Source of the DNA: Bacteroidales bacterium
Lineage (GTDB): Bacteria > Bacteroidota > Bacteroidia > Bacteroidales > F082
Length of the DNA stretch: 48,359 nucleotides
Direction of reading: 5' to 3'
Assembly (NCBI GenBank): GCA_015493525.1
Contig: WGCY01000021.1
Location: 1-48,359, forward strand
Shown: piece by piece, positions 1-48,359 of the stretch
How positions within the stretch are numbered: position 1 is the first letter of the stretch
Layout of the letters: every line of letters begins with the position of its first letter
The notes under the pieces: generated by a model
What the model saw: only the letters and a program-made list of their open reading frames with translations
What the model was told of the DNA's origin: nothing
The model's database searches: none
Translations under genes and position numbers: made by a program

Positions 1-70
1 AGATGTTTTTGTCGTTAAAAACTTATCTAATATACTGAATGCCAGATTATTAAATGACAAAAACAGATAA

Positions 71-102
71 AAGTTATTACCAAGTTATCAACATAATAAC
101 TT
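71..102. promoter_or_regulatory. Inverted repeat with repeated AAGTTAT words upstream of the glycogen synthase gene
   Basis: A 9-bp perfect inverted repeat (AAGTTATTA ... TAATAACTT) has a 14-nt spacer. The word AAGTTAT recurs at 82-88 and 149-155, so four copies in either orientation lie within about 90 bp. This could be an operator, or simply AT-rich chance. Nothing else was recognised in the first 220 bases. Confidence 0.2.
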
Positions 103-220
103 AAATATCAATTGATTATAGTGGTAAAACGGAAAATTGTCATGTACTAAGTTATTTGGCTTTATTTTGAGGGATTGGATGAGCTTGCCGGTTGCTTTTC
201 GGGGGTAACCGATTTTTCAT

Positions 221-228
221 TACCTTTG
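221..228 (+). promoter_or_regulatory. Bacteroidota -7 promoter element (TACCTTTG)
   Basis: This is a perfect match to the TAnnTTTG element used by the primary sigma factor of Bacteroidota. It lies 29 bases before the ATG chosen for the next gene. The -33 side is weak. Its position argues against the longer reading frame that begins at 192, because that start would lie upstream of the promoter. Confidence 0.45.
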
Positions 229-257
229 CAACGCTAAAATCTCTAAAAAATAAATCT

Positions 258-1070
258 ATGATTAAGAAAAGAGTGCTTTGTGTATTCCAAGAGATTATGC
301 CCTATTTGCCTGAGTCGCACATGAGTAAAATAGGACGTTTCCTTCCACAAAAGATTCAGGAATCAGGAAAAGAAATTCGGGTTTTCATGCCCCGCTTTGG
401 CCTTGTAAACGAAAGACGCAATCAATTGCATGAAGTTATTCGGCTGTCGGGGATGAACCTGATTATCGAAGACATTGACCATCCGCTTATCATTAAAGTT
501 GCCTCCATCCAGCAAGCCCGTATGCAGGTTTATTTCATTGAAAATGAGGATTTCTTTCATCGGAAATTTATTTTCAGGGATACCAAGGGAAAATTCTTCA
601 AAGACAACGACGAACGTACTATTTTCTTTTCAAAAGGAGTGCTGGACACGGTGAAAAAACTTGGATGGGCACCGGATATTATCCATGCCCACGGATGGTT
701 CTCTGCCCTGTTGCCCATGTTTGTCAGGACAGCTTACAAAGACAACCCGCTGTTTGGCAACACGAAAATTATTATGTCGCTTTACAATGACGGTTTCAAA
801 GAAGGCTTTGCCAACACCTTTGCCCAAAAGATAAAAATGAACAACATCCCGGATGAAGCATTGAAATACTACGATAAGGCAAACTACGTTTCTATTATGA
901 AAGGTGCTGTCGACTATGCCGATGCTTTTATCATTAGTGAAGAAGGTGTAAATCCCGAAATCCTTGATTATGTTCAAAATAGCGGCAAACCAATCCTTGA
1001 ATATCAGGGGGAAGAAGATTATTTTGATGCTTATAACCAGTTTTATGACCAGATTATTGGAGAGAATTAA
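258..1070 (+). CDS. Glycogen/starch synthase-like protein, N-terminal GT5 half only
   Basis: The 270-residue protein resembles the N-terminal Rossmann domain of ADP-glucose glycogen synthases (GT5). Visible are an opening of the type KRVLCVFQEIMPYLPES, an MSKIGRFLP segment where GlgA has its KxGGL region, and an HAHGWFSAL motif matching HxHDW of GlgA. Full bacterial GlgA is about 480 residues; the C-terminal half with the donor-nucleotide site is absent. Short homologues annotated as glycogen synthase are common in Bacteroidota, so this is probably the normal form there and not a truncation. Whether it is catalytically active is uncertain. The ATG at 258 is preferred over an in-frame start at 192, which would add 22 unlike residues and precede the promoter element. 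A lipoprotein gene follows 13 bp downstream, probably in the same transcript. Confidence 0.75.
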   Translation: MIKKRVLCVFQEIMPYLPESHMSKIGRFLPQKIQESGKEIRVFMPRFGLVNERRNQLHEVIRLSGMNLIIEDIDHPLIIKVASIQQARMQVYFIENEDFFHRKFIFRDTKGKFFKDNDERTIFFSKGVLDTVKKLGWAPDIIHAHGWFSALLPMFVRTAYKDNPLFGNTKIIMSLYNDGFKEGFANTFAQKIKMNNIPDEALKYYDKANYVSIMKGAVDYADAFIISEEGVNPEILDYVQNSGKPILEYQGEEDYFDAYNQFYDQIIGEN

Positions 1071-1083
1071 TTCTCGGATTCGA

Positions 1084-2406
1084 ATGAAAAGACCGCTGTT
1101 TTTTATCAATATTTTCCTGCTTATAGCTGTTTTAAGTTTTTTTAACTTATCCTGCTCGAAATATCCCTCAAAAGTAGGGGCCAACTTAATGCCGAACAAT
1201 TCCCTCGGCATGTATTTTTTTCAAATGGGGTTCAATGTGTATTCGCAGCCCATTGATACCACACGGACGGATGAGCTGATGACGAGTACGGTGGGAAGTA
1301 TTAAAGACCCTGTATTTGGTGTTACCAATGCCAGTTTCTATTCTAAAATACTGCCAACAACTGTCGGCCATCGCTTTGGGACCAACCCGGTAACGGACTC
1401 CCTGGTATTACAACTTTACTATTCATCGGTCTATGGCGATACCAATGCCACCCTTCATCTGCATGTGTATGAAATGAAAGATGATATTTATTACGACAGC
1501 GTTTACTATTCCAATAAAAATGTTGCCGTTTATCCCACCGACTATGCAAACATGACGTTTCATCCCAACAAAAATGCAACCTACATTATTGGGATAGACA
1601 CCATAAAAGGGGTACTGCGTATCAACCTGAGCCACCTTAGCAAAGCATTGGGAAGTAAACTTCTCAACGCCGACACCACAATTCTTGACAGCAACTATCT
1701 GTTTATGGATTATTTCAGGGGGCTGTACCTTAAGGTAGATCCCGTTTCCAACGGCGGGGCCCTGGCTTCTTTCGTAACCAATATTTCCAAAACAGCCTTG
1801 TCGCTGTATTATCATAATGATGCAAATGACTCGCTCCGTTATGACTATGTGTTAAGTTCGGCCATGGCTAAAATCAACCATTACCAACACGATTTCAGCT
1901 CATCGGAAGCAAACTTTAAAAAACAGGTAGTCGATGGAGACACTTCCCTGGGACAGAAATTATTCTATCTTCAGGGGCTTGCAGGGGTTAAAACCGTTAT
2001 TAAATTCCCACATATCAGAGACTTAAACAAGCTGGGAAAAGTGGGCATCAACGAAGCCAAACTGATTTTACCGGGTGCAGAAGCAGACCCTTATCTGGGT
2101 GCCCCGAAAGAGCTGTCCCTTATACGGATTATAAATGACTCTACCTATAATATTTTGCCCGACCAGAACGAAGGGGCCGATTATTTCGGCGGGGTTTATG
2201 ATGCGGCCAACAACGCTTACACATTCCGTATCACTCACTACATAGAATCGTTGATCAGCGACTCTACCCAGGTGGACAACGGATTACTGCTCTTTGTGAA
2301 AAAAGGGGCATTATACCCTGAGCGGTTTATTTTTAACGGCCCCCAATATCCTGGAGATTCTACACGCCGTGCCCGGCTGAATATTCTTTACACCATCGTA
2401 AAGTAA
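1084..2406 (+). CDS. DUF4270-type surface lipoprotein
   Basis: The 440-residue protein has a lipoprotein signal peptide: a basic start (MKRP), a hydrophobic core, and a lipobox LSC with the acylated cysteine at about residue 24. The remainder is beta-rich, with many short Asp/Asn/Tyr turns and no enzymatic motif seen. Gene order after the short glycogen synthase and before glmS matches the position where DUF4270 proteins are usually found in Bacteroidota, and the sequence style fits. The frame is open upstream to 964, but that part overlaps the preceding gene and would hide the signal peptide, so ATG 1084 is chosen. Predicted location is the outer membrane or periplasm. Function is unknown. 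Confidence 0.75.
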   Translation: MKRPLFFINIFLLIAVLSFFNLSCSKYPSKVGANLMPNNSLGMYFFQMGFNVYSQPIDTTRTDELMTSTVGSIKDPVFGVTNASFYSKILPTTVGHRFGTNPVTDSLVLQLYYSSVYGDTNATLHLHVYEMKDDIYYDSVYYSNKNVAVYPTDYANMTFHPNKNATYIIGIDTIKGVLRINLSHLSKALGSKLLNADTTILDSNYLFMDYFRGLYLKVDPVSNGGALASFVTNISKTALSLYYHNDANDSLRYDYVLSSAMAKINHYQHDFSSSEANFKKQVVDGDTSLGQKLFYLQGLAGVKTVIKFPHIRDLNKLGKVGINEAKLILPGAEADPYLGAPKELSLIRIINDSTYNILPDQNEGADYFGGVYDAANNAYTFRITHYIESLISDSTQVDNGLLLFVKKGALYPERFIFNGPQYPGDSTRRARLNILYTIVK

Positions 2407-2420
2407 TAATCGTTAGTTTT

Positions 2421-2438
2421 GTTGTTTGAGAAAACAAC
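2421..2438 (+). other. Small hairpin in the glmS leader
   Basis: A 7-bp stem (GTTGTTT / AAACAAC) with a GAGA loop lies in the 58-bp gap between the DUF4270 gene and glmS. There is no T-run, so it is not a convincing terminator. The gap is too short for a glmS ribozyme. Confidence 0.25.
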
Positions 2439-2464
2439 ATCGTACAAACTAGAATCCTTTCATA

Positions 2465-4303
2465 ATGTGCGGAATCGTAGCCTATCTCGGTGCTAAGGAT
2501 GCTTATCCAATTTTAATAAAAGGCCTCCACCGGCTTGAATACCGTGGATACGACAGTGCGGGCATCGCCCTACTCGACAAGAAACTCTCTGTGTTTAAAA
2601 CCAAAGGGAAAGTATCCGAGTTAGAAAAATTTGTCTCCGGCAAAAGCCTGGGCGGCCATGCAGGCATTGCCCATACCCGATGGGCTACCCACGGGGAGCC
2701 TAACACCATTAACGCCCATCCCCATTTCTCACAAAATAAAAAGCTGGCCATTATCCACAATGGCATTATTGAGAATTATGCCTCGCTGAAAGAAGCCCTT
2801 GTTGAACGTAGTTATCATTTCGATTCGGATACGGACACAGAAGTGCTTATCAACCTGATAGAAGACATACAAAACAATGAAAAGGTCGGCCTGGAAGAAG
2901 CTGTGCGCATTGCCCTCAATCAGGTTACCGGGGCTTATGCCATTGCCATTCTTTCGCAGGACAATCCTGACATGCTGATTGTAGCCCGCAAAGGAAGCCC
3001 CATGGTAATTGGTGTAGGCGAAAATGAATTTTTTGTGGCTTCCGATGCCACCCCCATTGTAGAATACACCAAAAAGGTGATTTACATGGAAGAAGAAAAT
3101 GTTGCTGTCCTGCGCCTGGGCTGTGAAGTTGACCTGAAAACCATAAAAAACCAAAAGAAAACACCTTACATAGAAGCCCTGGAAATGGACTTAAGCCAAC
3201 TGGAAAAAGAGGGCTATGACCATTTTATGCTGAAAGAAATATTTGAGCAGCCCCGTTCCATAAAGGACAGTATGCGGGGACGTATTCAGGCATCCAGGGG
3301 AATGGTTTCGCTGGGAGGGATTGTAGATTACGAACAAAAGCTCATTCATGCCAGGCGCATTATCATTATTGCCTGTGGTACCTCGTGGCATGCAGGATTG
3401 GTGGGAGAATATCTGCTTGAAGACCTGGCACGTATCTCCGTGGAAGTAGAATATGCTTCCGAATTTCGCTACCGCAATCCTATCCTGGACGAAAATGATG
3501 TTGTTATTGCCATTTCACAATCCGGAGAGACTGCTGACACGCTGGCAGCCATTCAGTTAGCCAAAGAAAAAGGTGCCACCATCCTGGGTGTTTGTAATGT
3601 TGTGGGCTCTTCCATTGCCCGTTTGACCGATGCCGGTTCCTACACGCACGCCGGCCCGGAAATTGGTGTGGCTTCCACAAAAGCTTTTACTGCACAGGTA
3701 ACCGTACTTACATTGCTTGCTTTGCGCATGGCACGGCTGAAAGGGACAATCCCTACTTCGCGATGGATGCAACTGGCACACGAACTGGAAGGAATTCCTG
3801 ATAAAGTGGAAAAAGCTTTAAACAACGACCAGCTGATAAAAATTATCTCCCAGGAATTTAAAAATGCCACCAATTTCCTCTACCTTGGCCGTGGTTATAA
3901 CTTTCCGGTTGCACTGGAAGGGGCACTGAAGCTAAAAGAGATTTCTTATATCCATGCCGAAGGCTATCCTGCTGCCGAGATGAAACACGGCCCTATTGCA
4001 CTGATTGACAAGAATATGCCCGTCGTCTTTATTGCTCCTTCCAACGGTATCTACGACAAGGTAGTCAGTAATATTCAGGAAGTAAAAGCCAGAAACGGAC
4101 ATGTTATTGCCGTCGTTACGGAAGGGGATGAGGTCATAAAAGAGATGGTCGATTATGCCATCGAAATTCCTAAAACCGATGAGATATTTACGCCGTTGCT
4201 GGCCAGTATCCCTTTGCAAAAACTGGCTTACCATATCGCCATCCTGAGGGGATGTAATGTGGATCAACCCCGGAATCTCGCCAAATCGGTTACGGTGGAG
4301 TGA
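2465..4303 (+). CDS. glmS: Glutamine--fructose-6-phosphate aminotransferase (isomerizing)
   Basis: GlmS converts fructose-6-phosphate and glutamine to glucosamine-6-phosphate and glutamate, the first committed step to UDP-GlcNAc for peptidoglycan and surface polysaccharide. The 612-residue length is typical. It begins MCGIVAYLG, giving the N-terminal nucleophile Cys2 of class II glutamine amidotransferases after Met removal. RGYDSAG, HTRWATHG and the HNGIIENY region are present. Two SIS sugar-isomerase domains follow (about residues 290-420 and 460-600), with SQSGETADT and the C-terminal DQPRNLAKSVTVE tail that closes the active site. It is cytoplasmic. It could feed the exopolysaccharide locus further along, but it is a housekeeping gene. 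Confidence 0.97.
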   Translation: MCGIVAYLGAKDAYPILIKGLHRLEYRGYDSAGIALLDKKLSVFKTKGKVSELEKFVSGKSLGGHAGIAHTRWATHGEPNTINAHPHFSQNKKLAIIHNGIIENYASLKEALVERSYHFDSDTDTEVLINLIEDIQNNEKVGLEEAVRIALNQVTGAYAIAILSQDNPDMLIVARKGSPMVIGVGENEFFVASDATPIVEYTKKVIYMEEENVAVLRLGCEVDLKTIKNQKKTPYIEALEMDLSQLEKEGYDHFMLKEIFEQPRSIKDSMRGRIQASRGMVSLGGIVDYEQKLIHARRIIIIACGTSWHAGLVGEYLLEDLARISVEVEYASEFRYRNPILDENDVVIAISQSGETADTLAAIQLAKEKGATILGVCNVVGSSIARLTDAGSYTHAGPEIGVASTKAFTAQVTVLTLLALRMARLKGTIPTSRWMQLAHELEGIPDKVEKALNNDQLIKIISQEFKNATNFLYLGRGYNFPVALEGALKLKEISYIHAEGYPAAEMKHGPIALIDKNMPVVFIAPSNGIYDKVVSNIQEVKARNGHVIAVVTEGDEVIKEMVDYAIEIPKTDEIFTPLLASIPLQKLAYHIAILRGCNVDQPRNLAKSVTVE

Positions 4304-4309
4304 AGGAGA

Positions 4310-4459
4310 TTGGATGTAAGGATGTTTGGATGTGAGGATGTTTGGATGTGAGGATGTTTGGATGTGGGATGTGAGATGTGGGGATGTGGGATGTGAGGAT
4401 GTGGGATGTGAGATGTGGGGATGTGGGGATGTGAGGATGTGAGATGTGGGGATGTGGGT
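4310..4459. repeat. GGATGTGA-type minisatellite between glmS and the lamin-tail gene
   Basis: About 150 bp of degenerate tandem units built on GGATGT (GGATGTGA, GGATGTTT, GGATGTGG and GAGATGTG variants) fill the whole gap between the two convergent genes. No terminator hairpin is visible. An open frame through it on the minus strand reads as Ser/Pro/His/Thr repeats and is not a gene. Confidence 0.85.
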
Positions 4460-4461
4460 TT

Positions 4462-7053
4462 TTATAATTTTGTAGCCAGTACAGCTGTTTTCTTCCATTG
4501 CATTACTTTTCCCTGTTGGTCAAAAACCTCAATATAAAGCACATAAATTCCCACGGGGGCTTTGGTTCCATCATCTTTCAGGCCATCCCACGAAACAACC
4601 CCGTCAGTGCCCGTGTATTCGTTGTTGACCAGCCTGCGGATTAGCTGCCCCGAAATATTGAAAATATTAATTGTCAGTGTATTACCGGAAGTTTCAAATT
4701 TATATTTGACGTGCAGCACATCCTGGTAGCCATCATTATCAGGCGAGAAAATATCGGGTTCAATGTCGATGGTGCCGTTAATTGAATCGGGGTTTACACT
4801 TACAGACTGGGAATTTCGATATCCGGGCGTTCCAAAACCAGCAGACTCCGCAGCCGAATGCCAGTTATTTGCATCATTGGTTTGGCCATCGGCACTCACA
4901 CGTTCCAGCGATACGCCCTGCGTATAGGTTAACAAAGGATACTGCATCTTTTCCGAATAATCAAAAGCATCTATCTTATGTAATTGCCGGTAAAGCAGCA
5001 CGCTGCCAGCCTCTTTGCCAAAAGCAGGGAAAGGGGCTACACGGAGGAAAGCTCCCGGATTTTTGGCAGTGTATTGTGCTTTCACTTTTTCCGGTGAGGA
5101 GGTCAGCAGGACATAAGTACCAGGCAACAGCAAATTTTGTGAAAATGAAAGATCATAAAAAAGCGAATCCGGAGGGTTGGGTGGCGACTTTCTCACAGTC
5201 CCAAGAATCAGCGCAGACAAATCAATTGTTTTCTGCGAACGGTTATACAACTCAACATAATCCACACCCCCTTCCAGCGGATAAAACAGCACCTCATTGA
5301 TGACCACATCCCCTTTTCCGGCTTTTTGCGGCAAGCCAAACCGAACAGCCGTATCACCGGCCATAGCTGTCCCCATACAATTCTGAATATCTCCCAAAAC
5401 AGTTAGCGTATAAATGGTCGCCGTATCAAAAGCTTCCGCAAACACCTGTTTTACAGATTTATTATCTGTCGATACTGCCATCTTTTCCACCTGGCCGGCA
5501 TTGGGCAGAATTTTATAAAAAAGGGAATGGGCCATGGAGGCACTGTCCATTTTTTGTGTAAAAGTCAGCACTACGGAATGGTCATCCGGAACCTGTAATT
5601 TACTGATTTCGGGGCGGGTTATCTGTGTATCAAAAACGGAGTTTTGTTTTCCCGGCGTTCCCCCCGTTTGATTTCCGGCAACCTTCCAGTTATCGCTTCC
5701 CGAACAAATGTTAGCGGGATTAACCTGCTCCAGCGACCATCCGCCATTGGATTTGTCCTTGTTGTTGTACCAGCTTTTAGCATATTGCACAGAGGAAATA
5801 AGGTGCCCTTTTCTGTCAAAAAGTTTCAGGTCTTCGCCACTGTTTGTCAGGCTGAAACTTTTAAACCCGTAGGCCGGCCCATAAGCAGAGAAGGCATCGC
5901 GGGCTTCCTCTTTACAAAGGATCAGGTATCCGCCGCCGGCTATGGTTGCCTTTCCAAAAACCTTTGTCGATTTCCCGAGCTTCAGCTGCCACCCGGCCAG
6001 GTCAACCGTTACAGGCAAGCGGTTATAAAGTTCCAGATATTCAAATCCAGGAAGTTTTACAACAGGAACCGGATCAGCCATTATTTCGTTAAAAACCACA
6101 TCGTATGGCAACGGATGGACATAAACAAAAGAAATTGTTTGTCCGGTCATTTGGTTTCCGGCATCGTCTTTTATCCCCGAAACAGTCATTTTGTACTGCC
6201 GGTTTCTCTTAAAATGCCGGGAAAAGGTAAGGGCAACAGATTTCCTGCCGGATAGAAAGTGAAGGGCCGCCGGGTTTTCGGCATCAGGCAAAAGTTTGTA
6301 ATTCCCGGGCTGCATGGCCGAAAGGCTGTCAATATTTTCATTAAAAAAGAGCACCAGGGTGCTGTCAGAGGAGACAAAAACAGAGTCTGCAACCGGTGGC
6401 AAAGTATCTACAAGAGGAGGCCCGGCATAAATATCATCAAAAAAGAATTTCTTTGCATAACTACGGGAATACTGGCAGTAAAAGCCAAAAAAAGAGGAGG
6501 TAGAATGGGAAAAATCATCCTTTCCTTCGGCTTCTTTCCGGAAATTATCCCCACCCTTTGGATCGGCAAAAAGCTGCCAGTTTCCCAGCGAATCGCAGGT
6601 AACTTTTATCCTGATGGCAAAAGCTTTCGCCAATAACCCTTCGGTCCCGCGACAGACAGAAACCAAGGTATCGTCCGACTTTCGGAACAATTCGATGGCA
6701 TCATTGCTTCCCCGCTCACCAAGTTGCAGATAATAACCATTGGAAACCGGTGTTAAATCAGGGCTATTGGCAGACAAAAATATCCGGACAAAGTTATTGG
6801 AGGACGGGCTGAAAGCCACCTTGGCCCAAACCTGCCATTCGGTTTGCGGATATCTGTGAAAAGGCGTAGAAAGCCAGGCGGTATCAGCTACGCTATCATA
6901 AAGTTGCAACTGCTTTTGTGCATCCACCCTAAACTTGTTCTGTGTTCCTGTCCATTTTGGGTTTTGGTTGAAATTTCCATCATCAAAATGTTCGTTTAGC
7001 TGGGAAAAAGCAACAAGGGGAAACAGTACAAAAAGAAGTAAAAAAGGTTTCAT
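4462..7053 (-). CDS. Secreted multidomain protein with two lamin-tail domains and a T9SS-type C-terminal domain
   Basis: The 863-residue protein starts with a signal peptide (MKPFLLLFVLFPLVAFSQ). An N-terminal beta-sandwich region of about 200 residues resembles the concanavalin-like folds seen in such proteins. It is followed by a bacterial Ig-like segment (PPVADSVFVSSDSTLVLFFNENID style), a first lamin-tail domain opening at VVFNEIMADP, a second Ig-like segment, and a second lamin-tail domain opening at VVINEVLFYP. The last ~100 residues form a FlgD/CHU_C-like domain (PDIFSPDNDGYQD, then GIYVLYIEVFD) of the sort that directs proteins through the type IX secretion system. It is likely surface-exposed or released. 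The stop codon abuts the GGATGT minisatellite. The gene is convergent with glmS and divergent from asd. Confidence 0.8.
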   Translation of the reverse strand: MKPFLLLFVLFPLVAFSQLNEHFDDGNFNQNPKWTGTQNKFRVDAQKQLQLYDSVADTAWLSTPFHRYPQTEWQVWAKVAFSPSSNNFVRIFLSANSPDLTPVSNGYYLQLGERGSNDAIELFRKSDDTLVSVCRGTEGLLAKAFAIRIKVTCDSLGNWQLFADPKGGDNFRKEAEGKDDFSHSTSSFFGFYCQYSRSYAKKFFFDDIYAGPPLVDTLPPVADSVFVSSDSTLVLFFNENIDSLSAMQPGNYKLLPDAENPAALHFLSGRKSVALTFSRHFKRNRQYKMTVSGIKDDAGNQMTGQTISFVYVHPLPYDVVFNEIMADPVPVVKLPGFEYLELYNRLPVTVDLAGWQLKLGKSTKVFGKATIAGGGYLILCKEEARDAFSAYGPAYGFKSFSLTNSGEDLKLFDRKGHLISSVQYAKSWYNNKDKSNGGWSLEQVNPANICSGSDNWKVAGNQTGGTPGKQNSVFDTQITRPEISKLQVPDDHSVVLTFTQKMDSASMAHSLFYKILPNAGQVEKMAVSTDNKSVKQVFAEAFDTATIYTLTVLGDIQNCMGTAMAGDTAVRFGLPQKAGKGDVVINEVLFYPLEGGVDYVELYNRSQKTIDLSALILGTVRKSPPNPPDSLFYDLSFSQNLLLPGTYVLLTSSPEKVKAQYTAKNPGAFLRVAPFPAFGKEAGSVLLYRQLHKIDAFDYSEKMQYPLLTYTQGVSLERVSADGQTNDANNWHSAAESAGFGTPGYRNSQSVSVNPDSINGTIDIEPDIFSPDNDGYQDVLHVKYKFETSGNTLTINIFNISGQLIRRLVNNEYTGTDGVVSWDGLKDDGTKAPVGIYVLYIEVFDQQGKVMQWKKTAVLATKL

Positions 7054-7061
7054 TATTTTGG

Positions 7062-7069
7062 TAATTTTG
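7062..7069 (+). promoter_or_regulatory. Candidate -7 promoter element for asd (TAATTTTG)
   Basis: It matches TAnnTTTG and lies 38 bp before the asd ATG in the short divergent gap, partly at the 5' edge of the neighbouring minus-strand gene. No clear -33 partner was seen. Confidence 0.35.
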
Positions 7070-7107
7070 CAGTGTTTTCAGTATAGTTTATAAAAGTACA
7101 AAAAATA

Positions 7108-8103
7108 ATGAAAGTTGTCGTAGTGGGTGCCACAGGCGTAGTGGGCAGAAAGATGATCCAGGTTTTGGAAGAACATAATTTTCCGTTGACACGTATTTAT
7201 GCCGTAGCTTCAGAAAAATCAGTGGGGACAAAGATTCCTTTTAAGCAGTCGGAAATTGAAGTTATTACACCGGAAGAGGCCTTGTTGGCAAAACCTGATG
7301 TCGCCCTGTTTTCGGCAGGGGCAACCGCATCCAAACGTTGGGCACCAAAGTTTGCCGGGGCAGGGACAACGGTTATTGACAACTCTTCGGCATGGCGCAT
7401 GGAGCCACAGGTTCCTTTGGTTATTCCGGAAATTAACGGCAATATCCTGAAAACTTCCCATAGAATTATTGCCAACCCCAACTGCTCAACCATCCAAATG
7501 CTTATGGCCATTGCCCCCTTACATCAAAAATTTGGCATAAAACGGATTGTGGTCTCTACCTACCAGTCGGTTAGCGGCAGCGGAAAAAAAGGTATCGAAC
7601 AGCTTATGAACGAAAGGAACCATAAAAAAGGGCCGAAAGCCTATCCCCATTCCATTGACCTCAACGTACTGCCACATGCAGGTGATTTTACGGAAAACGG
7701 CTATACTACCGAAGAGGAAAAGCTGGTAAATGAAACACGTAAAATACTCAACGACAAGGATATTCTTATTTCAGCAACCGCTGCACGGGTTCCCGTAACC
7801 GGCGGACATTCCGAATCAATCAACCTGGAGCTGAAGAAACCATGGGCCATGGAGGAGGTTATTTTTATGCTCAACCAAATGCCGGGACTTGTGGTACAGG
7901 ACGACCCGAAAAACAATGTTTACCCCATGCCCATTACGGCACAGGAGAAAGATGATGTTTTCGTTGGCCGTATCCGACGCGACAGCTCGGTCAAAAACGG
8001 TATAAACCTTTGGGTTGTCGCCGATAATTTACGAAAAGGGGCTGCCACCAATGCCGTGCAAATTGCCGAATATCTGATAAATCAAAAACTCCTGGGACAA
8101 TAA
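7108..8103 (+). CDS. asd: Aspartate-semialdehyde dehydrogenase
   Basis: Asd reduces aspartyl-4-phosphate to aspartate-4-semialdehyde with NADPH, the branch point to lysine/diaminopimelate, threonine and methionine. The 331-residue length is typical. The N-terminal NADP loop GATGVVGRKM is clear (residues 7-16). The catalytic cysteine is in NPNCSTIQ (Cys126), and the substrate-binding QSVSGSGKKG and VPVTGGHSES segments are present, the latter carrying the active-site histidine. It is cytoplasmic. ribF begins 11 bp downstream, so the two are probably co-transcribed. Confidence 0.96.
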   Translation: MKVVVVGATGVVGRKMIQVLEEHNFPLTRIYAVASEKSVGTKIPFKQSEIEVITPEEALLAKPDVALFSAGATASKRWAPKFAGAGTTVIDNSSAWRMEPQVPLVIPEINGNILKTSHRIIANPNCSTIQMLMAIAPLHQKFGIKRIVVSTYQSVSGSGKKGIEQLMNERNHKKGPKAYPHSIDLNVLPHAGDFTENGYTTEEEKLVNETRKILNDKDILISATAARVPVTGGHSESINLELKKPWAMEEVIFMLNQMPGLVVQDDPKNNVYPMPITAQEKDDVFVGRIRRDSSVKNGINLWVVADNLRKGAATNAVQIAEYLINQKLLGQ

Positions 8104-8114
8104 AAAAGACTAAA

Positions 8115-9038
8115 TTGAAAATATACCAACGCATACAGGATTTTGAGGCCGTTGCCCGCCCCATTGTTACCATCGGCACTTTTGACGGGGTACATTTGGG
8201 ACACCAGGCCATTTTCTCAAAAATGAAGGAAGAGGCTGCACAAACAGGCGGCGAAACAGTAGTGATTACATTTTCCCCTCATCCGCGGCTGGTACTTTAT
8301 CAGGATAGCATCAACCTGAAGTTTATCAATACCCGCGAGAAAAAAATTGAACGATTGGAAAAAGAAGGTATTGACCATCTCGTTATTATCCCTTTTACCA
8401 AAGAGTTTGCCCGTAATTCGTCGGAACAGTTTATTACAGATTTTGTGGTAAAATACGTTCATCCGGCCAAAATTATTATTGGTTACGACCATCATTTTGG
8501 AAAAAACAGGGAGGGGAATATTCAATTACTGGAAAAACTAAAACATAAGTTTGGTTACGATGTCGAAGAGGTTTCTCCTTTGTTTGTGGATGGCATGCCG
8601 GTAAGTTCCACCCGTATTCGCAACCTGTTGCACGATGGCAATGTAAAAGAAGCCAACCGAATGTTGGGTTATGAATATGCTATTACCGGAAAAGTTGTCC
8701 GTGGCCAGCGTATCGGACATAAAATCGGCTATCCCACTGCCAATCTGGAGATTCCCAACGAGTACAAACTCATTACGGCCAATGGTGTATATGCCTGCCG
8801 TGTTTTGCTGGGGAACAGGATACTCCAAGGCATGGGAAATATTGGCGTACGCCCCACCATCGACCATGGTGACCTGACGATAGAGGTTAATATTTTCGAT
8901 TTTAACGAAGACATCTACGGTGAGAAAATCACTATCCAGTTTGTGGACAGGTTGCGCGATGAGAAGAAATTTGAAAACCTTGAAGCGTTGAAAGCACAAC
9001 TTGCCAAAGACAAAAAACAGTCCATTTTGATGCTGTGA
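8115..9038 (+). CDS. ribF: Bifunctional riboflavin kinase / FAD synthetase
   Basis: RibF phosphorylates riboflavin to FMN and adenylylates FMN to FAD. The 307-residue protein has the N-terminal nucleotidyltransferase motif TIGTFDGVHLGHQ (about residues 19-31) and the VSSTRIR signature. The C-terminal flavokinase domain has KVVRGQRIGHKIGYPTANL and ANGVYACRV. The start is a TTG (TTG-AAA-ATA-TAC): it gives MKIYQRIQDFE, the usual Bacteroidota beginning, and no ATG lies nearby. The gene ends 12 bp from convergent dusB, with no terminator between them. Confidence 0.95.
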   Translation: MKIYQRIQDFEAVARPIVTIGTFDGVHLGHQAIFSKMKEEAAQTGGETVVITFSPHPRLVLYQDSINLKFINTREKKIERLEKEGIDHLVIIPFTKEFARNSSEQFITDFVVKYVHPAKIIIGYDHHFGKNREGNIQLLEKLKHKFGYDVEEVSPLFVDGMPVSSTRIRNLLHDGNVKEANRMLGYEYAITGKVVRGQRIGHKIGYPTANLEIPNEYKLITANGVYACRVLLGNRILQGMGNIGVRPTIDHGDLTIEVNIFDFNEDIYGEKITIQFVDRLRDEKKFENLEALKAQLAKDKKQSILML

Positions 9039-9050
9039 AGATATTTCTTT

Positions 9051-10043
9051 TTATTTGTGCCCGCTGCCCCCATAAGCATGCAGGATGTCCATCAAAATTT
9101 CTTTTACCGCATCCATAGATTGTGCTTCCATCAACCGGATACGAAAAGGCTTAAAGTCAGGGAAACCTTTAAAATAAGCAGACCAGTGTTTGCGAATTTC
9201 CATAATACCACGGCGTTCGCCTTTCCAGGCTACAGACCGTTCTAAATGCAGGGTACAGATACGTACCCGTTCCGCTATGGCAACCGGCGGGGACGGCTTT
9301 CCCGTTGCAAAGTAGTGTTTTATCTCACGGAATATCCACGGGTTCCCATAGACAGCCCGCCCAATCATCAATCCGTCCACGCCAAAAGTCTCTTTGAAAT
9401 ACTTTGCCGAAGCAGGGCCGTTCACATCACCATTGCCGAAAACAGGAATATGCATGCGCGGGTTGTTTTTTACTTCGCCTATCAGTGTCCAGTCGGCAGG
9501 CGTGGAATAGCGGGTTGTACGCGTACGGCCATGGATGGTGAGTGCCTGGATACCTACATCCTGCAACCGCTCAGCTATATCCACAATTTCTTTGTGCTCC
9601 TCATCGTAGCCCAGCCGGGTTTTGACCGTTACCGGGATTTTGACAGCTTTTACTACGGCAGCTGTCATCCTGACCATTTTGGGAATATCATTCAGAATGC
9701 CTGAACCGGCCCCCTTGGCCACCACTTTTTTCACCGGACAACCGAAGTTGATGTCAATGAGATCGGGATGGGCTTTTTCGGCATACCGGGCAGCAGCCAT
9801 CATCGAATCAATGTCATGGCCAAAAATCTGGACCCCCACAGGACGTTCAGCATCTTCAAAATCCAGTTTCTTCACACTTTTGACGGCATCGCGGATTAAT
9901 CCTTCGGAAGAGATAAATTCGGTGTACATCAAATCGGCACCAAACATTTTGCACACAAAACGAAATGGCGGATCGGTAACATCCTCCATCGGTGCCAACA
10001 GCAAGGGAAACTCTCCAAGATTTATTTCTCCAATTTTAACCAC
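9051..10043 (-). CDS. dusB: tRNA-dihydrouridine synthase (DusB-type)
   Basis: This FMN enzyme reduces specific uridines of tRNA to dihydrouridine. The 330-residue protein opens with PLLLAPMEDVTDPPFR, the FMN-binding signature. The catalytic cysteine is in DINFGCPVKKV (Cys102), followed by KTRLGYDEEH, IHGRTRTTRYS and the flavin phosphate-binding GNGDVNGP and MIGRAVYGNPWIF motifs. The start is a GTG. A TAnnTTTG match (10050 to 10043 on this strand) overlaps that codon, so either it is not the promoter or translation is nearly leaderless. The gene is divergent from the CPBP protease gene. Confidence 0.93.
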   Translation of the reverse strand: MVKIGEINLGEFPLLLAPMEDVTDPPFRFVCKMFGADLMYTEFISSEGLIRDAVKSVKKLDFEDAERPVGVQIFGHDIDSMMAAARYAEKAHPDLIDINFGCPVKKVVAKGAGSGILNDIPKMVRMTAAVVKAVKIPVTVKTRLGYDEEHKEIVDIAERLQDVGIQALTIHGRTRTTRYSTPADWTLIGEVKNNPRMHIPVFGNGDVNGPASAKYFKETFGVDGLMIGRAVYGNPWIFREIKHYFATGKPSPPVAIAERVRICTLHLERSVAWKGERRGIMEIRKHWSAYFKGFPDFKPFRIRLMEAQSMDAVKEILMDILHAYGGSGHK

Positions 10044-10134
10044 AAAGATAATTTTTCACCGAACGGCTTTCTGTTTTGAAAACGCTCACCGGTGGTGCAA
10101 AAATATTAATTTTACACTTTGTTATTGCTTGTTT

Positions 10135-11055
10135 ATGAAACGCAGAATATTCTTTCCGGATACCCGGCCCGGCATCAAATTTTTTTGGTTACTTTTTATG
10201 GTGGTATTATCGGCTTTGGTCTTTTCCATTCTGGGATTAGTGGGCGGGAAACTGATTTTTCACATTAACATATCCAGCCTGGCAGGAGCATTTTCGCAAC
10301 CGGAAAATCATACAGCAAAATCATTTCTCTACTTTTTCCAGTTTGTAAATCAGGTGGGGATGCTTATCCTGCCCCCCCTGCTGTTTGCCTATCTGTTTAG
10401 TGCCGATAGCCTGAATTATCTGAAATTCGACCGGTTACCTTCCATACGGGTTTTTCTGTTGGCCGGCCTGGTTATCTTCACCATTCTGCCTTTTATCAAT
10501 TGGCTTTCAGGAATCAATTCCCACATGACTTTCCCCAACGCCCTGGCCGGAATAGGTGAATGGATGAAAGAAAAAGAAGCACAAGCCGATCACCTGACAG
10601 AGCTGTTTCTACAGGTAAAAACCATGAAAGGGCTGATACTGAACCTGATGGTAATAGCACTAATTCCGGCACTCGGCGAAGAACTGCTGTTCAGGGGATT
10701 GTTGCAAAGGCTGCTGGGCGAATGGACAAAAAATATCCATGCAGGTGTTATTCTGACAGCTTTTATCTTCAGTGCCATACATTTACAGTTTTTTGGATTT
10801 TTGCCACGCTTTGTGCTGGGGTTAATGTTGGGATATCTTTTGGAATTATCGCAAAGTTTATGGGTCCCGATTTTTGCCCACTTTATAAACAATGCCACCT
10901 TAGTTATCCTTTTCTATCTTCATTTCAATGGATTTATCCAAATAAAAATGGAAGAGTTCGGCAGTTCGCAGAACTATTTTGTCATTGCTTTCAGCCTGCT
11001 GCTGACCATTGGGTTATTTTATGGGATAAACAGGAGAAGCACAAGCAGGCACTAA
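10135..11055 (+). CDS. CPBP family intramembrane glutamic protease (CAAX/Rce1-like)
   Basis: The 306-residue integral membrane protein has about eight hydrophobic segments. Conserved motifs of the ABI/CPBP family lie in its second half: EELLFRG (EExxxR, motif 1), FSAIHLQFFGFLPR (FxxxH, motif 2) and FAHFINN (HxxxN, motif 3). Members are putative metal-independent glutamic proteases; in bacteria their substrates are mostly unknown, though some mature bacteriocins or confer immunity. The ATG at 10135 gives a clean MKRRIFF start; the frame is open far upstream, but that part runs opposite dusB and is not coding. No linked peptide gene is seen, so a housekeeping membrane role is more likely than bacteriocin immunity. 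Confidence 0.85.
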   Translation: MKRRIFFPDTRPGIKFFWLLFMVVLSALVFSILGLVGGKLIFHINISSLAGAFSQPENHTAKSFLYFFQFVNQVGMLILPPLLFAYLFSADSLNYLKFDRLPSIRVFLLAGLVIFTILPFINWLSGINSHMTFPNALAGIGEWMKEKEAQADHLTELFLQVKTMKGLILNLMVIALIPALGEELLFRGLLQRLLGEWTKNIHAGVILTAFIFSAIHLQFFGFLPRFVLGLMLGYLLELSQSLWVPIFAHFINNATLVILFYLHFNGFIQIKMEEFGSSQNYFVIAFSLLLTIGLFYGINRRSTSRH

Positions 11056-11426
11056 CGCCAGTTATAGGAAAGGACACAAGCGGACATTGGTGTTAAACAT
11101 TTGTGTTTGGCCGGCCAAACAATGTTTCTGACAAGATAAAATTCCCGTTAGGTGGTTTTTCTGTCGTTTTGTCATAAATTGCATCAGGCATCTTTTTTTG
11201 GTCATATTTTCTTGTTATTCTTCATAAGATATTATTATTTAATACTTTATATGTTTACCAGTCGGAATCCCATGAGCAGAAAAACCTGAAATATTCCCGG
11301 AGTCAGCCATTGTCATTGTCGCTATCGGATTTTGGCATAATCATTGACTTCAATAAGCCAACAGAAAAAAATTTACAACAAAGAGAAATAAATTGATAAG
11401 ATATAAATTATAAGGAGGAAAAATAA
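11056..11426 (+). promoter_or_regulatory. dnaK upstream region with an 18-bp palindrome and a strong Shine-Dalgarno
   Basis: This 371-bp gap carries no credible gene. A perfect 18-bp palindrome lies at 11104-11121 (TGTTTGGCC and its complement). Outer arms AAACATT/AATGTTT extend it to about 15 bp with a 3-nt bulge. It may terminate the protease transcript or bind a regulator; no T-run follows. No CIRCE element was recognised. TAAGGAGG at 11411-11418, 8 bp before the dnaK ATG, is an unusually strong ribosome site for this phylum. Confidence 0.4.
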
Positions 11427-13355
11427 ATGGGAAAAATAATTGGAATAGATTTGGGAACTACAAACTCATGCGTAGCCGTAATGGAAGGCAATGAACCGGT
11501 GGTTATCCCTAACAGCGAGGGACACCGTACTACTCCCTCCATTGTGGCATTTACTGACAATGGCGAACGGAAAGTTGGAGACCCGGCTAAACGTCAGGCC
11601 ATTACAAATCCAAAAAAAACGGTTGCTTCCATCAAACGTTTCATGGGCAACTCATACAATGACGTGAGTACCGAAATCAAACGGATGGCTTATGAGGTGG
11701 TAAAGGGCGACAACAATACCCCCAGGGTTAAAATTGATGACCGGCTTTACAGCCCGCAGGAAATCTCGGCCATGGTACTTCAGAAAATGAAGAAAACCGC
11801 CGAAGATTATCTCGGACAGACCGTTACAGAAGCCGTTATTACCGTGCCGGCCTATTTTAACGATGCACAACGCCAGGCCACCAAAGAAGCCGGTGAAATT
11901 GCCGGATTAAAGGTACGCCGTATCATCAATGAGCCTACAGCTGCTTCGCTGGCCTATGGCCTTGACAAGAAAAAACAGGACGAAACTGTTGCGGTATTCG
12001 ACCTGGGTGGCGGTACTTTTGATATTTCCATTCTGGAACTCGGTGATGGCGTTTTCGAAGTAAAATCTACCAACGGGAACACACACCTGGGAGGAGATGA
12101 TTTTGACGGAACAATTATCAACTGGCTGGCCGAAGAGTTTAAAAAAGATGAAGGCATCGACTTGCGCAAAGACCCCATGGCCTTGCAACGCCTGAAAGAA
12201 GCTGCTGAAAAAGCAAAAATCGAGCTTTCGAGTTCTGCGGAAACAGAAATCAACCTGCCTTACATTATGCCGGTGGATGGTGTCCCGAAACATTTGGTCC
12301 GTAAGTTGACCCGTGCCAAATTTGAACAGTTGGCAGACAACCTAATAAAAGCTACCATCGAACCTTGTAAATTGGCACTGAAAGATGCCGGGCTGAACAC
12401 TTCTGATATTAATGAGGTTATCCTTGTGGGAGGTTCCACACGTATTCCGGCCATTCAGAAAATTGTAAAAGAGTTCTTTGGAAAAGAGCCTTCAAAAGGG
12501 GTAAACCCCGATGAAGTAGTGGCCATTGGTGCTGCCATTCAGGGAGGTGTACTTACCGGTGAGGTAAAAGATGTGTTGTTGCTTGATGTAACCCCGCTTT
12601 CGCTCGGTATTGAGACACTCGGAGGGGTGATGACCAAGCTGATTGAAGCCAACACCACCATTCCGACAAAGAAATCGGAGACTTTCTCCACCGCTGCTGA
12701 CAACCAGCCTTCGGTAGAAATTCATGTGTTACAGGGCGAACGCCCCATGGCAAACCAAAACAAAAGTATCGGCAGGTTTCATCTCGATGGCATTCCGCCG
12801 GCCCCGCGCGGTATTCCGCAAATCGAAGTTACTTTCGATATTGACAGCAACGGAATCCTGAATGTATCGGCCAAAGACAAGGCTACCGGTAAATCACAAA
12901 ATATCCGTATTGAAGCTTCTTCGGGATTATCGGAAGAAGAAATCAAGAAGATGAAAATGGAAGCTGAAGCCAATGCCGAAGAGGACAAAAAAGCCAAAGA
13001 GCGGATTGACAAGCTGAACGGTGCCGATGCACTAATTTTCCAGACGGAAAAACAGCTGAAAGAATACGGCGATAAGTTGCCGGCCGATAAAAAATCAGAA
13101 ATAGAAAGTGGCCTGGAAGCTTTACGCACGGCACACAAATCGCAGGATATCACGGCTATCGATACCGCCATGGCATCATTGAATGCCGCCTGGCAGAAAG
13201 CCAGTGAGGACATGTACAAAAACACACAAGGTGCCGCTCCCGGTGGCCAGACACCTCCCAATGCAGGTGGCAATGAAAGTGCTCCCGGAGATGGGGGAAA
13301 CGGTGGCGATGACGAAGTTACCGATGTGGATTTTGAAGAAGTTGATGACAAATAA
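11427..13355 (+). CDS. dnaK: Molecular chaperone DnaK (Hsp70)
   Basis: DnaK is an ATP-driven chaperone that works with DnaJ and GrpE on unfolded polypeptides. The 642-residue length is normal. The ATPase domain shows [14 protein letters not shown] (residues 3-16), [16 protein letters not shown] and [10 protein letters not shown]. The interdomain linker [18 protein letters not shown] leads into the substrate-binding domain. A helical lid and a Gly/Pro-rich tail end in [10 protein letters not shown], close to the EEVD-like end of bacterial DnaK. It is cytoplasmic. dnaJ and grpE are not adjacent. An intrinsic terminator follows directly. Confidence 0.98.
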
Positions 13356-13376
13356 TTTCAGGTCATCACAAAAACA

Positions 13377-13411
13377 AAAAAGGCTGTCCGCTTATAGCGG
13401 ACAGCCTTTTT
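13377..13411. terminator. Bidirectional intrinsic terminator between dnaK and the deacetylase gene
   Basis: A perfect stem of about 14 bp (core AGGCTGTCCGC / GCGGACAGCCT, loop TTATA) is flanked by A- and T-runs on the two sides. It can therefore stop transcription of dnaK and of the convergent gene. Confidence 0.92.
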
Positions 13412-13429
13412 AATTTTAAGCCCAAACCG

Positions 13430-14260
13430 TCAAACCGAAACAACCGGCATTTTATCCCAGTCAATTTTTTGGACGGCTTCGCTGATATTTATAAAATCAA
13501 ATGCATTTGTTAAGTTCACAAGTTTCTTCATACAACTGTTAGCCCCTACCCTGTAACGTAATTTAAAATACGGATTATTAGATATATACCGATGTATATC
13601 GGGATCAAAATCACGGGGATGAAAATAGGAAATCATGTAATCGTTACGGGACATTTTTTGCTTTGCCCATCCGAATGGCGCAATCCTGAAATAGCCGCTA
13701 CTGGAAAAAATGAATTTCATTCCCATAAACGGAATTGCAGGAACAGGAAGTTCTTTTATGGAAACGCCATGCTGCTTGAACACAAAAGGGGTATCGGGAA
13801 GCCATCCATTACGGACAGCCACAACAGAGCTGTCGTATTTGATACCCAGCACGTTTAAAATTTCCAAAGCCCAAAATGTGTTTTTACTTATCGTCATACC
13901 GGGGGCACGAAACGAATACACTTTGTTTCCGGTAATATCTTCCAGCAATTTTATGGTTTTTTCAGTATCTTTCCTGAAAGCTTCCCTGCCAAGGTCATTT
14001 ATCTTTCTGTGATAAAAAGAATGGGCAGCAATTTCATGTCCGTTAGCTGCCATTTTTTTCACCAAAGCAGGATGGCGTTCAGCCTCCCATCCCACCCAAA
14101 AAAAAGTAGCTTTCAACTGATGGGCCGACAAAAAATCCAGAATCCTTTCGGTATTGCCTACAACATGGGTAGAGAGGCCCTCCCATTCGTCAACTTTCCC
14201 GTAATACGCTTTGTCAAAAGTGTGAAACCAGTCTTCTATATCAAAAGTAAGAATATGCAT
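13430..14260 (-). CDS. Polysaccharide deacetylase, XrtA/PEP-CTERM-system type
   Basis: The 276-residue NodB-fold carbohydrate esterase is predicted to remove N-acetyl groups from a surface polysaccharide. It begins MHILTFDIEDWFH, where the acidic motif corresponds to the VDVED start typical of deacetylases in exosortase-associated exopolysaccharide loci. The metal-binding His pair is in GHEIAAHSFYH (His80, His84), and the FRAPG motif (Arg118) follows. There is no signal peptide. The ATG at 14260 gives the usual start; an in-frame ATG at 14275 adds only MKKNR. It is divergent from an exosortase gene less than 110 bp away, which supports the link with that system. Confidence 0.85.
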   Translation of the reverse strand: MHILTFDIEDWFHTFDKAYYGKVDEWEGLSTHVVGNTERILDFLSAHQLKATFFWVGWEAERHPALVKKMAANGHEIAAHSFYHRKINDLGREAFRKDTEKTIKLLEDITGNKVYSFRAPGMTISKNTFWALEILNVLGIKYDSSVVAVRNGWLPDTPFVFKQHGVSIKELPVPAIPFMGMKFIFSSSGYFRIAPFGWAKQKMSRNDYMISYFHPRDFDPDIHRYISNNPYFKLRYRVGANSCMKKLVNLTNAFDFINISEAVQKIDWDKMPVVSV

Positions 14261-14367
14261 TCGATTTTTTTTCAAAAATATTAATTTTAACCAGCATCCA
14301 ACGCCGGACCTGCCAACAGTTATTGATAATTTTCGTTAATTTGCCAGCCTATTCAAATACCTCTTGC

Positions 14368-14952
14368 ATGTACTGTCCGTTTTACTTTCGCTTGAAAACT
14401 TTTGTGCAAAAACATCGTTTGCAGCCAGTGGTAGATGTACTTCTTTTTGCCGGTATATTGTATTTCTTTCATTGGCTATGGTGGAGTGGCGGATTAAAAC
14501 ATTTCCTTAAAGAATTTGCTTTTTTTTCAGAAACAGAGCAATTTTTGGCACATCAGGTGTTTTTGCCGGCAGCCTGGATTGTGGAACACGTCCTCCACTA
14601 TCCCATAAAAATGCTGGACAATACCATTTATCTTCCTCATAACGCGTATGTTGCCATAGAAGGGGCCTGTTCAGGGCTAAAACAATTTTATCAATGGACT
14701 GTATTGATGATCCTTTTTCCGGGGCCGTGGAAGAAAAAGTTATGGTATATTCCTTTGGGCCTTGTAGCCATACATTTGGACAACATTATTCGTATTGTTA
14801 TTTTATCTGTTGTAGCTGTTCATTGGCCAGCACATTGGGATTTTATTCACATGTGGGTTTTAAGGCCGTTCTTTTATGTTGTTATTTTTGCTTTATGGGT
14901 CGTGTGGGTAGAATGGATTAGAAACGATGGAATGAAAAAGCGAACAGACTGA
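14368..14952 (+). CDS. Exosortase/archaeosortase family transpeptidase, copy 1
   Basis: The 194-residue polytopic membrane protein carries the three exosortase family residues in order: Cys101 in EGACSGLKQ, Arg142 in HLDNIIRI and His161 in WDFIHMWVLRPFFY. Exosortases are thought to cleave C-terminal sorting tails (PEP-CTERM-like) and transfer the protein to an acceptor in the envelope. The ATG at 14368 is preferred; an upstream in-frame ATG at 14323 adds 15 unlike residues. It is one of the few plus-strand genes in the polysaccharide locus, divergent from the deacetylase gene and convergent with a FemAB-like gene. A paralogue lies about 25 kb away at the far end. The target protein is not identified. 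Confidence 0.85.
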   Translation: MYCPFYFRLKTFVQKHRLQPVVDVLLFAGILYFFHWLWWSGGLKHFLKEFAFFSETEQFLAHQVFLPAAWIVEHVLHYPIKMLDNTIYLPHNAYVAIEGACSGLKQFYQWTVLMILFPGPWKKKLWYIPLGLVAIHLDNIIRIVILSVVAVHWPAHWDFIHMWVLRPFFYVVIFALWVVWVEWIRNDGMKKRTD

Positions 14953-15020
14953 GAGGCAAAAATCAGATAAACAAATTGTTTCAAGATTTTTAAAAATTGT
15001 TCATGTTCTTTCTTCAGACA

Positions 15021-15040
15021 ATAGTTTTAGGAAAAACTAT
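15021..15040. terminator. Weak AT-rich hairpin between convergent exosortase and FemAB genes
   Basis: An 8-bp stem (ATAGTTTT / AAAACTAT) with a 4-nt loop could act as a bidirectional terminator. The stem is AT-rich, so support is modest. The rest of this 138-bp gap shows nothing recognisable. Confidence 0.35.
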
Positions 15041-15090
15041 TTCCAAACCCATCCCCCGGCCTCTTCGTCTCCCAATCCCTCGTGCTCCTT

Positions 15091-16185
15091 TCAATAAATA
15101 TGTTTCACCAACAATGGCCCGAGAAACCGGGCAGCAGGAAATGGAATATTGCGCCATAAGCCGGCCAGCCACTTTTGATTTTTTATATTAAATCGCTGAT
15201 TTAAAGCATATTCATAGATGGGAATGTTTTCTGCCGGCCAATGATTTTTATAACGAAATACACTCCCTTCGTTATCGCTGCGGCCAAAAGAATAAACAAC
15301 AGCCTTTTGCCCCATAGCGTATTTTACCATTTGCCAGTGTAAAAAGTCAGCAACATATTCTTTTTGCGCTTTTTTTAAAGTAGAGAACCAGGTATTTTCC
15401 CAAAAGCCGTTGTAGGACATTAACATGGCCGCTGCTACCGGTATTGCCCCTTTGTAAATGACAAAAAAAAGTGCTTCGCCAAATTCATAAGCATCCATCA
15501 AATTATGGAAAAATTTCTTTCCATAAGCAGGAGACCCCAGGCGATACATATTCTTTACATAAACAGGATAAAAGTCATCTAAAAGCTCCTGTTTCCCCTG
15601 TTTTACAGAGAAATTACCCGTTTCTGCCTTTCGTATCTTCCGCCGGAGATTGGATGTCAGTTGCTGAAAAAAAGCATCCCTATTTTCCGGAAGGTAAATA
15701 ACGGTAGCCATTTTATCTTGTTTCATCCCGGCCTTAATCGGAAGTAACGACCTGATATAAAGCTTCTTATCAAAGTCGCTATAGAGATCCGGGTATCTTA
15801 TATCAGCCTGGAAAAAACCGGGATGAACTTTTCCTTTTTCAATGGAAACAACGAGATGATTTATCAGTTGCTCCTTATCAAATTCAATATTATTCTTCAA
15901 AAATACTCCCCCATAGGAAAAATGGGGAAGACTGACCCAGGCTTTTCCCGTATTGACCAACGCCAGCAATCCGGCTACCTTATTTCCTTCAAGCAGCAAA
16001 AAATAATACGGTCTCCAATGGAAATGATTTTTATAAAAATGAAACAGGGAAGGGTTAAAAGAGAAAGGTACCGGAAAAGGGCTGGAGGAGGTAAAGTTGT
16101 TCCAGAGGGAAAAGGCCGGGGAGGATGGGATGGGAGAAAATGAGGATATGGAGGACATGTTCATGATAACGAGGAGACTTCCCAA
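15091..16185 (-). CDS. FemAB-like / GNAT-fold protein, copy 1
   Basis: The protein has up to 364 residues. Motif style (LLLEGNKVAGLLALV, LRRKIRKAETGNFSV, AIPVAAAMLMSYNGFWENTWFSTLKKAQKEYVADFLHWQMVKYA, then FGRSDNEGSVFRYKNHW) matches the double-GNAT FemAB-like proteins found in exosortase-linked exopolysaccharide loci. These probably transfer an acyl or aminoacyl group onto a lipid- or sugar-linked acceptor. The N-terminus is uncertain: ATGs at 16185, 16164 and 16158 all precede a Ser/Pro-rich stretch that is unlike the rest. It starts 8 bp after the outer-membrane protein gene upstream and is likely co-transcribed with it. A second FemAB-like gene lies at the other end of the locus. Confidence 0.7.
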   Translation of the reverse strand: MGSLLVIMNMSSISSFSPIPSSPAFSLWNNFTSSSPFPVPFSFNPSLFHFYKNHFHWRPYYFLLLEGNKVAGLLALVNTGKAWVSLPHFSYGGVFLKNNIEFDKEQLINHLVVSIEKGKVHPGFFQADIRYPDLYSDFDKKLYIRSLLPIKAGMKQDKMATVIYLPENRDAFFQQLTSNLRRKIRKAETGNFSVKQGKQELLDDFYPVYVKNMYRLGSPAYGKKFFHNLMDAYEFGEALFFVIYKGAIPVAAAMLMSYNGFWENTWFSTLKKAQKEYVADFLHWQMVKYAMGQKAVVYSFGRSDNEGSVFRYKNHWPAENIPIYEYALNQRFNIKNQKWLAGLWRNIPFPAARFLGPLLVKHIY

Positions 16186-16193
16186 AGCGAACG

Positions 16194-17840
16194 TTAGAAA
16201 TCGTAATACAAATTTCTTAACGAAGTGCGGAGACCGATGTAGAAATAATGGGTGTTTTCATTAGTGGCATCGGAATGCAGGTTGCGCCAGACAACGCCCA
16301 CGGTAAAGTTCAGGTTGTATGCAGGATTGATCAGAAAAGAAGCACTCAGGTTCTGGTAAAGAACCCGTGTGCGGATACCCTGGCCCACATAATTTCCATA
16401 TGTATTTACATAAGTGTAATAGGATTTATAAATATCGCCACCATAATTCTTCCCCGGCGGATCAAGCCCTTTTATGGCATAGAGAAACTCGTAGTTAAAG
16501 AAAAACCGCTTATAGTTATACCGGACAAAATTCACGCTCTCCCAGAAATTGGCACCAAAAGGATGGGCAAGGGGCTGGTTGTAATGGCCATAATTTAAGC
16601 GTTCTACTGCCTCAGAATAGGTATAAGGCCGAACGTAGTTATATTCTGTCTGGAAATAAAGATTCTTAATTTTAAACGGCTCAAAAGTCTTGAATCCCAG
16701 CTGGAAAGCTTGTTTGTTGGCCCAGAATCCATTGTGTGCCATCACCTCTTTAAGGATAAATTCATCCAGCTGCAACTGCCCGTAAAAAACATTGTGCTTT
16801 CCCACAATCACGCTCAGGTTGAATCCCAACAAAGCATTATCGGGAGACCCCAGGCCCAGATCGACAGAACGTAAAAAGATGACCGGATTGAGGTATTGCC
16901 AGTCGAAGCCCCGATAGTGCCCCAACGTATCGGTAGCCTGCCAGATAATGGCATCAAAAAAGCTCAGGTTTACCCGTTTCGATATGGCCCAGCTGAGGTA
17001 ATGTACCGTGGAATATTTTCGTGCATAGCCCATTTCGGGGATGTCTTCACTCATATCAAGGTACTGGTTATACAAAACCAGATATTTCATGTGCCAAAAG
17101 TTTATTTCCATTTTGAGATAAGCATTGGCATAGGCATTGTCCGAAAGCAACAGGGAACGATAGCCGTCGCCAAGAAAGTTTTTGCCATGTCCCAGTTGGA
17201 ACATAAAATGTTTTCCTGCCGTAAAAGAAATATAGCCCGTAGCAGAACTATAATCAAACCCATTCCCGTTTAAATAGAGGTGCTTTCCGGTACTGTCCAG
17301 ATAGTATTGGACACGGCCTTGTCCCGGAACAACCAGCAATTTCCTAATGGTAGTATCAATATAATTGACAAAAGCTCCCTGGTTCTCATAAAAATTAGTA
17401 TAAAAAGTGAAATTCTTGCCTATGCGCCCTTTCACTTCAAGCCCACGGGTATTAATCCATACGTTTTTATTTTCAACAAAGTCGTGGCCATAAGAAAAAT
17501 CCATCAACGGGTTTATCACTAGGGAGAAGTCCTTCTTATAAAGGGTTATCACATCATCATTAAAAAGTTTATCCCAGGCCTTTTGTTTCCATTTTTTGTT
17601 CATCACACGGGTCATTCGCAAAAGCGATTGTATTGAATCATAATGAACGGCAGCACGCACATCACGAAAATTATAAGGCCTGACAGAGGTGTGAAACCGA
17701 ATATTCCTGCTATACAAAGCTTCCTGTATAGAACGGTTATACTCCTGGTTCAAAGGTAAATAGGCACTCTGTGAAAAAACAGGAAAGCTGAGCAAAAATA
17801 TCACAACAAAAGAGAGGGCAAATTTACTTACGCTATTCAT
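16194..17840 (-). CDS. Outer-membrane beta-barrel protein, RemB/Wzi-like, copy 1
   Basis: The 548-residue protein has a signal peptide (MNSVSKFALSFVVIFLLSFPVFSQ). It is rich in alternating aromatic/polar beta strands and ends in Phe (LRNLYYDF), as outer-membrane barrels do. The GHGKNFLGDGYRSLLLSDNA segment resembles the gliding protein RemB and Wzi-type capsule assembly proteins, which hold polysaccharide at the cell surface. The N-terminal SVRPYNFRDV region resembles the IKPYSR region of the barrel encoded at 40049-41740, so the two are probably paralogues, each placed beside an exosortase gene. The ATG at 17840 is chosen because it begins the signal peptide; an earlier in-frame ATG at 17900 adds 20 residues without sense. 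Confidence 0.7.
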   Translation of the reverse strand: MNSVSKFALSFVVIFLLSFPVFSQSAYLPLNQEYNRSIQEALYSRNIRFHTSVRPYNFRDVRAAVHYDSIQSLLRMTRVMNKKWKQKAWDKLFNDDVITLYKKDFSLVINPLMDFSYGHDFVENKNVWINTRGLEVKGRIGKNFTFYTNFYENQGAFVNYIDTTIRKLLVVPGQGRVQYYLDSTGKHLYLNGNGFDYSSATGYISFTAGKHFMFQLGHGKNFLGDGYRSLLLSDNAYANAYLKMEINFWHMKYLVLYNQYLDMSEDIPEMGYARKYSTVHYLSWAISKRVNLSFFDAIIWQATDTLGHYRGFDWQYLNPVIFLRSVDLGLGSPDNALLGFNLSVIVGKHNVFYGQLQLDEFILKEVMAHNGFWANKQAFQLGFKTFEPFKIKNLYFQTEYNYVRPYTYSEAVERLNYGHYNQPLAHPFGANFWESVNFVRYNYKRFFFNYEFLYAIKGLDPPGKNYGGDIYKSYYTYVNTYGNYVGQGIRTRVLYQNLSASFLINPAYNLNFTVGVVWRNLHSDATNENTHYFYIGLRTSLRNLYYDF

Positions 17841-17921
17841 AACCTTTTGTTTGGAACAAATTATCCATCTGAGAAATCTATTGCAAATTCCTGAAAACAC
17901 CTGTTTTTCGTATTTGAAAAA

Positions 17922-19835
17922 TCAAGCCTTTTTATCCAGTACCTGAAATACAGAATTATTACTCACAAATTCCGGCACAATATCTTTCATTTTCCGGACA
18001 ATCTGGAATTCATCTTCTTCAATAATAAGGGCTGTTAACTCATCAATAAACCGGCTTATTTCCTTATTGGAAAGACCGGAAACCCGGGCACGCATAATTT
18101 TGGGATGCGGTGTGGGCAGCAGATTTTCGCTTTGTGTAAGTAACTCCTCAAAAAGTTTTTCACCCGAACGCAGGCCCGTTTCCCTTATCTTTATATCAAC
18201 TTCCGGTTTAAAGCCATACAGCTGTATCATTTTTACAGCAAGGTCATAAATCTTCACCGGCTGTCCCATATCAAAAACGAAAATATCATCCCCTTTTCCC
18301 ATGGCCCCCGCTTCAAGAACCAGGCTACAGGCTTCCTGTATGGTCATGAAATAACGGGTAATCTCTTTGTGTGTAATGGTAACAGGGCCTCCCTGTTCGA
18401 TTTGTTTACGAAACAGCGGAACAACAGATCCATTGGAGCCCAGAACATTTCCAAACCGTGTGGTTACAAACCGTGTTTTACCATTCGTCAGGCTGTGAAT
18501 ATAAATCTCGGCAATGCGTTTGGATGCCCCCATAATATTGGTCGGGTTAACGGCTTTGTCTGTGGAAATCATAACAAATTTCTCTGCTTCAAATTTCAAC
18601 GCGAGGTCAGCCATAATTTTTGTCCCGAAAACATTGACCATCAAGGCTTCGTAAGGATTTTCCTCCATCAACGGAACGTGCTTGTAAGCTGCTGCATGAA
18701 AAATAATGTCCGGCCGGTACAGGTCCATGATACCGGTCATGCGCAAACGGTCTTTTACATTGGCTACCAGGAATTCAACAATATGGGCATTACCGTGCTG
18801 TTTTGAGAGTTTTTTCAACTCATACTGAAGGGTATAAATAGCCGATTCGGCCTGATCAATCAATATCACCCTTTTGGGGGCATGGTTTAAAACCTGCCTG
18901 GCCAGTTCGCTGCCTATGGAACCTGCAGCACCTGTAATCATAACAACTTTGTTCTTCAATTCCCGATAGACATTCTTGCTGTCAATCAAAATCGGGTCAC
19001 GTTGCAACAATTCTTCAATTTTAACCCGTTCTAGCTGGTGTGTGTTCAGCTGGCCGTGAATCCACAGGTTAAGTGCAGGAACAACTTTTACCTGAATGCC
19101 CAAATCAAGACAGGTTTCAATAATTTCTTTTTTCCGTTCGGGATACAAAGTAGGAATAGAAATAATCAGTTGCTTTATTCTGTGCCGCTTGATGTATGAA
19201 TGGCGTAAAGCCACAAAATAAGAGATAATAGGAATCCCTTCCAAAGTTTTATAAGCCAGGTATGGGTTATCATCAATAAAAGCAACCACCCTGTAATGGA
19301 ATTCTTTATCCTCATAAAGGGTATTTTTTGTAAGCACACCAGCTGTTCCGGCACCGTATATCATCACCCCGACTTCTTTCTTAAAAGGAGTATGTGTCAT
19401 GCGGTTATAGATACTTTTAACGGCAAACCTGCTCCCGATAAGCAGGACCAGCAACAACAAATATTGCAGGGTCAGGATGGAAAAAGAGGGCCAGTTGCCC
19501 GGAACAGACTCGACAAGGTGAGAGAGAACGGCCAAAACAAGAATAATCACAAAGCCCCACGTAATGGCCTTAAAGGCAGCAAAGGCATCTGAAAGGCTTG
19601 TCTGCCTGACTATTCCCGAAAAAGTATGAAAAAACAGAAAAGCACCAATGTAAATAAAAAAGACAAACCGCAAGTGCATAAAAAACACATTGGGGACAAA
19701 AGCTCCCGGTACAAAATTATTCTGTATCAGGACAGAAAGCCACAATGTAAATACAACAAGGAATACATCAAATGCAAAAATAAACCAGCGTGAAACGTAC
19801 CGCTCTGAAAACGAATCTGTAATTATTTTTACCAT
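17922..19835 (-). CDS. UDP-N-acetylhexosamine 4,6-dehydratase, membrane type (PglF/CapD/FlaA1 family)
   Basis: The 637-residue protein starts with four transmembrane helices (about residues 15-135). A first Rossmann domain follows with GAGTAGVLT (161-169), then a second, catalytic SDR domain with TGAAGSIGSEL (301-311) and STDKAVNPTNIMGASKR (424-440). Enzymes of this family convert UDP-GlcNAc to the 4-keto-6-deoxy sugar, the first step to bacillosamine, FucNAc4N or QuiNAc. With the aminotransferase and phosphoglycosyl transferase genes upstream it forms a PglF-PglE-PglC-like set. A TAnnTTTG element precedes it after a leader of about 100 nt, so it may have its own promoter. Confidence 0.9.
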   Translation of the reverse strand: MVKIITDSFSERYVSRWFIFAFDVFLVVFTLWLSVLIQNNFVPGAFVPNVFFMHLRFVFFIYIGAFLFFHTFSGIVRQTSLSDAFAAFKAITWGFVIILVLAVLSHLVESVPGNWPSFSILTLQYLLLLVLLIGSRFAVKSIYNRMTHTPFKKEVGVMIYGAGTAGVLTKNTLYEDKEFHYRVVAFIDDNPYLAYKTLEGIPIISYFVALRHSYIKRHRIKQLIISIPTLYPERKKEIIETCLDLGIQVKVVPALNLWIHGQLNTHQLERVKIEELLQRDPILIDSKNVYRELKNKVVMITGAAGSIGSELARQVLNHAPKRVILIDQAESAIYTLQYELKKLSKQHGNAHIVEFLVANVKDRLRMTGIMDLYRPDIIFHAAAYKHVPLMEENPYEALMVNVFGTKIMADLALKFEAEKFVMISTDKAVNPTNIMGASKRIAEIYIHSLTNGKTRFVTTRFGNVLGSNGSVVPLFRKQIEQGGPVTITHKEITRYFMTIQEACSLVLEAGAMGKGDDIFVFDMGQPVKIYDLAVKMIQLYGFKPEVDIKIRETGLRSGEKLFEELLTQSENLLPTPHPKIMRARVSGLSNKEISRFIDELTALIIEEDEFQIVRKMKDIVPEFVSNNSVFQVLDKKA

Positions 19836-19933
19836 ATATTATTTAATATTGAACCGGGACAATGTTTAAAAACATCGAAGCCGAAGGTTCTCATTATGTA
19901 TTGTTTTCAACAATTGGAAAATATTCTTATTTA

Positions 19934-19941
19934 CAAACGTA
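19934..19941 (-). promoter_or_regulatory. Candidate -7 promoter element (TACGTTTG) for the dehydratase gene
   Basis: A perfect TAnnTTTG lies in the 142-bp gap between the aminotransferase and dehydratase genes. It implies a leader of roughly 90-100 nt that also contains a small hairpin (ATGTTT/AAACAT, 19862-19875). A weak TTTG lies about 16 nt further upstream. Confidence 0.4.
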
Positions 19942-19977
19942 CGAATAATTTATAAACCAAAATTATTTTTCCGCAAA

Positions 19978-21159
19978 TTAGGATGACAATATTCTTTCAA
20001 CCGTTTTGCAAACATAGCTTAGTTCCTCTTCACGCAAGTAGGGAAAAACCGGAAGAGAGACATTTCCCCGCCATGTTTTTTCCGTATTGGGAAAATCCGA
20101 AGCTTTAAGCCGGTATTTGTTTTTATAGTAGGTCATGCGATGGAGGGGTTTGTAATGTACGGAAGTCCCAATCCCGGCTTCAGCCATTTTCTCAATGAAT
20201 TCATTCCTGTTCACCGGGGCATTTTCTTTTAAGACTACGGGAAACAGGTGCCAGGCATGATCCCGGAACGGAATATGGGTTACCGGAAGGTCCATGAGAT
20301 GTTTTAGGGGAGCTAACTGTTTATAATAATATTCGGCTACCCGTTGCCGTTCCACGCGGAACGCCTCTGCTTTTTCCAATTGTGCCAATCCAATGGCAGC
20401 GTTAACATCCGGCATATTGTATTTGTACCCGGCTTCCACCACATCGTATTCCCAGGAAGGCTTGTCGCCGGTAAACCGGTTCCACACATCTCTGTCAATA
20501 CCATGCAGGCGCATTTTCTTCACCCGTTCGTAGATTTCACTATTTGATGTTGTCAACATTCCGCCTTCGCCGGTTGTGATGGGCTTGTTGGCATAAAAGC
20601 TAAAGCAGGCAACCTCTCCCAGGGAGCCAACCATTTGGTTGTCCAGCCGGGCAGGGAATGCATGGGCAGCATCTTCCAGTATCCTTATTCCATGTCTTTT
20701 ACAGACATCAATAATTCCTTCCTCATCGTCTGTAAGCATTTGCGCAGCCTGTCCGCCATAATGCACAACAATCAGAAAACGGACATCGGGGTTCTTTTCT
20801 ATGGCATCTTTCAGGATTTCGGGCGTAACGAGATTGGTTCCATATTCCGTATCCAAAAAAACAGGATTTGCCTGTAAATATCTGATAATCTCGGCAGAAG
20901 CCGTAAAGGTCATGGAGGGGACAAACACCCTGTCGCCGGGTTTTACGCCAAGGGCTTCCAATCCGAGATGCAGGGCAGCCGTTCCCGAATTTACGGCACA
21001 CGCATATTTCGCCTGTGTTGCCCCTGCAAACTTTTTCTCAAAAGCAGCAGCCTTCCCGGCGGTGGTAAGCCAGCCACTTTGCAGTACCTCCTCAATATAT
21101 TTCTGCTCATTTCCAGAGGCAGACACCCTGGCAAAAGGAATTTTAAAGTTCTTTTTCAA
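19978..21159 (-). CDS. DegT/DnrJ/EryC1/StrS-family sugar aminotransferase
   Basis: The 393-residue PLP enzyme is predicted to aminate the 4-keto sugar nucleotide made by the neighbouring dehydratase. Visible are AVNSGTAALHLGLEALG, LEDAAHAFPA, and the PLP-lysine region FSFYANKPITTGEGGML (Lys192 counted from this start), followed by HAWHLFPVVL. The start is best placed at a TTG at 21159 that overlaps the TGA stop of the sugar transferase gene (TTGA), giving MKKNFKIPFARV and translational coupling. An earlier TTG at 21210 would overlap that gene by 55 nt and add 17 unlike residues. It acts in the cytoplasm. Confidence 0.92.
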   Translation of the reverse strand: MKKNFKIPFARVSASGNEQKYIEEVLQSGWLTTAGKAAAFEKKFAGATQAKYACAVNSGTAALHLGLEALGVKPGDRVFVPSMTFTASAEIIRYLQANPVFLDTEYGTNLVTPEILKDAIEKNPDVRFLIVVHYGGQAAQMLTDDEEGIIDVCKRHGIRILEDAAHAFPARLDNQMVGSLGEVACFSFYANKPITTGEGGMLTTSNSEIYERVKKMRLHGIDRDVWNRFTGDKPSWEYDVVEAGYKYNMPDVNAAIGLAQLEKAEAFRVERQRVAEYYYKQLAPLKHLMDLPVTHIPFRDHAWHLFPVVLKENAPVNRNEFIEKMAEAGIGTSVHYKPLHRMTYYKNKYRLKASDFPNTEKTWRGNVSLPVFPYLREEELSYVCKTVERILSS

Positions 21160-21749
21160 TCTGTATAAACTGATTTTATCGTTTTTAAAAGAATTTTTAT
21201 GTCCCCCCAAAGAGTTCTGTTGTTTACATAATCAATGGACAACTTCAACTTTTGAGGTAAAATGACCTCTCTGTATGTCTTCTCGGGAGAAACAGCTTTG
21301 GCCAGAATTTCCTCTTCGTGCCGGAACAATATGGAAGCATTGTCTGTAATTCCGGGTTTTACCCTGTGCACAATTTCCCACTTTTCCGGATAAACCAATG
21401 TCCATTTTTTTACTTCGGGGCGAGGCCCCACCAAAGACATATCCCCTTTCAGGACATTAAACAACTGTGGGAGTTCATCCAGTTTAGTATCCCGCAAAAA
21501 TCTTCCCAATGGCGTTATCCGTGAAGTTTCCCCTGCATCAAAACCATGTTTTTCTGTTGCCATCCCGGATTTCATCGTCCTGAATTTGTATAAAGAAAAA
21601 ATCCGGCCGCTCCTGCCTACCCTTTGCTGTACAAAAAAAGGGGGCTGCCTGTCAAAGAGAAAAACCAACAAAAGGATAATCAGCAAAAACGGCAACAACA
21701 AGCAGAGCCCGATACCTGCAACCAGCACATCAAATAAGCGTTTACCCAT
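21156..21749 (-). CDS. Monotopic phosphoglycosyl transferase (PglC-type bacterial sugar transferase)
   Basis: The 197-residue protein moves a phospho-sugar from a UDP-sugar onto undecaprenyl phosphate, starting repeat-unit assembly at the inner membrane. It has one N-terminal re-entrant membrane hairpin (about residues 9-32, with Pro20). QQRVGRSGR, YKFRTM, the catalytic LDELPQL dyad (Asp91-Glu92) and SLVGPRPEV follow. The short length matches PglC more than the long WbaP/WcaJ type. It lies 8 bp after the wzz-like gene and overlaps the aminotransferase gene, so the three form one transcript. Confidence 0.93.
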   Translation of the reverse strand: MGKRLFDVLVAGIGLCLLLPFLLIILLLVFLFDRQPPFFVQQRVGRSGRIFSLYKFRTMKSGMATEKHGFDAGETSRITPLGRFLRDTKLDELPQLFNVLKGDMSLVGPRPEVKKWTLVYPEKWEIVHRVKPGITDNASILFRHEEEILAKAVSPEKTYREVILPQKLKLSIDYVNNRTLWGDIKILLKTIKSVYTD

Positions 21750-21757
21750 TTTATTTA

Positions 21758-22831
21758 TCAGTTATCCGGCGGATGAAGCATTAGCTTCACCAACTCAATA
21801 CTAAAACCGACGAAAGCACCTACCAACAGCATTTCAATAATAATCAATGATGATTTTGGGGCACTTTTTTTCAGGGGAACTTTCGGTGGTTCAATCACCG
21901 TAAACACCGGTGTACGGTCCTGCACCCTGATTTTGGCTTTTTCCATAAGTTTGGCGAGGCTCATATATACGCTGGCCGACAATTCCAGTTCTCGCTGTAA
22001 ACGTTCTCTTTTTATGTTTACAGAAGCCAGTATCACATTGTTATTGCTGTCGCTGTAATCAGCAAAACTCTTCTGAACCTTATAATAATTCTGACGGGCA
22101 TCGAGATAGCGGGCTTTGATAAAGCCCAAATCTTTTTGTGCTTTCCGGGTATTATAGTTCACCACATAACGTTTCAGGCAGTTCATTACCGAATCGGCAA
22201 GCAAGGCGGAGACCATCGGGTCCTGGGCTTCCACCGATACACTAAAGATTTTACTTTTTCGTTTCAAAAGTTTATTTCCCTGATCCTGAATCTCCACACT
22301 GACCATATCGCTGAGTGTTTTAATCAGCTCATCCTGCCCTTTGGAGAGGTTTAACACGCCTTTGGAATACTTTTTAATTTCTTTATTTTCTTTTTTGCCC
22401 TTTAATTTTCCGATAAGATAGCCCGGCCATCCCGCCAGCGAGGGATGGGAATATTCTCTTAAATAATCGGAGATTGTGATTGTCTTTTTTATTTCGGGAT
22501 AATAAATCTTCTGCTGAAGGACATCCAATAAAAAAGGCGTGCTTTTAATTATATCAGGATATAAATCAGAAGTTAGTGCATCATTCCCCGATGAATTGAT
22601 ATTAAGCCCGATCAGGTTTCCTATGTTTAAACCGGACATTCCCCCCAAATCTCCAAGTAACCCGGAAGAACCACTTTTCGCATTTGTTTCGGCAAGTAAA
22701 ACAACCCTTGTATTATATTTCTTTGGCGTAAAAATGATGATGACCACAGCCAAAGAAAAAGCAATAACCATGGCACGATAAATTGTTCTGCGGCCCTGAT
22801 ATACTTTTTGAAGAATTGCTTTTAGTTCCAT
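21758..22831 (-). CDS. Wzz/GumC-type polysaccharide chain-length regulator
   Basis: The 357-residue protein has the Wzz layout: a transmembrane helix near the N-terminus (about residues 18-36), a large periplasmic region with a coiled coil (AQKDLGFIKARYLDARQNYYKVQKS), a Pro-rich PPKVPLKKSAPKSS stretch, and a second transmembrane helix near the C-terminus. No tyrosine-kinase domain (Walker A) is fused or found beside it, unlike many Wzc-type systems. It is probably part of the inner-membrane export complex with the SLBB protein encoded just upstream. Confidence 0.88.
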   Translation of the reverse strand: MELKAILQKVYQGRRTIYRAMVIAFSLAVVIIIFTPKKYNTRVVLLAETNAKSGSSGLLGDLGGMSGLNIGNLIGLNINSSGNDALTSDLYPDIIKSTPFLLDVLQQKIYYPEIKKTITISDYLREYSHPSLAGWPGYLIGKLKGKKENKEIKKYSKGVLNLSKGQDELIKTLSDMVSVEIQDQGNKLLKRKSKIFSVSVEAQDPMVSALLADSVMNCLKRYVVNYNTRKAQKDLGFIKARYLDARQNYYKVQKSFADYSDSNNNVILASVNIKRERLQRELELSASVYMSLAKLMEKAKIRVQDRTPVFTVIEPPKVPLKKSAPKSSLIIIEMLLVGAFVGFSIELVKLMLHPPDN

Positions 22832-22893
22832 TGTCTCTTTGGTTTTGTCTTTTTCTCTTTCTTTATTTCTGAGATTCTTTCTCCTCCGTTTAT

Positions 22894-25359
22894 CTACTTT
22901 GCAGCATTCACTATACTAACAATCAGCAAGGTAAGCGAAGCAAGGGCTGTCGTCAGGCTTATGGCCGTTGCAGCCGACATACGGGTATTTTTTTTAGGCT
23001 TTAGCGGGACTATAATCTCTGAACCGGGTTCGATTTTCGGATAGCTTTTTATTCCCAGGAAACAGGAAGTCTTTTTTACCGAACCGTTAGCATAAATCAC
23101 ATAAATATTTCTTTTAATGGCATCTTTAGTAAACCCGCCGGCATTGGACGCATACTGTTTAAGTGTCATTCCTTCCACAAAAGGAATCACATTGGGACGA
23201 TAAACAGCACCTTGTACTTCCACGGTTTGTGATTTCCTGAGAATCCGCAGGGAATCGCCCGCACGCAATACCAAATCAGCAGCAGACCCCGGATGGCCCA
23301 GGATTTTCTCCAAATTAAGGCCAATCACATTGAAACCGGAACTTGAAGTAATAATTGTATTTTTTCTTGCATCATTTGCAGCATTTACCGTTTGGATAGC
23401 TTTTTGGTGAAGCAGGTATGTTTTTCGTTTTCGAATCAGGCTTGCCCCTTTTAAAAAGGCCTGAGGCGTGGGATTGCCCGCTTGTCTGATTAAATCAGAA
23501 ACACGTTCGTTGCGGTTTTGGATAGAATATTTTCCGGGAAAGTTTACTTCGCCGGTAATAGAAACCAGTTTCTGCGGCGAATAGGAATACGACTTCCGTA
23601 CAAAAACATGGTCAAAGGGAGACAGGATAAAATTCCTTGCCGAATCTGCCAGGTTCCTGTCCTTTCCTATCATAAACTTAAAGGTACGGGACAGTTTGTT
23701 GGTAAATTTTCCGGAAATGGTATCCCTCACCCTTCGGGCAATGTCGATATGTGCCAGGGAAGCTGATTCAAGCATTCCTCCGGCCTGAATAATTAAATCG
23801 CCCAGCCGGATATTTTCGGTGTAAGGATATACTCCGGGGTTTGCCACCTGGCCTTCAATTTGTAAGTATGATTTTTCATGAATATCAAAAACTGATGGGA
23901 TGTGAACCGAGTCTTCCCTCTGCAAAAGAAAAGTACTATCTGATTTCAGGAGATGGGAAAGGTTCAGGGAAACGGTTTCCCTGATAAGGTCTTTCTTTAA
24001 ACGATAAACAGTAATTCTTTTTTGATAAGCATCCTGGCGCAAGCCATCGGCATAATGCAGCAATTGACGCAGGGTCATGGCCTTGCCTAACGCAAACTCA
24101 CCCGGACGCATAACCGCACCAGTTATCTGGACACGGTTTTCAAACCGGTCCAGAACAGAATCCACCACCACTACATCCCCATCTTTTAAAACTGTTGTAT
24201 CCTGCTGTGCAGCATCCACCACCAGAATTTTTCTCTCGGTAGCTGTTTTCCTGAATATTTTAATCTGGCCTGTATAGGCCTTGCTGGTATAACCTCCGGC
24301 AAAGTGAATCAGGTTTTTTAATGTTTCTTCGGGTTTCATGTCAAAAAACATGTTGGACCGTTTAACCTGCCCTTTGATTTCCACACGAACGGTATAGGGA
24401 GAGACAAAGACGATATCCTGGTCCTGCAAACGCATATTGCCCGGCAGTACACCGTTTAAAAGAAAATTATAGAAATCAAGTGTGGCCACGGTTTTGTTGT
24501 TACGTATGATTTTTACATTCCGCAGGGAACCATCGTCGGCAGCTCCTCCGGCAGCGTACATGGCATTGAAAACCGAAGCCAGTGAAGACAAATTATAGGT
24601 TCCGGGCAGGGTTACTTCCCCCACCATATTCACACTTATACTTCTTACGCCAGCCAGGCTTAACTCCATAAAAGCATTCCCTTTTGTGAGCCCCGAATAA
24701 ATTTTACTCAAATATTTCTTTAACTTGGCGGTAGCTTCTTCGATGGAAAGCCCACTGACAAATACAGGGCCGACTTTGGGAATAATGATTTTGCCTTCGG
24801 GAGAAACAATTTCCTGATAACTTTTTTGGGAAGCACCCCAAACATCGATATTAATAATATCACCAGGGCCCACCTGGTAATTTTCGGGGGTGGCAATATT
24901 AAGGCCCGGATTAAAAGTCAACTCTTTGTTGGTAAACAATGAAAAACCAAAAACACGATTACTTCCGGTAATAGGGCCAACACGCTTATCTGGCAATCGT
25001 TTACCGGCCGTAACAGCGTACTTTGTATTTTGTAGTGGAATAACCCGATGACTTGTATTTGCAGTACTGTCACCTACCGATTTTATAGCATTAAACATTT
25101 CAGCCCTGGATTTTATCCTGTCTATTTCGGCCTGTGGTAGTCCTTTGGCACGGGCAAGAGCCTCTATTTGTTCGGGCGACATTCCTGAGTTCATCGCTTT
25201 CTGCATCAAAAGCTTAATCTGCTCATCGGAAAGTTGTTCCGACTTCACAGAACCCAGGTTTGTATTTGTAGTTATCTGCGCCTGTGTATGTATTGCCGGT
25301 AACAGAAAAATGACAAGTCCGAGGAAAATAACCTGAAGAAAAATTTTACAATTACGCAT
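22894..25359 (-). CDS. SLBB-domain polysaccharide export protein (Wza-like outer-membrane channel)
   Basis: The 821-residue protein has a signal peptide (MRNCKIFLQVIFLGLVIFLLPAIHTQAQ). A helical segment follows (SDEQIKLLMQKAMNSGMSPEQIEALARAKGLPQAEIDRI), then a poly-export domain at YQVGPGDIINIDVWG. About six SLBB repeats follow, each with a pattern like V.GEV..PG.Y.L (for example ISVNMVGEVTLPGTY, VQITGAVMRPGEF, LQIEGQVANPGVY, VSITGEVNFPGKY). The C-terminus is a hydrophobic helix ending NAAK. It is about twice the length of Wza, as usual for Bacteroidota. With Wzz it should form the periplasm-to-surface export conduit. Confidence 0.9.
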   Translation of the reverse strand: MRNCKIFLQVIFLGLVIFLLPAIHTQAQITTNTNLGSVKSEQLSDEQIKLLMQKAMNSGMSPEQIEALARAKGLPQAEIDRIKSRAEMFNAIKSVGDSTANTSHRVIPLQNTKYAVTAGKRLPDKRVGPITGSNRVFGFSLFTNKELTFNPGLNIATPENYQVGPGDIINIDVWGASQKSYQEIVSPEGKIIIPKVGPVFVSGLSIEEATAKLKKYLSKIYSGLTKGNAFMELSLAGVRSISVNMVGEVTLPGTYNLSSLASVFNAMYAAGGAADDGSLRNVKIIRNNKTVATLDFYNFLLNGVLPGNMRLQDQDIVFVSPYTVRVEIKGQVKRSNMFFDMKPEETLKNLIHFAGGYTSKAYTGQIKIFRKTATERKILVVDAAQQDTTVLKDGDVVVVDSVLDRFENRVQITGAVMRPGEFALGKAMTLRQLLHYADGLRQDAYQKRITVYRLKKDLIRETVSLNLSHLLKSDSTFLLQREDSVHIPSVFDIHEKSYLQIEGQVANPGVYPYTENIRLGDLIIQAGGMLESASLAHIDIARRVRDTISGKFTNKLSRTFKFMIGKDRNLADSARNFILSPFDHVFVRKSYSYSPQKLVSITGEVNFPGKYSIQNRNERVSDLIRQAGNPTPQAFLKGASLIRKRKTYLLHQKAIQTVNAANDARKNTIITSSSGFNVIGLNLEKILGHPGSAADLVLRAGDSLRILRKSQTVEVQGAVYRPNVIPFVEGMTLKQYASNAGGFTKDAIKRNIYVIYANGSVKKTSCFLGIKSYPKIEPGSEIIVPLKPKKNTRMSAATAISLTTALASLTLLIVSIVNAAK

Positions 25360-25514
25360 GTGTCAAAAATGAAAAGAGAATTAATAATCGGGTATAAAAT
25401 TAGTCAATTTATTTTAGGATAAGGAGAAAGGGGAAAGTTAAAAGGAAAAAATTTAAAGTTAAAAGTTGGTGTTGCCGGTTTTCACACTACTTTTTACTTT
25501 TACCTTGGTATTTT

Positions 25515-26132
25515 TTACTTTTCGGAGGATACCGCTTCCGGGTCATAATATTTTGCCAAATCCAGCAAATCACCAAACCGGGTTTTATCCCTTTGACGGG
25601 TATCTCCCACAACCTTAGCCGGATTCCCCACCGCAATCGCATAATCCGGAACCATTCCGTTTACCACCGACCCTGCACCAATAATGCATCCTTTTCCAAT
25701 CACAGAACCGGGGAGAATTACTGAAGAAGTTCCCACAAAAGTGTATTCACCAATGGTTACCGGTTTGAGCTTGTAACCGGGCCGTTTTGTTGCTTCCAGT
25801 TCAATAAAGTGCCTGCCGAGAAGCCGGATGGCATCCTGACTGCTGTGGGAATAGACAACGGTATGCGATGACAGCTGTACGCCTTCGCCAAGGGTTACGC
25901 CACCGGTGCCATCCACAAGGCAATAATGGCCAATCCAGATATTGTCTGCCAGATTGATATTCCGCTTATTCAGCAGTTTAGCCGAGGAACTGATACGGGT
26001 GAGCTTTTGAAATTTTCCGGTCTTCTTGTTCCTGTAACCATACACCATAAAAGGTTTGTGTACCCGGGAGAAAAGATGCAGAAATCCCGAAATCAGATAA
26101 CCAAATGGCGAAAGATATAGTTTTCTGAGCAT
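25515..26132 (-). CDS. Left-handed beta-helix acyltransferase (hexapeptide repeat)
   Basis: The 205-residue protein has the isoleucine-patch/hexapeptide pattern (IGHYCLVDGTGGVTLGEGVQL, IGEYTFVGTSSVILPGSVIGKGCIIGAGSVVNG) of O-acetyltransferases of the WbbJ/xenobiotic acetyltransferase class. The histidine in SSHTVVYSHSSQD is a plausible catalytic base. It probably decorates the polysaccharide or its sugar nucleotide with acetyl groups. A role as the PglD-like N-acetyltransferase for the 4-amino sugar is possible but not supported by specific residues. It lies 2 bp downstream of a GT4 gene. Confidence 0.8.
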   Translation of the reverse strand: MLRKLYLSPFGYLISGFLHLFSRVHKPFMVYGYRNKKTGKFQKLTRISSSAKLLNKRNINLADNIWIGHYCLVDGTGGVTLGEGVQLSSHTVVYSHSSQDAIRLLGRHFIELEATKRPGYKLKPVTIGEYTFVGTSSVILPGSVIGKGCIIGAGSVVNGMVPDYAIAVGNPAKVVGDTRQRDKTRFGDLLDLAKYYDPEAVSSEK

Positions 26133-26134
26133 TT

Positions 26135-27322
26135 CTAATGCATTAATTTATCCAGCATTTCCCGGTAAACAATTTTCTTATCAAGCACAGTAGTAGCTAC
26201 AAAGGTAGCATTTTTCCGCATTTCGGAAAGCAACGCCGGATGGTCAAACATTTCTGTAAGCCGAAGGTATAGCGACTCCACGGTATGATCAAAATTGCGC
26301 CCTATGTTGTACAGGGTTATCATCGAAGCCATTTCTCCTTTTACGTTGTTTAATACGGGAATTCCGGCTGTAATATAGTCATTAAACTTATAGGAATAGG
26401 CTACTTCCGTTCCTTTTTTAAAACTGTTGAGGGCCATATCGGCATGGCTTAAGTATTTCATATAATCCGCATAATCCAGAAATCCGGTAACCTCAATGTT
26501 CAGGTTATATTGGTTTTTGAAACGCAAAATTTTACCGGCTTCCTGGCCATCACCGATAAAAATAAGTTTAACATTGTACTTTCTCTGTTCCGTTAATTTT
26601 CTGAAACTTTCGAGGATGAGTTCAATATCATAACTGTTTCCCAGCATGCCGCCAAAACAAATCCATTTTTCCCCGGTAGATTTGTTCATCTTCAGGCTGC
26701 CAGCAGAAACCAAAGATTGAAATTGTTCGACATCCGTTCCGAGATAAACCGGAACAGCTTTGGTTTTCTTATTGAATTTTTGGGCATGTTGTGCATACTT
26801 CTCAGAGCCGGCAAACAGAAAATCTGCCGATTGATAAACTTTTTCGGCAATCTTTCTCCAGGGAGAAGTAAGCAACCGCAACAGCTTTTTATGGGCAGAC
26901 AGAATGATAAACGATTCCGGCCAAAGGTCAATCACATCCACAACCAAAGGAATCTTTTTTCTCCTACAATAACCTGTGCAAGCCCATCCGGCAGTAACAG
27001 CAGGGACGAGACAATATATTTTTGAAGGATGATAAGCAAGTCGCATTAAATAGTTCCTGAGCCTGATGGCAAACACCAGATGGCTGTACAACCTGCGAAA
27101 ACCGACATTCTTTTGATATTCCGGTACAGGTAGAAAAGTTATGTCAGCAGGATGTTGTGCCGGGTCGTGTTTTCGTTTCTTCCGGTGATTAAAGTCTGTG
27201 GTAATCAGCTCTACTTCAGCATTCTCTTCTTTTAACAACCTGTAAATTGTACTGATACGGATGTTGTCTGACTTTTCGTAATAAAAAAGGGAAACCAGAA
27301 TTATTTTTTGTTCGTTTGCCAT
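26135..27322 (-). CDS. GT4 family glycosyltransferase
   Basis: The 395-residue GT-B enzyme has an N-terminal acceptor domain (IILVSLFYYEKSDNIRIS, and PLVVDVIDLWPESFI like the DLWP motif of WbuB-type transferases). Its C-terminal donor domain carries ICFGGMLGNSYDIELIL, IFIGDGQEAGKI, SHADMALNSFKKGTEVAYSYKFNDYITAGIPVLN. It probably transfers a hexosamine or hexose in repeat-unit assembly on the cytoplasmic face of the membrane. Sugar specificity cannot be read from the sequence. The gene is followed closely by the acyltransferase gene; upstream lies a gap with a CGCAAAG-type repeat. Confidence 0.85.
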   Translation of the reverse strand: MANEQKIILVSLFYYEKSDNIRISTIYRLLKEENAEVELITTDFNHRKKRKHDPAQHPADITFLPVPEYQKNVGFRRLYSHLVFAIRLRNYLMRLAYHPSKIYCLVPAVTAGWACTGYCRRKKIPLVVDVIDLWPESFIILSAHKKLLRLLTSPWRKIAEKVYQSADFLFAGSEKYAQHAQKFNKKTKAVPVYLGTDVEQFQSLVSAGSLKMNKSTGEKWICFGGMLGNSYDIELILESFRKLTEQRKYNVKLIFIGDGQEAGKILRFKNQYNLNIEVTGFLDYADYMKYLSHADMALNSFKKGTEVAYSYKFNDYITAGIPVLNNVKGEMASMITLYNIGRNFDHTVESLYLRLTEMFDHPALLSEMRKNATFVATTVLDKKIVYREMLDKLMH

Positions 27323-27360
27323 AGCGATTGGAAAGATTCTTCTCAGTTGTATCAGGGTTC

Positions 27361-27462
27361 CCGCAAAAACCGCAAAGAAGACGCCAAAAACGCAATAAAT
27401 TTACCTTCAGACAATTATTTTGCGTTCTTAGCGAAGAAATTTGGCAGCCTTTGCGTGAAACA
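27361..27462. repeat. CGCAAAG-type dispersed repeat with inverted halves
   Basis: Words such as CGCAAAAACCGCAAAGAAG, ACGCCAAAAACGCAA, TTGCGTTCTTAGCGAAGAA and CCTTTGCGTGAAA are arranged as two opposed halves in the 193-bp gap between two glycosyltransferase genes. This word family is seen in intergenic DNA of many bacteria; its function is unknown to me. Confidence 0.65.
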
Positions 27463-27515
27463 AAATTTTTAGGAAGCCCGCCTTTTTTGAGCCACCCGCC
27501 AATACGGGCTGAAAA

Positions 27516-28235
27516 TCATTTTCTCAAACATCTTTTCATCACATAAAAAAGCAGCCAAAGCCTGTACCGGATTTTATAGGATAAGCTGAAATCGGAAAGA
27601 TGGTCATCGGTTTTATGAACAGAAGCTGTAAAGTTATCGTCATGCCGGCGGTAATACATCAGCCGTTCATTGAGGAACAGCACTTTTCCGGTACATTCGG
27701 CCAGCAAGCCAATCCATACATCATGCATGGATATCTTTTTTGGAAACAGAAGTGCAGCGTTTAAAATCTTTCTGTTGAAAGCCAGAGAACATCCGAGAAA
27801 AGAATTTTTCCTAAGATTCTTAAAGAAACCGGGAGAAGAACCTTTCCAGTCAAAATAAGATTCATGGATGATCTCCTCATTTTCATCTACAATAAACGCA
27901 TTGCACACCACCAAATCATACTGTTGTAGTTTTTCCACGGCTTTTTGAACTCGTCCCGGCAGCCATACATCATCCTGATCAGCAAGAAAAACATAGTCGC
28001 CCTGTGCTTTTTTTAACGCATTCTCCATGTTGAAAACGGGATTCCCGAAGTTTGCCTTTTCGAGAAGCGTTATCCTGTCATCGCCATATCCTTTTATTAT
28101 CTCAACGGTATGGTCTGTGGAGGAATCGTCCGAAACAATCAATTCATCTCCCGGGGCAAGTTGTTCGAGGATGGTCTCCAACTGACGTTTCAGATATTTT
28201 TCGCCATTACAGGCAGCCATGCAGACAGAAACCAT
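27516..28235 (-). CDS. GT2 family glycosyltransferase
   Basis: The 239-residue GT-A enzyme opens VSVCMAACNGEKYLKRQLETIL, has the nucleotide-binding SDDSSTDHT and the metal/donor motif LADQDDVW, and HDVWIGLL in its C-terminal part. The layout is close to rhamnosyltransferase-like GT2 proteins. It shares motifs with the gene 2 bp upstream (FLADQDDVW against MFCDQDDFW), so the two look like tandem paralogues with different donors or acceptors. It is cytoplasmic and acts on the lipid-linked oligosaccharide. Specificity unknown. Confidence 0.87.
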   Translation of the reverse strand: MVSVCMAACNGEKYLKRQLETILEQLAPGDELIVSDDSSTDHTVEIIKGYGDDRITLLEKANFGNPVFNMENALKKAQGDYVFLADQDDVWLPGRVQKAVEKLQQYDLVVCNAFIVDENEEIIHESYFDWKGSSPGFFKNLRKNSFLGCSLAFNRKILNAALLFPKKISMHDVWIGLLAECTGKVLFLNERLMYYRRHDDNFTASVHKTDDHLSDFSLSYKIRYRLWLLFYVMKRCLRK

Positions 28236-28237
28236 TT

Positions 28238-29068
28238 TTAAAGGAATTTTGAAAGTGTTACCTGAATTTTATACCCCAAAAACCGAACAAATGAAAGCCT
28301 GAAATCCAATTTTCGTAACATTTTAATGGCATTTCTGTTTTGTGAAATGGTTTTTGAAAAATTACTTAAGCGGCTGGCATAGTATTTTCTATCGGCCAAC
28401 GAAGCCCCAATACTGTTTTTATTGTGTAAACGGTACAAAATGGTTGGTTGTGGAAGATAGTCCATCACCCCTTTTTGGGAAACCTTTAAGGCTATCCACC
28501 AGTCGTGCATAACGGCCTGTTCGGGAAAAGGCAGTACCAATGATTTCACTTTTCTGTTTATCATCACCGTACAGCCCACCACCGGATTGTTGATGAGCAA
28601 CCGGTAAATGTTATAGACGTTGTCCGGATCTACTTTGATATACTCCCAGAAAGAGGAATGGACCTCACGTAACATTTTGTCCGCAACCGTTAAATCGGAA
28701 AAAACCAGGGCGGGAATATCCGGATAACGTTGTTCCAGCTGTTTCATTTTGGCGAACGTATTTTCAATCTTATGGGGTAGCCAAAAGTCGTCCTGATCAC
28801 AAAACATAATGGTTTCCGCAGTACTTTTTGTCAGTAGGACCTCAAAACTTTTTTTCGGGCCGAGATGTTTTTTGTTGTCCCTTACAACAAATATCCTGTC
28901 TTTGTCCTTTTCCTGCCAGCTTTTCAGTATTTCCACCGTCTTGTCGGATGAGCCATCGTCGCGGATTAGCAACCGCCAGTCAGGAAAAGTCTGGGCATAT
29001 AACGATTGCAGCAGTTCCTCCAGAAATGCAGCACCATTATAAGTGGAAAGAAGAATATCTGTTTTCAA
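28238..29068 (-). CDS. GT2 family glycosyltransferase, tandem paralogue
   Basis: The 276-residue GT-A enzyme has ILLSTYNGAAFLEELLQSLYAQTF, RDDGSSDKT, MFCDQDDFWLP and AVMHDWWIALKV. The start is a TTG, which gives MKTDILLSTYNG with a normal beta-1 strand. It lies directly upstream of the GT2 gene at 27516-28235 and 41 bp after the Wzy-like gene. Specificity unknown; the DQDD motif and the HDWW segment are common in O-antigen rhamnosyl- and galactosyltransferases. Confidence 0.87.
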   Translation of the reverse strand: MKTDILLSTYNGAAFLEELLQSLYAQTFPDWRLLIRDDGSSDKTVEILKSWQEKDKDRIFVVRDNKKHLGPKKSFEVLLTKSTAETIMFCDQDDFWLPHKIENTFAKMKQLEQRYPDIPALVFSDLTVADKMLREVHSSFWEYIKVDPDNVYNIYRLLINNPVVGCTVMINRKVKSLVLPFPEQAVMHDWWIALKVSQKGVMDYLPQPTILYRLHNKNSIGASLADRKYYASRLSNFSKTISQNRNAIKMLRKLDFRLSFVRFLGYKIQVTLSKFL

Positions 29069-29109
29069 AACGAATAAAAAATCTTACAGAAATTTTCAAA
29101 CTTAATTTT

Positions 29110-30333
29110 TCAGGCGTGAACACCTGAAACGGGTAAAAAAGTATTCGTAAAAACATAAACCAGCACCAGCATCCCAGTAGAGCTAAGTAGCAGCGGATTG
29201 GTTCCGGCAATAAACAGATAGGCAAGATAGGCAATAAAAAGATGGGTAATTTTCCCTGGTCTGATTTCCGTAAACAACGGGGCCATAAGTATCCCGAAAA
29301 AAATCACTGAAATCGGAATCCCCCATATTCTAATAAGCTCAATGTAAGTAAGTTCGGAGACATCGACAAAGCGGTGCAGCCCGGAAGCATAAAAAGTACC
29401 GCCGATACCCTGTCCAAATAACAGGCTTAACAGGTGATGGTCAAAATAGTTGGCATAAGAAGAGAGATAGCCGAACTTGATGGCGTTGGAGGCTTCCTGT
29501 TTGCTGAACAACAATCCGGCAACCGAAGGCAGCATAAACAAAGCTACAAGTACTGCAAGTGCAAGTGCCCAGACAAACCATATTTTGGATTTCTTAAACA
29601 GGAAATAGCCAAAATAGAAAGCTACAATTAAAACCAACGATACAAGGTTTGCCCGCGTACCGGAAAAATAGAGGGTGAGTGCCGTCAGTACCAGGAGCAG
29701 TATATTTACAAAAAGTGCCTTTCTTCGCTTTTCAATCAGAATCCTGTAAAGGTACCAGGACAGCGGGAAAACCAAAAGCGGAGAGGTTTTATAAAAAATC
29801 ATGAGCAGTGTGGTTTTCCCGTAATCACGCAAAGCGTAAACTACCACCTGTTTGTCCATGACAAAATATTTGTACATCTCACCAAACATCCTTGTATTGA
29901 AAATTAAAATAAGATAAAGGCCCAGGGTTATCAAAACAATGACCAGCGACGAATAATTAAACATCTTTGTCAGGGCCATCTTTTCACTTAGGGTAATGAG
30001 CAGAATGGCAAAAAAGAAAAATGAGTTAAAATACACCGGCCTGCCCACAGGTATATTATGCAACATACTATTTATCAGGCCTGCCGACAATTCGTAAAAA
30101 GGCATGAAAAAGGCAATGAAAAGCAGAATGAGCCACTGTTTTTTTGTAAGGATAAGTTTTTTAGCATAATTTCCAAACAGCCAAATCATGAAAACCAATC
30201 CGAATAAAACATATTTTACATGAAAAATAAGGTTGGTTGGATCAGCCATGACATCCACAAACAGCAATATCATGGAAATATTCAGGAATACCGGATATTT
30301 CTCTTTAAACCAATGAAAAATATTGTCTGTCAT
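29110..30333 (-). CDS. O-antigen polymerase/ligase-like membrane protein (Wzy/WaaL family)
   Basis: The 407-residue polytopic protein has roughly ten to twelve transmembrane segments and a larger extracytoplasmic loop before the last helices (LLSLLFGQGIGGTFYASGLHRFVDVSELTYIELIRIWGI), with conserved Gly and Glu positions seen in Wzy/WaaL proteins. It is predicted to join repeat units on the periplasmic side or ligate them to an acceptor. Its position between glycosyltransferase genes fits Wzy. Confidence 0.75.
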   Translation of the reverse strand: MTDNIFHWFKEKYPVFLNISMILLFVDVMADPTNLIFHVKYVLFGLVFMIWLFGNYAKKLILTKKQWLILLFIAFFMPFYELSAGLINSMLHNIPVGRPVYFNSFFFFAILLITLSEKMALTKMFNYSSLVIVLITLGLYLILIFNTRMFGEMYKYFVMDKQVVVYALRDYGKTTLLMIFYKTSPLLVFPLSWYLYRILIEKRRKALFVNILLLVLTALTLYFSGTRANLVSLVLIVAFYFGYFLFKKSKIWFVWALALAVLVALFMLPSVAGLLFSKQEASNAIKFGYLSSYANYFDHHLLSLLFGQGIGGTFYASGLHRFVDVSELTYIELIRIWGIPISVIFFGILMAPLFTEIRPGKITHLFIAYLAYLFIAGTNPLLLSSTGMLVLVYVFTNTFLPVSGVHA

Positions 30334-30437
30334 TTATCGGAAAGAATGGAAATGTTAATGGGCAGATGTTTGAACCGGACTGCGTATTTAGACAGGGTAT
30401 CTTCAAGCGTGGACGATTGAAGCGGAAAAGTTTTGTA

Positions 30438-31247
30438 TTAACGTAGCTTGCTATATAAAGCACGCAAAGGTTTTAGCAATTTCCGGCCCAACTTGTATTC
30501 ACGTGAATTAACCAACAAATCATATTCAAAGGAATTTAACGGATCAAAAAAATGCTTTGCGTAAAGCGTTTTATGGTTTTCATAAATTTGTTTTCTCAGC
30601 TGTTTCATTTGCGTATGGGAAAGTGAGAAATTCCGGGACTCTTTTTTAATCCGGTAACGAACTGCTACCACATCCAGTTTATGGACATCGCCACCGCCTT
30701 CCAGCATTGAAAGCCAAAAGTCCCAATCCTCAAAGCCAGCCCGCATGTTTACATTGAAGCCATCTGTCTCAAGGAAATCCGATTTTCTAAATAATGAAGT
30801 AACCGCCATTGTATTTTGTCCCAACAACATTTCCATAGAATACTCCGGTAGTTTTTTAATCCCCGTTCTTATTCCAAACATTTCAATATCCCCACACACT
30901 ACCTTTACTTCCTGATGATATGTCAATACTTTTACAGCCTGATCCAGAAACCCTATTCCCAGCAGGTCATCGGCATCAAGTGGTAAAATAAATGCCCCGT
31001 CAGCTTTGGCAATGGCAAAATTTCTCGCTGCCGAAACACCTTCAGGCTTTTTAAAAAATACACGAACTTCAGGCTGGTTAATTTGTTTTAAGGCCTGGCG
31101 TGTTTCCGCATCTTCCGAGCCATCATCTACCACAATGATCTCATAATTCCGGTATTTCTGCCTGAAAACACTTTGTAAAGCATTGTGCAAATACTTTCCA
31201 TCATTGTGCACAGGAATGATTACGGATACTTTTGGTAAAGAAGTCAT
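30438..31247 (-). CDS. GT2 family glycosyltransferase
   Basis: The 269-residue protein has a GT-A fold: VSVIIPVHNDGKYLHNALQSVF, VVDDGSEDAETR, ILPLDADDLLG (DxD) and AGFEDWDFWLSML with an ED acid motif. It is one of five GT2/GT4 enzymes in the locus. Donor and acceptor cannot be assigned. A gap of 104 bp separates it from the Wzy-like gene; the Wzi-like gene starts 46 bp away on the other side. Confidence 0.87.
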   Translation of the reverse strand: MTSLPKVSVIIPVHNDGKYLHNALQSVFRQKYRNYEIIVVDDGSEDAETRQALKQINQPEVRVFFKKPEGVSAARNFAIAKADGAFILPLDADDLLGIGFLDQAVKVLTYHQEVKVVCGDIEMFGIRTGIKKLPEYSMEMLLGQNTMAVTSLFRKSDFLETDGFNVNMRAGFEDWDFWLSMLEGGGDVHKLDVVAVRYRIKKESRNFSLSHTQMKQLRKQIYENHKTLYAKHFFDPLNSFEYDLLVNSREYKLGRKLLKPLRALYSKLR

Positions 31248-31293
31248 ATTGGCCCTTTTGTTTACAAAAATTAGTCCCTTTTCTGAGAAAGGT

Positions 31294-32997
31294 TTAGAAC
31301 CTGTAGGTTATTCCCACTTTAAAATGGACATTCGTTATGTCTTTCCCTTCTCCGCCCCAATAATCAGGATCAGGGGGCGGAGTATATTGCCACTGGTAAT
31401 TTAGCGACCGTGTAAATTCCAATTCCCCGTTTAGCAAAAGCTGTTTTCTAAACGACCACTGTCCCAGCAAGGCCACATTAAAATCGGCCCAGTTACTGCG
31501 GATATCTTTAATATAAGAAAAGAAGAAGTCGTTGTTTTGGGCGGTTCGTTCCAGCCTGAGGCCAATCATTTTCAACGATTTTATCCAGCTCACTTCCAGT
31601 GTCTGCATATTACTTCCCGGGCCAATACCAGCCCCGAGAAGTTGTCCTTCATGGGTATATCCGGCCCTCACCGCACTGTTCAGATACCAGCTGGTACCAT
31701 TTCTGTTTCTCGTAGTAGGGTTCATGGCCAGTTGTGTGAATTCCATAAGCACCTGAATACTTTCTCCCCGACGGACTTTTAAAGGGATTAACTTCCGGAA
31801 CCCAAATACAAAAGCACCGGAGTGGGCGAGTTCTACTTTAAAGTCTCTGTTGTCCCAGAAATAATCGGACCTGCCGTATTCGAAATAGACTTCGGCATGG
31901 CCTTTTACCCAGAGCCAGCGGGCAAAAAACGACCAGAGTTGCGAACGTTTATTGGCCAGTTCACTGTCTCCTCCGGCTTTTTCCAACCCCAAAGGCATAA
32001 AAACGGGAAAATAATCTTTCAGGGCAACCCCCATATCTTTATGATATTGCTGCACTGTACGGGCAAAACCAAGAAATAAACCCGGTACCCATTTGGGATG
32101 CCACGTAACCAACAGGCCATTAAGATATCGCCAATCGTCAGGTTTTGGAGAATAGAGAAGTTTCCCTTCATAAGTTTTATCCGTTCCGGGCGGCAAATAA
32201 CCGGATGGCTCTAATCGCCCTGCAATAAATTGCCATTCAAAAGTGCCGAGAAAAGTTTTTACCGGACGGACTGAATTAAAAGTCAAATGTTTAAAGCCCG
32301 CCGCATTATTAGTCATAATCAGCGCATTGCGTGTACCCGGGCCCCACCACAGGTTTTCGTTGGAAAGTCCGAAGGAAAACGCTCCAAAGGTAAACCGAAT
32401 ACTGCTCTGCCCCCAGGTTATCTTTTGGTACGATCCGGTTCCAAAACGTTCGGGCATGTCAATCAGATTCAATGTCCAGTAATACTGTGCCCAACGAATA
32501 TCAGGATAGTTAACAGGGAAACCATCGTAGGGTTTATTTTGTGCATAAACTACTTCGGGCCACAGCTGAATACTCAGGAACTTGTATTTGGCATAAATAC
32601 CGGCACTAAAAACCGTTTCATAGCCCCGGGACGGAACCATAGCCCCATCATTTAATCCTTGTGGATGAAGTGAATTGTATTGTTGCTGCCAGGTTACCGG
32701 AAGAAGCTGTACAATCCCTTTTCCTTTACCAAAATGAACGGTTCCGTTAAATTTTGTCAGTCTTTTTTCCAGGCTGCTGTCGGGATAAAAGCTGTTTTGC
32801 ACAGAAAAAGAGGCTTTGGGAAATAACGGGAAAACAGTGAAACTCACATTACGGTCTATTTTACCGAGAAGTTGTGACTGTCGGTATGCTTCAGCCAACA
32901 CGGGCATTCCCGTAGGGAGAGTCTGTGCTACGGTAAACAAAGGCAGCGAAAAAGGGAAAATTAGAAAGAATTTAAAAAGACGGAAGATTTTTTTCAT
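31294..32997 (-). CDS. Capsule assembly Wzi-family outer-membrane protein (tandem copy A)
   Basis: The 567-residue protein has a signal peptide (FFLIFPFSLPLFTVAQ), a beta-barrel style, and the Wzi-family signature GLSNENLWWGPGTRNALIMTNNAAGFKHL. It ends in an aromatic residue (VGITYRF), fitting BAM-dependent barrels. Wzi holds or organises capsule polysaccharide at the outer surface. The gene immediately upstream encodes a clear paralogue with the same signature. The pair probably arose by duplication. Confidence 0.88.
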   Translation of the reverse strand: MKKIFRLFKFFLIFPFSLPLFTVAQTLPTGMPVLAEAYRQSQLLGKIDRNVSFTVFPLFPKASFSVQNSFYPDSSLEKRLTKFNGTVHFGKGKGIVQLLPVTWQQQYNSLHPQGLNDGAMVPSRGYETVFSAGIYAKYKFLSIQLWPEVVYAQNKPYDGFPVNYPDIRWAQYYWTLNLIDMPERFGTGSYQKITWGQSSIRFTFGAFSFGLSNENLWWGPGTRNALIMTNNAAGFKHLTFNSVRPVKTFLGTFEWQFIAGRLEPSGYLPPGTDKTYEGKLLYSPKPDDWRYLNGLLVTWHPKWVPGLFLGFARTVQQYHKDMGVALKDYFPVFMPLGLEKAGGDSELANKRSQLWSFFARWLWVKGHAEVYFEYGRSDYFWDNRDFKVELAHSGAFVFGFRKLIPLKVRRGESIQVLMEFTQLAMNPTTRNRNGTSWYLNSAVRAGYTHEGQLLGAGIGPGSNMQTLEVSWIKSLKMIGLRLERTAQNNDFFFSYIKDIRSNWADFNVALLGQWSFRKQLLLNGELEFTRSLNYQWQYTPPPDPDYWGGEGKDITNVHFKVGITYRF

Positions 32998-33065
32998 TTT
33001 CCGGTAGGTTAGAAATATGTTTTATACAAAGTTATCATTCGAAATAATTTTAAGTGTTGGGTTTG

Positions 33066-33096
33066 CCTGCGCTGCCCCTCGGTCCCCTAAAGGGGA
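33066..33096 (-). repeat. Solo hairpin + G-rich element (REP-like)
   Basis: A perfect 6-bp stem (TCCCCT / AGGGGA, loop AA, 33083-33096) is followed on the minus strand by CCGAGGGGCAGC. This layout, hairpin then a G-rich tail, is the one seen at both ends of the DUF559 units elsewhere in the window. It stands alone in the 150-bp gap between the two Wzi genes. Confidence 0.5.
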
Positions 33097-33147
33097 TGAT
33101 CCTCCCAAAAGTTCAGAATAACAAAAATAAATAACCAGGTAGTCTGA

Positions 33148-34821
33148 TTAAAACCGGTATACAAACCCCAACCTCGCATGAAAATTATAGGTATCTTTTG
33201 TTGGGTTCCAGTATGTAGGCGGCGAATTTAAAACCGGTTCCGGGCGGTATCGCCATTCATAGTTAATCTCGTGAATATATTGGGCCTGAAAATTCAACAG
33301 AAAGTGATTAAATTCCCAGTTGGCATTAAGGCCAAACTTAAGGTCTACCCAATTGCGGCGGATATCTTTAATATCAGTAATAACATAATTGTTGTTATGG
33401 ACAAAACGTTCAAAGTCCAGCCCAAATGATTTCAGGCCTTTTACCCAGCTGATTTTTAACCATTGCGAATTGCTTCCGGGGCCAATCCCCGCGCCAAGCA
33501 CCTGGCCATCATGGGTATAACCATGTCTTATCTGGCTGTGTGCATACCAATTGCCCACACCTACATCTTTATTCCCCCGGTCTCTGTTGTTGGTGGTAGC
33601 ATTAGATGCTACATTGGTAATTTCAACATTCAACTGAATAAATTCCCCTTTTCGCTGTTTCAATGCAAACAGTTTGTTCATGCCCACAACATAAGCTGCC
33701 GAGTGGGCCGGCTCAAGAAAGAAATCACGCAGGTTCCAGGAGTGGTCTTCCCGGCCAAATTCAACGTAAACCTCCCCATGTGCCTTTACCCATGCCCAGC
33801 GCATAAACAGCGAAAGAAGCTGGTCTCTCCGTTTGGCATCGGTAGCAGTATTACCTGTCTTGTCTTTTTGAAAAGGGGACAACACCGGCAGATAATCATT
33901 GAAACTGTGCCCCATATCTTTCCGGTAAACCTGATAAGCACGCGTCAGCCCGAGAAACAGGCCCGGCACCCATTTGGGATGATAGGTCGCCACAATGGCA
34001 TTAAGATAACGCCAGTCGGGAGGCAAACCGGGAGTATAACCCGAACCGTCAAGTTTTCCTGCAATGAGTTGAAATTCAAAAGCACCAATGGCCGTTTTGA
34101 TAGGCCGCACCGTATTCAGGGTCAGATGTTTAAATCCCGGTGCGTTGTTGGTCATTATCAGTGCATTGTGAATACCCGGCCCCCACCAGAGGTTTTCGTT
34201 GGAGAGTCCGACAGAAACAGGGCCAAAAGTTAAACGAATGCTGCTTTGTCCCCAGAAAAACTGCGTAAAATCCGAATCCCCAAAACGTTCGGGCAGATCT
34301 ATATTATTGGGAGGCGATGGCTTATGATAAATGTCTTCAAAGGTTTCAAAGGATTTATTTTCCACATAAAGCATCTCCGGTTGAAGTTGTATGCCCAGCG
34401 GGCCGTACCTGAAATAAACCCCGGCGCTGACAATCGTCTGATAGCCTTTGGCAGGGACCATAATGCCGTCATTATATCCTGCCGGATGAAAGCTGTTGAA
34501 CTGGTTTTCCCAAATTACCGGCAATAGTTGCAGCTTACCTCTTTTGTGTCCAAAAGATAAGATACCATTAAATGTTGCTTTCCGGGCTTTTGCCAATGTA
34601 CTGTCCGGGTCAAAAACGTCATAAACATTAAACGCATTTTCCGGAAACAGCGGCTGTACTGTAAAACTGACAGCGGCATCTTCTTTCCCCAGCAGTTGCA
34701 TCCTTCGATAAGTACCTTCCAGCACCGGCATGCCCACAGGAATAGTTTGGGCTACGGTGAGTAAGGGCAGCAAAAGAGGAATAATCAGAAAAAAATTAAT
34801 CAGGCGGAATAATTTCATCAT
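33148..34821 (-). CDS. Capsule assembly Wzi-family outer-membrane protein (tandem copy B)
   Basis: The 557-residue protein has a signal peptide (FFLIIPLLLPLLTVAQ) and the Wzi signature GLSNENLWWGPGIHNALIMTNNAPGFKHL, and ends LGFVYRF. N-terminal region and spacing are closely similar to copy A (TIPVGMPVLEGTYRRMQLLGK against TLPTGMPVLAEAYRQSQLLGK), so these are tandem paralogues. Two start codons occur side by side (Met-Met); the first is used here. Predicted in the outer membrane, binding or gating exported polysaccharide. Confidence 0.88.
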   Translation of the reverse strand: MMKLFRLINFFLIIPLLLPLLTVAQTIPVGMPVLEGTYRRMQLLGKEDAAVSFTVQPLFPENAFNVYDVFDPDSTLAKARKATFNGILSFGHKRGKLQLLPVIWENQFNSFHPAGYNDGIMVPAKGYQTIVSAGVYFRYGPLGIQLQPEMLYVENKSFETFEDIYHKPSPPNNIDLPERFGDSDFTQFFWGQSSIRLTFGPVSVGLSNENLWWGPGIHNALIMTNNAPGFKHLTLNTVRPIKTAIGAFEFQLIAGKLDGSGYTPGLPPDWRYLNAIVATYHPKWVPGLFLGLTRAYQVYRKDMGHSFNDYLPVLSPFQKDKTGNTATDAKRRDQLLSLFMRWAWVKAHGEVYVEFGREDHSWNLRDFFLEPAHSAAYVVGMNKLFALKQRKGEFIQLNVEITNVASNATTNNRDRGNKDVGVGNWYAHSQIRHGYTHDGQVLGAGIGPGSNSQWLKISWVKGLKSFGLDFERFVHNNNYVITDIKDIRRNWVDLKFGLNANWEFNHFLLNFQAQYIHEINYEWRYRPEPVLNSPPTYWNPTKDTYNFHARLGFVYRF

Positions 34822-34859
34822 CTTTGGAGATTATAATATATTTTAAACGGGATTGCTTC

Positions 34860-34976
34860 GCACTTACGCATATGACCAGCCCACCAGGCCCGCAATGACG
34901 GGAATAGACATATATGCAGGGGGCAGGCTTCATCCTTTTTTAGGAGAAAAGAGGACGAGGAGGCCTGTACAAAAAA
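34860..34976. repeat. Intergenic repeat fragments upstream of the Wzi copy B gene
   Basis: The gap holds CCCGCAATGACGGG (a 4-bp stem around CAATGA, similar to widespread CATTGCGGG words in bacterial intergenic DNA) and a longer inverted pair CCTTTTTT ... AAAAAAGG (34934-34978). No gene or promoter was recognised. Confidence 0.35.
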
Positions 34977-34981
34977 GGCAC

Positions 34982-35881
34982 TTATGCTTTCCGGGTTATT
35001 TTCAAGGCTTTTCTTAACTTATAGGCTCTCGTACCAAACAACCGGTGGAGAATCAATGAAAAAATTTGCATCCCTTTTGCCGTGCCTGCTGCAAAACGGC
35101 CTCTGTTTTTCCTGAAATAGTAATACTTACTTTTTTCCCAAAAAGCCCATTTTTCATAGTTAAGTTCCCCATCTTTTAACATGGAAGGACCTTCAAGGTG
35201 AATGATTTTTACATCCGGTAAAATATAAGAATCATACCCCATTCTGCTCAACCGGTAAAACAGATCTGTTTCTTCGTAATAGAGAAAAAACCGTTCATCA
35301 AATCCCCCTACCCTTTGAAAAGCTGCTTTCCGGATAAAAATATCAGCACCCGTAATATACGGTACACAAAAAGGTCGGGTTTCTTTCTTGCATGTCTTTC
35401 CCAAACACAGGTATTTATCATAATATTGCGGGTAAAAGCGGCGAAACCCTATATCGCTCCATTCCTGCAAAAGGGAAGGGAAATTCCCGTAAGAGGTAGT
35501 TAACTCACCGTTTTCTTTGATCAGGTTTCCTCCGCAACTCACCACTTCCAGGGAAGCTTTTTCCAGAAAATCATAAAAGCGGATAACCGCATTATTTGTC
35601 AGGATGGCATCTGGATTGAGAAAGAACAGATATTTTCCGGCAGCCTGTTGCACACCGATGTTATTGGCCGCACCAAAGCCTTTGTTTTCCGTATTTTCTA
35701 TGCACTTTACCCGGGGATATTTTTCTTTAATAAAACGGACCGATTCGGGTGCAGAGGCATTGTCCACCACTATTATCTCACAGGTGGGTTCCGAAACAAA
35801 TTTGTCAATGGAATCAATACAGCGGCCAAGGGTTTGCTGGCTGTTGTAATTGACAATGATGATGGAGACTTGGGGATTCAA
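34982..35881 (-). CDS. GT2 family glycosyltransferase, rhamnosyltransferase-like (WbbL type)
   Basis: The 299-residue protein shows VSIIIVNYNSQQTLGRCIDSI, VVDNASAP, the N-K-GFGAANNIG segment, FLNPDAIL (DxD-like), and GGFDERFFLYYEETDLFYRLSRMGY, a pattern strongly typical of dTDP-rhamnosyltransferases related to WbbL. The start codon is TTG, giving MNPQVSIIIVNYN. No rml genes are in the window, so the donor is not proven. Upstream lies a repeat-rich gap with two REP-like elements and a DUF559 gene. Confidence 0.87.
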   Translation of the reverse strand: MNPQVSIIIVNYNSQQTLGRCIDSIDKFVSEPTCEIIVVDNASAPESVRFIKEKYPRVKCIENTENKGFGAANNIGVQQAAGKYLFFLNPDAILTNNAVIRFYDFLEKASLEVVSCGGNLIKENGELTTSYGNFPSLLQEWSDIGFRRFYPQYYDKYLCLGKTCKKETRPFCVPYITGADIFIRKAAFQRVGGFDERFFLYYEETDLFYRLSRMGYDSYILPDVKIIHLEGPSMLKDGELNYEKWAFWEKSKYYYFRKNRGRFAAGTAKGMQIFSLILHRLFGTRAYKLRKALKITRKA

Positions 35882-35943
35882 AAAAATATTGTTACGTCAG
35901 TTGTGTAATACAAAAAGTTTAGCTGGTCTGTTAGCGGGGAAAT

Positions 35944-36027
35944 TTCCTCCCCCTGCACCTTCACGCCAGAGGCGGACAGGCAGCCAGAGGGGGATAAGGT
36001 TCCACCCCCTACCCCCGCCAGCGGGGG
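35944..36027 (-). repeat. Two REP-like hairpin + G-rich elements
   Basis: Read on the minus strand, a perfect 7-bp stem (CCCCCGC / GCGGGGG, 36012-36027) is followed by TAGGGGGTGGAA. Next comes a second unit with a small stem (CGCC / GGCG, 35964-35974) followed by a tail ending GTGCAGGGGGAGG. The stem plus (G)TAGGGG(G)TGG tail is the same design as the ends of the DUF559 element at 43131-43594. Confidence 0.6.
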
Positions 36028-36092
36028 ACATTCTTACTCGCCAATTATTTACGCAAAAGAAAAACTTATGCCCCAAAGGGACATTCATATCC

Positions 36093-36120
36093 TCTCGCCT
36101 TAGGCGAGACGGGGGGTGCG
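36093..36120 (+). repeat. REP-like element at the 3' side of the DUF559 gene
   Basis: A 7-bp stem (TCTCGCC / GGCGAGA, 36093-36109) is followed by CGGGGGGTGCG. Its orientation is opposite to the element at 36586-36618 on the other side of the gene, so the gene lies between inverted copies. Confidence 0.5.
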
Positions 36121-36149
36121 ATAGCCTCACGGGAAGGAAGGGATGGAAT

Positions 36150-36554
36150 TTACTTTCCATTGTTTTTTAGTTCATATTCTTCGACATAAGCACCCAGGGC
36201 CCTTTCCACATTGCGTATATCATTCAACACTTCATCATCATTAAAACGAAGTACCGTAAAACCAATTTCTTCCAGTAATTTTTGCCTGATTTCATCCTTT
36301 TTAACTACTCCTTCATTCAAGTGGGTAATTCCGTCAACTTCTATGATAAGCATTAGCCCTGGACACATGAAATCGGCAATGTAACTCAGAACAGGTCTTT
36401 GTCGCCTGAATTTATAGCCATGTAGTTGACCTGCCCTTAAAACATACTTCCACAGACAGGCTTCTGCTTTGGTCATATTATGCCTTAACTCATTGGCATA
36501 ATGTCGTAAATTTTTGTTATAATGATAGTTGTTGGATTTAGAGGCTGGTTGCAT
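36150..36554 (-). CDS. DUF559 / Vsr-like endonuclease-domain protein (copy 1, intact)
   Basis: The 134-residue protein has the DUF559 pattern: an N-terminal helix pair (ANELRHNMTKAEACLWKYVLR), then GYKFRRQRPVLSYIADFMCPGLMLIIEVDG with acidic residues Asp61, Glu72 and Asp74 in a PD-(D/E)xK-like arrangement, and VLRFNDDEVL. Family members are thought to be nuclease-fold proteins but their role is not established. The ATG at 36554 is chosen; the frame is open to 36641, but that part is the flanking repeat. Hairpin + G-rich elements flank the gene in inverted orientation. It interrupts the glycosyltransferase/flippase gene order. Confidence 0.8.
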   Translation of the reverse strand: MQPASKSNNYHYNKNLRHYANELRHNMTKAEACLWKYVLRAGQLHGYKFRRQRPVLSYIADFMCPGLMLIIEVDGITHLNEGVVKKDEIRQKLLEEIGFTVLRFNDDEVLNDIRNVERALGAYVEEYELKNNGK

Positions 36555-36585
36555 GGAAAGATTAGTAAAATTAGAATGTTTGATT

Positions 36586-36618
36586 TTCCACCCCCTGCAC
36601 CCCCGAAGTAAATTCGGG
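36586..36618 (-). repeat. REP-like element between the DUF559 gene and wzx
   Basis: On the minus strand a 6-bp stem (CCCGAA / TTCGGG, loop of 5 nt, 36602-36618) is followed by a tail ending GGGGGTGCAGGGGGTGGAA. Further G/C-rich words (CCAAAAGGGG, GGGGGAGGTTGGGGGC) continue to 36673, into the 3' end of the wzx reading frame. Confidence 0.55.
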
Positions 36619-36646
36619 ACAGGCTCTCCAAAAGGGGACAATACCG

Positions 36647-38098
36647 TTAATAATCTGGGGGAGGTTGGGGGCTTTTAAAAGCAAACGAAACCAGCGACTT
36701 AAGCAATGGTTCCCTAAAAAGAAATAGCTGTACAACAAAATAAAGAACAGATGAAATCAGCACGGCAACAAAAAGCCCTAAAAACAGTGGCGCATTTATC
36801 CCCCGAAACCATAGTGCCACAGGTATAAAAAGCAGCGAAGCCACAAAAGCCTTTACCGCCAGTAACCATTTCAGCCTGATTTTCATTTTTCGGCCTGCAA
36901 AATAATAAGCCACGAATGATACAGCCGCTTCTGCGGCAAGCAGGGCCAAAGCGGCACCTTTGTCTTTAAACATCCTTATTAGGATCAGGTTAAACACCAG
37001 GCTGGTTCCCATTCCCACGACAGTGGCCCACAGATATTGTTTTTCAAAGCCTCCGGGAATCAGCAGTTGCATGCCGAAAAGATGTCCCAGCCCCACAAGA
37101 AAAATGACCGGTGAAAGAAGCCGCAAAGTGAGTACGGCACCAGCAAATTGGGACCCGGAGAAAGCAAGCATAATTTCCGGGGCAAAAATAAAGAGCCCCA
37201 CCGACACAGGGATACCAAACAGACAAATATAAGCAAAAGATTGCGAAACCTGTTTATCGAGGGAAACAGTGTTTTTTATATCAATGTTTTTAGTTATTCC
37301 CGGAATCAGCACAGTACCAAGAGAAGTAATCAACGGAATAATAACCAGTGTCAGTTTTTTTGCAGCTGTATAATAACCCACTGCCTTGTCGTTTGTCATA
37401 AACCCCAGCAACAAAACATCACCGAGTGTATAGACGCTGATTGTCAGTGACGAAACAAAGAGCGTAAAAAGCCCCCTAAAATGGTTTTTAAGTTGCAGAT
37501 GATGAAATCCCAGGCTTACCTGCCCTTTCAGGCGGATTAAATTCCAGGCATTATTGGCAAGAATTGAGAAAATGGTAATCAGAAAATAGACCATCAAGTC
37601 CTGCCGTATCCTAACAAAAAGGAAAAGTGCAATCAATGCAAGGGTTTTAATCACGATTGAACGCAATGAAAGAAAGCGAAACTCTTCCATGCCCATGTAA
37701 AACCAGTCGAGCACCGAAAAACCCGACAACACAAGCAGCCCTCCGATAAGATAATAATTCAGGGAGGCATGAAACCAGCCTACTGACAATATAACCACCA
37801 GATAGATTACCAGCAGCAACAGTGAACTGATAAAATGAATCAAGACAAGCCCGGAGAATAATTTGCTCAGCTTTTGTTTGTTCCCTTTTGCTTTAGCCAC
37901 TTCACGCATGCCATAAACAGGAATCCCCACCTGGGCAAACATCACAAAATAGGTGGCAAAAGCAACCACAAACTGTACTTTCCCTATGCCTTCCGGACCA
38001 AGAATACGGGAAGCATAAGAAAAACTTACAATGGGAAAAAACAGATTGCTCAAAAGGAGCAGCCCGTTATAAAAGAAATTCTTTTTAACTAAAGTCAA
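36647..38098 (-). CDS. wzx: Wzx-type polysaccharide flippase (MOP superfamily)
   Basis: The 483-residue protein has 12 or more transmembrane helices and begins VKKNFFYNGLLLLSNLFFPIVSFSYASRILGPEGIGKVQFV, the pattern of Wzx/RfbX flippases, which move lipid-linked repeat units across the inner membrane. The start is TTG (TTG-ACT-TTA). The last residues (KSPQPPPDY) are encoded by G/C-rich repeat sequence, suggesting the original C-terminus was replaced when the DUF559 unit arrived. A perfect long hairpin sits 15 bp upstream of the start. WecA-like and exosortase genes lie upstream on the same strand. Confidence 0.88.
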   Translation of the reverse strand: MTLVKKNFFYNGLLLLSNLFFPIVSFSYASRILGPEGIGKVQFVVAFATYFVMFAQVGIPVYGMREVAKAKGNKQKLSKLFSGLVLIHFISSLLLLVIYLVVILSVGWFHASLNYYLIGGLLVLSGFSVLDWFYMGMEEFRFLSLRSIVIKTLALIALFLFVRIRQDLMVYFLITIFSILANNAWNLIRLKGQVSLGFHHLQLKNHFRGLFTLFVSSLTISVYTLGDVLLLGFMTNDKAVGYYTAAKKLTLVIIPLITSLGTVLIPGITKNIDIKNTVSLDKQVSQSFAYICLFGIPVSVGLFIFAPEIMLAFSGSQFAGAVLTLRLLSPVIFLVGLGHLFGMQLLIPGGFEKQYLWATVVGMGTSLVFNLILIRMFKDKGAALALLAAEAAVSFVAYYFAGRKMKIRLKWLLAVKAFVASLLFIPVALWFRGINAPLFLGLFVAVLISSVLYFVVQLFLFREPLLKSLVSFAFKSPQPPPDY

Positions 38099-38113
38099 AG
38101 AAAAGATGTTTAT

Positions 38114-38170
38114 TAACCTGAGTTCGAGATAAGACTTACATACGGAAAGTCTTATCTCGAACTCAGGTTA
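38114..38170. repeat. Perfect 24-bp inverted repeat in the wzx leader
   Basis: Two 24-nt arms (38114-38137 and 38147-38170) are exactly complementary around a 9-nt loop. The structure has no T-run. It lies in the 145-bp gap between the WecA-like gene and wzx, its 3' arm ending 15 bp before the wzx start. It could be a MITE-like relic, or an RNA hairpin affecting wzx expression. Confidence 0.85.
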
Positions 38171-38243
38171 TTAGATTCTCACGGCACGCCAACCCATATG
38201 GCCTGCCTGAAAGTGCCTCAGAATTAAACGGAAGGAGTAAAAA

Positions 38244-39377
38244 TTATTCTGCATCAGCGACAAAGCCATTCTTGCCAACTTTGTTTTTTCCACGCCGCTT
38301 TCTCAGCTGATAATAAGGGATAAACGTAAGGACCATGGCTGAAACAAATAATATCGTTGTCAACCGCAAAATGCCCATGTTCCTCAATAAAAAAGAGGCA
38401 ACGATAAAAACCAGGTTTGTAACGAGAAGTATTATGGTTGATATCCGATGGCTTCCCGTAAGTTCAAGCACGTAATGATGCACATGACGTTTGTCCGGTT
38501 TAAACGGAGAAGTTCCCCTGGCCATCCGTATAGCCATAACACGTATGGTATCGAAGATGGGAATCACGAGAATACCAATGGAGACAGCCGGCGCGGCATG
38601 AATTATATACCTACTGTTTACAGCATCTGCCAGATTCAGCTCATTAAATTTAATGGCAAAAATTGACAAAATAAATCCCACCAGCAGGGAGCCGATATCC
38701 CCCATGAATATTTTATATTTCTTAGAAAAGAAATTGAACCTGAAAAAGGCCAATAATGCACCCACAAGTGCTGTGGAAAGAATGGCAAGTTGCAGCTTAC
38801 CTGCCAGAAAAAACCAAATACCAAAAGCAAGGGAAGCCAGAATTCCTACCCCGGAAGAGAGTCCATCAATACCATCAATCAGGTTAAATGCATTGACTAT
38901 GGCCACAATGACAAACAAGCTGAGAATATCGCTGGAGGCAGTATTCAAAACACCAATGCTCATAAAACCGTGCAAATCGGAAATACGAACCCCGCCCAAA
39001 TCAATAATGATGCCTGCTGCAATGATTTGCCCAATAAATTTTTTCAATGGGCTCAACCCTGTGATATCATCTTTTAACCCGACAAAAAAGATAACTAGGC
39101 TTCCCGCTATAATATATTGAATATAAGGTATCTTTGCAATATTCACAAAAACCATAGAGGCTATTATAAATCCTGCGAAAATGGCAATACCTCCCAGTGT
39201 GGGAGTAATATTTTCGTGTGAAGTCCTCCCGTTGGGCACATCATAAAGATTCTTGGCACGGGCAACTTCTATCAATGGGGGAATGGAAATATACGTTATC
39301 ATAAATGCCAGGAGGAAAGTCCCCCAAAAGACAAAATGTTCGTTTAACAAAAGAATTCCCATAGAGTACTGTTTCAT
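38244..39377 (-). CDS. WecA/MraY-family undecaprenyl-phosphate sugar-1-phosphate transferase
   Basis: The 377-residue polytopic enzyme has the family acid motifs: Asp103-Asp104 in GLKDDITGLSP, NLIDGIDGL (165-173), FMGDIGSLLVGF (224-235) and the cytoplasmic HVHH segment in KPDKRHVHHYVLELTG. It would transfer GlcNAc-1-phosphate or a related sugar to undecaprenyl phosphate. The ATG at 39377 (MKQYSMGILLL) is preferred over an in-frame ATG at 39431. It is one of three different initiating transferases in the locus. The exosortase gene lies directly upstream on the same strand. Confidence 0.92.
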   Translation of the reverse strand: MKQYSMGILLLNEHFVFWGTFLLAFMITYISIPPLIEVARAKNLYDVPNGRTSHENITPTLGGIAIFAGFIIASMVFVNIAKIPYIQYIIAGSLVIFFVGLKDDITGLSPLKKFIGQIIAAGIIIDLGGVRISDLHGFMSIGVLNTASSDILSLFVIVAIVNAFNLIDGIDGLSSGVGILASLAFGIWFFLAGKLQLAILSTALVGALLAFFRFNFFSKKYKIFMGDIGSLLVGFILSIFAIKFNELNLADAVNSRYIIHAAPAVSIGILVIPIFDTIRVMAIRMARGTSPFKPDKRHVHHYVLELTGSHRISTIILLVTNLVFIVASFLLRNMGILRLTTILFVSAMVLTFIPYYQLRKRRGKNKVGKNGFVADAE

Positions 39378-39469
39378 ACTATTGTATTGCAAAGGTAGAC
39401 GAAAAGAAGCAAATAACAAGACAACAGCCAATTATATTTACCCCTTTTCACAGGCCGTTTCGGACAAAA

Positions 39470-40033
39470 TTATTTTTCTATCTCACGGGAGGGGTTTCTG
39501 AATTTCTCCACCCACCATACCCAAAGGCCAAACATGACCACGTAAAAGAAAGGACGAAAAATATAGCTGTGTGCAAAATGCCAATGTTGGGGAAGATAAA
39601 TCATAGTGGCAGCAAGGCCTACAATGCGAAAGACATTTATAATATGGACAATCACCAGCCCCATTGGAATAAACCAGATTTTGTGTTTCCACGGTCCCGG
39701 GAAAACAGTCATTAACACAATCCACTCCATAGATTGTTTCAGGCTGCTGCAACTGGGATGCATCAACAAATGTCCGTTTTTAACAGCGATAACCCTGCCA
39801 TGGACAGCAAAATCAAGGTTTGTCAAATGTTTCAACGCCCAGACACTATGCCGGATTAAGGCTTTTACCATAAATTCATATGTTGCACCGATAATATCCT
39901 GAAAAGGGACAAAATGCAAATGGTTGGCCCAATACCTGAAGAAAAAATGGAACCCGAGTATCAATACGGCAAACAGGACAATATCCCTAAACGGCTGGTA
40001 ACGCCTGTCCCGCAATAACTGTTCTGCTTTCAT
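39470..40033 (-). CDS. Exosortase/archaeosortase family transpeptidase, copy 2
   Basis: The 187-residue polytopic membrane protein is a paralogue of copy 1. The three family residues are Cys95 in MHPSCSSLKQ, Arg136 in HIINVFRI and His155 in WHFAHSYIFRPFFY. Shared blocks include FPGPWKxKxWxIPxGL before Arg and RPFFYVVxF after His. It is 15 bp downstream of an outer-membrane barrel gene and 92 bp upstream of the WecA-like gene, so co-transcription is likely. The CSSL variant of the usual CSGL around the nucleophile is a difference worth noting. Target protein unknown. Confidence 0.85.
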   Translation of the reverse strand: MKAEQLLRDRRYQPFRDIVLFAVLILGFHFFFRYWANHLHFVPFQDIIGATYEFMVKALIRHSVWALKHLTNLDFAVHGRVIAVKNGHLLMHPSCSSLKQSMEWIVLMTVFPGPWKHKIWFIPMGLVIVHIINVFRIVGLAATMIYLPQHWHFAHSYIFRPFFYVVMFGLWVWWVEKFRNPSREIEK

Positions 40034-40048
40034 AATTTTAACTGTTTT

Positions 40049-41740
40049 TTAAAACCCGATATTTGTCCCAATGGTAACCGTATTTGTCTTTCCCCAATAG
40101 TATTGGGGAGAGTATTTTTTTATGTATGCCGCATCTCCCGTGATATCTGAATAACGGTATTTAAAAAAGACATACGTATTGGCGACAATCTCATACCGTG
40201 CTGAAAACAACACCATCGCATTTTGCCATTTCAGGTTTTTAAACACCGGTACTTTATGCATGTAACATCTGGGATGTTGGGTTTCACATTCCGCATAGCT
40301 GTAGTCATCGTAATGCCTCGCCAGAGTATACGAAAGTGAAAAGTGAAGCCCCCTGATGGGCTTATACTGCAAAGCAACATAATATTCTTTGGAATTGTCC
40401 TTCAGGTAATGTCCCATATTATAAAGGTCGCTGGTATAATCCTGCGTGGCAATCCGGTGTTGGTAAACAAACGGCTTGGTCAAAGTAAATTCCGCTGTCA
40501 GTGCTACATTTTGAAGCGGGAAGTTACTTACCCGTAGCCCCCCTTTATAACCTAACAGGTTAAACTCATCTTTTGCTTTCACATGGCTGAAGCTAAAATC
40601 ATCGAAAAACATATCAAAATAGAGATGGAGATGCTTTATGTTTCTTGAGCTAATGGCAAAATACATTTGGGAATTTTGCCCCGTTTGCAGCCCGCTCGTT
40701 CTGTTATTTAATGTATGATCAACTGATTTATAAAAAAGGAACGGGATCAGGTAAGCCGGATGGACACCAATATCGGTATAAATGATAGAATTCCCAAAAG
40801 AAAGGTTTAAGTGGCGTATGGGATAAAAGGTAAACATACTGGCGGCCATGTATTTGGGATGGAAGACCGTACGATAAGTCCCATCAATCCAATAGGAACG
40901 GCTGCTGTCCACTATGGCCGAAACCAGCCAGGCATGGTAATAGTTAAACTCAAACCATCTGACCGGTTTTAATTGTAGTTTGATCATGGCAGAAGAAGGG
41001 GCACGGCCCGACCGGATGTCCGTTCCATTGTACCCTACGCCCCATTCAACATCATCTTTAACAATCCCCACCGTTCCCCATTTCCAGGAATACATCAACC
41101 CGCCCCGCGCATCGCTGTATTGAATGCCGTTAACTTCCCCGCCATTCTTATAAGGAACCCCGGGAGTTTGCACAAAATATTCCGGTGTAACCATGACGCG
41201 GTTTAAATCATTGTCGCGCACGCTGGTGTAAAAAGAAAAATGTTTCCCGATGTAGCCAAACAGGGAAAAGAAACCCCAGGTGTGCTTCAACCCGCCGTTT
41301 TCGTTGGTGCTGTACGACATTCCCAATATGGGCTGTATTGCCAAAGTAAAAGTAGAATCTTTATAAAAAAAACCGGGGGGATTGAGTGCCAACGCCGTTG
41401 TCTGTCTTTTGTTCAAAAACAGCCGGTGTTTTTCTATCTTTGCCCGGGGACTGCTGCTTTCTAAAAAGTATGCCTGTAAATAAAAGTTCAGCTCTTTTTC
41501 TTGTCGCTTATTTAAGGCAATTTTATTTGCAGCAACCTCATTTTTAACCTCTCGCAACTTATTATAAATCATCTTCCGGCTATAAGGCTTGATAACATCG
41601 TTAAGTTCGATATACTTTTGGTTAGCCATTTCATCCAAAAAATCATAAATATTTGTGTTGGAGATATGCTCGTACACAACCTGTGCCGGAACCACAAAAG
41701 GTATTGCCGCAAAAAGTAAAAACCAGTATATTTTTTTCAT
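40049..41740 (-). CDS. Outer-membrane beta-barrel protein, Wzi/RemB-like, copy 2
   Basis: The 563-residue protein has a signal peptide (MKKIYWFLLFAAIPFVVPAQ), an N-terminal region YDFLDEMANQKYIELNDVIKPYSRKMI, a short helical linker, then a barrel region with alternating strands ending GTNIGF. The middle part (DDVEWGVGYNGTDIRSGRAPSSAMIKLQLKPVRWFEFNYYHAWLVS) resembles Wzi capsule-assembly proteins. It is similar in layout to the barrel encoded next to exosortase copy 1. Predicted in the outer membrane, perhaps as the surface acceptor or anchor for the polysaccharide or sorted protein. Confidence 0.75.
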   Translation of the reverse strand: MKKIYWFLLFAAIPFVVPAQVVYEHISNTNIYDFLDEMANQKYIELNDVIKPYSRKMIYNKLREVKNEVAANKIALNKRQEKELNFYLQAYFLESSSPRAKIEKHRLFLNKRQTTALALNPPGFFYKDSTFTLAIQPILGMSYSTNENGGLKHTWGFFSLFGYIGKHFSFYTSVRDNDLNRVMVTPEYFVQTPGVPYKNGGEVNGIQYSDARGGLMYSWKWGTVGIVKDDVEWGVGYNGTDIRSGRAPSSAMIKLQLKPVRWFEFNYYHAWLVSAIVDSSRSYWIDGTYRTVFHPKYMAASMFTFYPIRHLNLSFGNSIIYTDIGVHPAYLIPFLFYKSVDHTLNNRTSGLQTGQNSQMYFAISSRNIKHLHLYFDMFFDDFSFSHVKAKDEFNLLGYKGGLRVSNFPLQNVALTAEFTLTKPFVYQHRIATQDYTSDLYNMGHYLKDNSKEYYVALQYKPIRGLHFSLSYTLARHYDDYSYAECETQHPRCYMHKVPVFKNLKWQNAMVLFSARYEIVANTYVFFKYRYSDITGDAAYIKKYSPQYYWGKTNTVTIGTNIGF

Positions 41741-41792
41741 TTGATGCAGAATTAATCAAAAACCGCAAATTATTATTTATTTGGCAAAGAAA

Positions 41793-42959
41793 TCAACGGC
41801 TTCTGACACGTCTAATCAGGATATTGTAAAGTGCTTTAAAGAAATATGAAACATCTGTCCGGAAAGGGTGCTTTTCATAAGCTTCCAGATAACGCATTTC
41901 CGAAGCCATAATTTCTTCCAGTGTTTTTGGCATATCGGCATAAAACGGAGGGACCAGTCCGTGTTTGTGTTTAATTCTCTTCTGTTTCAGTTCTTCAGAA
42001 TAGAGATTAAAATAATGATCGCTCAATGGCCTGACACCCACCAACTTAAGGTCCCCCTTGAGAAGATTAAAAATCATGGGAAATTCGTCAATCCAAAACT
42101 TCCTGAAAAAACGGCCTTCCGTTGTAACCCGGAAATCATCTTTAAATTTCCCGCCATCCCGTAAATTGTTGTGCTCATAAACATACTCCTGTAAGTATTC
42201 GGAATAAGCATACATGGTCCTCAACTTGTAAACAGTAAAAATTTTGCCATCCTTTCCCCTACGTTTCAACCGGACAAGAGGGCCATAAGTAGGCCGGTCA
42301 TCAAAAGCGGGTTCTTTTGTTTTTTTGGCCACAAAAAACAGTTCATTTGCTATGGTTTTCTCATCCACAATCTTAAAACCACACGAATACAGCCGGCCAA
42401 AAGTTTCGGATTTGGAAAGTACCCTGTACCTCTTTTTGTCTAATTTATAATAGATATTTTTCAGAACAGGCAGTTTGGGCATAACCCGCGTGTAAAGCAC
42501 ATCGAAAAAATAATAAATCCTGTTGAAAGGGAAAAAGAATCTTTTCAGTATGCGTTTTTTCCGATTTGTGTAAACCTCCACACTGCCGATAAAAGTTCCG
42601 CCCAAAGGCAACTTATCATTGACAGCCTCAAAAAATTTATTAATCCGCCGGAAATCATTAACTTTTCTCAGGTTTACAATGGCAGAGAATTTCCCGTAAG
42701 GTAATTTGAGGATATTAAAACGGGTGGACGTTTCGGCAAGGAAAGTATGGGGAGATGACAGGTCAATATACTTCTCAAAATATTTCCTGGGCCCTGCTCC
42801 CTTTTCTTCATCTACTATGCCTGTGAGTTCGTCAGCAGATAATACCGGTTCTTTTTTCCATACATCGCTTTCTTCATGGGAAATAGCTTTACTTTTCTTC
42901 CTTTCGGAAGACTTACCGGCAAAAAGCTGATTTTTTATTGCAACTGCCAATGGCCCCAT
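41793..42959 (-). CDS. Two-domain phosphoglycosyl transferase with an N-terminal methyltransferase-like region
   Basis: The 388-residue protein ends in a bacterial sugar-transferase domain (about 220-388): VRLKRRGKDGKIFTVYKLRTM, catalytic Asp291-Glu292 in WIDEFPMIFNLLKGD, and KLVGVRPLS, where most relatives have GPRP. The usual N-terminal membrane hairpin is not directly in front. Instead residues 80-213 (NLRKVNDFRRINKFFEAVNDKLPLGGTFIG ... FGRLYSCGFKIVDE) resemble the C-terminal half of a SAM-dependent methyltransferase fold without the SAM-binding GxGxG. Residues 141-162 are aromatic and hydrophobic and could bind the membrane. It lies upstream of the barrel and exosortase genes and probably belongs to that module. 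Confidence 0.75.
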   Translation of the reverse strand: MGPLAVAIKNQLFAGKSSERKKSKAISHEESDVWKKEPVLSADELTGIVDEEKGAGPRKYFEKYIDLSSPHTFLAETSTRFNILKLPYGKFSAIVNLRKVNDFRRINKFFEAVNDKLPLGGTFIGSVEVYTNRKKRILKRFFFPFNRIYYFFDVLYTRVMPKLPVLKNIYYKLDKKRYRVLSKSETFGRLYSCGFKIVDEKTIANELFFVAKKTKEPAFDDRPTYGPLVRLKRRGKDGKIFTVYKLRTMYAYSEYLQEYVYEHNNLRDGGKFKDDFRVTTEGRFFRKFWIDEFPMIFNLLKGDLKLVGVRPLSDHYFNLYSEELKQKRIKHKHGLVPPFYADMPKTLEEIMASEMRYLEAYEKHPFRTDVSYFFKALYNILIRRVRSR

Positions 42960-42973
42960 GAATTAAATTTTGA

Positions 42974-42981
42974 CAAAAATA
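42974..42981 (-). promoter_or_regulatory. Candidate -7 promoter element (TATTTTTG) for the two-domain transferase gene
   Basis: A perfect TAnnTTTG match ends 15 bp before the ATG. No clear -33 element was seen. It could drive the transferase, barrel, exosortase and WecA-like genes. Confidence 0.35.
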
Positions 42982-43130
42982 ATAAAATTCCGGGTTTGGG
43001 TTCATTTTGCCTGCTTCTCAGGCAAAATATTATTTTGAGGTGCTGGCCATAAAATTCTTAATATTTTCTTTTCGGGCAAAACTGTATTTTTAAATTTGAA
43101 AACAGGGAGATGTATTATTTCCGGAACGAA

Positions 43131-43594
43131 TTCCCCTCCTTTGGAGGGGCGTAGGGGTGGGTTTCATAAATTTTCACCATGTTCCAATATCCAATATTCA
43201 ATGGTCCTCAACACATTGGCCATATCTCTTTTCACCTCCCGGTCATCAAACCTTAAAAAACGGACCCCCATATTTTCCAATCGTTTTTGCCGTTGCTCAT
43301 CATTGACCATTACTTCTTCAAAATCATGGCTCATTCCGTCAACTTCTATGGCCAACATTAAACTTTTACAGTAGAAATCAACAATGTAATTGTCAATAGG
43401 ACGCTGACGGTCAAAATCATATCCCAACATTTTTTCTGCTTCAATTCATTCCAGAGTAGAACTTCCGAAAAGGTCATATCATTTCGTAAAGCCTTGGCCA
43501 GGGATTTTAGTTTGGAGTTATAAGGCAGTATCTTGCGTTTCATTTTTTTGTTTGTAATAACTAACCCACCCCTACGCCCCTCCAAGGAGGGGAA
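43131..43594 (-). mobile_element. DUF559 unit with 32-33 bp terminal inverted repeats
   Basis: The left end (43131-43163) and the right end (43563-43594) are the same sequence in opposite orientation apart from one base in a loop. Each end contains a hairpin (CCCCTCC / GGAGGGG) followed by CGTAGGGGTGGGTT pointing inward. The stop codon of the DUF559 frame touches the left repeat. The whole unit is about 464 bp. It separates the two-domain transferase gene from the FemAB-like gene. Confidence 0.7.
43164..43543 (-). pseudogene. DUF559 endonuclease-domain gene with a frameshift at a poly-A run (copy 2)
   Basis: Two overlapping frames together give a complete DUF559 protein of about 126 residues. 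The first starts at ATG 43543 (MKRKILPYNSKLKSLAKALRN...) and reads ELKQKK; the second continues MLGYDFDRQRP, IVDFYCKS, LAIEVDGMSH and FLRFDDREV. The break is at six A residues (minus strand, 43435-43430); seven would restore a single frame. This may be an inactivating mutation, a sequencing error, or a site of transcriptional slippage. Motif residues of the nuclease fold are intact. Terminal inverted repeats flank the gene. Confidence 0.75.
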
Positions 43595-43670
43595 TAACAG
43601 CATTGTTAGAAGATTCCGGATAAAATTAGAAAAGTTTGAATAGAAAACCAACTTTATGCTTCTCATTTTT

Positions 43671-44663
43671 CTATTTTAAAAAAAGGATCTTTAAGCCGGC
43701 TTCTCCAATTTTATAAAGAAGGGGGTTCAAAACACACAGGAATTTCCCGTACTCAACCTGTTTGCCCCCAAAACGTGATTTGAATTCCCTGACCCCATAA
43801 GGTTTTTCAGGGCTTCCTGCGCCCATAAAATCAAGATAGGTTATATTATTTTGTGTTGCGTATTCCATGGCCGCCCATGTAGCCATGACACTTGGATGCT
43901 GGTTTTTGTATTGATAATCGAGGCCGCAAACATAAAATTCATACATTGCTTTTCCGGGATAAATGAGGGACAGGATGCCCCCGATGACTTTGCCTTCATA
44001 ATAGACCAATAAATACTTCCCGGCCTGTTGCTTGTATAATGCAGTAAAAAAACTTTTCGGAAACAACGGTTTTTTTACTTTTCGGCTGTACAAATCACGG
44101 AGTATCTCGTAAAATTCCTCAATATCCCGGACGTTTTCTGCCTCTCTCCAAACAGCACCGTTTTTTAGGGCATGCCTTATCTGCCGTCTTCGCGAACTGC
44201 CCATATTTTTCTTCAGCTGTAGCTCATCGGTAGTATCCAGATGAAAATTCAACCAGGGAATATAGTTGAATTTATTCCGTACAAAAAGATCTTTGTAATT
44301 CCCGTAATCAAAATAATTTCTTATTTCGAGATAGATGAGCCGCTTCCGGTAAAAGCCGGTAATATAATTCAGGAGGCTTTCAACGGACCGGTTATCCACT
44401 TTATCCGGCAGGACAATGCCCCCGTATATGATGCCCCGCCGGGAGAAAAAAGATTTTACGCCTTCTTCTTTCTGCCGGGTTACAACGACAAGGGTATTGT
44501 ATTCGCCCCCCTTGTAACAGGCAAACACATTGGCAGCCAATCCGGGAACAGCATTAAAAAGATCGAAGAACTGCCGGGTTTGAAAAGGAGAGCTGAAACG
44601 GCTCTTTCTTAAAAGCCGGTCCCAGAGGCCTGTATTTACTTTATCGTTTAGGTGGATTATCAT
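43671..44663 (-). CDS. FemAB-like / GNAT-fold protein, copy 2
   Basis: The 330-residue protein shows the FemAB-type double-GNAT pattern seen in exosortase-associated loci: SSPFQTRQFFDLFNAVPGL, LKKNMGSSRRRQIRHALKNGAVWREAENVRDIEEFYEIL, YEGKVIGGILSLIYPGKAMYEFYVCGLDYQYKNQHPSVMATWAAMEYA and YLDFMGAGSPEKPYGVREFKSRFGG. It probably transfers an acyl or aminoacyl group onto an envelope acceptor. ATG 44663 (MIIHLNDKV) is preferred to the in-frame ATG at 44687. The CACAGTG repeat array begins about 25 bp upstream of that start. It parallels the FemAB-like gene beside exosortase copy 1. Confidence 0.8.
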   Translation of the reverse strand: MIIHLNDKVNTGLWDRLLRKSRFSSPFQTRQFFDLFNAVPGLAANVFACYKGGEYNTLVVVTRQKEEGVKSFFSRRGIIYGGIVLPDKVDNRSVESLLNYITGFYRKRLIYLEIRNYFDYGNYKDLFVRNKFNYIPWLNFHLDTTDELQLKKNMGSSRRRQIRHALKNGAVWREAENVRDIEEFYEILRDLYSRKVKKPLFPKSFFTALYKQQAGKYLLVYYEGKVIGGILSLIYPGKAMYEFYVCGLDYQYKNQHPSVMATWAAMEYATQNNITYLDFMGAGSPEKPYGVREFKSRFGGKQVEYGKFLCVLNPLLYKIGEAGLKILFLK

Positions 44664-44689
44664 GAAAAACACTTTGGGGGAACACATCA

Positions 44690-44885
44690 GTCACAGAGTA
44701 ACACAGTGAGAATTTTTTTGGATCACAGTGGAACACAGTGAAACTTTTTTGGGCACAGAGTATCACGGTGAGAACCTTTCACAGAGTACCACAGTGAAAC
44801 TTCTTTTTTGGTCACGGAGGAGCACAGTGGTGATTTTCACAGTGGGACACAGTGAAATTATTACTCTGTGCGCCCCTGTGATCTC
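44690..44885. repeat. CACAGTG-word repeat array 1
   Basis: About 200 bp of short units of the form GTCACAG(A/T)G-n-A-n-CACAGTGAAACTTTTTTGG, several of them, ending in the opposite orientation with ACTCTGTGCGCCCCTGTGA. That same terminal block closes array 2. No gene is seen in it. Similar CTCTGTG/CACAGAG words are scattered in intergenic DNA of many bacteria. Confidence 0.8.
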
Positions 44886-44902
44886 TTTTTTGTCTTCATC
44901 GG

Positions 44903-44941
44903 CTTCTGACTTCTGGCTTCCGTCTCCCGACTTCTAACTCC
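44903..44941. repeat. GACTTCTG/GGCTTCCG-word repeat
   Basis: A short run of words CTTCTGACTTCTGGCTTCC and TCTCCCGACTTCTAACTCC directly follows CACAGTG array 1 and ends 8 bp before the stop codon of the membrane protein gene. Confidence 0.55.
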
Positions 44942-44948
44942 TTGAAAT

Positions 44949-46304
44949 TTAAGCATAACGGAAATTCCAAATGTAAATTAAAATAAAAATAACATAAAAA
45001 GAAACATGCATAATGTTCCACAACGTATCTCTCTGTTGCCGGCTGAAACTTTTTTTATTGGAAAAATAGGCAATAAATCCAAACGCAATAAGAAAGATAA
45101 ACGGAAAATGGGGAAGGGATTTACGTAATTCCAATCCTTCCATAATAAACATCAACGAGGAGAGTTCAAAAACAGCAAAAAGAATAATGGGATAGAAAAC
45201 AGTTAGCCGCCTCTTAAAAAAATAAAAGATACCCAATAAAAAAGGGATGGAGATCAGATCTTTATAAATTAACCCGGGGGCAAAAAAAGACAAATGCGTT
45301 TTAAAATTAGGCAATAAGGTAGGTAACGGGCCTATCCATACGGCCATAAAATTAACCAGATAAGTAAAAACCACCCCTCCTTTGACCATACCTGATTCTT
45401 CTTTTGTTGTTACGATATGGGATACTCCGCCTCCGGTAAACCTGTTTATGAGCTGATTAATTTCTGTACTAAAATAAATAAGTAATATAGAAAATAAAAT
45501 AACCAGAACAAACTGGGCAGCGGTTAACTTCCGGTTCAGAACATTACCAGCTACAACGGCACCTATTATCAAAAATACAATGGCCGGGCGAAAAAGCAAA
45601 AGCGGCAATAAAAACAGTGCCATAAAAACCAGGTCTTTTACCTGCTGCCGCTTCATGAAGTAATAATAGTACAAAAAACTGTATATGATTAAAAAAATCA
45701 TTATACTTTCCTTTGTACCAGATGAATTTTGCCAGCAGAAGAAAGAGGAGACCGAAAAGGTAAGGGCGGCAAGGTAGGCGTACCGCACGGGCATAAGCAT
45801 CTTCCCCAGCTTAAACAACCCGGCCCCCGAAAACAGGGCCAACAGCAGGTAGAGAATATTTACCATGATATTGGAAGCATAAATACGGTAAACTGTGCTG
45901 ATAACCAGTGGTGCCCCCAGATCGCTAAAATCCCATTCCTCAAGACAATAGTGAATACCACCCCAGAATGACTTGGTAGCCATAATGGCAGCCTCCCCAT
46001 CGTAGGTGCTGGCATCCACAGCACTGAAAACAAAAAAGTTCTGTGTATGAATCCAGGAGATAAAGTTGTAGGCCACAAGGTAAAAAAGCCCGTAAAAAAA
46101 TATGATGCGCAGCAGCCGGCCCTCCGTGTACCAGGAGCGGGGCTGGAACAGCTGCCCGTCCAGCACAAAGAAATAGAGCAAAACAGTAAACAGGTTCAGC
46201 ACATAAATGTCTATCATGTCCATGTTTAGTCCGGGCATGATAAATATGTACAGAATGATGGCAAAAACGAGGTATTTACCGTTTATGGATTTAAGGAGGT
46301 TCAT
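44949..46304 (-). CDS. Polytopic membrane protein of unknown function
   Basis: The 451-residue protein has about twelve hydrophobic segments, starting MNLLKSINGKYLVFAIILYIFIMPGLNMDMIDIYVLNLF. A polar loop after the second to third helix carries an acidic pair (DASTYDGEAAIMATKSFWGG) where GT-C glycosyltransferases and EpsG/Wzy-like proteins keep conserved acids. No definite family signature was found. It could be a polymerase, a GT-C sugar transferase, or another envelope protein of the polysaccharide locus. CACAGTG arrays lie on both sides, so it may be part of a separate insertion. Confidence that it is a real gene is high; function is open. Confidence 0.7.
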   Translation of the reverse strand: MNLLKSINGKYLVFAIILYIFIMPGLNMDMIDIYVLNLFTVLLYFFVLDGQLFQPRSWYTEGRLLRIIFFYGLFYLVAYNFISWIHTQNFFVFSAVDASTYDGEAAIMATKSFWGGIHYCLEEWDFSDLGAPLVISTVYRIYASNIMVNILYLLLALFSGAGLFKLGKMLMPVRYAYLAALTFSVSSFFCWQNSSGTKESIMIFLIIYSFLYYYYFMKRQQVKDLVFMALFLLPLLLFRPAIVFLIIGAVVAGNVLNRKLTAAQFVLVILFSILLIYFSTEINQLINRFTGGGVSHIVTTKEESGMVKGGVVFTYLVNFMAVWIGPLPTLLPNFKTHLSFFAPGLIYKDLISIPFLLGIFYFFKRRLTVFYPIILFAVFELSSLMFIMEGLELRKSLPHFPFIFLIAFGFIAYFSNKKSFSRQQRDTLWNIMHVSFYVIFILIYIWNFRYA

Positions 46305-46320
46305 TCATTTAATTTTGGGG

Positions 46321-46594
46321 GGGGCACAGTGGGCCTCAGTGAAATTTCTTTTTGGTCACAGTGGAACACAGTGAAACTTCTTTTTGGGTCACAGAGGAGC
46401 ACAGTGGTGATTTTCATTGTATTTGTTTTTGGACACAGTGGGCCTCAGTGAAACTTTTTTGGTCACAGAGTACCACGGTGGTGATTTTCACTGTGTCCCT
46501 CTGTGATCTCTTTTTGGCCACAGTGTATCACAGTGATGAATTTTCACTGTGTCCCACTGTGAAATTCTTACTCTGTGCGCCCCTGTGACCACAC
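46321..46594. repeat. CACAGTG-word repeat array 2
   Basis: About 270 bp of the same units as array 1, both orientations present. For example TCACAGAG-n-CAC-n-GTG at 46462-46478 can pair with CACTGTGTCCCTCTGTGA just downstream, giving large hairpins. It ends with the same ACTCTGTGCGCCCCTGTGA block. This fills the 303-bp gap between the membrane protein gene and the AbiEii gene. An open frame through it on the plus strand is low-complexity and not a gene. Confidence 0.8.
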
Positions 46595-46607
46595 ATTCCC
46601 TATGAGC

Positions 46608-47393
46608 TTATTCTAATCCCTGAAAAAACTCCCCAATCCTTAAAACCCGTTTACTGTTTTCTTTGTTGAAAAGTAAATGTTCAAAGTCCCTGGTTTTCTT
46701 TACCAGGTCAACCGTTTTTAGCATACGCTCCACCGTGTTTTTCAATTCCTGCAGATTGTGAATACCTGTTTTTGCAGAAAGAAATTCATAATCCGGTTTT
46801 GATTGGAACAAAAGAAACATCACATCATAAAAATCCCGTCCTTTTTGCCTGTTAAGCATGGCCGAAATTTTCATGGAGCACAACGTTTCAGCCGAAGGAA
46901 CCGGAAAGGGGAAAAAGTATCCGCAACCTTTTATATTGGCAATTGTACGTTTATATTCTATTCGCTGATCTTCATTTTCAATTTTTATCAGAAAACGTTC
47001 TTCCCTATGCCCGCTTAATCCCAGTTCGAATAAAAATTCGGGAAAATAGAGACTTCTCCGGAACGCTTTTAATTTGGTGTTTTTTCTGTCTTTTGTTATT
47101 ATTTTGTATCCGTTTCGCTTCAAAAAGGTAATGACCTCATCCGTCATCTTCACAAATTCCTCATACGAAAACGCTTTGCAACCAAAATCCAGGTCTTCCG
47201 AGAACCGGTCAATGCCTTTTACCAAACGAAGGTTTGTTCCCCCGATAAAGGTAAGATTTTTGACAAAACGGGTAGAGGAGATATAATCCAATAGTTGCAA
47301 CTGGATATACTCTTTCAACATGAATTTGTAAAAAACAGGATTATCCTGAATTTGATAGGAAAAAAAGGATTTGATTTGGTTAATTTGTACCAT
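46608..47393 (-). CDS. AbiEii-type nucleotidyltransferase toxin
   Basis: The 261-residue protein has the minimal nucleotidyltransferase core of AbiEii/AbiGii toxins (type IV toxin-antitoxin, DUF1814): FIGGTNLRLV (Gly51-Gly52, with Thr instead of the commoner Ser) and FSEDLDFGCK (Asp67, Asp69). MKISAMLNRQKGRDFYDVMFLL carries the conserved Lys and Asp of the C-terminal part. Related toxins modify tRNA 3' ends and can abort phage infection. The ATG follows directly on the TAG stop of the antitoxin gene (TAGATG), so translation should be coupled. Confidence 0.9.
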   Translation of the reverse strand: MVQINQIKSFFSYQIQDNPVFYKFMLKEYIQLQLLDYISSTRFVKNLTFIGGTNLRLVKGIDRFSEDLDFGCKAFSYEEFVKMTDEVITFLKRNGYKIITKDRKNTKLKAFRRSLYFPEFLFELGLSGHREERFLIKIENEDQRIEYKRTIANIKGCGYFFPFPVPSAETLCSMKISAMLNRQKGRDFYDVMFLLFQSKPDYEFLSAKTGIHNLQELKNTVERMLKTVDLVKKTRDFEHLLFNKENSKRVLRIGEFFQGLE

Positions 47394-48014
47394 CTATAAC
47401 AAGCTGTATGCCTTTAAAAAGTTATTTACCCTTTTTTCAAGGGCTTTATTCTCAAAACGGGATGAATATTCCAGAAACAAGGAAACATCTAATTCATCCG
47501 TTAAAAAATCTTCATCAAAACGCAGTTCGGACATATCTTTTTCCGTTTTATAAAGAGGATAAAGATAAAACAGGTCCAGGATTGCTTTTTCGGCTTTTGC
47601 AAATTTCAGGGTGAAGCCTTCAGGGATTAGCTTTAAATCATAACCCCAAAAAAGGTGTTCTTTTATTGACTTATAATCATAATTCCCTGTTATATTTTGA
47701 AAGGATGTTGTTTTCAGTGTAGTTACACTGGTCATTTGGACATTTGCCTCCGGGATAATTCCGTAAAACGACAATGCAGTATGAAGGCTGATGTAGGATG
47801 GTTGATAGATTTTATTGGCAACCAAGAACAGGTAATCCCTGTGATTTTTGTATTCGGGAAAAGTATAAAGCCCCTGTCGCAACCGCACCAGCAGGCCTTT
47901 TTTAACCCACCGGGTCAGGTTGTTCCTGTTAAATTCCGGAAAGAAAAGTTCAATTTGATTTGTCGTGAAACAAATCTTGTCAACCAACTTTTCACGGAAA
48001 TCAATAAAATTCAT
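47394..48014 (-). CDS. AbiEi-type antitoxin / transcriptional regulator
   Basis: The 206-residue protein has an N-terminal winged-helix region (TTNQIELFFPEFNRNNLTRWVKKGLLVRLRQGLYTFPEY) typical of AbiEi antitoxins, which bind the promoter of their own operon. A C-terminal domain follows with YISLHTALSFYGIIPE and TLKFAKAEKAILDLFYL. It precedes the toxin gene, as in most AbiE systems. A promoter with a TAnnTTTG element lies about 36 bp upstream of the ATG. Confidence 0.9.
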   Translation of the reverse strand: MNFIDFREKLVDKICFTTNQIELFFPEFNRNNLTRWVKKGLLVRLRQGLYTFPEYKNHRDYLFLVANKIYQPSYISLHTALSFYGIIPEANVQMTSVTTLKTTSFQNITGNYDYKSIKEHLFWGYDLKLIPEGFTLKFAKAEKAILDLFYLYPLYKTEKDMSELRFDEDFLTDELDVSLFLEYSSRFENKALEKRVNNFLKAYSLL

Positions 48015-48049
48015 AGCCTTGTTTAGGTAAAAGTATTTCTATAATTCTA

Positions 48050-48080
48050 CAAATTTAGTTAATTATGGAAATAAATGAAA
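48050..48080 (-). promoter_or_regulatory. Candidate promoter of the AbiE operon
   Basis: On the minus strand TTTC is followed after 19 nt by TAAATTTG (48057 to 48050), a perfect -7 TAnnTTTG element with near-ideal spacing. The transcript would start roughly 30 nt before the antitoxin ATG. Confidence 0.5.
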
Positions 48081-48081
48081 G

Positions 48082-48127
48082 GTTACAGTGAAATTTATTG
48101 GTCACAGTGTATCACAGTGATTTTGTG
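48082..48127. repeat. CACAGTG-word repeat, short copy
   Basis: A single remnant of the CACAGTG family (GTTACAGTGAAATTTATTGGTCACAG...) lies upstream of the AbiE promoter. Together with array 2 it places the AbiE pair between two copies. Confidence 0.6.
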
Positions 48128-48152
48128 GAGCAATGGAATATCTGAGATTGTT

Positions 48153-48206
48153 AGAGACTAGGAGACTAAGAGAGGGGGAGACTGAGAGACTGGGTGACTG
48201 AGAGAT
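48153..48206. repeat. GACTGAGA-word tandem repeat
   Basis: Degenerate units (AGAGACTAGGAGACTAAGAG, GGGGAGACTGAGAGACTGGG, TGACTGAGAGA) form a run of about 54 bp that ends 13 bp from the stop codon of the four-helix-bundle gene. Confidence 0.65.
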
Positions 48207-48218
48207 ATGGTGAAAATA

Positions 48219-48359
48219 TCAATAAGTCCATTTTTCAGATTGTAACGACATATTAACCAGCTTCCCTAAAACATTGTCATATTCCTCAAATAAATTCTTA
48301 TATGTTTCATTGTTTATATAATTGCACGACAAAGCAAAGTCCAACCAGACTTGAGACTC
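48219..48359 (-). CDS. Four-helix-bundle protein (23S rRNA intervening-sequence type), 3' end only
   Basis: The last 46 codons read ESQVWLDFALSCNYINNETY, then KNLFEEYDNVLGKLVNMSLQ and SEKWTY before a TGA. The ending matches the C-terminal helix of the four-helix-bundle proteins once named after 23S rRNA intervening sequences (W-L-x-F-A...YI, LxxEYDxVLGKL). The rest of the gene lies beyond the window edge. These small proteins are free-standing in many Bacteroidota and have no firmly established function; related folds (bAvd) act with diversity-generating retroelements, but no such element is visible here. Confidence 0.8.
   Translation of the reverse strand, partial: ESQVWLDFALSCNYINNETYKNLFEEYDNVLGKLVNMSLQSEKWTY

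Follow-up and report, generated by a model that had tools for sequence, protein, structure and literature searches.

The DNA analyzed here, referred to as the window, is a stretch of 48,359 nucleotides from a Bacteroidales genome (G000). Two genes of the DUF559 family were found in it, together with palindromic sequences, as follows:

43133..43161, plus strand: hairpin and G-rich tail unit, tail towards the gene (inverted-repeat search, fold, pattern)
43565..43592, minus strand: second, inverted hairpin and tail unit, tail towards the gene (inverted-repeat search, fold, pattern)
43164..43543 (N-terminal end approximate), minus strand: DUF559 (Vsr-like nuclease) gene, in two frames (ORFs, domain matches)
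36150..36554, minus strand: second DUF559 gene, frame open throughout, of another DUF559 clade (L001) (domain match, ORF, tree)
36002..36027, minus strand: hairpin and G-rich tail unit downstream of the second DUF559 gene (unit detector)
36590..36636, no strand: weak palindromic/G-rich stretch upstream of the second DUF559 gene (unit detector)

The inverted arms of the first locus (43134-43163 and 43563-43592) are 30 nt long each, 90% complementary and separated by 399 nt. The top inverted-repeat score in the region 42901-43800 was 23, while among 60 dinucleotide shuffles the mean was 10.6 and the highest score 14: the inverted repeat that a sequence-only reading had described around the DUF559 gene is real. 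Both arms fold, as that reading had also proposed, into a hairpin of 7 or 6 bp followed by an unpaired G-rich tail that faces the gene; compared with its own shuffles the fold was clearly better for the first arm alone (z -2.2), the z value of the second being -1.0.

The gene between the arms matched DUF559 with 74 bits and one internal stop. In NCBIfam it matched PRK09767 with an E value of 2e-10, yet with 41 bits against a cut-off of 218. A DUF559 gene does lie inside the repeats, but it is not intact: the C-terminal part is an ORF at 43164-43430 and the N-terminal part, starting near 43543, is in another frame, and the gene is therefore probably dead.

The strict repeat pattern occurs in the window genome solely at the two ends of the 43131-43594 unit, and one extra place was found when 3 mismatches to the 27-base pattern were allowed. 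The repeat, supposed by the earlier reading to belong to a mobile system, has thus nearly no further copies in its own genome, but it is present in relatives. An empty site was sought for the window copy; within the genus, the neighbouring gene lacks a close ortholog. A scan of window positions 35500-44500 yielded no Rfam family at the gathering threshold, and a known RNA family was rejected. Elsewhere in the window, the intergenic stretches 44728-44937 and 46352-46588 have similar translations (VEHSET...STTVVIFTV), perhaps another repeat, and the ORF at 46608-47393 resembles an AbiEii-type nucleotidyltransferase.

Units were searched for with a detector that required a stem of at least 6 bases ending in GGG, a loop of up to 20 and a second GGG within 18 nt; it overlooks looser palindromes, chance matches arise in GC-rich genomes and a palindrome may count in two registers (e.g. 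in L361). Over the whole window the detector returned four units, two per DUF559 gene and one of the four weak, those at the second gene being of a different type from those at 43131-43594. In general, the stem of a unit is GC-rich and its 3' arm ends in a G-run; a second G-run follows after a short linker. The GTAG noted earlier beside the hairpin is indeed part of the tail, but it is not a constant tag: the linkers of 348 unique units include TT, CT, A, CC, TTA, CTA, ATTTA, TGTA, CGTA and more, and GTAG was rejected as the defining feature. The parallel drawn from it with REPs fails as well, since the REPs described in a part of PMC2817692 carry a GT(A/G)G head 5' of the palindrome, whereas here a variable linker follows 3' of the stem.

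Among 58 adjacent unit pairs separated by 5-130 nt, 29 were outward-pointing doublets, and 13 of these 29 combined different linker types, against 3.4 expected. Of 27 two-sided stand-alone cases with room, 15 had inward-pointing tails; of 23 two-sided in-frame cases (see below), 15 had tails that pointed outward. At one locus (L136) a composite palindrome unit occurs in two direct copies, one on each side of the gene.

The DUF559 family (PF04480) was present in 53 of 100 genomes, namely G000 and 99 relatives. From a fetched subset of their loci, 61 stand-alone genes were retained (non-identical domain matches with E <1e-20 in ORFs <400 aa, a few of them broken). The stand-alone protein of L135 is one that is intact. 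A unit, defined by a relaxed motif of hairpin and second G-run, lay within 350 bp of 51 of these 61 genes, which excludes that the flanks of the window gene are a local coincidence. When the surroundings were divided into 100-bp bins, units were found in the adjacent bins at 17/61 and 31/60 genes, and beyond 500 bp at 0-2 of 50-56 per bin; with the strict motif, units almost exclusively adjoined the DUF559 gene. Similarly, a unit lay within 350 bp at 54 of 80 loci from a second scan (the named loci, see below), with 41/80 and 36/79 in the adjacent bins and 26/2553 in the far bins. No unit was found by the detector at 10 of the 61 stand-alone and 26 of the 80 named loci. The palindromes are associated with DUF559 genes; whether such genes are always flanked had been raised by the earlier reading, and they often are, at plasmid loci too (13/17, see below), but not always.

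As control, the 30 best Y1_Tnp/RAYT loci were taken from a search of 22 of these genomes, of which 21 gave a match; 20 of the loci had full flanks. Twenty-seven had no such units and three had different palindromes. RAYT was rejected as the mobilizer, and the earlier suggestion of a system distinct from RAYT is borne out.

The repeat class of the window, CCCCTCC..GGAGGGG..GGGGTGGG, was found in 16 of the 100 genomes and was absent from 84; strict copies numbered 115 in G010, 27 in G034, 15 in G044 and 2 in G000, and the reversed-pattern control gave 0 in all 100 genomes. A DUF559 match occurred in 13 of the 16 genomes with this class and in 40 of the 84 others (Fisher p 0.012). For the 49 genes having both a unit and a genome label, tail similarity rose with protein identity (Mantel r 0.33, p 0.0005, with no correction for relatedness). 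Tails were shared by 42% of 36 different-genus pairs with proteins at least 60% identical and by 3% of 817 such pairs below 45%; same-genome pairs with proteins less than 60% identical shared them in 0/21 cases. Within the genus (12 genomes), six genomes had a C5/G5 repeat; the matching DUF559 clade occurred in 5/6 of these and 0/6 others (Fisher p 0.0076); its reversed-pattern control gave 2 matches in G003 and 0 in the other 11 genomes. The window's class, also found in 6 of 12, had its matching clade in 5/6 versus 0/6 (Fisher p 0.0076), two of the five genes (L002 and L149) being broken and placed by BLAST. The type of repeat is tied more closely to the DUF559 clade than to the genome.

These data bear on the possibility that the palindromes spread by other means, through another enzyme or recombination, and that DUF559 genes merely land in them. 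Such passengers would account for the three genomes of the 16 (G005, G047 and G056) in which the window's class occurs without a DUF559 match, and for G010, where 115 strict copies accompany one DUF559 gene. We regard this explanation as improbable, since repeat types go with DUF559 clades across genera and, within one genome, differ from clade to clade, 27 of 30 Y1 transposase loci lack units, and a similar architecture exists at DUF559 genes in three other phyla (see below).

The many copies accompanied by a single gene in G010 and the linkage of repeat type to nuclease clade are also what would be expected if DUF559 acted in a RAYT-like transposition, excising and inserting hairpin units, with the DUF559 copies as autonomous and the doublets as non-autonomous (REPIN-like) elements. 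The presence of units at both ends and the frequency of outward doublets, often asymmetric, agree with this. It is possible but unlikely: the same LeuRS and RecG positions are repeatedly occupied in many genera, as described below, which looks like homing, and Vsr-like nucleases are not known as transposases.

The second scan used an alignment derived from copies found in leucyl-tRNA synthetase (LeuRS) and gave at least 567 confirmed relatives, of which the best 80 were kept. In 67 of these 80 the DUF559 domain was in frame with an ORF of more than 230 aa (stop to stop), with palindromes predicted to be translated; this share is biased upwards because the 80 are the best relatives of a LeuRS-derived alignment. 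In the family search of the 100 genomes, most strong matches were in short ORFs. Host clusters were defined by BLAST, LeuRS being named by motifs and the others by NCBIfam on representatives. The in-frame hosts were LeuRS (27), MetH (9), RecG (8), IleRS/ValRS (7), IcmF (5), IspF (2), RecJ (2) and, once each, IspG, guanylate kinase, a DEXH helicase, acetate-CoA ligase, MetRS, HsdR and an aminotransferase. Loci collected earlier added HsdR (L116), a methylase-like ORF (L033, weak matches) and an acetyltransferase (L117). The domain lies on the N-terminal side in IspF and guanylate kinase and on the C-terminal side in IspG and L117. In one record titled as a Limnohabitans MAG (L290), a recG with the insert groups with Flavobacteriaceae; the contig is probably mis-binned.

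In LeuRS, the insertion site (site 1) is located between the motifs GRSEGA and VFTTRPDT in several relatives, and the palindromes there read through as part of the predicted protein. The LeuRS genes were followed up in 51 of 247 genomes of the order, picked by eye from E-values with a weak score, and in seven known genomes; smaller inserts would be missed, and therefore no frequency is claimed. The LeuRS query matched in 51 of these 58 genomes. Fifty had a single match each, so the occupied gene looks like the only LeuRS copy. One isolate with the insert is Daejeonella sp. H1SJ63, whose LeuRS ORF has 1092 aa. Occupied host proteins are presumably made full length and functional.

A second position in LeuRS (site 2), before KMSKS, holds a diverged DUF559-like domain with no EIDG motif and no obvious palindromes (L078, L082, L085, L110, L221, L235 and L237), which looks like a domesticated relic. 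In the genus of the window it is found in G003 (L221) and is absent from G002, G004 and G006. One LeuRS ORF (L077) has both a site-1 DUF559 and the diverged site-2 domain, and two site-1 copies (L096 and L101) show a decayed catalytic motif and no obvious palindromes.

Hairpins are common near gene ends, and the units could be terminators or mRNA stabilizers beside an ordinary host nuclease for Vsr-type repair or defence. A Caulobacter DUF559 protein was proposed as a Vsr-like repair enzyme in one part of PMC12907096. This explanation is highly improbable, since it leaves unexplained the in-frame copies with translated palindromes in LeuRS, RecG, MetH and others, as well as the patchiness and the clade-linked tails.

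Comparison of alleles within genera showed different states of the same site. For LeuRS, G025 and G050 of one genus (g15) hold DUF559 and G038 has palindromes only; in a second (g9), G032 is full, G044 is occupied but cut by the contig end, and G019 has palindromes only; in a third (g2), G027 and G051 are full and G012 has an internal deletion that kept the palindromes on both sides and a C-terminal scrap. For RecG (genus g242), G548 is occupied and G405, G370, G523 and G496 are empty at the same place. Occupation of RecG is rare: among the rows listed, which covered 243 of the 295 class genomes with a match, 4 ORFs were longer than 820 aa, and one of the four was examined. For stand-alone copies, neither an empty site nor a target duplication could be defined. 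Presence is patchy, repeat-only and deleted alleles occur, and the in-frame copies reside in open frames.

On a LeuRS host tree of 116 rows with both flanks readable, explaining the state 'full', held by 28 rows, takes 17 changes, of which starred branches force no fewer than 13; contrasting full with empty alone takes 15. Three rows were scored 'degen', of which L288 and L293 failed the motif filter yet look intact. The DUF559 tree, from which partial domains and identical rows were excluded, is weakly resolved (147 rows, 113 columns); both trees are of the 'quick' type. On the DUF559 tree LeuRS residence needs 10 changes (3 forced), MetH 4 (2 forced) and IcmF 3 (all forced), and RecG forms one clade. 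A switch of host gene is seen where the LeuRS copy L253 is sister to the IcmF copy L283 (SH-aLRT 98). Identities of host and insert were correlated over 27 LeuRS copies (r 0.44); given this correlation and the single RecG clade, the pattern is partly one of inheritance.

Searches by tblastn identified 36 plasmid and 2 phage records with DUF559 relatives, all of them distant (<60% identity), and carriage of the Bacteroidota clade on plasmids or phages was rejected. From the 36 records we chose 17 plasmid loci, which include near relatives (several Azospirillum, two Picosynechococcus and two Synechocystis). A near unit was found in 13 of the 17. These loci and one phage locus, which had no unit, gave 50 units in 12.6 kb near the gene versus 8 in 41.4 kb far from it, overlapping registers being counted. 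On plasmid pAQ6 of Picosynechococcus PCC 7002, the DUF559 gene occupies 21.0-21.4 kb, and 13 of the 17 strict units have their start in the surrounding 19.5-24.1 kb. Together, these loci show a similar architecture at DUF559 genes in three other phyla.

Some plasmid loci had further peculiarities. On a Pseudanabaena galeata plasmid (L367), the DUF559 domain is part of a CDS annotated as far longer, so that Cyanobacteria too may have in-frame copies. Two Deinococcus plasmids (L373 and L374) have the gene at different positions of the same hpa gene cluster, and in Sphingomonas parapaucimobilis (L372) it lies within a transhydrogenase operon, with no unit detected.

The DUF559 domains of 42 proteins share 12 invariant columns, including E62, D64, H68 and D77, which may correspond to the active-site motif of the EDxHD family; the putative catalytic residues are conserved. 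Profile searches with DUF559 matched 3hrl (E 5e-32) and 3r3p (E 1.7e-6). A structure model (pLDDT 92.7) matched in Foldseek 3hrl (E 4e-8), the catalytic domain of I-Bth0305I (E 9e-5) and, only at E 0.09, Vsr; the domain is predicted to adopt a Vsr-like fold related to I-Bth0305I. The latter enzyme is described in parts of the review PMC3943268 and of PMC9403480 and in PDB titles, and the intein section of PMC9403480 places a DUF559 gene of Thermosynechococcus TA-1 among the EDxHD homing endonucleases.

The arrangement resembles several known systems in part. As in REP/RAYT systems and REPINs, a small nuclease gene is located between inverted palindromes, dispersed copies and doublets exist, and the repeat type is tied to the enzyme clade, but the enzyme is DUF559/Vsr-like and not a Y1 tyrosine transposase, and DUF559 repeats are also translated within genes. 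With EDxHD homing endonucleases such as I-Bth0305I it shares the sequence and fold of the catalytic domain and the insertion in conserved genes. Unlike them, it has palindromic repeats at the edges and stand-alone intergenic copies, and an NCBIfam scan of 18 host ORFs, none of them LeuRS, gave no intein family among the matches listed (in one table, the best 25 of 89). The palindromic elements of Rickettsia are in-frame palindromes within protein genes (PMC3733652, in part), and three of the LeuRS alleles, repeat-only or deleted, look alike; that one account, in the part consulted, mentions no enzyme gene, while the palindromes here flank a nuclease gene. As in pairs of MITEs and insertion sequences, a full copy coexists with short derivatives that keep the ends, such as the deleted LeuRS allele L229, but neither a known transposase gene nor a defined target duplication is involved.

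On balance, we think that the window feature is probably a decayed mobile element, a DUF559 nuclease of homing type bounded by palindromes and acting with no splicing. The nuclease would cut an unoccupied target, which could be an allele lacking the element or a lone palindrome of the nuclease's own type, and repair would then use an occupied template to copy the element in. The palindromes may serve as recognition site, as homology for ectopic jumps, or both, and their movement would depend on the DUF559 enzyme. Homing-type copying would account for the repeated occupation of one site, the loss and regain, the conserved residues and the full, deleted and empty alleles; same-type palindromes at the edges would account for the jumps to new genes and the dispersed remnants. 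Copies without a gene would persist as dispersed palindromes or outward-pointing doublets, although asymmetric outward doublets would also fit transposon-like ends. Because stop codons are few in GC-rich palindromes, essential proteins could retain in-frame copies as insertions that are translated, with no splicing.

It seems to us somewhat more plausible than its contrary that these elements form a new class of selfish elements, Vsr-type cassettes bounded by palindromes, which jump from one host gene to another, unrelated one, shed non-autonomous palindromes and occur in at least four phyla; being translated as tolerated loops of essential proteins, they would need no splicing. In the literature searched, with bioRxiv and most subscription journals outside its scope, we found no description of a system of DUF559 and palindromes, nor DUF559 together with 'inverted repeat'. 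If this reading is true, DUF559 becomes a candidate for the enzyme behind palindromic repeats of a class that showed no association with RAYT genes here. Homing-type nucleases would then have, besides introns and inteins, another route into essential genes, and in-frame domain insertions, among them the decayed nuclease-like domains in LeuRS, would have a direct source. Occupied genes were also found in named strains, recG of Flavobacterium difficile KDG-16 and metH of Marivirga aurantiaca S37H4, which make the system testable.
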